From NCBI GenBank assembly GCA_001773385.1, contig MEWJ01000055.1:5304-50527 (forward strand): a stretch of DNA of 45,224 nucleotides, in the 5' to 3' direction. Shown in pieces: positions 1 through 45,224 of the stretch. The notes beneath the pieces are model-generated. The model saw only the letters and a program-made list of their open reading frames with translations, did not search any database and was not told where the DNA came from. The stretch comes from a candidate division WWE3 bacterium RIFOXYD1_FULL_43_17 (GTDB lineage: Bacteria; Patescibacteriota; WWE3; UBA101185; UBA10185). How positions within the stretch are numbered: position 1 is the stretch's first letter; the number at the start of each line of letters is the position of its first letter. Made by a program: the position numbers and the translations under genes.

Positions 1-151
1 CTTCAAATGCAGATGTTTCCTGTACTGTCTCCTGGGTCTTAACAACGGCCTTTTGGTCAGTTTTTCCGGAAAAATAGTACACGCCCAGCAATGAAGCGGC
101 AGCTAACAATGGAAGAATTAATACTTTGGCGAAAGCAGGTACATTCCTCAT
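1..151 (-). CDS. N-terminus of a truncated membrane-anchored/secreted protein
   Basis: Reverse strand from CAT at 149-151 reads MRNVPAFAKVLILPLLAAASLLGVYYFSGKTDQKAVVKTQETVQETSAFE and runs off the left edge; hydrophobic anchor; absent from the ORF track because truncated. Confidence 0.6.
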   Translation of the reverse strand, partial: MRNVPAFAKVLILPLLAAASLLGVYYFSGKTDQKAVVKTQETVQETSAFE

Positions 152-192
152 TTGTTTCTGGATATTACATTAATTCTTCCGGTTTGAGAAAC

Positions 193-750
193 TTAGACAG
201 ACTGATATTCCTCTTTCAATTTGTCCCCGTACTTTTCCATCAGCTTGTGCACTTTTGGAGTTATGGAAATATCACAATAAGCTCTTCCCATGTTTTTATC
301 GTAATAGTTTTTGTGATAATCCTCCGCTACAAAGAAATTTGTAAACGGCAATATTTCGGTTACTACCGGATTTCTATAATCTTTCGACTTTTCGATTTCC
401 TCTTTTGATTCTACGGCAACTTTTTTCTGTTCTTCACCGTGATAAAAGATTACAGATCTGTACTGTGGTCCGGTGTCATGACCTTGTCTATTTATTGTAG
501 TGGGGTCGTGAGTATTCCAAAACACTTCAAGTATTTTTCCATAAGAAATTTTTGCCGGGTCAAACTTTATCTGAATAGCTTCCGCATGTCCCGTGTCACC
601 CCTACACACTTCTTCGTAAGTAGGGCTGTCTACGTGTCCGCCCGCGTACCCGGGCAATACTTCGCTAACGCCTTCAAGCCTCTTGAAAAGGGCTTCAGTA
701 CACCAAAAACAACCTCCCGCTAGAGTAGCTGTCGAAAGTTCATTTTTCAT
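193..750 (-). CDS. msrA: Peptide-methionine (S)-S-oxide reductase MsrA
   Basis: GGCFWCTEALF active-site motif; start refined to MKNELSTATLAGGCFWC, preceded by GGAGGT. Confidence 0.95.
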   Translation of the reverse strand: MKNELSTATLAGGCFWCTEALFKRLEGVSEVLPGYAGGHVDSPTYEEVCRGDTGHAEAIQIKFDPAKISYGKILEVFWNTHDPTTINRQGHDTGPQYRSVIFYHGEEQKKVAVESKEEIEKSKDYRNPVVTEILPFTNFFVAEDYHKNYYDKNMGRAYCDISITPKVHKLMEKYGDKLKEEYQSV

Positions 751-1138
751 AAATAACCTCCGGTAAATTTTCGCCGCTTCGTACAAAACGCATCGAAATA
801 GAATTCACGCAATGTCTGGTATTTTTGTCCGTCAGATGTTCGTTCTCAAAAACGTGACCTAAATGAGCTCCGCAGTTTGCACATTGAATTTCGGTCCGCA
901 TTCCGTCAGCATCGCGAATTCTTTTCACCGCATCAGGATAATTTTCATCGAATGAAGGCCACCCACAGCCGGCGTCGAACTTAGACTTTGAAGAAAATAG
1001 GGGAGCGTTGCACTTTCTACAAATAAATACGCCCTCTTCATAAAAAGCATCATATTCTCCGGTAAACGGAGTTTCAGTGCTTTTATTTTCTATAACTAAT
1101 TTTTCTTCGGGAGTAAGGGAGTTGTATTTCATAGGCAA
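740..1138 (-). CDS. msrB: Peptide-methionine (R)-S-oxide reductase MsrB
   Basis: CxxC zinc pairs (CRKCNAPLF, CANCGAHLGHVF), GCGWPSF, RHCVNSISMRF; overlaps msrA; start may be the ATG at 1132. Confidence 0.95.
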   Translation of the reverse strand: MPMKYNSLTPEEKLVIENKSTETPFTGEYDAFYEEGVFICRKCNAPLFSSKSKFDAGCGWPSFDENYPDAVKRIRDADGMRTEIQCANCGAHLGHVFENEHLTDKNTRHCVNSISMRFVRSGENLPEVIYEK

Positions 1139-1206
1139 GACAGTTTGTGTATAGGGATAATATCACCTGCGCCTGTGAATGCAAATTCCAGGCCGGGTAA
1201 ATTTTG

Positions 1207-1212
1207 TATAAT
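1207..1212 (+). promoter_or_regulatory. -10 box TATAAT, 6 nt before ATG 1219
   Basis: TATAAT-actgtt-ATG. Confidence 0.7.
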
Positions 1213-1218
1213 ACTGTT

Positions 1219-2334
1219 ATGAAAAAGGTAACGGTCGCTGCGGCGTTAATCTTGTGCACGGTTCTAATTATTATTTACCCGTCTTTGAAACCTAAAAAGA
1301 TTTTTGAGACCCGGATTGTTCCTACAAACGTACCTGAAAATTTAAATTCCGGTGAACCGCGGATAATCGTCGAAAACCTTGATACACCGTGGGAATTGGC
1401 GTTTCTACCTAACGGTGATTTACTAATAACCGAAAGGCCGGGCAACCTGGTGGTAATCCGCGGAGACCAAATCACCAGAATAAAAATCGAAAACGTTGTC
1501 GAACGCGGCGAGGGAGGTTTGATGGGACTTGCGGTAGATCCTGAGTACAAATCTAATAACTATATTTACCTTAGCTACACCACTGGTGCCGGACTCAATA
1601 TTTACAATGTCGTCGACAGATATATTTTTAAGGACAGCGCGCTGAGTGACAAATTTACTATTCTTGGTAACATCCCCGCAAACGTTTTTCACGACGGAGG
1701 AAGAATTAAATTCGGGCCTGACGGCTATCTTTACGTAACAACCGGCGATGCCGGAAATCCTAATGCTGCGCAGGACACAAAATCCCTCGCGGGAAAAATA
1801 CTTAGACTTAATAAGGACGGTTCAGCCCCCGGTGACAATCCCTTCGGTAACGAAGTGTATTCCTACGGACACCGTAACCCACAGGGTTTAGCGTGGGATA
1901 GTTCGGGACGCCTTTGGGCGACGGAACACGGTCCTTCAGGACTGGAAACAGGCTACGATGAACTTAACTTAATTGTTAAAGGTAAGAACTACGGTTGGCC
2001 CGTCATTAAAGGCTCTGAGACAGCCGAAGGTATGGAAACCCCTGTTATCAACTCCGGCTCAAAAGAAACCTGGGCTCCCGCCGGACTCGCGTTTTTTAAA
2101 AATAGTCTTTATTTCGGAGGACTCCGCGGCGAGACTTTGTATAAATTGGATCCCGATGCTGAATCTTATACGTTAGCCAAAAGTTTAGAAAAAATATACG
2201 GAAGAATAAGAATTGTTACTGCCGGACCTGACGGCTACTTATATATAGGAACCAGCAATAAAGACGGGCGGGGAACGGTTCAGGACGGAGACGACAAGAT
2301 AATTAAAATATCTCCGCGTGATAAACTTCTGTAA
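1219..2334 (+). CDS. PQQ-dependent sugar dehydrogenase (soluble glucose/sorbosone dehydrogenase, Hhip-like), signal-anchored
   Basis: TPWELAFLPNGDLLITERPG, YSYGHRNPQGLAWD, WATEHGPSG..DELNLI, GKNYGWP; start moved from 1204 because that codon overlaps the -10 box. Confidence 0.9.
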   Translation: MKKVTVAAALILCTVLIIIYPSLKPKKIFETRIVPTNVPENLNSGEPRIIVENLDTPWELAFLPNGDLLITERPGNLVVIRGDQITRIKIENVVERGEGGLMGLAVDPEYKSNNYIYLSYTTGAGLNIYNVVDRYIFKDSALSDKFTILGNIPANVFHDGGRIKFGPDGYLYVTTGDAGNPNAAQDTKSLAGKILRLNKDGSAPGDNPFGNEVYSYGHRNPQGLAWDSSGRLWATEHGPSGLETGYDELNLIVKGKNYGWPVIKGSETAEGMETPVINSGSKETWAPAGLAFFKNSLYFGGLRGETLYKLDPDAESYTLAKSLEKIYGRIRIVTAGPDGYLYIGTSNKDGRGTVQDGDDKIIKISPRDKLL

Positions 2335-2765
2335 TGAAAATAAAAATAAAAAGATTTGATAAAACTATTCCGTTGCCCGAATATAAAACAAAAGGTGCGG
2401 CGTGCATGGATCTATCAGCCAGAGAGACCACAGTAATTCAACCGCATTCGTTGGGATACATTCCGCTCAACGTTGCTCTTGAAATTCCTCAGGGTTGCTG
2501 GGTGCTTTTAGCCGCGCGCAGTTCAACACACAAACTTGGACTTATTCCGGCCAACGGGATCGGAATAGGAGACTCGGATTTCATCGGAGACAACGACGAA
2601 TATAAGTTGATTGTTTACAACGTCACGGAAGCCGCCGTTACAGTAGAAAAAGGCACAAGAATAGCCCAAATATCCGTGATAAATTACGAAAAAATGGAAC
2701 TGGAAGAGGTTGACTCACTGGGAAACACTGACAGAGGAGGGATCGGTTCTACCGGCGCAAGATGA
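2334..2765 (+). CDS. dut: dUTP diphosphatase (trimeric dUTPase)
   Basis: GAACMDLSA, ARSSTHKLGL, NGIGIGDSDFIGD, RIAQ, DRGGIGSTGA motifs; start overlaps upstream stop (TAATG). Confidence 0.88.
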   Translation: MKIKIKRFDKTIPLPEYKTKGAACMDLSARETTVIQPHSLGYIPLNVALEIPQGCWVLLAARSSTHKLGLIPANGIGIGDSDFIGDNDEYKLIVYNVTEAAVTVEKGTRIAQISVINYEKMELEEVDSLGNTDRGGIGSTGAR

Positions 2766-2768
2766 GAT

Positions 2769-3839
2769 TTAAAGTTTTTCTTTGAAAAAGTCTACGGTCC
2801 GTTGCATTGCCGTTTCGTAATAAGGAGACACTATATTGTGACCCCCGCCATCATACTCAAACACAGAATAATCTTTACCCGCACTTTTTAACACTTTGAC
2901 AAGGTCTCTTGAATATCCTATATCAACAACATCATCATTAACCGAGTGGTGAAGTTCGAGTGCCCCCGATAAATAATTAATGTTTTTTGTAAGAGAAATC
3001 GAAGTCCAAAAACCACTATTCAAATCTAATTCTTCCGGGTTTTCGCGTAACTTCTGAACCTCAGGAGAATTTTCACGGTGTGGGTCCTCCCGCTGCTCCG
3101 ACGGTTGTTGAGGCCTGCGCATATAGCTATTGTCACTTATGCTGTACTTCGCAAAATCCTCATAACTATAAACTGCCCCTGCCCAAATTACTCCTGCTTT
3201 TATTTCATCCGACACGAGCATTGTCCGAAGTACAAGGTTTCCGCTCATACTGTGCCCCCACATCCCTATTTTTTCCGGATTCACATTTTCGTATTTCTGA
3301 AGGCTTTTGACCGCGCTTATGGCGTCTATTGTATATGCAGACGAGAAATACGAGCCTGTGGCGTTACCCTCGGAATTCCCATGTCCCCTTAGGTCGATTT
3401 TGAAGACCACGAAGCCGTTTCTGGCTAAACTGTCTACGTAGGAAACATAGTTTTGCGTAGTAACATATTGAGCCGGAGGAATATAACCGTGGTTGAAAAC
3501 AATTGCCGGATAACCACCTTCGGGCGGTGTCCCAACCGGAACAGTCAGATACCCGTATATCTTATTTCCCTCACTGGTGTAACTGGCAACATATTTTTTA
3601 TAATTTGAGCCGTCGGAAAGCTCTTCTTCAATAACGGGGGCGGGTGAGTCTATTTTTAGGGTTCTTAGATAATCAATACTTATAGGGGAAACGTAAACGG
3701 GTTCTTCAGCTTTTTTCTCAGCTCCTGTATACGGAGACGTAACATTCGTGGTGCCGGCCGCAGAATTACCCGTACGTAATAAATATACGGCTGCAATTGT
3801 AATGGAAATTAAAAAGATAAGGGCAATAAACTTTTTCAT
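2769..3839 (-). CDS. Alpha/beta hydrolase (prolyl oligopeptidase/dienelactone hydrolase-like), signal-anchored
   Basis: FNHGYIPP, DLRGHGNSEG, GHSMSGN nucleophile elbow, C-terminal GGHN. Confidence 0.88.
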   Translation of the reverse strand: MKKFIALIFLISITIAAVYLLRTGNSAAGTTNVTSPYTGAEKKAEEPVYVSPISIDYLRTLKIDSPAPVIEEELSDGSNYKKYVASYTSEGNKIYGYLTVPVGTPPEGGYPAIVFNHGYIPPAQYVTTQNYVSYVDSLARNGFVVFKIDLRGHGNSEGNATGSYFSSAYTIDAISAVKSLQKYENVNPEKIGMWGHSMSGNLVLRTMLVSDEIKAGVIWAGAVYSYEDFAKYSISDNSYMRRPQQPSEQREDPHRENSPEVQKLRENPEELDLNSGFWTSISLTKNINYLSGALELHHSVNDDVVDIGYSRDLVKVLKSAGKDYSVFEYDGGGHNIVSPYYETAMQRTVDFFKEKL

Positions 3840-3960
3840 ATCTCAGAGCCAACATACTAGCATATATTATTAAAAAAAGAAAAACTCCGGCAGGCTCTAT
3901 AGCAGGAACTAAGTTAGTTTCGGTTGACTGCGTAGTTTCAGGTGAATCAGGGCAATGTTG

Positions 3961-3966
3961 TATAAT
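3961..3966 (+). promoter_or_regulatory. -10 box TATAAT, 6 nt before ATG 3973
   Basis: TATAAT-caaatt-ATG. Confidence 0.7.
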
Positions 3967-3972
3967 CAAATT

Positions 3973-4653
3973 ATGAAAACAGGAAAAATTTTTCTAATAG
4001 TAACGCTAGCAATTTTGCTTTTAGTAGGAGTTTATTTTGGTTACGGAGCAATGAAGAAACAGGCAGCGCCTGGGGATCAAATTCTACCCAGCCAACAATT
4101 AACAGAAAATAATACGCAAGACGATCAGGGCCTTATTTCAGGAAAAATTACAGATTTGTTAAGTCTGGGCAAGTCACTTAAATGTACTTACACGGTTGAT
4201 GAAGAAGTAAACAAGCCGGGTGTGGAAGGGACAATCATGGTATCAGGCAGCAAAATGAGAGGTGACAGCACAATTATGATTTCGGGTGATACCGGACCGG
4301 GAATAGATAGCCACTTTATATCAATGGACAACACAATGTACACCTGGACTTCAAACTCCCCGACAGGAATAAAAATTACAATCGACGAAAAAATTATGTC
4401 CGGTGAAGATACTACAGGTGAAGTACCTGCAGAAGCCCAAGCTCTTCAGGAAAAGATGGACTACAAATGCCTTCCCTGGATTGCCGATCCGTCTGTATTT
4501 GAACTACCCGCAGATGTAGAGTTTACCGACATGTCAGAACTGACAAAAAATTTACAGGCGCCCGGAGATACCGGAAATATGTGCGCTGTCTGTAATTTAA
4601 TGGAAACCGAAGAACAAAAAGCTGAATGTTTAACTAACTTCAACTGCGAATAA
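3973..4653 (+). CDS. Secreted/membrane-anchored hypothetical protein with Cys-rich C-terminus
   Basis: N-terminal hydrophobic segment; CAVCNLMETEEQKAECLTNFNCE tail; start refined from 3955. Confidence 0.7.
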   Translation: MKTGKIFLIVTLAILLLVGVYFGYGAMKKQAAPGDQILPSQQLTENNTQDDQGLISGKITDLLSLGKSLKCTYTVDEEVNKPGVEGTIMVSGSKMRGDSTIMISGDTGPGIDSHFISMDNTMYTWTSNSPTGIKITIDEKIMSGEDTTGEVPAEAQALQEKMDYKCLPWIADPSVFELPADVEFTDMSELTKNLQAPGDTGNMCAVCNLMETEEQKAECLTNFNCE

Positions 4654-4666
4654 TACTGCAAAACTG

Positions 4667-6271
4667 ATGAGATTGATAAAAATACCGGGGCCGTTCATAA
4701 AAAAGCACGTATATATTCTTCTTTTCTCTGCCGTTTATCTGTTGCTCTCGTTCCTGCTGTATAAAGACTTCGGCGTAACGTACGACGAAAAAGTGGAGTA
4801 CGACTCCGGAAAGTATCTTACAACCTATCTTGCAACACCCACCTCCCCCGATTATGTAGATAAACTTGTGAACGACAAACCTGACAGAATTGAGGCCAGA
4901 CATTTGCCCCTGTTCAGCACCTACTCCAGAACATACACCGCAGTATTAAATCTTTTAAACCCGAAATACTACTTCGAGTGGTTCCATCTGCTAAACCTGC
5001 TTGCCGGCCTTTTCCTCTTCATCTTTGCCTACTCGCTCCTATATATAGTGTACAAGGACAGTTTGAGGGCAGTTGTAGGCCCGGTTCTATTGTTGCTTAC
5101 ACCTGCAGTAAGTGGGCACATTCCTGCAAATCCCAAGGATATTCCGTTCGCGACAATTTTCCTGCTTGGAACTCTTCTCATTTCGTACTTTTTGAAAAGG
5201 CCGGGAAATAAATCCGTCGAAATTCTTACACTGGGGGTTGTCTTCGGATTAGCTCAAAGTACCAGAGTAGTGGGTCTCTCGCTTTTTGCTACTTATTTTT
5301 TGCTTAGTATGTACCGGGCTATAGCTGACAAAAAAGGGGTAGGACAAACTATTTTAAACTCTCTAATCATTTTGTTTCTTTCATTCTTCGTTTGGGTTTT
5401 AAGTGTGCCTTTCGTAGGAGCAAATTTTTTCACCAACCTTGTCTATACAATTACTGACGCTTCAGGATTCCAAAACTGGGACCACGAGATACTGTACATG
5501 GGCAGCCTCCTTTCAAAAGAAGAAAGGCCGTGGCACTACTTACCTCTTTTGTTATCAATTCAATTACCTCTTATTATTTTGGCCTCTATAGCATCAGGAC
5601 TGTTTTTGGCAATTAGAAAAAAGCTCCGCTACGGTATTTCACACCCGGTATCAGTAATAACAACAACCGTCCTTATTAATTTTATTATTTATATTGTGTT
5701 ACACCCTGTGGTTTACAACGGAATCAGGCACTTTTTATATTTTGCGGTCTGCCTGGTCTTACTTGCGGCGTTCTTTTTGATAGACGGATTCGAAGCCGCA
5801 AAAAGAAAACATAAATATATTTTGTTGGGGACGGTTTTGGCTTATTTATTTTTCACGCTTCTGAGAACAGTACATCTGCACCCTTATGAATACATCTACT
5901 ATAACGAACTGGCCGGAGGTTTGAGAGGTATTGAAAATGAGTATGAGTTGGATTATTGGGGAGCGGCCTACAAAGAATCTGCGCAGTTAGTGCTTGAGGG
6001 GGTTGAGAAAAACGGTGTAAATGGTTTAAAGGTTTACGCGTGCGACAACCAATTCGCGGTAGTTTACTATTCCCAATTCAAGTTTGAATTGGTCGGGAGG
6101 TCCCGTGACGCGGATTTGATAATTTGCGACACCTTCAAAGAACGGTTAAGGCAAGAGACAGAGGATTCCGCCTACCAGACCTCGTTTCCTGTTATTTCAG
6201 AGATAAAACGGGAAGGTGTTCCAATACATATAATAAGGGCAACCCAAGAATTCAATAATCTAATTAAATAG
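4667..6271 (+). CDS. Multi-TM GT-C/GT39-like glycosyltransferase
   Basis: Many TM segments, early GVTYDE acidic motif after TM1. Confidence 0.65.
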   Translation: MRLIKIPGPFIKKHVYILLFSAVYLLLSFLLYKDFGVTYDEKVEYDSGKYLTTYLATPTSPDYVDKLVNDKPDRIEARHLPLFSTYSRTYTAVLNLLNPKYYFEWFHLLNLLAGLFLFIFAYSLLYIVYKDSLRAVVGPVLLLLTPAVSGHIPANPKDIPFATIFLLGTLLISYFLKRPGNKSVEILTLGVVFGLAQSTRVVGLSLFATYFLLSMYRAIADKKGVGQTILNSLIILFLSFFVWVLSVPFVGANFFTNLVYTITDASGFQNWDHEILYMGSLLSKEERPWHYLPLLLSIQLPLIILASIASGLFLAIRKKLRYGISHPVSVITTTVLINFIIYIVLHPVVYNGIRHFLYFAVCLVLLAAFFLIDGFEAAKRKHKYILLGTVLAYLFFTLLRTVHLHPYEYIYYNELAGGLRGIENEYELDYWGAAYKESAQLVLEGVEKNGVNGLKVYACDNQFAVVYYSQFKFELVGRSRDADLIICDTFKERLRQETEDSAYQTSFPVISEIKREGVPIHIIRATQEFNNLIK

Positions 6272-6287
6272 CTAGAGAGGTATTCCG

Positions 6288-7172
6288 TCAGACTGCTGAA
6301 GGAATTTCAATCCCGCTCCCGGGATTAGATTCAGGAGTTTCAGTTTCACCTGATCCGGGTTCGGTTGTTCCTGTCTCTGTTGTATCCGAGGAAGAAGGCT
6401 CTGTTTCTCCAATACCCTCGAGTTCATCTGATGGGGCAGAACTGTCTGTTCCTTCTGTTTCATCGCCGACGTCATCTTCAATAGGAGCAGGGGTGTAACC
6501 TGAGAGTAGCTTTGAAACCCATCCCAGAATACTAAACTGACTTTCTCCGGCTTTTATTACAGAGATTAAGGTAGCTCTTTGTTCATTTAATAAAGTCAGG
6601 CTGGTTTGTAACGCCGGGCTTGTTCCTCCAACTCCTAAGGATTCTGTTGTCCTAATCAATTTTCTTATCGCGTTCGTATTGTGCGAGAGGGTGCTTCTCA
6701 GCTGCCCTAAATTTTTGTAGTCAGGACCTACAAGAACTGTCTTCCATTTAGGTTCGTTTACTACTTCTTCTAAAACCTCGGCTGTTTCCTCTGCAGTTGC
6801 CTCTTGTTCCTCAGCTATAGTAGTTAATTCGTCGCTTACCTCTTCGTTACCTTTTCCTTTTTCGGTGTCTGCTACAGTTTTTAACTCTTTTGAAACTTGC
6901 TTAACAATCTTGATATGCTCATCGCCGGTATTTCCCACAGAAACGGTGGCTTTCATACTGGAAGAAGCAGATTCTTCGCCCTTTTTAGACAGTAAATTCT
7001 TGAGAGAACGGGTAATTTTTTGAGTTTTTGTGCCCTGAACCTGAGGAGTACCGTCCACCGGTCCGCCAGAAATTAAGTAGGCTCCGCCTGCAATAACGGC
7101 AAAAATGGCTATCAAAATTGGTAAATGGAGAGAATAGAGGGTATAGGTCTTCTTTTTCAAATTTTTAGGCAT
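6288..7172 (-). CDS. Membrane-anchored protein with helical domain and Ser/Thr/Glu/Gly-rich tail (possibly DUF5667-like)
   Basis: Starts MPKNLKKK + TM; coiled Glu-rich centre; low-complexity C-terminus; start refined from 7262 using TACAAT 6 nt upstream. Confidence 0.6.
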   Translation of the reverse strand: MPKNLKKKTYTLYSLHLPILIAIFAVIAGGAYLISGGPVDGTPQVQGTKTQKITRSLKNLLSKKGEESASSSMKATVSVGNTGDEHIKIVKQVSKELKTVADTEKGKGNEEVSDELTTIAEEQEATAEETAEVLEEVVNEPKWKTVLVGPDYKNLGQLRSTLSHNTNAIRKLIRTTESLGVGGTSPALQTSLTLLNEQRATLISVIKAGESQFSILGWVSKLLSGYTPAPIEDDVGDETEGTDSSAPSDELEGIGETEPSSSDTTETGTTEPGSGETETPESNPGSGIEIPSAV

Positions 7173-7178
7173 GTATGA

Positions 7179-7184
7179 ATTGTA
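7179..7184 (-). promoter_or_regulatory. -10 box TACAAT, 6 nt before ATG 7172
   Basis: minus strand TACAAT-TCATAC-ATG. Confidence 0.6.
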
Positions 7185-7224
7185 CAGGGAAAAGGTCACT
7201 AAGTTCAATAGGATTAAAAGGGAA

Positions 7225-7251
7225 AGCAGCCCGTAGTTAGAACGGGCTGCT
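7225..7251 (-). terminator. Rho-independent terminator-like hairpin downstream of the 7347..7967 gene
   Basis: AGCAGCCCG-TTCTAACTA-CGGGCTGCT perfect 9-bp stem followed on minus strand by TTCCCTTTT. Confidence 0.7.
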
Positions 7252-7346
7252 TGTACAAACAAAAATGCAAACGAAAACAGGTAATTTGCTAAAATAGCCG
7301 AACTACCTGAGGCCTCCTTCCAAACAAACCGCTTTAATCCGCCAAA

Positions 7347-7967
7347 TTAGTTCTGATAGAACCTAAATTGCGCTACCTTTAATCCGTTATTGTCGTAGTC
7401 CCAGAAATAATCCTGAAGTCTAGGATCAAACAACGGGTATCTTTCGTCAACTCCGTCTCCGGTAAGGTCGGCGTATACATACAGGAGTTGTGAAGTTACG
7501 TTAGTAAAAGAGCTTTTGCCCTTTTCTCTAACCAACACAACATTTGATGTTGAGCAGTACTCAACACCGTCAAGATATGCACACGGAGTTGTGGTGGATG
7601 TACCACCTGGTTTACCTAAAGCTCTCGCCCAAACAGTGTAAGAAGTTACACCGTCATTATCGGCATCGGGATTAGGCAAACTAAATGTAGCTCCATTACC
7701 ATCGGTACCGTTTGCATCTAGTACTGCAAACCCGGTTCCGGGTAAAAGGTTTATCTTTATTTTCCCGCTCAGCGGAACAAAAATTCTATGCCCGCTGCTG
7801 GAATCCATTAAAGCGGCCTTGTCTTTAGAAACTCCTATAATGTTTAGATTATAATGAGCTCCACTAGGCGCCCCATTACCTGTAATTGCAGCGGCTTTGG
7901 TTTTTACTGTAAACAGTAAACCAATCGCTACAGCTACTACAGCCATTGATATTATGGCCTTTTTCAT
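7347..7967 (-). CDS. Secreted hypothetical protein with Asp-rich Ca-binding-like motifs
   Basis: Signal peptide MKKAIISMAVVAVAIGLLF; DADNDGVTSY and DLTGDGVDERYPLFD; SD GGGGGTGA upstream. Confidence 0.65.
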   Translation of the reverse strand: MKKAIISMAVVAVAIGLLFTVKTKAAAITGNGAPSGAHYNLNIIGVSKDKAALMDSSSGHRIFVPLSGKIKINLLPGTGFAVLDANGTDGNGATFSLPNPDADNDGVTSYTVWARALGKPGGTSTTTPCAYLDGVEYCSTSNVVLVREKGKSSFTNVTSQLLYVYADLTGDGVDERYPLFDPRLQDYFWDYDNNGLKVAQFRFYQN

Positions 7968-8235
7968 GTTACTCACCCCCTTCTTACTTTTAAGTTGCTA
8001 CATCTCGCAGCAAATAGTTGGTAAGGTAGGGAAGGCTTACTTAAATTATTATTTAAGCCCTTTATTTAAGCCTTTGCGGCAGGAATCATCGAAACAGTAG
8101 ATATTACACTATGAGTCGTTTATAGTCAAACAGGCTCCGTGGGGTTGCGTTAAGTCTGATTTAGTGTATTATATAGACAGTTGTCTATTTGTGTATATTT
8201 TACTGAATAGATATTTAATTTAAGCAAGGATATTT

Positions 8236-8706
8236 ATGGAACCAGAAACATCAAAAAATCAAAAGTTCCCATATCTCGCTTTATTATTAATTTTGACCGT
8301 CGTGGGGGTATATTTTCTATTTAATAAACCCTCGACTACAGCCACAGACACTAATACGGCCAACGTTCAAACTACTGTAGATGAACAGGAAGAGCCGGAA
8401 CCGGTCACAGAGGAGGCAACACAAATACAAAACGAAGTCAAAATAGTAATTGAAGGAAGTCCCTATAAATTTTCACCCAACACAATAATGGCTAAGGTCG
8501 GCGACAAAGTAACAGTAGAATTTAAGAACGTCGAAGGTATTCACGACTTTAAAATAGATGAATTCAACGCAGCAACAAAAGTAATACAGGCCGGAGAAAC
8601 GGATACTGTTTCGTTCACGGTCGACAAAGCCGGAGTATTTGAGTTCTACTGCTCGGTGGGCGAACACAGAAAAATGGGAATGGTCGGCACACTAAAAGTA
8701 GAATAA
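8236..8706 (+). CDS. Membrane-anchored cupredoxin (plastocyanin/azurin-like)
   Basis: Type-1 copper ligand pattern GIHDF ... FYCSVGEHRKMGM; N-terminal TM. Confidence 0.85.
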   Translation: MEPETSKNQKFPYLALLLILTVVGVYFLFNKPSTTATDTNTANVQTTVDEQEEPEPVTEEATQIQNEVKIVIEGSPYKFSPNTIMAKVGDKVTVEFKNVEGIHDFKIDEFNAATKVIQAGETDTVSFTVDKAGVFEFYCSVGEHRKMGMVGTLKVE

Positions 8707-8762
8707 TTAGCGCGCGGCCCGGCATTTTTTAAGAGATTGTACGCACGACCGTAAATATAACT

Positions 8763-8768
8763 TATACT
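8763..8768 (+). promoter_or_regulatory. -10 box TATACT, 6 nt before GTG 8775
   Basis: TATACT-agtggt-GTG. Confidence 0.6.
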
Positions 8769-8774
8769 AGTGGT

Positions 8775-9329
8775 GTGAACGACGCCGAAAGACCAAAACT
8801 TAAGAGATTTTATTACCTGCTCGGCTATGTTCTGGTAGTTTTCTTCGCGGGCTTTGGCCTTTATAGCGCTCTCAAACAACTTCCCAAAGTCCTTCCGGCC
8901 AGCGACTCATCAACCCAAACCTATTCCGGCAGTAAAAATCAGGTAGTTCTCACCAAAATAGTTGACGGTGACACTGTAAAAGTACTTTTAGAGAACACCG
9001 AGCAAAGTGTCCGCCTTATAGGAATAAACGCCCCCGAAGCAAACGACTGCAGGGGAGACTGGAGCAGGACCGAGATGGAAAAACTGCTTGCCGGCCAGAC
9101 TGTATTTTTAGAGGAAGATCCCACGCAGGGTAACAAAGACAAGTACGGCCGGCTATTACGGTACATCCATACAGGTAGCGGGCTGAACGTGAACGCGGAA
9201 ATGGTAGAAATCGGCGCTGCCAAAGAATACACATACGACAAAGACTACAAATATAAGCGTATGTTCATAGATGCTCAGGATACCGCAAAAATTAATAAAC
9301 TTGGTGTTTGGGGAGTTCCATGTGACTAG
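8775..9329 (+). CDS. Thermonuclease family protein (SNase-like), signal-anchored
   Basis: KIVDGDTVKVLL, VRLIGINAPE, DKYGRLLRYI, GAAKEYTYDKDYKYK. Confidence 0.9.
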   Translation: MNDAERPKLKRFYYLLGYVLVVFFAGFGLYSALKQLPKVLPASDSSTQTYSGSKNQVVLTKIVDGDTVKVLLENTEQSVRLIGINAPEANDCRGDWSRTEMEKLLAGQTVFLEEDPTQGNKDKYGRLLRYIHTGSGLNVNAEMVEIGAAKEYTYDKDYKYKRMFIDAQDTAKINKLGVWGVPCD

Positions 9330-10717
9330 CTGACATTAAAAATATAGAGCGAATTCGTATTGCCCGGATCCTGCCATCTTTTTCCATGTACAACGACGAT
9401 GTTTTCGCCCTTAGAAAGAATTCCTCTTTTTTGTAACTCGTGCGCAATCTCGGTAACATCCACAAGCCCGTGTTCGGGAAACTCAATTTTATGTGGAAGG
9501 ACGCCGTACGACAAACCCAATTTTTTCAACGTGTCCTCATTCTGAGTTAATGCAATTATCGGTATCTCTGGTCTGAAGGAAGAAAATATACGCGCCGATT
9601 TTCCTGTTTCCGTAGCGACCAGTATTTTTGAAATAGAGCGCCCGTTGTCCGACCTGATTATATCTACAGCCGCCTTAACAATACTAAATGTTCTGTCTTC
9701 GGAAAATTCAAGAGCCGGCGGCACACGAAAAGCTTTTTCATTGAAACTAACTATCTTATGCATAAATTTAACCGACTCGACGGGATATTTTCCTACCGCT
9801 GTTTCGCCCGATAACATTACCGCATCGGCACCGTCACGCACTGCATTAGAGATATCGGAAACCTCCGCACGGGTAGGAGATGGATTTGTAGTCATGGACT
9901 CGAGCATTTGAGTTGCCACTATTACGGGCTTTGCGGACGCCCTGCATTTTTCGATAATTTTCTTTTGATAGTAAGTGATTTTTTCGAGAGATACTTCTAC
10001 TCCCAGGTCGCCCCTTGCCACCATTACCCCGTCACTTTTTTCAACAATAAGATCGAGGTCATCAACTGCGCCTTGGGTTTCAATTTTTGAAATGAGACCT
10101 GCGCTCGAATCGTTTTCGGTCAAAAACCTAGAAAGATTTTCAACATCCTCATGATTCCTGACAAAAGATAAAGCAAAAAATTCGGGTGCAACTTTAAGAA
10201 ATTCCTTTATTTTTTCTTTTTCCTCTTCGTTGATAGTGGGAACAGATATCTTCTTTTTTATAAAAGAAACACCTTTGCCTGATTTTAATAGTCCCGCACT
10301 TAGGACGTTTAAAAAAAGGTCTTCTTTTTTACCGTCTACAACAAATTCTATTTTTCCGTCGTCTACTACCAGAACATCTCCCGGATCCAGCTGGCTGTAA
10401 ACTTCCGGAGGACTTAAAAAGACATCTGCGGGGATTTTTAGCAATTCATCTTTTTTGAGTTCAAGCTCTGTTGACCCGGGAATATGCAAAACACATTCCG
10501 GTCCCTGCAAATCTACGATAACCCCTATGCTAATCCCGAGATTTCCACTTACATCACGTACTTTTTTAATATGCTCCAAATGCCAGGCTGTATCGGCGTG
10601 CTTGAGATTAAAGCGGAAAAAATTGACACCTGCTGAGATAAGCTCTTTTATATCCTTTTCAGAACTACTGGCAGGACCGAGAGTGGCAATGATTTTAGTA
10701 AATTTTCCTGAGTGCAT
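9326..10717 (-). CDS. pyk: Pyruvate kinase
   Basis: TKIIATLGPASS, VMVARGDLGVEV, KPVIVATQMLESM, PTRAEVSDISNAVRDGADAVMLSGETAVGKYP. Confidence 0.97.
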   Translation of the reverse strand: MHSGKFTKIIATLGPASSSEKDIKELISAGVNFFRFNLKHADTAWHLEHIKKVRDVSGNLGISIGVIVDLQGPECVLHIPGSTELELKKDELLKIPADVFLSPPEVYSQLDPGDVLVVDDGKIEFVVDGKKEDLFLNVLSAGLLKSGKGVSFIKKKISVPTINEEEKEKIKEFLKVAPEFFALSFVRNHEDVENLSRFLTENDSSAGLISKIETQGAVDDLDLIVEKSDGVMVARGDLGVEVSLEKITYYQKKIIEKCRASAKPVIVATQMLESMTTNPSPTRAEVSDISNAVRDGADAVMLSGETAVGKYPVESVKFMHKIVSFNEKAFRVPPALEFSEDRTFSIVKAAVDIIRSDNGRSISKILVATETGKSARIFSSFRPEIPIIALTQNEDTLKKLGLSYGVLPHKIEFPEHGLVDVTEIAHELQKRGILSKGENIVVVHGKRWQDPGNTNSLYIFNVS

Positions 10718-10726
10718 CCGGGCAGT

Positions 10727-11062
10727 TTAATCGACAACTCTGTTAAGAAATGAGTTTATTATCGAAACAACAATACTGAACAAAAGGGCCGCCCAAATAC
10801 TTGCTATCTGAAATCCGGGTACAAGGGAAGACGTAAAAAGAACAATAAAAGCGCTGATTACAAAAGTAAACAACCCGAAGGTTATTATATTAATAGGAAG
10901 GGTTAGAAGAATAAGGATAGGTTTTACGAACAGGTTCAACGTTCCGAGAACTATCGCTACAATGACAGCCGTAACCAAATCATCCACAACGACGCCGGGA
11001 ATTATACGGGAAGCAACAAAAATAGCTAACGTAGCGATCACTAACTTTAGCAGTAGTTTCAT
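10727..11062 (-). CDS. Phage holin superfamily IV-like membrane protein
   Basis: Four TM segments; IIPGVVVDDLVTAVIVAIVLGTLNLFVKPILILLTLPINIITFGLF pattern. Confidence 0.75.
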   Translation of the reverse strand: MKLLLKLVIATLAIFVASRIIPGVVVDDLVTAVIVAIVLGTLNLFVKPILILLTLPINIITFGLFTFVISAFIVLFTSSLVPGFQIASIWAALLFSIVVSIINSFLNRVVD

Positions 11063-11125
11063 ATTTACAATTATACTTACTTACCACGTTATGTAAATTC
11101 TCTTCCTCAGTGAGTACACCGAATG

Positions 11126-11131
11126 TATACT
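11126..11131 (+). promoter_or_regulatory. -10 box TATACT, 6 nt before ATG 11138
   Basis: TATACT-ataaac-ATG. Confidence 0.65.
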
Positions 11132-11137
11132 ATAAAC

Positions 11138-12313
11138 ATGGAGTTTCCGAAAGATTTTATATGGGGCACCGCAACATCAGCTCACCAGACAGAGGGCAAC
11201 AACACAAACTGTGACTGGTGGAAATGGGAAGTGGAAAAGGACGGGCGGAGAGATCTGCCTTTAGAAGCCTCCGGACAGGCGTGTGACTCATACAATAGAT
11301 ACTCCGAAGATTTTGAGTTATGCAAACAATTAAACTCTAACGCCGTCAGAGTAAGCATAGAGTGGGCGAGAATAGAGCTGAGAAGAGGAACTTACGATAC
11401 CAAAGCTCTTGAGCATTATACGAAGGTATTAAAGGCAGCAAAAGAAAAAGGGTTAAAAACATTTGTAACGTTCCATCATTTTACTAATCCTATTTGGTTG
11501 GCAGAGACCGGAGGATGGTTAAATTTTAAAACCCCGGGACTGTTTGCGGAGTATTCCAAAAAATGCGCTGAGTCGCTGGGAGAATACTGCGACACTATTG
11601 CAACAATAAACGAACCTCAGGTTTACGCATCCATGTCCTACTTAGTGGGAACATGGCCCCCTCAAAAAAAATCGCTATTGCTGGCTCTAATCGTTCAGAT
11701 AAATATGATCCGGGCTCACAACGCGGCTTATAAAAAAATAAAGGAAGTGTGTAATAAACCTGTAGGAATTGTGAAAAATATTTCGTGGTATGAATATTCG
11801 AGCTACACCGTTCTCGATAAATTTATCGCAAAAATCCTATATTTCTTTAATAGCCACTTCTTCTTAAAGCCTATATCTAAAAACCTCGATTTTATCGGAC
11901 TCAATTATTACTTCACAAATAGAGTTGTAAAACTTAGAATCCGAAATCCTGACAACCCGGTCAACGACCTGGGGTGGTGGATAAACTACGACGGTTTGTA
12001 CAAAGTCCTCATGAGTTTGAAAAAATACAATTTGCCTGTTTTTATAACTGAGAATGGTTTAGCAGACAGCCACGACAGACAAAGAACCGACTTCATTAAA
12101 AAAATGCTGACTCAGGTCCACGCAGCTCTTTCGCACGGAGTAAAAGTTAAAGGATACTTCTACTGGAGTCTGCTGGACAATTACGAGTGGCACCACGGTT
12201 TTTGGCCCAGATTCGGACTAATAGAGGTTGACCGCGAAAACGGATTAAAACGTATACCAAGAAAATCCTTTTATGATTATGCCGAAATATGTAAGAATGG
12301 AATAGTAAAGTAA
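11138..12313 (+). CDS. Glycoside hydrolase family 1 (beta-glucosidase-like)
   Basis: FPKDFIWGTATSAHQTEG, TINEPQ acid/base, FITENGLAD nucleophile, YFYWSLLDNYEW. Confidence 0.95.
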   Translation: MEFPKDFIWGTATSAHQTEGNNTNCDWWKWEVEKDGRRDLPLEASGQACDSYNRYSEDFELCKQLNSNAVRVSIEWARIELRRGTYDTKALEHYTKVLKAAKEKGLKTFVTFHHFTNPIWLAETGGWLNFKTPGLFAEYSKKCAESLGEYCDTIATINEPQVYASMSYLVGTWPPQKKSLLLALIVQINMIRAHNAAYKKIKEVCNKPVGIVKNISWYEYSSYTVLDKFIAKILYFFNSHFFLKPISKNLDFIGLNYYFTNRVVKLRIRNPDNPVNDLGWWINYDGLYKVLMSLKKYNLPVFITENGLADSHDRQRTDFIKKMLTQVHAALSHGVKVKGYFYWSLLDNYEWHHGFWPRFGLIEVDRENGLKRIPRKSFYDYAEICKNGIVK

Positions 12314-12317
12314 CCGT

Positions 12318-13400
12318 ATGTTCCACCGACAAACTGCCCTTAAAAAACAGGCGTCAAAAGCTTGGGAATACATTAGAAAACTTTTCGGATTAAACCTGAC
12401 CCGTATCGTTCTTCTCGCACTTGTAGTTATAATCGCACTTCCTCTTGTACTTTTTTATTTTCTAAAACCTGAACAAAGAAACGACAACAAGTACGGTGTT
12501 ACATTTTCAAGTAAGTACGCTTACCAGATAGGACTTGATTGGAAGGACGCCTATATAAAAGTTCTCGACGATCTTGGAGCACGAAATTTAAGACTCATCG
12601 CTTATTGGGACGAAATAGAAGTTACTCCCGAAATTTATAACTACAAAGATATAAAGTGGCAGCTTGAACAGGCAGATAAAAGAAACGCAAATGTAATACT
12701 GGCAATCGGACGTAAAGTTCCGAGATACCCGGAATGTTTTGAACCGAGCTGGTGGAAAGCTATGAGCAGTGAGGATGAAAGGGATAAGGAACTTTTTGAA
12801 TACATAATAAGAACCGTGATGGAACTTCAAAGCTACAACTCGGTAAAAATGTGGCAGGTAGAAAATGAGCCGTTTTTTCCTTTCGGCGAATGTCTTACTA
12901 TCAAAAAGTCTACTCTCGAACATGAGGTGGAATTGGTACGGGCATTGGACGAAAGGCCTATCCTTATCCAGGACAGCGGCGAGGGCGGTTTTTGGTTTCC
13001 CAGTTACCAGATGGCCGATTACCTTGGAATATCAATGTATAGAAAGATCTGGTACGACTTTTGGGGAACTCTTACAAAAAGCGCCTTTTACTTTCAGTAC
13101 CCCCTGTCCCACTGGTCATACGCGGTACGTGCTCACATGACGGGCGTCCCAATTGAAAGAATTATTGTTACGGAACTCCAAGCCGAACCCTGGGGACCCA
13201 GAATAAATTCGAGGCTTACCAGTGAGGAAAAAAATCAGACAATGTCGGTCACCGATTTTTTATCGACAATAACCTACGCTCAAAAAAGCGGGTTCCGTGA
13301 TCTTTATTTTTGGGGAGTAGAGTGGTGGCTTTGGGAAAAAGAACAAAACGGAATGCCAACATACTGGGATATGGCTAAAGCTATTTTCAATCAGAAGTGA
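12318..13400 (+). CDS. TM-anchored TIM-barrel glycoside hydrolase-like protein
   Basis: N-terminal TM; MWQVENEPFFPFGE and IIVTELQAEPWGP resemble clan GH-A acid/base and nucleophile strands; 4 bp after GH1. Confidence 0.65.
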   Translation: MFHRQTALKKQASKAWEYIRKLFGLNLTRIVLLALVVIIALPLVLFYFLKPEQRNDNKYGVTFSSKYAYQIGLDWKDAYIKVLDDLGARNLRLIAYWDEIEVTPEIYNYKDIKWQLEQADKRNANVILAIGRKVPRYPECFEPSWWKAMSSEDERDKELFEYIIRTVMELQSYNSVKMWQVENEPFFPFGECLTIKKSTLEHEVELVRALDERPILIQDSGEGGFWFPSYQMADYLGISMYRKIWYDFWGTLTKSAFYFQYPLSHWSYAVRAHMTGVPIERIIVTELQAEPWGPRINSRLTSEEKNQTMSVTDFLSTITYAQKSGFRDLYFWGVEWWLWEKEQNGMPTYWDMAKAIFNQK

Positions 13401-13414
13401 GAACTTGCTTCCCC

Positions 13415-14230
13415 TTACCTTGAAGTTAAAATTTGTTTAGTAAGTACAAGCCCGCCGTATACACCGGCATCATCTAACGTTAATGATCTGACAACAGGCA
13501 CGGGAGCTTTCAAAAACTCGGCAAACAAATCGTACTCCAGCGCCATACTTCCTCCAATAATAAACACGTCACATTTCCAAAGTGCGTGAATTTTACTTAA
13601 CCCCAGATTTACGTACTCAGCCCACTTTGCCCATACATTTTTGTCTGAACAGTTCTGAGGTTTCATATTGAACAGGGCTTCAAACGAACGCCCGGATGTG
13701 TAAGCTTCCATACATCCTGTGTGGTTGCACGCCGGGGCCAAACGGCCTCCTGTTACTATAACTACGTGGCCGGGCTCATCGCTAACATACCCGAACCCTC
13801 CGGAAGCATTTTTAGTAACAAGTGCGCCTCCCGTACCGGTTCCGAAGGTCAGGTACCCCACGCGCTGAAAGTACTTACCTGCGCCTATAATAGCCTCTCC
13901 TATTGCCCCCAAAGTGGCGTCGTTCTCAACAAAAGCCTGTTTCAGGTATTTTTCATCCAAAACCGAAGTAAAAGGTTTTCCGCTTATATCCTTGTAATTG
14001 GGAACACTTCCAAAGTTACCCGTCTGTCTGTCAACAACTCCCGGTACGCCAAAACAAACAAAAGCAGGTTCGTTTCCTGAAGTGAGTTCGTGAATTCCTG
14101 AAGCTATTATTTGTTTTTGAGTGGCGGGATTCTTATTTGTATAAAATCTTTTTACCTTCAAAAGGCTACCAAGATCTTCGGACGAGGCTATTCGGGTTTT
14201 TGTACCACCCATGTCTACAGATATGTACAT
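13415..14230 (-). CDS. ROK family sugar kinase
   Basis: SVDMGGTKTRIA, VGYLTFGTGTGGALV, PGHVVI, ACNHTGCMEAYTSG. Confidence 0.87.
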   Translation of the reverse strand: MYISVDMGGTKTRIASSEDLGSLLKVKRFYTNKNPATQKQIIASGIHELTSGNEPAFVCFGVPGVVDRQTGNFGSVPNYKDISGKPFTSVLDEKYLKQAFVENDATLGAIGEAIIGAGKYFQRVGYLTFGTGTGGALVTKNASGGFGYVSDEPGHVVIVTGGRLAPACNHTGCMEAYTSGRSFEALFNMKPQNCSDKNVWAKWAEYVNLGLSKIHALWKCDVFIIGGSMALEYDLFAEFLKAPVPVVRSLTLDDAGVYGGLVLTKQILTSR

Positions 14231-14755
14231 TTACTTATACCAATCCTGAGGATCGACGTTCTGAGTGACCTCACCCTGCTTTACCATAACTTTAACCGGT
14301 TCGTGGCTCGCGCAGGATACATCCATTCCGCAGGTCACGAATTCGGAATAGTAAGCTTTATAGGTTTGACCTACCGCATCCGGTAGGTTTGGCAAATAAG
14401 CATAAACATAATACTCGCCCGCAGGAAGAGTAAGACGGTAACCCACACCGTACGTAAATGACACATCTTTTATATGTTCGTTACTGCAATGCGCTCCCAT
14501 ACCGACAATTTCAACGGCACATACTTCCATGTTTTCCGGTATGCCTTCACTCGGATAACCTAGAGAACCGGTTATGACACCTACTCCCCGTTCTTTTTCA
14601 ACTTCGGTGATGTCCAGTTCAACCTGCTCCGTAGGTTCGATCTTCAGTTTGAAGTCCTTTAGTAAAAAAATGACGGCGCTTAGAAATGCCGCCGTTACAA
14701 TAAAAGCTATTAAGATTCCGGTCAACGGAAGTTTTTTTGGGGGAGTGTTTTCCAT
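14231..14755 (-). CDS. Membrane-anchored hypothetical protein
   Basis: Single TM then extracytoplasmic domain with Cys residues; abuts ROK gene (TAA/ATG). Confidence 0.6.
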   Translation of the reverse strand: MENTPPKKLPLTGILIAFIVTAAFLSAVIFLLKDFKLKIEPTEQVELDITEVEKERGVGVITGSLGYPSEGIPENMEVCAVEIVGMGAHCSNEHIKDVSFTYGVGYRLTLPAGEYYVYAYLPNLPDAVGQTYKAYYSEFVTCGMDVSCASHEPVKVMVKQGEVTQNVDPQDWYK

Positions 14756-14761
14756 ACATTT

Positions 14762-14767
14762 ATTATA
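14762..14767 (-). promoter_or_regulatory. -10 box TATAAT, 6 nt before ATG 14755
   Basis: minus strand TATAAT-AAATGT-ATG. Confidence 0.65.
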
Positions 14768-16103
14768 CTAGCAAAGATACCTTAGACCAAAAAAGGTCAA
14801 CTCCGTTAGAACGAGTTTCGGAATCCTTGTTGGCAGCCGCTTTCGAATAATTTTGGAGGATACTCTCGAACACTCTGTTTTTCATACACCACCAAATAAA
14901 ATTAGCAGCACGTTGTGAACCGAAGGGCAACTGAAGACATCTGATTGCTTTGCCTTCGGGTATTAGTCTTTCTTTTAATGAACCGCTTAGAGACTTTCCT
15001 TCATCTGCGTACTCCCAAAGCCTTAGCATCGTCTTTTGGTCAAATATAAGTCCGTGCCTTCGTAAAAAATCCAGGTTGTCCCTTTCCTGACGGCCGACAG
15101 GATTTGAAAATAGAAGAAGCGAACCGCCCAGCATGTCAAAATCGTAGAGTGCTTTAAATGACTGTTCGCTGGGTTTTGTGACCTCAAAAGAAATAACATT
15201 TTCTTCGTAGATTTTTTCGTAAACGTCCACAATCTCACGGTCATGTTTTGAGGTGTGCAAAAGCACATTCGGGAAAGATTTCACCTCCTGCAAAAACTTG
15301 CGTGTAAAAGGCGCTTCTTTACACACAACATGAAACCGGAAGTTGGAGTATTTAGACTGAAGCTGGGGAATCAGGTGATGGAGAAAATCCATTCCCACAG
15401 CGGCTCCGGGAACAGGCAAACAAAAATCTATAACCTCACCCGTATCGGCAGACATCTGCCTCTCGCGTTTTTCCATATTTTTACTACTTAGCTTTTTACT
15501 CATTAACGGATTTACAGGGTAGGGAAGCACTTCTATTTTCACTTTTTCCAGGTTGCTTTTTAATGCGTATTCTTTTAGCTCGAACATTGTGTTTCTGCTG
15601 GGAACAAATATCATATCGGCCCCGGGTACGTACCAAATGTATTGTGGCGTATCATCAGTAACCTGAACAACCAATATAATTTTTGCGCCCGTCTTATTCT
15701 CGATCTCCTTTTTTACCGCGGCGATTTTGTGAGCTAACCCGAAATGTGTCGCAACAATTACCAAAGTTTTCGGGACATCAACCTGCTGTTCAAAAATCTC
15801 TTCGATTTTTCTTCTCATTTCATCCGAACCCGATCTTAAGTATTTCCTATAGAAATAGGTAAATATTTTTTGAGGACGCCCGCGTTGAAACCACTCCATC
15901 AACCGTCTGGTAATAACATGAATGCTTATAAACTTGTGAATAGCTTCAATACCCTTGTCCGAGGAGCCTAAAAGTACGGTGTTAACTCCCTTAGGAAGGC
16001 CTGCGGACAACGAATTGGTAACGCGGAGGTGTCCCAGCCCCGCAGGTGCGTAGGTAAAAACGACCAAAGTACAGGGATCGGTTAAAAAGTGTCTTGGGCT
16101 CAC
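14763..16103 (-). CDS. Putative GT-B glycosyltransferase-like protein (MurG/MGDG synthase-like N-terminal loop)
   Basis: VVFTYAPAGLGHLRVTNSLSAGLP; two-domain size; GTG start preceded by TAAACT-N6. Confidence 0.45.
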   Translation of the reverse strand: MSPRHFLTDPCTLVVFTYAPAGLGHLRVTNSLSAGLPKGVNTVLLGSSDKGIEAIHKFISIHVITRRLMEWFQRGRPQKIFTYFYRKYLRSGSDEMRRKIEEIFEQQVDVPKTLVIVATHFGLAHKIAAVKKEIENKTGAKIILVVQVTDDTPQYIWYVPGADMIFVPSRNTMFELKEYALKSNLEKVKIEVLPYPVNPLMSKKLSSKNMEKRERQMSADTGEVIDFCLPVPGAAVGMDFLHHLIPQLQSKYSNFRFHVVCKEAPFTRKFLQEVKSFPNVLLHTSKHDREIVDVYEKIYEENVISFEVTKPSEQSFKALYDFDMLGGSLLLFSNPVGRQERDNLDFLRRHGLIFDQKTMLRLWEYADEGKSLSGSLKERLIPEGKAIRCLQLPFGSQRAANFIWWCMKNRVFESILQNYSKAAANKDSETRSNGVDLFWSKVSLLV

Positions 16104-16136
16104 ACCTAAAGTTTATTAGATTTTTGACATCTTTTG

Positions 16137-16142
16137 TATACT
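16137..16142 (+). promoter_or_regulatory. -10 box TATACT, 6 nt before ATG 16149
   Basis: TATACT-taattt-ATG. Confidence 0.65.
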
Positions 16143-16148
16143 TAATTT

Positions 16149-16403
16149 ATGAAAAAGTTCTGGTTCAGACCTAAAAGGCTCGGTTACGGTTTTGCACCTA
16201 TTTCGTGGGAAGGGTGGTTAGCTACACTTACTTTAATTATTTTGCTATTATTGTCGGCATACACGAACGGTATATGGGAAGAAGAAGTCTCATCGAAAGA
16301 TGAAATCAGATTCCTTTTAGACGTAATAATTTTAGCCTGTCTTTTTACTGTTCTGTATAAAGATAAGGTTGACGGCGGCTTGAGGTGGAGATTCTGGAAG
16401 TAA
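16149..16403 (+). CDS. Small two-TM hypothetical protein
   Basis: MKKFWFRPKRLGYGFAPISWEGWLATL...; two hydrophobic helices. Confidence 0.65.
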   Translation: MKKFWFRPKRLGYGFAPISWEGWLATLTLIILLLLSAYTNGIWEEEVSSKDEIRFLLDVIILACLFTVLYKDKVDGGLRWRFWK

Positions 16404-16433
16404 CCATCTGAACGCTTTCCTGCCTTTTAAGGT

Positions 16434-17147
16434 ATGAACAATAAAGCTGTATACATAGCATTACTTGTGCCAATTCTTCTTTTGATAGGGCTGGCCGTTT
16501 TTGGTTCCAAAATTCCCGAAGGACCCACAAAAGAAGAGAAAAAGGCACAGAACGTTTTACAAAAACTGGACACAGAAGAATCCAGTGCGTCGGAAAAAGA
16601 AAATTATCAAATTAATCCTACGGGAAATATTCAGAAGGAGCCTCCAAAAATGAACTTAAATTTAAGTAAAAAATATTCTGCGGTGATGACAACAACAGAG
16701 GGTGTACTTAAAATTGACCTTTATGCCGATAAAACTCCTGTAACAGTAAACAATTTCGTCACCCTTTCACGGGACAATTTCTACAGCAACGTGATTTTTC
16801 ACAGAGTTATGAAGGATTTTATGATACAGGGCGGGGATCCTGACGGTACAGGAGCTGGAGGGCCCGGTTACAGCTTCGCTGACGAACCTTTTGACGGAGA
16901 ATACACCAGGGGTACTATTGCCATGGCTAACGCCGGTCCGAATACCAACGGAAGTCAGTTTTTTATAATGCACAAAGACTATCCCCTGCAAAAAAATTAT
17001 GTGATATTCGGCAAGGTAAGCGAAGGCCTGGAAGTATTGGATAAAATTGCCGGGGCAGAAGTAATGGTAAGCTCAAGCGGGGAAGCCTCAAAACCCGTAA
17101 AACCTGTTAAGATATTAAGTGTAGAGATAGTTGAATCTGATAAATAA
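16434..17147 (+). CDS. Membrane-anchored cyclophilin-type peptidyl-prolyl isomerase
   Basis: VNNFVTLSRDNFYSNVIFHRVMKDFMIQGGDPDGTGAGGPGY, GTIAMANAGPNTNGSQFFI. Confidence 0.95.
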   Translation: MNNKAVYIALLVPILLLIGLAVFGSKIPEGPTKEEKKAQNVLQKLDTEESSASEKENYQINPTGNIQKEPPKMNLNLSKKYSAVMTTTEGVLKIDLYADKTPVTVNNFVTLSRDNFYSNVIFHRVMKDFMIQGGDPDGTGAGGPGYSFADEPFDGEYTRGTIAMANAGPNTNGSQFFIMHKDYPLQKNYVIFGKVSEGLEVLDKIAGAEVMVSSSGEASKPVKPVKILSVEIVESDK

Positions 17148-17207
17148 TAGCAATTGGCTACGTATGCCTTGAGTAGCAATATTTAAGTATTCTGAGGAGG
17201 TGATATT

Positions 17208-17585
17208 GTGGACGAAAATCAAGTAGCAGAACCGACAGACAACGGGTTCCAGCCTGAGAGCGCACTCGCGCCTGAAAGCAGCCCGGCAGATAACTCAAAA
17301 ATAATGGCTATCGTGGCCTATTTCATATTTTTCCTTCCTCTCCTTACAGAATACAAAGACAACGATTTTGTTAAGTATCACGTTAAGCAATCGATACTCA
17401 TCTTGTTAGTTGGAGTAGGAATAGGAGTGATATCATCTATACCCTTTATCGGGTGGATAGTAGGAATGCTCGCGTGGATGGCACTCGTGGTCCTTTGGGT
17501 CATGGGAATACTTAACGCCGCTTCTGAAAAGAAACAACCCTTACCTTTAATAGGTAAGTACGCCGAAGAGCTTTTAAAGTTCTAA
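17208..17585 (+). CDS. DUF4870-like membrane protein
   Basis: YFIFFLPLL..KDNDFVKYHVKQSILILL; GTG start with strong SD GAGGAGGTGAT. Confidence 0.7.
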   Translation: MDENQVAEPTDNGFQPESALAPESSPADNSKIMAIVAYFIFFLPLLTEYKDNDFVKYHVKQSILILLVGVGIGVISSIPFIGWIVGMLAWMALVVLWVMGILNAASEKKQPLPLIGKYAEELLKF

Positions 17586-19295
17586 ATGCTGATATAAGGC
17601 TCCTTGTGAGAAACCAATTCCGGAGTAGTAACCCCTGGTTCCTACCGAGGAAATTACTGAAAGCCTCTTAAAACCCGCGCCGCGGGAGATACTTGAGGCT
17701 TTCTTTATTAGTTCCTTGCCTAATCCCACGTGCTGAGCCTTTCCTTCTTCTTCCTGACCTACTACAACGCTATCACCGTAAACGTGAATTTCCCTTATCA
17801 TTGCCGAACCGGCAATTTCCGTCACTTTAGCCTGCCTCTCCGGCAAAGAAAGTCTGAGGAAAGCCGCGATTTTGTCGTCTTCCGTCACAAACTCTAAAAA
17901 GTATTCTTTTGTACCGGCGGTCGGATATACGGTCTCTTTGTATACAAGATCGTCCCTATTTATTTTTTTATCTTTGATCTCGCGGGAGCGTATCTCTTTA
18001 AGAACTGTCTTATCTTTTTCCAGCTCTGCTTCTGCTATCTGTCTGAAATTGGTCTTTCTATTACCGGCAACTATATCGGCACCCGAAATGTCGCGAACAA
18101 CACGGGTAACGCGGCAGTAGCGGGGAACCGTAGGTAATATATTTTTAAAAACGCGCAAAAGCTCTTCCTCGGTGTAAGGTTTCCAGTCTCCTGTTTCGTG
18201 AAGCTTCATAAGCTCGGTGCCTTCTACTAACGAACACGGGTAGATTTTCAATTCGTCAGGTCTGTACTTTTTATCGGTGAATAACTTTGCAAAATCCTTA
18301 ATGTCGGATTCGGGGTCCGCGCCATATAGATTCGGCATCCAGTGCGCGTGTATTTTAAAGCCCGCCTCACGTAGTAAAGAAAAGGCTTCCGCGGTTTTTG
18401 CTGCAGTGTGGCCTCTTTTATTCATTTTCAAAATTCTCTCGTTTAGACTCTGTATGCCGATTTGCACTTTCGTAGCCCCCAGCCGTCTTATTCTCACTAT
18501 CTCATCTTTTGTTATTTCGTCGGGGCGGGTCTCTATTACCAACCCGGTGCATTTGCACAGAGCGCCTACGTTTTTAGCGTGGGATGCAAAGAGTTCCTCC
18601 CAGGTCGAGTCCTCACCTATACGTTTTTTGTCGTTTCTTGAGAGCCCGACAATAGAGTTGTAAGTTCCGGTTGCATTAACAAGCTTCTTTTCGTCATACG
18701 GAAGCTCGGTTTTGGGAACTAAGTAGGGTTTATTGGTCTCAGGTTTAAAATCGTTCATGGCGTCGAAGCATCTTTTAATAAACCACAGCTGATAGGCTTC
18801 CGGGTACGAAGTCCATGTCCCACCCAAAACAATTAGTTCTATCTTGCTTACCGGGTGTCCGGTTTTTTCGTAAGCTACGAGCCTGTTGTATGTTTGGTAG
18901 TAGGGGTCAAATTTGTTGTCGTGGGCTCTCTGCGCCCCCGGCTCGCTCGATAAATAGCTTTTGGGCATTCTGATGTCGCTCGGGCAAAAAATGCATTTGC
19001 CGGGGCATGGGTAAGGCTTGGTCAGTACTGTAATCGGTGTAACACCCGACATTGTTCTAATCTTTTTAGTTTTGATATTTTCCAAAAATTGCTTCTCGTT
19101 TTTGGCTGTCAGCACAAGCTTTCCAGAGTCTTTCAAAGTACGGTATTCTTCCAGCAACGTAGTTTTAGAGTACGTATCGTCCATTCCCTTTGAATTGCTG
19201 AATAAAATCTTCAGCACTTCCTTTTCGTCCGCGGCTTTGGCAATATCGCGTATCATTGGTATCATCTTAGAACTATCGACATTTTGTTTTATCAT
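17574..19295 (-). CDS. elp3: Elp3-type tRNA U34 carboxymethyltransferase (radical SAM + GNAT)
   Basis: CPGKCIFCPSD radical SAM cluster, LSSEPGAQRAHDNKFDPYYQTYNRL, GGTWTSYP, C-terminal GNAT QHVGLGKELIKKA..GYYSGIGF. Confidence 0.95.
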   Translation of the reverse strand: MIKQNVDSSKMIPMIRDIAKAADEKEVLKILFSNSKGMDDTYSKTTLLEEYRTLKDSGKLVLTAKNEKQFLENIKTKKIRTMSGVTPITVLTKPYPCPGKCIFCPSDIRMPKSYLSSEPGAQRAHDNKFDPYYQTYNRLVAYEKTGHPVSKIELIVLGGTWTSYPEAYQLWFIKRCFDAMNDFKPETNKPYLVPKTELPYDEKKLVNATGTYNSIVGLSRNDKKRIGEDSTWEELFASHAKNVGALCKCTGLVIETRPDEITKDEIVRIRRLGATKVQIGIQSLNERILKMNKRGHTAAKTAEAFSLLREAGFKIHAHWMPNLYGADPESDIKDFAKLFTDKKYRPDELKIYPCSLVEGTELMKLHETGDWKPYTEEELLRVFKNILPTVPRYCRVTRVVRDISGADIVAGNRKTNFRQIAEAELEKDKTVLKEIRSREIKDKKINRDDLVYKETVYPTAGTKEYFLEFVTEDDKIAAFLRLSLPERQAKVTEIAGSAMIREIHVYGDSVVVGQEEEGKAQHVGLGKELIKKASSISRGAGFKRLSVISSVGTRGYYSGIGFSQGALYQHLEL

Positions 19296-19297
19296 TT

Positions 19298-19999
19298 ATG
19301 AATCAGACTCAAATTAACGAGATTTTAAAACTAAACGAAGCTTTCTATAAAAAGGCCTCGGTTTCGTTCTCAAATACCCGCCAGAATTACTGGAAAGGAT
19401 GGGGTAGGGCGGTTGATGTTTTATCCTTCAGTGATCATTCTACCATTACCGTGCTAGATGTTGGCTGCGGCAACGGCAGGTTCCTTGGATTTTTGAAAGA
19501 GCGCCTCCCAAAATTGGAATTAAAGTACACCGGAGTTGATACTAGTGAGGAATTACTGACGGAAGCGCGGTTGAAATATACTGACGGTGACTTCATTAAA
19601 GGAGATTTGTTGGAAAAATTACCTGAAGAGCAATTTGATCTTGTCGCGTGCTTTGGAGTAACTCACCACATTCCCGGAGAAGAACTTAGAACAAAATTTT
19701 TTAACGGACTTTCCGCAACCGTGGCAAACGGAGGCCATCTCATAATAACTTTCTGGAACTTCGATACCTCGAAAGCCGTGAAAAAACTTGAGGACAAAGG
19801 CGATTACTTGTTGGGCTGGGACAATAGTACAAATCTTCAAAGATACTGTCACCTTTACGACGCAGGAGAGCTGAACGATATTGTTGATGTACTAGGCAAA
19901 AATGGTCTTACTTTACTCACCACTTTCTGCGAGGACGGAAAAAATGCTGCCTCCAACGATTACTTCATTTTCCGCAAAATTGATACAATAACGTCATGA
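19298..19999 (+). CDS. Class I SAM methyltransferase, Trm9/ALKBH8-like
   Basis: SFSNTR near N-terminus, VLDVGCGNGRFL, GVTHHI, RYCHLYDAGEL matching the Trm9 RYYHLYxxGEL block. Confidence 0.75.
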   Translation: MNQTQINEILKLNEAFYKKASVSFSNTRQNYWKGWGRAVDVLSFSDHSTITVLDVGCGNGRFLGFLKERLPKLELKYTGVDTSEELLTEARLKYTDGDFIKGDLLEKLPEEQFDLVACFGVTHHIPGEELRTKFFNGLSATVANGGHLIITFWNFDTSKAVKKLEDKGDYLLGWDNSTNLQRYCHLYDAGELNDIVDVLGKNGLTLLTTFCEDGKNAASNDYFIFRKIDTITS

Positions 20000-20364
20000 C
20001 AGATTGCATATTCTGCAAAATCGCCGCCCGTGAAATTCCTTCCGAGATAATTTACGAAGATGAAACGCACGTAGCTTTTTTAGATATAAACCCGACGACC
20101 GAAGGGATGACGGTCGTCGTAACAAAAGAGCATTATGATAGTGACTTTTACTCTAACAACAACGAAATAGTAACCGCCGCAATCACCGCTGCACAAAATA
20201 TAGCCGAGCTATTAAAAGTAAAGCTCGGGTGCGAGCGGGTACTTACCCGCATCGAAGGCTTAGAAGTAAACCACCTTCATATTAAACTTTATCCCTTTTA
20301 CACAAACCCTGGCATTCCTTCGGTAGAAGAGATAAAAGAAATTGCTGATAAAATACGCTCATGA
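19996..20364 (+). CDS. HIT family hydrolase
   Basis: CIFCKIAAREIPSEIIYEDE, VNHLHIKLYP; 4-nt ATGA overlap with upstream gene. Confidence 0.92.
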   Translation: MTDCIFCKIAAREIPSEIIYEDETHVAFLDINPTTEGMTVVVTKEHYDSDFYSNNNEIVTAAITAAQNIAELLKVKLGCERVLTRIEGLEVNHLHIKLYPFYTNPGIPSVEEIKEIADKIRS

Positions 20365-20993
20365 TAAAACACGAACTTATAAGTAAACTAAAAACTTCCG
20401 GTGTGCTGAAATCTACTTCTGTTGAAAACGCTTTGCTTGAAGTCGACAGATCGGATTTCGTTTTACCCGAAGACCGCGGAGACCCTTATGCCGATGCGGC
20501 TCTTTCAATAGGTTACGGACAAACTATCTCGCAACCTTTTACTGTCGTTTTTATGCTCGAACTTCTGGGCATCGAGCAGGGAAATAAAATCCTGGATATC
20601 GGTACGGGTTCGGGGTGGCAGGCATCACTTTTGGCTTTCATGTCGGGAGAAAATGGACACGTGCATACCGTAGAGATAATCCCGCAACTAAGCGCTTACG
20701 CAAAGGAAAACGTGAGCAAATATCCTCTTATAACCGACAATCTTACTTTTCACGAAGGCAATGCAAGAACCGGGTTGCCTGAGGTTTCCAGAGAGCTCGG
20801 CGGTTTTGACAAAATAATTGCCGCGGCCGAAGTCAGAGAAATACCGGAAGCTTGGAAAGAACAACTGAAGGTCGGGGGAGTTTTGGTTTTTCCAAAAGAC
20901 AACGGAATATACAGGATTATAAGAAACACAGAAACGGATTTCGATACAATATTTTTTCCCGGATTTGCGTTTGTACCTTTTGTGGAAGATTAA
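20361..20993 (+). CDS. pcm: Protein-L-isoaspartate O-methyltransferase
   Basis: YADAALSIGYGQTISQPFTVVFMLELL, ILDIGTGSGWQASLLA; 4-nt overlap with HIT gene. Confidence 0.93.
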   Translation: MIKHELISKLKTSGVLKSTSVENALLEVDRSDFVLPEDRGDPYADAALSIGYGQTISQPFTVVFMLELLGIEQGNKILDIGTGSGWQASLLAFMSGENGHVHTVEIIPQLSAYAKENVSKYPLITDNLTFHEGNARTGLPEVSRELGGFDKIIAAAEVREIPEAWKEQLKVGGVLVFPKDNGIYRIIRNTETDFDTIFFPGFAFVPFVED

Positions 20994-21520
20994 TCTTCGC
21001 GGATCATTCTTGCTTCAAAAACTGTTCTCTTTTTTAAATCACCCCAGAAGTAAAAATAAGAAGCCAAGAGTACTATTCCGGCACCGAGACTTATCGCGAT
21101 AAGTTGGTTATACCCTGTTTCAGGCACCGTACTTCCGGTTTGAGGAGAAGAACCGGCTGATACGGTATCCGGGAGCATCTGACCTAAATGCAGCACGAAA
21201 GAAATTTTTTCGGCGCCCTGAGAAATTTCGACTGGATAATCTTTACTCTCTCCGGATAAATCGTAAGACCAAATTCCCGAGGCCACGTTCACATTGTTTA
21301 CCGCGTCGCCGACCTTTACCGACACCTGAGATCCATCGGTAGCTGTGCCCGTAAGTGTGGCGTTGGTTTGTGTATACCACCATTCAGGATAATTATTACC
21401 CGTAGTATCTATCGCACCTATTTTAGTTAAGGAGAGGGAAGCTGAAAAAACGTGAGAAGAAAAAACAACAGCGAAAATTGTGGTGAGCAGAGTTGCTTTT
21501 AATACGGGGTTAATTTGCAT
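20990..21520 (-). CDS. Secreted protein with LPXTG-like VPETG C-terminal sorting signal
   Basis: Signal peptide; C-terminus VPETG-YNQLIAISLGAGIVLLASYFYFW-GDLKKR. Confidence 0.65.
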   Translation of the reverse strand: MQINPVLKATLLTTIFAVVFSSHVFSASLSLTKIGAIDTTGNNYPEWWYTQTNATLTGTATDGSQVSVKVGDAVNNVNVASGIWSYDLSGESKDYPVEISQGAEKISFVLHLGQMLPDTVSAGSSPQTGSTVPETGYNQLIAISLGAGIVLLASYFYFWGDLKKRTVFEARMIRED

Positions 21521-21573
21521 GCTTATTTTAAAGACTATTAGTTTTGTTTGTGAGTGTCAAGAGATTTACCCGA

Positions 21574-23124
21574 TTAATCAATCTTCTGATACAAATAGAT
21601 ATTAGGTCTCACCCATAAACTCCCCGGAAACTCTATCTTTTTTACTTCTTCTGTCGTGTACAGATCGCGGTAAGGCTTGTTAATCTCCGGGCTATCGTAA
21701 GTAAAGTCGAACACATAGTTTCTTCTCTCATTTAAATACTTTAGTCTCCACGCATTAGTACCCTGAACTCTTCTGGGTTCTTTATCGTACGCCACAACCA
21801 GCTCCTCAGACTTATTCCAAATATATTTATTTACTAGAATAAAATCCATCGATAATTGGTAGTTATAAAAAATAAGAAAACCCAAAAAGGGTATCACCAA
21901 AATCTTATGAATTAACTTAAAACCGTCTATTCCTAAAATCAAAAAAATTAAAACCGGAATTAAAATCACCAGGTAACGGTCGTAGTAGGTTTCCGTAACA
22001 GTCATGACTCCCATGTAAATAATCGTGAATACCGCCCACAACCCGTTTATTTTTTTAAACTTCAAAAGCGCGTATGCCACAAACGCACTTAAAACAATCT
22101 TAGCCGCAGAATCCCAGTGGCGGTAAAGATCGAACATATACTTAAAATAATATTTTGTGCCCAGTACACCTCTCGGGTAAAAGCCCTTTCTTTCAAGGGT
22201 ATTTTCAAAATAAGGAAATTCTCCCCACGAAACTTTTTGCGGCTGAAAATAGCGGTTCAATAGTATGTAAGCAGCTAAGGCTAAGCCCAAAAATAGCGCC
22301 CACTTAAGCTTTTTCTTCTCTTTAAACACCGGAATCAGTATAGGAAGGAGTAGGGCAGTCATCAGTATAAAAGACCCGTAAATCAACGAATACACATAAG
22401 GAGTATTTTTAAGATGGTGAAACTGAAGGCTTTTTTCCATCATTTCGGCAGTTACAGGAAAGAGCAGGACGTAATACACACCAAGACCCGCTAAAACCCC
22501 GAGGTTTAACAAGATTTGACTCTTTTCCCTTTTGAACAGCGCGTAAACAAGAGCTGACAGGGGTAATACCAAAGCAACCTGCCTAATATTCAAAGCAAGA
22601 AAGATAAAAAGAACGTATAACAAAGTATTTTTCCTTCCACCGGTCTTTACGGTTTCGAGATAGAACAATATGGACAAAAGCATAAAAAATAGGAAATAAT
22701 TTTCCGTCATAAACCCCCACACGGAGTAGATAAAAAGCGGATTAAAAAACATCAGCAAAGAAACGAGCACCGACCCAAACCGTCCCAAATCGAAATGTCT
22801 TAATAAAATTACGTAGAGAACAAAAAAGCATAAAACGGAAATGAATAGGGTTAGGACCGGTAAACTCTCCAAGCCAAAAAGCCACGCAAATAATGTGCCG
22901 AGTACACCCTGTGTATAAAATGTGGGAGCCGACAACGGGTCGAGCCTGAAATCCAACTTCATAAAACTCTCTACCATTCCGTAGTAAACCCAGTCGTCGT
23001 TCTGCATAAAATCTATTTTTATTGATAGGGGAAGCATGAGAAGAAATAGAAACAAAGAAACGGCCGCTCCGGCGGAATACCTGCTTTTTACGATTTTACT
23101 CAACAATCCGTTTTTTAGTTGCAT
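21574..23124 (-). CDS. Multi-TM GT39-like glycosyltransferase
   Basis: MQNDDWVYYGM after TM1, many TMs; overlaps upstream GT gene. Confidence 0.65.
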   Translation of the reverse strand: MQLKNGLLSKIVKSRYSAGAAVSLFLFLLMLPLSIKIDFMQNDDWVYYGMVESFMKLDFRLDPLSAPTFYTQGVLGTLFAWLFGLESLPVLTLFISVLCFFVLYVILLRHFDLGRFGSVLVSLLMFFNPLFIYSVWGFMTENYFLFFMLLSILFYLETVKTGGRKNTLLYVLFIFLALNIRQVALVLPLSALVYALFKREKSQILLNLGVLAGLGVYYVLLFPVTAEMMEKSLQFHHLKNTPYVYSLIYGSFILMTALLLPILIPVFKEKKKLKWALFLGLALAAYILLNRYFQPQKVSWGEFPYFENTLERKGFYPRGVLGTKYYFKYMFDLYRHWDSAAKIVLSAFVAYALLKFKKINGLWAVFTIIYMGVMTVTETYYDRYLVILIPVLIFLILGIDGFKLIHKILVIPFLGFLIFYNYQLSMDFILVNKYIWNKSEELVVAYDKEPRRVQGTNAWRLKYLNERRNYVFDFTYDSPEINKPYRDLYTTEEVKKIEFPGSLWVRPNIYLYQKID

Positions 23125-24640
23125 CTTTATTTACCTTGTATATTCTAACAACCCAGTCGTCATTATTCATTAGTCTTCTTTCTTCAGTTTTCCGGGAGAA
23201 TTGGGGGTAGTTTGACACCTGCACAAAATTTACCGGACGTTTTACTGCGATTATGTAAAACCCCTCTGTTACGCGGTATTTAGCATCCATGTACCACTCG
23301 CTGATGGTTTTGTCTTCATTAGAGATGTAACCGTAATCTTCCCCGGTCTCGTCGTTACGGGAATTAATATAAGCGTTTATCTCATCCCACTGCCTGTAAT
23401 GCGGAAACCCGAAAAGAGGCAGTTTCTGCTCTATGGTGTATTCGGGTGTTATGAGCACGGGTAGTTTTTTTACAAAATTATTGTTCGGATACTTAGTCCT
23501 AAACTCCTCAAAATATACTTTTTGCTCCCAGGGGTACTCATCGGTATGATCTACAAAAATAAAGTACGACTGATAACCTAGGAAGGCGAATACGGGAAGT
23601 ATAAGCATTACCGGTAAAACCTTTGTCCATCTCGGAAAAGCGTTTATTAGTCCGGCTATCCCCAACCCTGCCAAAATAGTGACAGGAAGCACAAAGTTAT
23701 AGATATGTGTGCCCGGTTTTCTCACAAAAAATTCAAAAATTAAAAATGAAAATACAAACCACAAAATGTAAGGAAGCGCCTTTTTGAAACGCATGATTCC
23801 GAAAAGCGCGGCAATTGAAACAAACTCCAAAGCATAAAAAGGGTTGTACAGACGGATAAGTTCTAAATAAGTTCCGAGACTGTGTATTCCTATATCGACT
23901 CTTCTGCCGAAATATTGCTGATTATCCGAAAGTCCCGTAAAGGCCAACATATATGGGATTAAAAAAGGAAGTAACAGCAGACAACCCAGCACGAAATTTA
24001 ATAACAAAATCCTTACCTTGTAACTTCCGGCCTGTGCATTGTTAAATAAAAATCTAATAAAAATGTACAAAACAACCGGGATAATAAAAATTGCGTCCCA
24101 GTGGGACAACACAGAAAGACAGAAAAAGAGCGTTCCCAAAAGGGTACTCCGTATCAGCTTCTTTTCTTTGTACAAAAGATCTGCGTAGAAATAAATCGAT
24201 AAAAAATTAAACAAGAGGTTTAGGTTCTGGTACTGAGCAATCCTCCCAAAACCTACTATAAAGCCATTTACAAGGTAGAGTAGGGAAGAAATAAACGCCG
24301 CCAAACTATCCCCGGAAAGCTTTCTAACCATAAGATAAAACGCTGCGACCGAAAATACCGAAAGCAACGCAAAAGGGAGACGCTGCGCGTATTCATTTCT
24401 AAAATCTTTAGTAATAAAATGGGGAATTTCCGAGACCAAAAATTGCATCGGACCTTTTCTGCGCGTGATAAAAAAATCCTTCAGACTTTGTGCATTAACG
24501 GGCTCGATAAAAGCCTTTCTTTCGTCACCGATGTAGTCAGAATAACCCAGATCTATAAATCTAAACGGAACTGCAAGCAGACTCAAAGCCAAAATTACAA
24601 AAACTGTACGCAAGTTATTTGACAGCCTTATGGTTGCCAA
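23096..24640 (-). CDS. GT39-like glycosyltransferase, paralog 1
   Basis: LGYSDYIGDE..RRKGPMQFLV, FPHYRQWDEI motifs; TTG start in track is uncertain. Confidence 0.7.
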   Translation of the reverse strand: MATIRLSNNLRTVFVILALSLLAVPFRFIDLGYSDYIGDERKAFIEPVNAQSLKDFFITRRKGPMQFLVSEIPHFITKDFRNEYAQRLPFALLSVFSVAAFYLMVRKLSGDSLAAFISSLLYLVNGFIVGFGRIAQYQNLNLLFNFLSIYFYADLLYKEKKLIRSTLLGTLFFCLSVLSHWDAIFIIPVVLYIFIRFLFNNAQAGSYKVRILLLNFVLGCLLLLPFLIPYMLAFTGLSDNQQYFGRRVDIGIHSLGTYLELIRLYNPFYALEFVSIAALFGIMRFKKALPYILWFVFSFLIFEFFVRKPGTHIYNFVLPVTILAGLGIAGLINAFPRWTKVLPVMLILPVFAFLGYQSYFIFVDHTDEYPWEQKVYFEEFRTKYPNNNFVKKLPVLITPEYTIEQKLPLFGFPHYRQWDEINAYINSRNDETGEDYGYISNEDKTISEWYMDAKYRVTEGFYIIAVKRPVNFVQVSNYPQFSRKTEERRLMNNDDWVVRIYKVNKDATKKRIVE

Positions 24641-24699
24641 TTGTAAAAAACCTCCTTCCGGAAAAAAGATGAACGTATCCTGTTTTAGAATTGCATACT

Positions 24700-26208
24700 T
24701 TATTTTTCTTCATTTGCACTCGCTTTATATATCCTCATCGTGTTTTCTCCGTAAACTTCTATCCGCTTGACCGTCTTTTTATTTTTAATCGAAGGAAAGG
24801 TGTAGTCGTTAACAAAGGACAAAGGTCTTTTTACACCTATGGCATAATACTCCCCTTCTTTCCCATATCTTAACGGTAAGTAAAAACCCCCGATACTGGA
24901 CTCTTCGTTGGTAACGTAGGGCAGGTCAGAACCGTTCCTGGCGTTCTCGCCGGCCAAAAACTCAGCTGCTTCCTTCCAACCCCTGTAAATAGGAAAGCCG
25001 ATAATGTTGTTGGGAAGGCTTTGCTGCGAGTAAGGTCTGGTCTTGCGGCCTAAAATATCCTCCTGCGACCAGGGATAATCCACTGAGGGATCCGCGAATA
25101 ATAAATAACCCTGATACGCGAAGAAAGAGAAAAGGGCTATAAGCGCAACAACAACTGCCTTAGACAAAAAACCTTTAAATAACTGATAAAAGTACTGCGC
25201 ACCTAGGGCGGACAATATTACGGCCGGGTAAAAAAGGTTATAAACATGTGTTCCCGGCTTTATGATGATAAACATAAAGGCTGCCAGCGAAAGTAAAAAC
25301 CAATAAAAATATGGGTACGCACGCTTTGACCCTATAAGTCCGGCAAAGGCCAGTGCCCCCAGGGCATATAAATACACAAATGGGTTATACAGTTCAACTT
25401 TTGTAATATATTCTTTAAGGTTATGCATGATATTCTCAAGTGATATCTCAGCCTGACCTACCCGGGTTTTGAAATAACTTATATTCCCCGCATCCGATAA
25501 GGCAACTCCGTAATAATTTATAAAAAAAGGCATAAATATTACCAGCACAGGAAGCGACAATGCACCGATGATAGACCTTCTTTGTCTTCCTCTTAAAGGA
25601 GCAAAAAGAACATATTTAAAAATTAAAAACAATGCAGGGGGAAGAACAAAAACCATATCCCAATGCGACATAATTGATAAAGATAAAAATAACGAACCTA
25701 AAATTGAATTTCTTATCCTGTGATCTTCATCCTTCAATAACGAAAGAAAATACAAACCTGCCGACGAAAAAAGCAGGTTCAGGCTTTGGTATTGTACGAC
25801 CCTTCCAAAGGCTATTAACATTCCGTTTAACCCCAAAAATAGTGTTGCTACGACAGCCACAAACTGCCCTTCCATATTTTTTATGAATTTATAGAAAAAG
25901 AAAAGTCCAAACACGGACGCAAGAAAAAACGGAAATCTGTATGAAAATTCGTCGAAAACATTGTTGTTAAAAATATTCACTGCCTGTGCCACCAAAAACT
26001 GCACCGGGCCTTTTCTCTGCGCAAGTAGAAACCCCGTGTTTATTTCAGAATTTTTAACCGGCGTCATTACAGTAGTTTCGTCTGGAATATATTCGGAGTA
26101 TCCGAGATTTATGAGACGCAATAACACGAACGAAAGGAACACAGCTGTAAGCATTGCGATGTTTGCGTATTTAAGAACTACTGCCAAGTTTTTCTCAAAC
26201 ATATACAC
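24700..26208 (-). CDS. GT39-like glycosyltransferase, paralog 2
   Basis: LGYSEYIPDE..QRKGPVQFLV, FPIYRGWKEA; ATG at 26202 may be the true start. Confidence 0.7.
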   Translation of the reverse strand: MYMFEKNLAVVLKYANIAMLTAVFLSFVLLRLINLGYSEYIPDETTVMTPVKNSEINTGFLLAQRKGPVQFLVAQAVNIFNNNVFDEFSYRFPFFLASVFGLFFFYKFIKNMEGQFVAVVATLFLGLNGMLIAFGRVVQYQSLNLLFSSAGLYFLSLLKDEDHRIRNSILGSLFLSLSIMSHWDMVFVLPPALFLIFKYVLFAPLRGRQRRSIIGALSLPVLVIFMPFFINYYGVALSDAGNISYFKTRVGQAEISLENIMHNLKEYITKVELYNPFVYLYALGALAFAGLIGSKRAYPYFYWFLLSLAAFMFIIIKPGTHVYNLFYPAVILSALGAQYFYQLFKGFLSKAVVVALIALFSFFAYQGYLLFADPSVDYPWSQEDILGRKTRPYSQQSLPNNIIGFPIYRGWKEAAEFLAGENARNGSDLPYVTNEESSIGGFYLPLRYGKEGEYYAIGVKRPLSFVNDYTFPSIKNKKTVKRIEVYGENTMRIYKASANEEK

Positions 26209-26279
26209 CTAAATTCTAGCAAAAAAGTGAACTTATGATATTATATAGACATCCGTAAATATATTGAAAGGGGCAGTTT

Positions 26280-26879
26280 ATGATAAAAGAACTTCCGAAA
26301 CTAAATTACGCATACGATGATCTGGAACCTTATATAGACGCGCTGACAATGGAGACCCACTACACGAAGCACCACCAGGCATACCTGGACAAGTTAACCG
26401 CGGCCATAGCCGACACATCCCTGGAAGACATGGAACTGGAAGATATATTGATGTCGCCCAACTCTATAGGTGAGACCATTAGAACCGCGGTGTTAAACAA
26501 CGGCGGGGGAGTATACAATCACAACTTTTTTTGGAGTGTTATAGGCCCCGCAGAAGGAAAAACCCCAAACGGCGAATTACTCGCAAAAATAAACGAGCTG
26601 TCCGGCTCTTTTGACGCCTTTAAAGAAGAATTTACTAAAAGCGCTTTATCTCTTTTTGGAAGCGGCTGGACATGGCTGGTACAAGGAAAAGACGGGAAAT
26701 TGATGGTGATGAACACACAAAACCAGGCAACTCCTTTGACAGAAGGCTATAAACCTTTGCTGGCGCTGGATGTATGGGAACATGCTTATTATCTTAAATA
26801 CCAGAACAGACGCGCGGATTACATTACTAACTGGTGGAACGTGGTTAATTGGGATAACGTTGCTAAAATGTTAGCCTAA
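26280..26879 (+). CDS. Superoxide dismutase (Fe/Mn family)
   Basis: LPKLNYAYDDLEPYIDALTMETHYTKHHQAYLDKL, NHNFFW, LALDVWEHAYYLKYQNRRADY. Confidence 0.97.
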   Translation: MIKELPKLNYAYDDLEPYIDALTMETHYTKHHQAYLDKLTAAIADTSLEDMELEDILMSPNSIGETIRTAVLNNGGGVYNHNFFWSVIGPAEGKTPNGELLAKINELSGSFDAFKEEFTKSALSLFGSGWTWLVQGKDGKLMVMNTQNQATPLTEGYKPLLALDVWEHAYYLKYQNRRADYITNWWNVVNWDNVAKMLA

Positions 26880-26882
26880 AGC

Positions 26883-28319
26883 TCACTTGACGAGCTTATA
26901 AATCTGAGAAACCTTCGTATCTGCAACATAAAATTCGGTCTCGAGGTTATACTTTGGTGCATTCGCCGTTAAGAAATCCTCTTTAGGATTGTCGATTTCC
27001 TGATTATCTAATATATGGACGTAATACAATGGTAAAAAGTTTGGTCCCGGTCGCGTGTAGGCAAATCCCCTCAAATAAAAATCAGCGTATGAATCATTAT
27101 CGTTTGTATAAACACCGTTAACATCATCCTTATTGTCGAAATAAACTTTGATTTGATCCCAGCCACGGTTGTAAGGAAATCCATATAGAAACAATTGATA
27201 CTTTTTTTCAATTTTATTTATGTTCAAACCTAATACAGAAGATTGCTTCCACGGATACCCTGTATTCAAAGAAGGAACAAAAGTATAAAAAGAAACTCCA
27301 ACGTATAAAGGCAATAAAACGGAAGCAATGAGACGTGCGTATTTACCTGATATAGAAATTATGTAACCGCTTAAAATAATCAACGGCACCAGATAGTTTT
27401 GAATATGGGTACCAGGATTTTTAATAACCAATTCATAGAAACCGAGTGCAGCAACAAACCAGATTTGCACCATATAAATCTTGCGGTCTCCTTTTGCAAA
27501 AAACGAAATAAGACCCGGCAGGGTCAGTATTAAGAAAAGATTAAAAGGGTTATAGACACCCACCGTATATGCCGAATTATTAGGTAAATACCCGCTTCCG
27601 GACATGCGTCTCGACACGTAATTTACCGTGTTGGAAGCTAAATAGCCCTTTAGTATGTACGGGAGATAAAACGGCAATAAGAGCAAAACCGAAGGTAGAA
27701 AAAAGTACTTTAAAAAAGTTACGAGATCCTGCTTACTCTGTGTATAAAATAGAACAGCGGGAATCAGAAAAAATACTCCGTCGTAATGACTGTAAACGGA
27801 TAAAACCCAAAATACTGCAGCGGCCGGAAGATAAATTCTTTTTTTTCTCTCCTTAGATAAAAGAATAAACAAAATAGATAAAAATCCGAACAACATTAAG
27901 AAAGATTGGTACTGCGCCGTACGCCCGAACGCTACACTAAATCCGGAGAACGCATAAATAGTTGAGGAGTAGTATGCCGGATTTTTACCAAAAAGCTTTT
28001 TTACAACGAAATAGAAAACTATGACTGATAATACTGACGCCAGTGTGAATGGTAAACGTATCCAGGCTTCGTTGTACCCTCCTGAAATCTTTTCCATAAA
28101 CCAGGTCGCAATAAATTGTACCGGACCTTTTCTTTGATCCAGTAAAAATTTAGACGCCGTAACCGTCTTATCCAGATAAAGTGTTTTTATTTCGTCACCG
28201 TAATAATGGGAATATCCTAAACCAGAAACACGCACAAAAAAACTTAATAACAACAGTACAATGAGAAAAACTTTTTCGAATCCGAACTTTTTAAGTAATA
28301 CCCCAGGTCTAGTAAGCAT
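26883..28319 (-). CDS. GT39-like glycosyltransferase, paralog 3
   Basis: LGYSHYYGDE..QRKGPVQFIA, FPYNRGWDQI; start refined to MLTRPGV overlapping the trxB end. Confidence 0.7.
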   Translation of the reverse strand: MLTRPGVLLKKFGFEKVFLIVLLLLSFFVRVSGLGYSHYYGDEIKTLYLDKTVTASKFLLDQRKGPVQFIATWFMEKISGGYNEAWIRLPFTLASVLSVIVFYFVVKKLFGKNPAYYSSTIYAFSGFSVAFGRTAQYQSFLMLFGFLSILFILLSKERKKRIYLPAAAVFWVLSVYSHYDGVFFLIPAVLFYTQSKQDLVTFLKYFFLPSVLLLLPFYLPYILKGYLASNTVNYVSRRMSGSGYLPNNSAYTVGVYNPFNLFLILTLPGLISFFAKGDRKIYMVQIWFVAALGFYELVIKNPGTHIQNYLVPLIILSGYIISISGKYARLIASVLLPLYVGVSFYTFVPSLNTGYPWKQSSVLGLNINKIEKKYQLFLYGFPYNRGWDQIKVYFDNKDDVNGVYTNDNDSYADFYLRGFAYTRPGPNFLPLYYVHILDNQEIDNPKEDFLTANAPKYNLETEFYVADTKVSQIYKLVK

Positions 28320-29274
28320 CAGGTTTAACCTGAGCACCGTGGTCAGCGAGAAGTCTGACGGCGTCAAGGGCGGCCATACAACCTATTCCGGAAGCTGTTA
28401 TTGCCTGTCTGTAGTGATGATCAGCCACGTCACCCGCAGCTAAAACACCTTCTTTAGATGTCTTGGTGTTTGAGTTCACGACTATGTAACCTTTGGCGTC
28501 CAGCTCAATAAATCCCTGCAAAAACGATGTGTTAGGTTCATGTCCTATTGCAACAAATAAACCTTTCACGTCATCCATGACTTTTTCCTCACCTGTTTTA
28601 TTGTTTAAAACACGGAGCCCCTCAACATTACGTTCTCCGAGTACCTCTTTAACTTCGGTGTTATATAAAAATTCTATTTTTGGATTATCAGACGCGCGCT
28701 TTAACATTATTTTGCTTGCTTTTGTGTGATCTTCATCTCCCCTGACAAGAATGTAGACCTTAGATGCAAATTTTGTTAAGAAAGTACTTTCTTCCATAGC
28801 GGCATCGCCGGCGCCCACAACCACAACAACTTTATCTTTAAAGAAAAACCCGTCGCATGTGGCGCAAGCAGATACGCCTTTACCTTTCAATCTATTTTCG
28901 CTGTCGAGCCCGAGCCATCTGGCAGAGGCACCGGTTGCTACAATTATTGTTTTAGCTGAAATTTTTTCTCCGGAATCCAAATCAAGTTCAAAGCCTTCTT
29001 CGAATGTGCCCTTTATAGAAGAAACGTTGGCGTCCATAAAAATGGTTCCGAATCTCTCTGCCTGTTTTCGCATATTAGCAATGAGTTCGGGGCCCATAAT
29101 ACCCTCCGGGAAGCCGGGAAAATTTTCAACATCGGAAGTTATAACTAATTGCCCGCCTGCAGGATTGCCTGCAATGACAAGTGTTTTTAAAAGTGCGCGC
29201 GAGGCATATATTGAAGCAGTAAGCCCCGAGGGACCGCCTCCTATTATTATTAAATCGTAAGTTGACTCTTGCAT
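28309..29274 (-). CDS. trxB: Thioredoxin-disulfide reductase
   Basis: IIGGGPSGLTASIYASRA, GVSACATCDGFFFK, VVVVGAGDAAMEE, GVLAAGDVAD. Confidence 0.96.
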   Translation of the reverse strand: MQESTYDLIIIGGGPSGLTASIYASRALLKTLVIAGNPAGGQLVITSDVENFPGFPEGIMGPELIANMRKQAERFGTIFMDANVSSIKGTFEEGFELDLDSGEKISAKTIIVATGASARWLGLDSENRLKGKGVSACATCDGFFFKDKVVVVVGAGDAAMEESTFLTKFASKVYILVRGDEDHTKASKIMLKRASDNPKIEFLYNTEVKEVLGERNVEGLRVLNNKTGEEKVMDDVKGLFVAIGHEPNTSFLQGFIELDAKGYIVVNSNTKTSKEGVLAAGDVADHHYRQAITASGIGCMAALDAVRLLADHGAQVKPDAY

Positions 29275-29280
29275 TTATTT

Positions 29281-29286
29281 ATTATA
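29281..29286 (-). promoter_or_regulatory. -10 box TATAAT, 6 nt before trxB ATG
   Basis: minus strand TATAAT-AAATAA-ATG. Confidence 0.7.
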
Positions 29287-29337
29287 CATCGTATATATAT
29301 TTCGTCTGAGATAGTATAAAGTTTACACAAACTACAT

Positions 29338-29553
29338 ATGCCCAAAAATAAAAAAAATCCAATAAAAAAAAGCGAGGAATCAATAATTTTAGAGGGGGAC
29401 GCCGGAACTCCTGAGGTAGAACCAGTCGTAGAACTGGACCCGGAAATACTTTCCGTTCTCGAAAACAAAAAAAAGAAGAAGATTCCCTCCCCATCGGATG
29501 TGGACTACATACCCGAACTCGAGAGAGACGTTGATTTTTCCGACACTTTCTAG
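29338..29553 (+). CDS. Small charged hypothetical protein
   Basis: 71 aa ORF colinear with the next gene; no recognised domain. Confidence 0.45.
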   Translation: MPKNKKNPIKKSEESIILEGDAGTPEVEPVVELDPEILSVLENKKKKKIPSPSDVDYIPELERDVDFSDTF

Positions 29554-29566
29554 GATTATGTAACTA

Positions 29567-30016
29567 ATGTCAATATTACTTTTGAAGTTGAGGGGAAACC
29601 CGACGTTAAACCGTACCATCTGGCCGCCCGAGCTTTATATCTATGACGATCTCCTGACCTACCGTAAGCGTAAATGGTTCGTGGTTCGCGAGGTTACCAT
29701 ATCGTATAACCAAATCGCCCAGGCTACCCTCCATCATTCCCTCCTTTTTGCACACCTCGAAATTGTAACTACGGGCACAGACGACCTGATAGTGAAGTAT
29801 ATGGGGAAAAAGACGGGTGTCCGGGCCAAAAAAATATTGGACCAGAAGCTGTATCATGCACACTCTAAACTCCACCAGGAGGGAGAAGTGGACCATTCCA
29901 AGATGAACGTCTACGAAAAGGGGCTAAACAGGTACAGGGAGCTTTTAAACCGCGGAAAGATAACTAAAAAGGAGTACGAAAAGAAGAAAAGGGATCTGTT
30001 GAAGCGGGTAGAGTAG
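29567..30016 (+). CDS. Hypothetical protein: PH-like domain plus SHOCT-like C-terminal helices
   Basis: IYDDLLTYRKRKWFVVREVTISYNQIAQ...; YEKGLNRYRELLNRGKITKKEYEKKKRDLLKRVE. Confidence 0.6.
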   Translation: MSILLLKLRGNPTLNRTIWPPELYIYDDLLTYRKRKWFVVREVTISYNQIAQATLHHSLLFAHLEIVTTGTDDLIVKYMGKKTGVRAKKILDQKLYHAHSKLHQEGEVDHSKMNVYEKGLNRYRELLNRGKITKKEYEKKKRDLLKRVE

Positions 30017-30058
30017 CTTTTTTGAGGGCCTGCCGCGAAATTGTTGGAAAATCCCTGC

Positions 30059-30064
30059 TATAAT
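30059..30064 (+). promoter_or_regulatory. Extended -10 promoter of tRNA-Gly
   Basis: TGCTATAAT (TGnTATAAT) 21 nt before the tRNA; no good -35. Confidence 0.65.
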
Positions 30065-30085
30065 GTAGAATAGTCAGGTAATTAT

Positions 30086-30160
30086 GCGGCGGTAGTTCAG
30101 TGGTAGAATGTCTCCCTTCCAAGGAGAAGGTCGCCGGTTCGAACCCGGTCCGCCGCTCCA
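30086..30160 (+). tRNA. tRNA-Gly(TCC)
   Basis: GCGGCGG/CCGCCGC acceptor, anticodon loop CTTCCAA, GGTTCGAACCC T-arm, encoded CCA. Confidence 0.95.
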
Positions 30161-30167
30161 GTTAAAA

Positions 30168-31511
30168 TCAACCCTGAAGTTTTTCACCCGGTTCAAAATG
30201 TGCTCTGCGTCCGTTGTCCCAGTCAGCCTTGTCGGAAGGGCCGGGGAAGACGTCGATTTCTATTTTCCCTGAATCTATTGAAGCCACCATTGAAGCTTTT
30301 ACGTCCTTGTTACAAAAAGCTGCACCCATTTCTTCCTCTCCTGCGTTACCTGTTCCTGTGCAAAGCATCCTAAACATTTTATAAGAACCTGGTCCTTCCA
30401 AATCGCCGAATTTTTTAGCGAATAAACCGCCGGATAATCTTGTTGCCCGTTCCTCTCTACTTAAGTAAATGTCGTGCCATAGTTTATCTACTCCCTCTGA
30501 AGTACCCGTAGCAGCTTCAGCAAAACTATCGTTAGTCATCCTATTAGAAGAAACAACTGTCCCGCCAGGAATTACTTTTAACTGGTTTGTGGAGTTGTGA
30601 ACAAAATCCACTACGTCTGTATCTATTCCGGCCGGAGTGCGCTTCACAATATTTAATTTGTACCCCGTCGATGTAGGAAGAAGATTATCTAAAATTTCTG
30701 ACGTCTCGCGTTCCGACCCTAAATGCCACATAACCCAGGTAATCATATTTGCCGGAATAGAGACCTCGGGGTTCTCGTCCGCTCCGGAAAGTGAGTCGGT
30801 ACAAAGCAGCATGTCCTCCGAAAAACAAAAAGCTGAACCGGGAAGAAGTTCCGGATATATAAACGCTCCTCTCCGCTGGCCATCCGGAAACTCCGCACCG
30901 TCCACAAAAAACACTCTTAGCTTATCGAATCTTTCCCCCGGAGCGTCTTCAACATCTTCTTCCGTGTGCCAAACAAAGCATCTACCATCTTCCGTCAAAT
31001 GTATTCCTGTCTGGCAGCCAACCGTTTCATCCTGGAGAAGAAAGGCTAAATATAATCCGATATGCTGCGCGTAAATACCCCGTTTTACTTCCGGCAGTTT
31101 TTCAAGAACATCGTTCTTAAGTTTGTCCAAGCCGGTTCCCGCAGTCCAGCTGTACAAACATTCCATATATTTGTTTACACTATCCCTGAGCCACGCGGGT
31201 TTTTCCCCGTTATTAATAAACCCATCACGGATGTAATCCAGTTGATCTGTTATCCTTTCTAAGCGTGAAAGTAATTCTTCCGGATTAGAAAATTCTTCCC
31301 CGAGCATATTTTTTGCAGAAGCTAAAACTATGTCACTTACCTCACGTCCGAGAAGATTATGAGATTCCGATAAAGAAGCGTTAAATTCCACCGTGTCTAT
31401 TTTGTTGAAACGCTCTCTTTCGGCCGCAATATCCGCGTTATAGTCAGAAATACGTTCAGTCAAATCAGGAATTTCTTCAGAAGGTTCGTTTTCCAAACCG
31501 CGCTCACTCAT
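30168..31511 (-). CDS. Hypothetical protein, 447 aa
   Basis: Long ORF with a leaderless promoter signature (TAAACT-N6-ATG); no recognised family. Confidence 0.65.
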   Translation of the reverse strand: MSERGLENEPSEEIPDLTERISDYNADIAAERERFNKIDTVEFNASLSESHNLLGREVSDIVLASAKNMLGEEFSNPEELLSRLERITDQLDYIRDGFINNGEKPAWLRDSVNKYMECLYSWTAGTGLDKLKNDVLEKLPEVKRGIYAQHIGLYLAFLLQDETVGCQTGIHLTEDGRCFVWHTEEDVEDAPGERFDKLRVFFVDGAEFPDGQRRGAFIYPELLPGSAFCFSEDMLLCTDSLSGADENPEVSIPANMITWVMWHLGSERETSEILDNLLPTSTGYKLNIVKRTPAGIDTDVVDFVHNSTNQLKVIPGGTVVSSNRMTNDSFAEAATGTSEGVDKLWHDIYLSREERATRLSGGLFAKKFGDLEGPGSYKMFRMLCTGTGNAGEEEMGAAFCNKDVKASMVASIDSGKIEIDVFPGPSDKADWDNGRRAHFEPGEKLQG

Positions 31512-31611
31512 TAAATAAGTTTAACAGATTTATTCCGGCAGTAGACAAATAATTTAAACCGGCACGTGAAGATACGCTCCCCAAACCCGAACCGGGCCTA
31601 ACACCCGTAAA

Positions 31612-31639
31612 TTGACTATTTTGGCTACCTTGTTAAAAT
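31612..31639 (+). promoter_or_regulatory. Sigma70-type promoter TTGACT-N16-TAAAAT
   Basis: -35 31612-31617, -10 31634-31639; leader with AAGGAGG before GTG 31698. Confidence 0.6.
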
Positions 31640-31697
31640 GGCGCAAATCAACCTTTTTCACAATCAGGAAAAATCTTAGATAAGGAGGAACGGAGAC

Positions 31698-32015
31698 GTG
31701 CACGAGATCAAGAGTTATGAGGAATGGTTTCGGGAAGACGTAAAAGGCCCAAAAAAGATTGTTTATTTGGCGTCCTTTTTGGTTGCGGGTGTAAGTATAA
31801 TTTGCGGAGCTGTACTTTTCGTAATATTCGCTATTGCGGCCCGTGAACAGCGTTTAGGAACACTACTCAACGACATCGGATTGGCCGGATTTGTAAGTTT
31901 TTCAGTGGCACCACTATCTTATGTCGTTCACGATATTACAGATACTATCCTAACGACGGATTACAGAAAATACGTATTCGAGAAGTTATACGGCAATAGT
32001 ATACTGTTCGGATAA
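31698..32015 (+). CDS. Small membrane protein, hypothetical
   Basis: GTG start with AAGGAGG SD; two TM segments. Confidence 0.6.
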   Translation: MHEIKSYEEWFREDVKGPKKIVYLASFLVAGVSIICGAVLFVIFAIAAREQRLGTLLNDIGLAGFVSFSVAPLSYVVHDITDTILTTDYRKYVFEKLYGNSILFG

Positions 32016-32075
32016 TGTTTACGGCGTCTTTGACTGGGAAACCACTCACGGGCGCCATTTTTTATCAGTTAAACG

Positions 32076-32399
32076 TTAAAGTGCCGGTTGTGCAGGTCCG
32101 TTTTCAACTGCCGGAGCTTCCTTTTTCCTCTTAGCAGAGATTAAAGCGAGATTACGTATATAAATCATAGCGTTAAGAACGGATGCTGTTGAAAACACAA
32201 TGTCTTTTCTATAAATAGAGTAGGCAAGTATCATGACTGTTCCGACCAGGCTGAGGTACCAAAATCCGATGGGAATAACGCTTTCCTTCTTTTTTTCAGA
32301 CACATACCACTGGTAAGCGAATCTCAGGAAAAACACGAACTGCGCAGCGAAACCGAAAATTATCCATGGATCGAGAAAGCTTATTATTTTTTGAATCAT
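32076..32399 (-). CDS. Lipid A biosynthesis N-terminal domain-like (LAB_N) membrane protein
   Basis: FGFAAQFVFFLRFAYQWYVSEKKKESVIPIGFWYLSLVGTVMILAYSIYRKD. Confidence 0.8.
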   Translation of the reverse strand: MIQKIISFLDPWIIFGFAAQFVFFLRFAYQWYVSEKKKESVIPIGFWYLSLVGTVMILAYSIYRKDIVFSTASVLNAMIYIRNLALISAKRKKEAPAVENGPAQPAL

Positions 32400-32482
32400 A
32401 TTAATGATGATATCACAAGCCTGGCTTTACTTTTCTACTAACTTATAGTACGCTACACACAAAACCCACAAAGGAGAGAGAA

Positions 32483-32887
32483 ATGACTGAGGATGGAAAT
32501 AATCTGAAAAAAGGCAAAATTTTGGGAAAGTACGTAGGTCCCTTTGATCATTTTGGCGATTTTGAAATGATTTTGGAACTTACCGAACTAAAAAACATCA
32601 GGAACGACGGTCAGAATAAGGTAATCGCGGATGTCGTTGTCGTAGAAATTCCTGAGGGCACTCTTTTCATTCATCGTACCCGGACAATTCGCTGGGTTGA
32701 AGAAAAGAACGGATTCCCGGTGGACGTAGAACTCGTACCTGCTTTCTACAATTCAAAAAGAGCCTGGTATTTGCTCGAAGTGTACCAAGACGAAAATTGG
32801 GAAAGCAAACGTCCCGAAGAATGGTTCGACGACGAAAAAATCCTAACTTACGAGCAGGGGCTGCAACTACACGAAGCTCATATTTAG
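32483..32887 (+). CDS. Conserved-looking hypothetical protein
   Basis: 134 aa ORF with SD AAAGGAGAG and a downstream terminator. Confidence 0.6.
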   Translation: MTEDGNNLKKGKILGKYVGPFDHFGDFEMILELTELKNIRNDGQNKVIADVVVVEIPEGTLFIHRTRTIRWVEEKNGFPVDVELVPAFYNSKRAWYLLEVYQDENWESKRPEEWFDDEKILTYEQGLQLHEAHI

Positions 32888-32891
32888 GGCC

Positions 32892-32936
32892 AAAGGCTGG
32901 ATTAGGTAACAATACTGATCCGGCCTTTCTTTTTTT
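32892..32936 (+). terminator. Rho-independent terminator
   Basis: AAAGGCTGGAT ... ATCCGGCCTTT stem (one G:U) followed by CTTTTTTT. Confidence 0.85.
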
Positions 32937-32987
32937 CTAACAATATTTTAATAAACTCCCTGAAAGACACACAATCAACGATAATTG

Positions 32988-33016
32988 TTGAGTTTTGGGC
33001 TATTTGATAGTATAAA
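32988..33016 (+). promoter_or_regulatory. Promoter of tRNA-Arg/tRNA-Leu pair
   Basis: TTGAGT-N17-TATAAA, 14 nt before tRNA-Arg. Confidence 0.75.
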
Positions 33017-33030
33017 TACAATGTTGCTAT

Positions 33031-33106
33031 GCCCTCGTAGCTCAAAGGATAGAGCAATTCCCTTCTAAGGAAGAGGTTGGGGGTTCGACTCCCTCCGGGG
33101 GCGCCA
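33031..33106 (+). tRNA. tRNA-Arg(TCT)
   Basis: GCCCTCG/CGGGGGC acceptor, loop CTTCTAA, GGTTCGACTCC T-arm, encoded CCA. Confidence 0.94.
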
Positions 33107-33128
33107 GATATTTAATGTGTAAGCCCAC

Positions 33129-33214
33129 GGGCGAGTGGTGGAATGGTATACACGAAAGACTTAAAATCTTTTGTCCGCAAGGATATAAGGGTTCGACTCC
33201 CTTCTCGCCCACCA
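33129..33214 (+). tRNA. tRNA-Leu(TAA)
   Basis: GGGCGAG/CTCGCCC acceptor, loop CTTAAAA, long variable arm, encoded CCA. Confidence 0.94.
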
Positions 33215-33277
33215 GACTTTTTCCTTTAACTGCAGTCAATTCTTAATTTATATATTGTTTCGTGATATGCTGCTCAT

Positions 33278-34027
33278 ATGGACAAAGATAAATTTATAAA
33301 TGACATAGTCTTTGAATGGATTAAGCTTGACCTCATGCATATGAAAAATGACATTCCGCCGCGCAAATATGAGCAAGGCAACATACATTTTCCACTCGTA
33401 CTATACACTCTATCCTGTATGGATTTTCTAGGAGCTTTCTTACACGACCGCCCGTTAGGACCAGGAACTAGTAGCATCGGTGATTATATTGGTGGATGTG
33501 GTTTCGATGCGGAAGAATATAACGCAAACCTTCTTAAACAATTGTACAGAAACAACCTTGCCCATAATTACTTTCCATATGGATCGATTACTAGAAACGG
33601 CTATAGCCGATTATTTTACAAAGGACCGCATTACGACATAAACCTAGATGCAGAGAAACTAGTAAATGACTTTCTCGAATCCCTGGCAACTTTTGCAACA
33701 AAACTAACTAATGATAGGTATGAAAAAAGAATGACTGAATACAAAAGCATTAGGGAAAACTTTTTGGAAGACCACAAAGATTTCATAGACAGTTTGGAAA
33801 AATACCCCAATGATGAGGAACTGCATGGTCCTAGTCTTGCTGCACCAGAGGATGAGAGCTCATACACAAGAACAGGTGAAAGCACATCCAATAGTACAAA
33901 CACTAGTGTAGACAAAAACTCAATAAGTGGTCCTCCCATAGGGGCCGGGGATAGTGGTGTAGATGGAAATTATATGCCGAAAAGCGGTCCTAGTGGTGCT
34001 AAAGGCCCCCTTAACATAACAAATTAA
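33278..34027 (+). CDS. Hypothetical protein with HEPN-like Rx4H motif and low-complexity tail
   Basis: LYRNNLAHNYFP (RNxxxH); Ser/Gly/Pro-rich C-terminus; TATGCT-N6-ATG. Confidence 0.5.
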   Translation: MDKDKFINDIVFEWIKLDLMHMKNDIPPRKYEQGNIHFPLVLYTLSCMDFLGAFLHDRPLGPGTSSIGDYIGGCGFDAEEYNANLLKQLYRNNLAHNYFPYGSITRNGYSRLFYKGPHYDINLDAEKLVNDFLESLATFATKLTNDRYEKRMTEYKSIRENFLEDHKDFIDSLEKYPNDEELHGPSLAAPEDESSYTRTGESTSNSTNTSVDKNSISGPPIGAGDSGVDGNYMPKSGPSGAKGPLNITN

Positions 34028-34162
34028 CCTAACTGGTAGGTAAAAAAGTTCGCAACTTCATACACAATAGTCCACTACGGTTTTTGCTTGTTATATCAAC
34101 CTCATTTTTGAGTAACCCAGGAAGGGGTCGAACTTTCGCATATCTTAAAGTAAGATTACCTT

Positions 34163-34984
34163 ATGAATATTGATCTTGCCAATCCTTCACAAAAGGACAT
34201 TATTGAGAAAACTAAAGATTTTTTGCAAAACGATTTCTTCGGCAAATTTCCCCAAATACAAAATATAGCTGCATTAATTATTGTAGGGTCCATAGCAAAT
34301 AACGACTACGATCAATACAGCGATGTGGATGTCAATGTCTTATTGCCGGAAGAGGTAGATAACAAACCTCTTATTGAATATAAAGAAGAGTTAAGAAAAG
34401 GAGGCTCCAAGATAGAATTAAGATTTGCTAGAAATTATGAGATATTGGAAAAATATTTAAACTGGAATGACGATTTTATTTTAGGCGAATATCAAAACAG
34501 TATAGTACTCCAAGACCCTACAAAAAGATTCACAGAATTAATTAAAAGGTTTGATTGGTATCCTTCAGATGTTTATCAAAACAAACTAGACTGGTTATTT
34601 CACGAGATAACATACACTATCTACCATGAATTAGAAAGTCTGCTAAAAAGAGCGGGCACTAATCAATTCTATGCTCTCGTTATTAAAAATAAACTAATTA
34701 GATATTTTCTCACTACAGTAAGGTTAGCTAACAAAAAATACCCTGTGCACGATAAACGTCTTTACACGACCACAGTTAAACAATGCCCCAATAACCTCGG
34801 ACTCTTAAAATATATAGATGTTTTAGTAACAACTGATGAGAGACAAAGGGTTATAGAAACAGCGGAAGAAGCTAGGTTGGTGCTAGAAAATTACTTAGTC
34901 TCATCGAATTTGCTTTCTAAACAGGATATAGAATATTGGTTAAAATATCAGACTAAGAACAAGAGTAAGATTCTTTTTGAGTAA
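34163..34984 (+). CDS. Nucleotidyltransferase-fold protein
   Basis: LIIVGSIANNDYDQYSDVDVNVLLPEE (GS-x10-DxD); helical C-terminal region; TAAGAT-N6-ATG. Confidence 0.75.
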   Translation: MNIDLANPSQKDIIEKTKDFLQNDFFGKFPQIQNIAALIIVGSIANNDYDQYSDVDVNVLLPEEVDNKPLIEYKEELRKGGSKIELRFARNYEILEKYLNWNDDFILGEYQNSIVLQDPTKRFTELIKRFDWYPSDVYQNKLDWLFHEITYTIYHELESLLKRAGTNQFYALVIKNKLIRYFLTTVRLANKKYPVHDKRLYTTTVKQCPNNLGLLKYIDVLVTTDERQRVIETAEEARLVLENYLVSSNLLSKQDIEYWLKYQTKNKSKILFE

Positions 34985-35049
34985 CCACTGCAGTTCGCAC
35001 ATCCTGACAGATGGCCCACCAAAAATTTTCAGCCAGAAATACCAAACTA

Positions 35050-35535
35050 CTAGTAGCGGTTATAACGCGGACCTTGTTTACCCAACACTTGCTGCTGATC
35101 CCCTGTATAAAACCTTCTCATCGGACCCCTTCTGGACCAGATTTCGTTCAGACCTAGTGAGTCAATAATTTTTGCCGACAACAACACTGCAATAAATAAG
35201 GTCAACACTATAACCAGAGGATTTCTTTTATAAGAAAAGTCGTACTTCTTAAGCATCACGACTCCCAAAATAAGAAATGCTAATGCTAGAAAAGGAATCC
35301 ACAAGGGAAAAGAATCGAACATCTGCATAAGACGCCCAGTTCCAGGACCCTGTTTTCTTATTAAAAATAAAGTTAGGTTTGTAAAAAATACTGAGCCGAT
35401 TATAAGACCAACTAATCCCACAAACGAGAGTATTGATCCCAATATAAAATACAGTCTGGGTTTCATTTTTACTTCGCCGGACATAACCTTATCCATTATT
35501 TTATTTTCCAGATTTATTTCGTTTTTGTTTGACAT
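35050..35535 (-). CDS. Multi-TM hypothetical protein, possible anti-sigma partner
   Basis: Overlaps the end of the sigma factor gene by 22 nt; cytoplasmic-looking N-terminus then TMs; SD GAGGA. Confidence 0.6.
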   Translation of the reverse strand: MSNKNEINLENKIMDKVMSGEVKMKPRLYFILGSILSFVGLVGLIIGSVFFTNLTLFLIRKQGPGTGRLMQMFDSFPLWIPFLALAFLILGVVMLKKYDFSYKRNPLVIVLTLFIAVLLSAKIIDSLGLNEIWSRRGPMRRFYTGDQQQVLGKQGPRYNRY

Positions 35536-36062
35536 ATTTTCCTCATTATAGCTTTCGCTCTGTTAATTCTCGTTGCTACAGTACCCATTGGCAATCTTAA
35601 AATATCTCCGATTTCTTCATATGACTTATCTTCTAAATAGAATAGCGATAAAGGTTCCCGGTAGATTAAGTCCATGTTCTCCAGGCACTCGCGGGTGTGC
35701 GCTGCAATCTCCTCTTTCATGTAAGAGTCTTCCACGTCTATACCGCTATCAAAGTCAATGCCGTCATCAAGCACAATATTTTTCTTGTGCTTGTCAATTA
35801 AATTCATAGCCTCGTTATGAACTATCCGGTAAATCCAGCTTGAAAACTTTTTTTTCATGTGGAACCCGTTTAAATTAATATAAGCCTTAATAAAACTTTC
35901 CTGAACCGCGTCACTTGCCTTGGCGTAATCATCAATTAAATATCGCGCGTATCTCATAAGTCTCGTTTGGTACCTCTGGATAATCTCGGCATATAACTCC
36001 TTGTTACCTTTACTAACAAGCTCTACGATTTCTTCGTCAGTTTTATTTTTATAATCATCCAT
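35514..36062 (-). CDS. ECF-type RNA polymerase sigma-70 factor
   Basis: YARYLIDDYAKASDAVQESFIKAYINLNGF, FSSWIYRIVHNEAMNLID, sigma4 HTH KSYEEIGDILRLPMGTVATRINRAKAIMR. Confidence 0.93.
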   Translation of the reverse strand: MDDYKNKTDEEIVELVSKGNKELYAEIIQRYQTRLMRYARYLIDDYAKASDAVQESFIKAYINLNGFHMKKKFSSWIYRIVHNEAMNLIDKHKKNIVLDDGIDFDSGIDVEDSYMKEEIAAHTRECLENMDLIYREPLSLFYLEDKSYEEIGDILRLPMGTVATRINRAKAIMRKICQTKTK

Positions 36063-36128
36063 AGTATCCTCATTATTTTACATTACGCCCCGGTGTTAGT
36101 ACCCGGGGGCGCATAGTCAGCTGCTAAC

Positions 36129-36506
36129 TTAACGATTCATATTTCTGCCGTAACCTCTTCCCGTTCCCTGTCCGGATCCATTCTGAAGACCTAAACCTAG
36201 TTCTTCTCTTATCGTTTGTGCCTCTTCAACCTTACCTTCCAATGCAAGCTTGTGAGCTTCTGCAAAACGGGCGAAGTTTTGTTCATTTATCACTTGTGTG
36301 ACTCTGCCTTTACCCTGCATCAACTCTTTCCAAGCATTGTAATCATTATTTTCGAAGGCTTGAGTCATAGCATCGTGCCTTTCCTCGGAGTAATTTGGAC
36401 CTTGTACCGTAGGGTCTCCTCTATAGGCAAGTGCCTTTTCTGAGAGTAAAAAGAATCCGCTTAAAGCTATTACTGCTGTACCTAACATTATTATTTTTTT
36501 GTTCAC
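36129..36506 (-). CDS. Small secreted protein, Gly/Arg/Asn-rich C-terminus
   Basis: Signal peptide ending in ALA; strong SD GGGAGGTGAT before GTG start; upstream of the sigma gene. Confidence 0.65.
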   Translation of the reverse strand: MNKKIIMLGTAVIALSGFFLLSEKALAYRGDPTVQGPNYSEERHDAMTQAFENNDYNAWKELMQGKGRVTQVINEQNFARFAEAHKLALEGKVEEAQTIREELGLGLQNGSGQGTGRGYGRNMNR

Positions 36507-36645
36507 GATTTATCACCTCCCTAAAATTAACTTTATATACATGTATTACAGGTGGGGGAGTGATTTTCTTTCATTAGTTAGATACATTGGTAGGTCGCCG
36601 CCTTTCTTCTATAAAACCCCACTTTAGAATTTCCCACTTTACAAC

Positions 36646-36651
36646 TACAAT
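36646..36651 (+). promoter_or_regulatory. -10 box TACAAT, 6 nt before ATG 36658
   Basis: TACAAT-ataaac-ATG. Confidence 0.6.
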
Positions 36652-36657
36652 ATAAAC

Positions 36658-38292
36658 ATGAGTCCGAATATCGAGGGTTTACCATTCGCCGAAGAACCTG
36701 GTGAAATACTGGGAAGAGGATATCAGTCAATTGTAAAAGAACTGGGGCCCGATTGGGTAATTAAAGAGTTTAATCCTTACACACCTGACGGAGAGCCCAA
36801 ACGTGCAAGCACCTATAAACACAACCAAGAGGAATCAAATATCCGTGAGTTACAGGAATCACAAAGAATATTACAACAGGATTCTTTATACGGAAAAAGC
36901 TTAATACCTGTTGAGTGGGTACTTGGACAGGACGACGAAGGTAATAAAAAATATTTCATGATTCAAAAAAGATTTGAAGGTGAAACTTTGAAAAAATCGT
37001 TGGAGTCGGAAGATAAGGACTTAAAATATGAAACCAGGTTCGCCAATTTTTTTAATGAGCACCCAAAACTAAGAACCGAAATGATGAGGTTAATGTGGGG
37101 CACTAAAAAAACTTTCGTGGAGACCGGTGTTTTTTCAGATTTTCACCCGGACAACATAGCCATTACTAAAGATGAAAACGGAAACGAGACGTTAAAGGTT
37201 TTTGACGTGCCTAATATCGTGAGGACGCGCAAACTGCTTTACCTGGACCCCGAAGCTTCCGTTGAAACTCAAATATCCATACTTAATAGTACGGAAAAAC
37301 ACGCCGTCAGACTTGAGAAGTACGAAAAATGGCTAGGGGTAACGGAGGAAGAGAAAAGCTCGCTTAATCACGAATATAAGTTAGAAAATACAGTTTACGA
37401 AAAAGCACTTTCAAAAATACTAACAATAGGAGAACAAAACGAACAAGAAAAAGACCTTCCATCCAAAGTACTTACGTGCATTAGTGGCACATACCCATTC
37501 CTCAACCAAGCTGAGTACGATGAATATATGGAAAACGTATCAAGAATCGAACCTAAAAACCCGCTGCACGAAATATCACTGCTAATTAGGTTATTAAATA
37601 ATCCGCACGCGTCTCTGGATAGGTCTAACACGAGAAATAAAAGCGACGAATACGAAGCTAGACCTGAGAGACAACCTTCAGGTGAATTAATCGATGGTGT
37701 CCTTTACCTAAATATACCTACTTTTTCCGGTTCAAAACTAGAGAGCTTGGAAAATGCGTTTCTACCTTATAAAGACGTCAGTGAGGGAATGATAATAGAT
37801 CTAAGAGAAAACAGGGGTGGGAGCGCGCTGAACCCAATACTTTTTGCCGAAAAATATTTTATAAAGGAGGGGGAACATTATGAAGGTACAACTGTAAGAA
37901 TCGCGCCGGAAGGCAGGCTAAGATACACCGATATGTACGCCAGAGCGGAAAAACAGGTTCCTTATGATAAACCTATCGTAATATTAGTATCCGGTAAAAC
38001 TTTTAGTGCGGCAGAAAGATTTACAGCTACAATGAAGGCCGGGACAGATTGCGTCCTAATCGGTACTGATACTGAGGGGGGAAGTGCGGGGCCTATAAAA
38101 TACGAGTTTGAATATAACAACAACAACTACATAGTGAACATACCTGTATGGAGATTTTTTCTAAAGGGAGAGGAAAAGCCCCTCGAGGAAACTAAAATTA
38201 AACCGGACATTCCGTACGAGAAAAGTGACATGGTTGATTTCGCTGTAAACTATATTAAAAACTCAAAAAGACAGGGTACCAAAAGTTCCTGA
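36658..38292 (+). CDS. Kinase-like domain fused to an S41 (tail-specific protease-like) peptidase domain
   Basis: N-term ILGRGYQSIVKE..VIKEF, SDFHPDNIAI, LKVFD; C-term IIDLRENRGGSALNP, PIVILVSGKTFSAAERFTATMKAG. Confidence 0.75.
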   Translation: MSPNIEGLPFAEEPGEILGRGYQSIVKELGPDWVIKEFNPYTPDGEPKRASTYKHNQEESNIRELQESQRILQQDSLYGKSLIPVEWVLGQDDEGNKKYFMIQKRFEGETLKKSLESEDKDLKYETRFANFFNEHPKLRTEMMRLMWGTKKTFVETGVFSDFHPDNIAITKDENGNETLKVFDVPNIVRTRKLLYLDPEASVETQISILNSTEKHAVRLEKYEKWLGVTEEEKSSLNHEYKLENTVYEKALSKILTIGEQNEQEKDLPSKVLTCISGTYPFLNQAEYDEYMENVSRIEPKNPLHEISLLIRLLNNPHASLDRSNTRNKSDEYEARPERQPSGELIDGVLYLNIPTFSGSKLESLENAFLPYKDVSEGMIIDLRENRGGSALNPILFAEKYFIKEGEHYEGTTVRIAPEGRLRYTDMYARAEKQVPYDKPIVILVSGKTFSAAERFTATMKAGTDCVLIGTDTEGGSAGPIKYEFEYNNNNYIVNIPVWRFFLKGEEKPLEETKIKPDIPYEKSDMVDFAVNYIKNSKRQGTKSS

Positions 38293-38321
38293 GACTTCTA
38301 CTTAGTTAACTTCTCAACTGG

Positions 38322-38327
38322 TACAAT
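38322..38327 (+). promoter_or_regulatory. -10 box TACAAT, 6 nt before ATG 38334
   Basis: TACAAT-acaacc-ATG. Confidence 0.6.
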
Positions 38328-38333
38328 ACAACC

Positions 38334-39041
38334 ATGCAAGTCAGAATCAACAAATACCTCGCACTCTGTGGACTAGCCTCCCGCAGAAAAAGTGACGAAA
38401 TACTCGCAAGTGGGGGAGTGCGCATAAACGGCAGACCCGCAAAAATTGGCGATACTGTCGACCCCGATAAAGACACCATTACTTACAAAGGCGAACAACT
38501 TTTACCTGAAAACAGGTACGAATACTACATAGTTAACAAACCGATGGGCGTCATTTCAACCGCCAAAGATGAATTTGGACGGAAAAATGTTGTGAGCATG
38601 GTCAACTCGGAACAGAGATTATTTCCTATCGGAAGATTAGATCAGGACAGCACGGGACTAATAATATTAACAAACGACGGAGATCTCGCACTCAAACTCA
38701 CGCACCCCCGTTATCATTTACCCAAAGTGTATGAAGTCACAACCGAAGAACCTGTTTCTGATGAGCAACTCGAAAAATTAGCCAAAGGTGTGGCTGTCTA
38801 TGATAAAAAAACCTTGCCTGCCGAAACCGAGCGTATAGGTTATGACTCATTCAGAATTACACTTTTTCAGGGAATGAAAAGACAGATCCGTGAAATGTGT
38901 AAGGACGTAGGACTTACCGTAAAAATGCTGAACCGCATATCCATCGGACCGATTGAGTTGGGCAATTTGAGAGTCGGCAAATCCCGCATGTTAACCCAGG
39001 AAGAAGTTTGGCAGCTTAAATCCGAAGAGTTCTCCGCTTAA
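38334..39041 (+). CDS. RsuA/RluB-family pseudouridine synthase
   Basis: S4 domain VRINKYLALCGLASRRKSDEIL; FPIGRLDQDSTGLIILTNDGDLA; GMKRQIREMC. Confidence 0.95.
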   Translation: MQVRINKYLALCGLASRRKSDEILASGGVRINGRPAKIGDTVDPDKDTITYKGEQLLPENRYEYYIVNKPMGVISTAKDEFGRKNVVSMVNSEQRLFPIGRLDQDSTGLIILTNDGDLALKLTHPRYHLPKVYEVTTEEPVSDEQLEKLAKGVAVYDKKTLPAETERIGYDSFRITLFQGMKRQIREMCKDVGLTVKMLNRISIGPIELGNLRVGKSRMLTQEEVWQLKSEEFSA

Positions 39042-39070
39042 GCGCATTAGCCAAATTGCCCCTTATTTTA

Positions 39071-39076
39071 TATACT
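39071..39076 (+). promoter_or_regulatory. -10 box TATACT, 6 nt before ATG 39083
   Basis: TATACT-cacccc-ATG. Confidence 0.65.
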
Positions 39077-39082
39077 CACCCC

Positions 39083-40090
39083 ATGAAGAAAATATTATTA
39101 GCCGTTGGCGCCATTTTACTGATTCTTATACCTATTTACCTTTATCTCAAATTTTCAACACCGGGCGACGTTATAACTCCGAAAAATAACGGCGGCGTCA
39201 TAGCGGACAAAGAGTACATTTTTGAAGAACTCGGAATTTCCTTGAGCGTACCCGAAAATCTTCACGTTAACAAATCTCCTAATTTCAACGCCACAACAGG
39301 AAAATTAGAGTCTTACACTTTTTACATTCAAAACTATGGCGATGAGGACGGTCCTCCTACTAAATATTTTCAGATTTACGGTTTGTATCAACCGGACCTT
39401 CCTGAAACCACTTTTGAAGATTTGGCTCTGATGAAAGATGACACCGAGAATTATGAGTATGTAAAAGAGTTTTCAGCCGGTACTCTACAAGGTTTTGAAG
39501 TGAAACAAAAAGGAGAAAGGGCGAACTACTCGTATTCGCTTCTTTTTAATGGAAGGGTTCTTAGAATCACTGTTTCTGAAGGTACTGTAGAAAACAAAAC
39601 TGCAGCCGAAAAAATAATAAAGACTCTGAAGGTTCTACAACCTGTCACGGTTGGAGAAAATTCTGAAACAGCAGCTTCGGTCATGGGAGAAGGATATAAT
39701 TTTTCGTATCCAACAGGCTGGACAGCAACAAAAGTTATAAACGGCACCACCGTCACAAGCCCGGATTATAAGATTTCCGAAGGTTTTCCTATTCTGGAAG
39801 CCGGCGCCGAACTGGCTGTTTTTACAAAGAAAGCAGGCAGCTACACTATTAAAGAAGACCTGGCGACAAATCCGATTACTTCGAAAATCCCAAACAAAAC
39901 AGACGTGGTTGTCGCAGAACAAAACGCAGTCAGATACGAATATGACTATGAGGGAGTGCGCGCTGTCATGACAGAATTTATTTACGACGGAATTAGATAC
40001 TCGTTGAGATATAGGTTTGTGGACGAGGCTAGTAAAAATACATATATGGGCGTTTACGAGGAAATGTTAAGGACGTTTGAGCTTTTATAA
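39083..40090 (+). CDS. Membrane-anchored/secreted hypothetical protein
   Basis: MKKILLAVGAILLILIPIYLYL anchor; extracytoplasmic domain; start refined from 39056. Confidence 0.65.
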   Translation: MKKILLAVGAILLILIPIYLYLKFSTPGDVITPKNNGGVIADKEYIFEELGISLSVPENLHVNKSPNFNATTGKLESYTFYIQNYGDEDGPPTKYFQIYGLYQPDLPETTFEDLALMKDDTENYEYVKEFSAGTLQGFEVKQKGERANYSYSLLFNGRVLRITVSEGTVENKTAAEKIIKTLKVLQPVTVGENSETAASVMGEGYNFSYPTGWTATKVINGTTVTSPDYKISEGFPILEAGAELAVFTKKAGSYTIKEDLATNPITSKIPNKTDVVVAEQNAVRYEYDYEGVRAVMTEFIYDGIRYSLRYRFVDEASKNTYMGVYEEMLRTFELL

Positions 40091-40095
40091 ACCTT

Positions 40096-41490
40096 TTACG
40101 GAGCTACCGCTTGCACGGTTACTGTAATAGATTTTTGTTGGTAATCGGAAGAGGAGGTCGGTGTTGTGATTCTCAAATCCAGGCTTTTGGTTGAAGAAGC
40201 TGTCACCCCTGTTGCAAACGTTTGGTAACTGCCGGGTGTAGTAAATTTTGTAAAGTCGGCATCACCTGAGGCTTTAAATTCAAAAACGAAAATGTTATTT
40301 CCCGTTGACGACCCCAATGTCCATAGCGTTCCGCCGGAAGCATTAGACGTTTTTATGTTTAGATTTTCCGTTCCACCGGAGTCGTTTTGCACCGTTTGTG
40401 TTTGCGATATCTCTGAGGTAGATTTGCTGGAATTGGCCGCTACTGTGCCGTAACTGACCGTGCCCGAAGTAGTCAGAACTACCGACACAGGTACGGCCGT
40501 CGTGAATGAATTACATGTCGGAGAAACCACGGAATAGTTAGATCCGTCAGGGTCCTTAACAAAAGCCTTCCACCAGTACTGTGTTCCTCCCGATAAAGCA
40601 GTTTGTGTTTCAAATGATGCCGAAGTTCCGGAGGTATAACAATTTCCGGAAGGGGAACCGCATGTTGTGTCAGTGCCTGTCCACCCGCTCTGATTAACTG
40701 ACTGATCGTTGGTTTGAACCACTGTCGTGCACCCGCTGTTCGAATAAATTTCCACCTTGTATCTGAGAGCGTCGGCCTCCGGGTCTGAGGCTGTTGCGTT
40801 AAATATTGGTAAAACTGACACACCTGTAGCCCCGTCTGAAGGTGAGTTTTGGGAAGGTGCGTTTGGAGGTGCCTGGTAAGTCACTGTGGCAGTAATAAAC
40901 GCTGATATTGTGCCGTTAACAGCGTTCGTGCCTGTGCTTTTTCCCGATATAGCGATTCCAAAACCCGCAGCATTTATGTCTCCGGGCGTCCAAGTGTCAC
41001 CCCACAAATCCGAGGAAGATCCATACGTCACAGGGGACGTTCCCCAGTTATTACTATTCGAGCTATCCGTGCTCCCAATTAATCCGCCTTTTACGATTCT
41101 TACAGAGTTGTCAGTGGTTCTGTTACCTTTAGACGCAGTAGTACTTCTCGTCACGGAAAAGCTAATTCCTTGGATTATCGAGCCCGTGGGGACGGAAAGG
41201 CCGAATTGTGTAATTTTAAGGTAATTGGAAGGTGAGTTGCTGGTGATTCCCGTAACTGTGGTGCTCGCCCCGTTGGAACAGGCATTTCCGGGGGAACTCC
41301 AGGCGATAGACCCTATAGAGTTATCATTTACCCCCGAAGCACAGTTATTGGCACCGGCAGTAGCCGCGTAAACAACGCTTACAGTGCTACTAAACTTTCC
41401 GTTAGAAGGTTTCTGAAAAATCCCCAAACCCAGGTAACAGACAACCAGTAATATGAAAAGGTACGTAGTTTTTAATAGATGCCGCTTCAT
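40096..41490 (-). CDS. Large secreted surface protein: FN3/Ig-like region plus C-terminal domain shared with 41596..42099
   Basis: Signal peptide; APSQNSPSDGATGVSVLPIFNATASDPEADALRYKVEIY; C-terminal domain ends KSITVTVQAVAP. Confidence 0.7.
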   Translation of the reverse strand: MKRHLLKTTYLFILLVVCYLGLGIFQKPSNGKFSSTVSVVYAATAGANNCASGVNDNSIGSIAWSSPGNACSNGASTTVTGITSNSPSNYLKITQFGLSVPTGSIIQGISFSVTRSTTASKGNRTTDNSVRIVKGGLIGSTDSSNSNNWGTSPVTYGSSSDLWGDTWTPGDINAAGFGIAISGKSTGTNAVNGTISAFITATVTYQAPPNAPSQNSPSDGATGVSVLPIFNATASDPEADALRYKVEIYSNSGCTTVVQTNDQSVNQSGWTGTDTTCGSPSGNCYTSGTSASFETQTALSGGTQYWWKAFVKDPDGSNYSVVSPTCNSFTTAVPVSVVLTTSGTVSYGTVAANSSKSTSEISQTQTVQNDSGGTENLNIKTSNASGGTLWTLGSSTGNNIFVFEFKASGDADFTKFTTPGSYQTFATGVTASSTKSLDLRITTPTSSSDYQQKSITVTVQAVAP

Positions 41491-41595
41491 AGGAACTTCT
41501 ATCATTATATGGCTATGTCATTTATAGGCAAATACGTCAAAACATTTCAAAAAAGTCTTGTTGCACCCTCATTTTTATGTATATAATTTACATAA

Positions 41596-42099
41596 ATGAG
41601 TAAGATTTTGCTGCCTACATTAATCTTAGTGTTCACAGGGCTTGTCCTTTCAAGCTTAAAGGCGGGAGCCGCCGAGACATCCACAGTTACTGCTACAGTC
41701 ACCGCTCAAAACGTTTCCGTTACAGTATCTGACAACTCGGTCACATACGGAACGATGAGTTTGGGGTCATCCAAAAGTACTATTACACTCTCTGACACGC
41801 AAACAGCAACTAACGCGGGTAATGTCACATCTCAATTAAATATCAAAGGACAGAACAGTACGGGGTGGACACTTGCCGGGACGGCCGGATCGGACCAATA
41901 CGTACACAAATTCTGCGTGTCTTCATGTTCGACACCTCCTACAAACTACACCGCGCTGACTGTGAATTACCAGACTTTGTCCGCCTCAATTGCAGCGAGC
42001 GGAACACAAAATTTTGACCTTGAGCTTACTGTTCCAAACTCCTCTTCTACATACACTCAACAAAGCGTTGATGTCATCGTACAAGCCGTTGCTCTTTAA
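41596..42099 (+). CDS. Secreted single-domain beta-rich surface protein
   Basis: Signal peptide; VTYGTMSLGSSKST ... QQSVDVIVQAVAL. Confidence 0.7.
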   Translation: MSKILLPTLILVFTGLVLSSLKAGAAETSTVTATVTAQNVSVTVSDNSVTYGTMSLGSSKSTITLSDTQTATNAGNVTSQLNIKGQNSTGWTLAGTAGSDQYVHKFCVSSCSTPPTNYTALTVNYQTLSASIAASGTQNFDLELTVPNSSSTYTQQSVDVIVQAVAL

Positions 42100-42135
42100 G
42101 TTTGGTTTTTTCAAGATTTAATATAAGATATATTT

Positions 42136-42795
42136 GTGAAATTTTACATCGGGGTAATCATCGCTTTAACTGCTTTTCTTACTGTTCAAACACCTACTAA
42201 TGCGTCGATCGGGGTGGGAGTTGGGACAGGAAAAATCGTCGTTGATTCCTTAATTAAACCGGGTTCAATATATCTCCTCCCCTCAATTGTAGTAACCAAT
42301 ACAGGTGATGAAAGCTCGGACTATACAACGGCTCCGGCATACCACGAGGGACAGAAAGAGTTAATGCCTCCGAAAGAATGGTTTATTTTTGAACCCAAAG
42401 TATTCCACCTTGAACCGGGACAGGCTCAGCAAGTAACTGTTAAGCTGGATGTGCCTATAAAGGCGGAGCCCGGAGATTATTTTGCTTACTTAGATGCCTC
42501 ACCGGTAAAAACCAGTTCATCGGGTGGGGCTACTATAGGAGTGGCTGCAGCGTCCAAACTATACTTCAAAGTCGCTCCTGCAAATATTTTCGAAGGTATT
42601 TACCACAGGGTAGTGTCGATCTGGAAAGAACTGCAACCCTGGTCCGGTAGAGCACTTTATCTGGCCGGTATAGTTATCGCGCTATTAATTTTCAGGAAAT
42701 TCTTTAAGGTTCAACTTAACGTAAAACCAAAGAAACCGCTGCCCAAAGACAAATCCGGTAAGGACAAATGGGACTCGGCAGAAAAACTTTACTAA
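42136..42795 (+). CDS. DUF916/WxL-interacting-like membrane-anchored protein
   Basis: Signal peptide; WFIFEPKVFHLEPGQAQQVTVKLDVPIKAEPGDYFAYL; C-terminal TM; TAAGAT-N6-GTG. Confidence 0.55.
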   Translation: MKFYIGVIIALTAFLTVQTPTNASIGVGVGTGKIVVDSLIKPGSIYLLPSIVVTNTGDESSDYTTAPAYHEGQKELMPPKEWFIFEPKVFHLEPGQAQQVTVKLDVPIKAEPGDYFAYLDASPVKTSSSGGATIGVAAASKLYFKVAPANIFEGIYHRVVSIWKELQPWSGRALYLAGIVIALLIFRKFFKVQLNVKPKKPLPKDKSGKDKWDSAEKLY

Positions 42796-42998
42796 TATTT
42801 TTTTTACTCTGCCTAAACACATTGATACCAAGTTTTTTATACGGAAAAGTAAACGCCGGCTCTGTTGCTGTGGTTAGTGCGACTGTTACGGTTATCAGGC
42901 CGGAGGAGGATGTATCCGATAAATACTTACAAAATACTGTGGACGTTAAGTCACTTTTTAGAAAATTTTTGGAGTCTTTTCTGGGATACGGTAAGTAA
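42768..42998 (+). CDS. Small secreted peptide
   Basis: 76 aa with signal peptide, overlaps the upstream gene. Confidence 0.5.
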   Translation: MGLGRKTLLIFFLLCLNTLIPSFLYGKVNAGSVAVVSATVTVIRPEEDVSDKYLQNTVDVKSLFRKFLESFLGYGK

Positions 42999-43005
42999 AT
43001 ACTCG

Positions 43006-44358
43006 TCAATACTCCTGCTCTGAAAACATTCCGGGTTTTAAACAATAAAAATCCCAATTATGATCCTTGTTGCACCTGCTTTTCCTGTAAACTACGGCGT
43101 TAAACTGCGTATAAAAAGAGTATGCGGCGAGTATTACTAAAAGTATTTTCCCCCAACCTTTTATTCTGACCATGAACGGGAATACGAGCAAAGATAAAAG
43201 AGGTAACCACTCAGTAAAAAACCCGTATCCGAATCTGTCCGCTCCGTACCAACACCACCATGCCGAATACATTACAACTGTGGCCAAAAACGCCACACTT
43301 AGTAATGTGAGCAGAGTGTCTATATGATCTCTGGACTTAGCCCTAAATAATTTCCACATCCCGTAATAACTTAAAACTAAAGGCGGTGTAATAAACAAAA
43401 AGCTCCTGGCGGGACTGACTAAATAACCGAGCAACCCTTCCCAGATAGGCGAGGAAAAAGACGTGTCATTTCTCGCAACATACTCATTTGTTAACGGAGA
43501 ACCGAATGTTACGTAGTTATAAACCAGATAAAAGACTGCCATCGGCATTCCCATAAGTACAAACTTAATAAACTCACTTCTGTATTTTAGAAAAACAAAA
43601 ATTGCTACCGGGACGATAAAAAATATGTTTGTCGGTCTGGCCAAAAATGCTAAACCGCATAGTAAACCGGTCCACTTTACTAAAGATTTCCGTTCCGCGG
43701 AATACAGTAAAAGTAATATTATTAAACTATTAAAAAGCAGTGCCGGAACGTGCTGCCACAAACCACGGCTGGAGATAGAGTAGACGTTTGTGGCGAAAGC
43801 ATAGAAAAATAAAAATACATACACCCACCCACCGGTCTTCATTTTTTTTAGTGTGGCAAATTTTCTCAGAACTAAGTAAAAAATCCCCACCGCAATAGCA
43901 GTGTAAAACGACGCGGCCACACGCCCGAGCATGAGCACGCCCAATATCCGCTGCGGTGTATCCAGATTTGGGATTTTACCCAAAGATAGCGGGACAAAAT
44001 AAACAGGTAGTGCTATAAGCCCCGAAACAATAGGGTAGGAAGGTACGTATCTACCGTTAACAAAAATTAAGGAGTGAGGCAGGGTTTTGCTAGCCTCGGC
44101 AACTCTCATGGCAGCCACACTCTCTTTTCCGAAAGAAAATCTATGATTCCTTATAATCTCGTATGGCAAGAAAGTATTGGAGGTGATGTCGTAGGATGTA
44201 AGCAATCGTCTGTAGGTTCCGGTCTCCAGGTTTTTCCGGAAGTCCAGCGGGGCATTTAAAAGATACAAAATAAAAGACACCAAAACAACAACCGTAAACA
44301 CGACTACGTGGTTAGAAAAAAACTTTTTAATTTTTCCCTTGCCCGGAATAGTCAACAT
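43006..44358 (-). CDS. Multi-TM GT-C-like membrane protein
   Basis: Many TM segments, YDITSNTFLPYE loop after TM1; TATAAT-N6-ATG. Confidence 0.6.
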   Translation of the reverse strand: MLTIPGKGKIKKFFSNHVVVFTVVVLVSFILYLLNAPLDFRKNLETGTYRRLLTSYDITSNTFLPYEIIRNHRFSFGKESVAAMRVAEASKTLPHSLIFVNGRYVPSYPIVSGLIALPVYFVPLSLGKIPNLDTPQRILGVLMLGRVAASFYTAIAVGIFYLVLRKFATLKKMKTGGWVYVFLFFYAFATNVYSISSRGLWQHVPALLFNSLIILLLLYSAERKSLVKWTGLLCGLAFLARPTNIFFIVPVAIFVFLKYRSEFIKFVLMGMPMAVFYLVYNYVTFGSPLTNEYVARNDTSFSSPIWEGLLGYLVSPARSFLFITPPLVLSYYGMWKLFRAKSRDHIDTLLTLLSVAFLATVVMYSAWWCWYGADRFGYGFFTEWLPLLSLLVFPFMVRIKGWGKILLVILAAYSFYTQFNAVVYRKSRCNKDHNWDFYCLKPGMFSEQEY

Positions 44359-44364
44359 AAATAC

Positions 44365-44370
44365 ATTATA
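44365..44370 (-). promoter_or_regulatory. -10 box TATAAT, 6 nt before ATG 44358
   Basis: minus strand TATAAT-GTATTT-ATG. Confidence 0.7.
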
Positions 44371-44420
44371 GCCTCACAGCAAGATGAATCTCTACTTACA
44401 AAAATGATAAACTATATACC

Positions 44421-45224
44421 GTGACATTAACACAAACAGCACAAACAGCGTTTCTGTCCCTTCAAAAAAACAAGGTCAGGAGTTTTCTCACAATGCTCGG
44501 GGTGATAATAGGCGTTTTTGCCGTAGCTACGCTTGTTTCTATAGTCCGTGGATTTCAAAATTATGTTAAAAACGAGTTTGACGCTTTGGGTTCTAATCTT
44601 CTTTTTATAATGCCGGGAAAAATAGATTTCACCGGTGATCCTTCCAGAAATTTTACAGGCAACAAATTCAAGTACCACCACGTAGAAAGAATTCAAACGG
44701 ACCTGGGGAATAAAATAGAATCAATTACTCCCTGGTACGAACTCTCAAAAAAAGTGACGTATAAAACTAAATCATTTTGGGGGGCAGTTGGAGGATCTAA
44801 TGAAAGCACAGTTGATATGTTTAATATGGGGTTTACCGAAGGCCGGTTTTATACGAAGGCGGAAATAGACGCGAAAGCCAAAGTAGCAGTAATCGGAAAA
44901 GATGTTAACGAAGAATTATTTAACTCACGCAACCCTATCGGAGAAAAAATTAAAATGGACGGAACTTCCTACACCGTTATCGGCGTTATAAAAGAAAAAG
45001 GTCCCAGCTATGATAATTTTACTTTCATACCTTTTACGACGCTGGAAACCGAGCTTAAAATAAAAAATATAGGGTCTATGGTAGTAAAGGCACGGGGAGG
45101 AGAAGATGTGAATGTAGTGAAAGACGAAATAAGACACGCACTCCTGAAAGAGCTAAATGACGAGGATTTTTCGGTCTCAACACAGGAAGATCTACTCAAA
45201 AGAATTAACGATATCCTCGGAATT
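44421..45224 (+). CDS. MacB/FtsX-like ABC transporter permease, truncated at window edge
   Basis: Own translation from GTG 44421: VTLTQTAQTAFLSLQKNKVRSFLTMLGVIIGVFAVATLVSIVRGFQNYVKNEFDALGSNLLFIMPG...; open to window end; missing from ORF track. Confidence 0.88.
   Translation, partial: MTLTQTAQTAFLSLQKNKVRSFLTMLGVIIGVFAVATLVSIVRGFQNYVKNEFDALGSNLLFIMPGKIDFTGDPSRNFTGNKFKYHHVERIQTDLGNKIESITPWYELSKKVTYKTKSFWGAVGGSNESTVDMFNMGFTEGRFYTKAEIDAKAKVAVIGKDVNEELFNSRNPIGEKIKMDGTSYTVIGVIKEKGPSYDNFTFIPFTTLETELKIKNIGSMVVKARGGEDVNVVKDEIRHALLKELNDEDFSVSTQEDLLKRINDILGI

Follow-up and report, generated by a model that had tools for sequence, protein, structure and literature searches.

The locus and the fusion gene

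The window, that is, the whole 45,224-nucleotide stretch of DNA that was analysed, contains a gene in which a kinase-like region and an S41 peptidase domain are joined in one uninterrupted frame with an ATG start and no internal stops (Table 1). All of the motifs that an earlier, sequence-only reading had quoted for this ORF were found in its translation, and no long ORF was found on the opposite strand of 36658-38292.

Table 1. Features of the fusion gene and its surroundings, in window coordinates.
Feature	Position	Strand	Evidence
Membrane protein whose gene overlaps the sigma gene; anti-sigma-like from its position alone	35050..35535	-	Conserved beside sigma
ECF sigma factor	35514..36062	-	Pfam Sigma70_r2, 3.9e-14
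Small secreted protein, conserved but divergent flank	36129..36506	-	86% identical in G025; adjoins the sigma gene in G009, G010 and G022
Accessory segment, replaced by ~68 bp in congener G025	36576..38314	+	Flank alignment of the window with L037
Kinase-like/S41 fusion gene, 544 aa	36658..38292	+	Single open frame; 37330-37475 holds no further start in any frame
Predicted N-terminal kinase-fold domain, residues 1-258: G-loop G19/G21, K36, E67, D161, N166, D183	36658..37431	+	37% identity to L005 protein; AF2 model matches kinases in PDB and BFVD; no Pfam match
S41 N-terminal helical part, residues ~264-324, with candidate catalytic His317	37447..37629	+	TYPFL...LLNNPHA conserved in relatives; model helices 267-311
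S41 cap/core, residues ~325-544: oxyanion DLRENRGG, Ser450, Glu510; no PDZ	37630..38289	+	PF03572, Foldseek, residue table
S4/pseudouridine synthase (RluB-like), 41 bp downstream of the fusion gene	38334..39041	+	Pfam PseudoU_synth_2, 4.9e-19, and S4; other conserved flank

Homology to the congener ends at window position ~36575 and restarts at ~38315; the fusion gene is missing there, leaving a clean empty site, and the flanking genes are arranged as here, with the membrane protein, ECF sigma factor and small secreted protein on one side and the RluB-like gene on the other. Judged from this alignment, the fusion gene is an accessory gene, either inserted here as a single gene or lost in the congener. 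The three minus-strand genes next to it (35050-36506) form a conserved operon of secreted protein, ECF sigma factor and overlapping membrane protein in several family genomes. Three family genomes have an S41 of the type found in the fusion, and in each of them its gene lies within ~5 kb of this ECF sigma operon, a proximity that is a candidate regulatory lead. Elsewhere in the window, a nucleotidyltransferase (NTP_transf_2) gene at 34163-34984 with weak PADLOC PDC-S09 matches adjoins an unassigned 249-aa ORF (33278-34027), and the region 21574-28367 holds four minus-strand ORFs of ~500 aa (21574-23124, 23096-24640, 24700-26208 and 26883-28367), at least three of them mutually related, which resemble a membrane glycosyltransferase expansion.

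At the junction, homology of the N-terminal part to a stand-alone protein from another family genome (L005) extends to residue ~258, and homology to an S41 relative from G009 begins at residue ~257-264. For the S41 part, all frames from 37330 to 37475 lack a separate ATG, GTG or TTG start, and codons 188-291 of the ORF hold no in-frame start. Because the junction holds no start codon, a correct assembly would mean that the S41 part is translated only within the fusion. The host genome, that of a Patescibacteria bacterium, comprises 863 kb in 59 contigs and is 94% complete.

A PDZ-less S41 peptidase and a predicted kinase-fold domain

The stretch of residues ~266-540 is a true S41 peptidase. 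Pfam matched PF03572 (Peptidase_S41) to residues 348-519 with an E value of 1.6e-20 and 73.8 bits against a cut-off of 24, PDB sequence matches included IRBP, Bacteroides S41 proteases, CtpA and CPAF, and most of residues 270-540 were confident in the full-chain AlphaFold model (ten-residue blocks mostly 74-94). The alignment behind this model (A8) has 7 residues misplaced in one row, that of a partial N-domain homologue. The nearest structure by Foldseek was a B. fragilis S41 protease (E 1.8e-15), with IRBP modules, a Parabacteroides peptidase and NSR among the other neighbours; PDB entries near this half are 8vcb, 4l8k and 4ghn. The sequence-only reading was therefore right about a C-terminal S41-type core but drew it too small, since the region starts at ~266 (TYPFL...LLNNPH) and carries the likely catalytic His317. 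What it took for a central linker belongs in part to the two domains, residues ~200-258 being the tail of the kinase-like domain, which the stand-alone relative covers, and residues ~266-320 the helical N-terminal part of the S41 domain, which holds the candidate catalytic His.

Active site residues were compared in an alignment that set the window protein beside five relatives and the CtpA encoded in its own genome. The S-x-x-E nucleophile motif is present as S450-A-A-E453 within TFSAAERFT, and the serine singled out there by the sequence-only reading, Ser450, is the right candidate and is conserved in the relatives. Ser450, Glu453, Glu510 and N385/G387/G388 of the DLRENRGG motif (residues 381-388) do not differ between the window protein and any of the five relatives; His317 is shared with the four relatives covering that site, so that the alignment contains the conserved upstream His and downstream Glu of Ser-His-Glu (NSR/CPAF/tricorn-like) S41 peptidases. 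The position Ser+25 is Gly475 in the fusion protein and Lys only in the organism's CtpA, in which Tyr replaces His317 and His replaces Glu510. Neither sequence nor model contained a PDZ domain or a PDZ insertion in this half, and the prc model scored 54 of 218.6 bits, far under its cut-off. Lacking both a PDZ domain and a Lys at Ser+25, the S41 half lies outside the CtpA/Prc Ser-Lys subfamily. It adds a new member to a known class.

The best sequence and fold matches, IRBP/RBP3 modules and PDZ-less bacterial S41 proteins (8vcb, 4l8k, 4ghn), share the S41 fold and the N-terminal helical part; however, the matched chains lack an N-terminal kinase-like domain, and the fusion protein has no visible export signal. 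CtpA, encoded separately in the same genome (L002), has the S41 core in common, whereas its PDZ, membrane anchor and Ser-Lys dyad are all absent from the fusion protein. CPAF and tricorn resemble it in the Ser, a downstream Glu (+60), an upstream His and the lack of a catalytic Lys, a comparison resting on residue numbering that we take to be correct for those enzymes, but the fusion protein lacks a PDZ-like domain, a zymogen segment and a beta-propeller. NSR has an N-terminal helical bundle and an active site of His98 and Ser236 (PMC4698656); it resembles the S41 half in its organization into helical bundle, cap and core as well as in the His-Ser active site (fold match 4y68) and differs in being membrane-associated with a TASSAEM motif, where the fusion protein has TFSAAER, no export signal and an attached kinase-like domain. 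Because of the conserved residues, the missing PDZ and Ser+25 Lys, and the NSR active-site precedent, this half is a PDZ-less S41 domain with a probable His317-Ser450-Glu510 triad. A search for a signal peptide or transmembrane stretch in the fusion protein found none (19-residue hydropathy maximum 0.85, and 0.25 near the N-terminus), and the protein is probably cytoplasmic; the sequence-only reading had likewise seen no signal peptide and no PDZ domain and placed the protein in the cytoplasm.

For the N-terminal half, residues 1-258 matched no Pfam family up to an E value of 10; NCBIfam returned nothing, and PHROGs and PDB sequences returned nothing significant. The motifs GRGYQS (G19/G21), VIKEF (K36), HPDN (D161/N166) and VFD (D183) are present, and G19/G21, K36, E67, D161-x4-N166 and D183 follow the kinase order and are identical in the stand-alone 328-aa L005 protein of G018, which is 37% identical to the domain. 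K36, E67, D161 and N166 are invariant across three homologues and D183 is kept in two; a distant 189-aa ORF of G010 retains G21, K36, E67, D161 and N166, and is short and without the DFG-equivalent Asp. These positions supply the conserved Lys, alphaC Glu, catalytic Asp, Asn and metal Asp expected of kinases and APH enzymes, with roles assigned from their order. The D161-F-H-P-D-N166 spacing suits the label APH-like, yet no APH profile matched.

The N-domain model shows the order beta3-alphaC-beta4-beta5-alphaE-loop-beta7-beta8 with N-lobe strands 1-2 unresolved, at low confidence (mean pLDDT 60). Among the PDB matches listed by Foldseek, all 50 of 50 were kinases, pseudokinases or enzymes and complexes containing one, each individually insignificant (best E 5e-3, TM ~0.3), and the matches listed from the viral library (BFVD) were mostly protein kinases. 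The kinase-fold matches listed include WbdD kinase, PknG, HipT and LanKC (lanthipeptide synthetase), which have the kinase topology and the D-x4-N spacing in common with the domain but no detectable sequence similarity. As no single PDB match is significant, the model's support for a kinase fold comes from the unanimity of the match list; together with the conserved residues, it makes this fold likely for the N-terminal half. Of the kinase/APH-like N-terminus claimed earlier, the motif layout is present and the fold is likely, and no sequence family or APH profile matched; structure prediction is confident for the S41 half, while for the kinase half it retrieves kinase folds from a low-confidence model. 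This part may be described as a kinase-fold family without Pfam or subfamily assignment, which may or may not be an active kinase; a pseudokinase or an ATP sensor would also be compatible.

Distribution of the fusion and of its parts

The fusion occurs in one of 27 family genomes, that of the window. Two others, G009 and G010, carry the S41 domain without the kinase-like part, and G018 carries the kinase-like part without an S41 of the same type nearby. In a phylum sample of 380 genomes, the S41 subfamily was present in five (the window genome included) and the fusion in one, and a search for a second case in the genome contigs and in the class and phylum samples found none. Both of the closest named records that hold a relative are Patescibacteria MAGs. 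Kinase-S41 fusions were not found in the literature searched either, an absence that is weak evidence. The combination of kinase fold and S41 is therefore absent from the other data and the literature searched, and the architecture is as unusual as the sequence-only reading had supposed. A search for viral or phage homologues of the fusion protein found none, and a viral or phage origin was dropped for that reason.

In G010, an unfused kinase-like ORF (L028:2440-3006, minus strand), which shows a distant relationship to the N-domain family (pairwise BLASTP E 3e-5; hhalign 3.4e-6), lies ~3 kb from an unfused S41 gene (L028:5959-6828). That the halves are fused in one genome and near each other in another suggests that they may work together. 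Widening the N-domain profile with this ORF gave marginal matches only, some of them unrelated. Two more small Patescibacteria proteins without a Pfam family (L045 and L046) appear kinase-like by eye, and together with the G010 ORF they possibly represent a scattered small kinase-like family in these bacteria.

The closest S41 relative (L027:310-1791, from G009; 51%) carries a different C-terminal extension of ~200 aa, and the S41 domain is modular on this account. By eye, the extension resembles a transglutaminase-like (Cys/His) domain and would be a second fusion partner of the subfamily; Pfam gave no match, and this identity was not adopted.

Possible functions of the fusion protein

Export, and control by PDZ domains or adaptors, are usual among S41 peptidases. 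The reading that we prefer, for which we consider the case evenly balanced, is a cytoplasmic two-domain regulatory peptidase in which an S41 protease is gated or targeted by an ATP-binding kinase-fold domain. The C-terminal module, a PDZ-less S41 of the IRBP/NSR/CPAF-like kind, would use His317-Ser450-Glu510 to cut peptides or unfolded tails entering its tunnel, and the N-terminal module would bind ATP through K36/D183. Standing in for the absent PDZ or adaptor, the kinase-fold domain may gate access to the protease or deliver substrate, with coupling either by phosphotransfer or by plain ATP-dependent binding. The single frame holding both domains, the S41 fold with its conserved triad residues, the lack of a PDZ and an export signal, the separate occurrence of the parts elsewhere and the accessory character of the gene are observed; ATP binding, proteolysis and the coupling of the two domains are what we infer in this proposal, and against it stand the low-confidence kinase model, the occurrence of the fusion in a single genome, the G018 relative with no S41 of the same type nearby and the other partner of the G009 S41. 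The further claim, that a kinase-fold domain replaces the PDZ or adaptor and thereby places proteolysis under the direct control of ATP binding or phosphorylation in a single polypeptide, would constitute a new kind of cytoplasmic protease switch and is tentative, on the doubtful side.

The conserved catalytic residues in both halves, the NSR-type fold neighbour and the accessory single-gene presence would also fit a chain carrying two active enzymes with no coupling between them, one a phosphotransferase of the APH/protein-kinase-like type and the other a peptidase like NSR, which would inactivate one shared target, such as a foreign peptide, in a bifunctional manner. NSR, however, is associated with the membrane and acts on nisin outside the cell (PMC4698656), whereas the fusion protein has no export signal, and with no APH profile match either we regard this arrangement as unlikely. 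Much the same low likelihood is given to an N-terminal domain that is a pseudokinase or binding scaffold, transferring no phosphate and perhaps binding no ATP, which positions substrates or oligomerises the S41 part. The HRD and DFG motifs are indeed not in canonical form, and the short G010 ORF keeps the Lys, Asp and Asn without the DFG-equivalent Asp, but the window protein retains K36, E67, D161, N166 and D183.

A stress or anti-phage cassette, in which the kinase-fold domain would sense a ligand or phage and so set the protease loose on proteins of the cell, would accord with the presence or absence of the gene as a single insertion, with a Doc-like gene near the G009 homologue and with a weak PADLOC kinase match (PD-T4-6, E 0.028) that concerns the stand-alone relative only. 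The fusion protein itself has no PADLOC match, no recognised defence system surrounds the gene and viral or phage homologues were not found, which makes a defence role improbable. An artefact in which a sequencing or assembly error joined two adjacent genes, the failure that the sequence-only reading had itself raised, might be suspected from the singleton architecture and the fragmented draft genome. Against it, the frame is continuous, homology to each half reaches the junction, both flanks align cleanly to the congener and start codons are missing both in frame at codons 188-291 and in any frame at 37330-37475; because the junction offers no start codon in any frame, such an error is very improbable.

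If the preferred reading, a peptidase regulated by its kinase-fold domain, is true, a cytoplasmic PDZ-less S41 peptidase with a kinase fold would offer a compact model, contained in one soluble protein, of how phosphorylation or ATP can gate proteolysis in a bacterium with a minimal genome. The S41 subfamily also illustrates modular reuse, occurring alone, with a different C-terminal extension or with a kinase-like partner.
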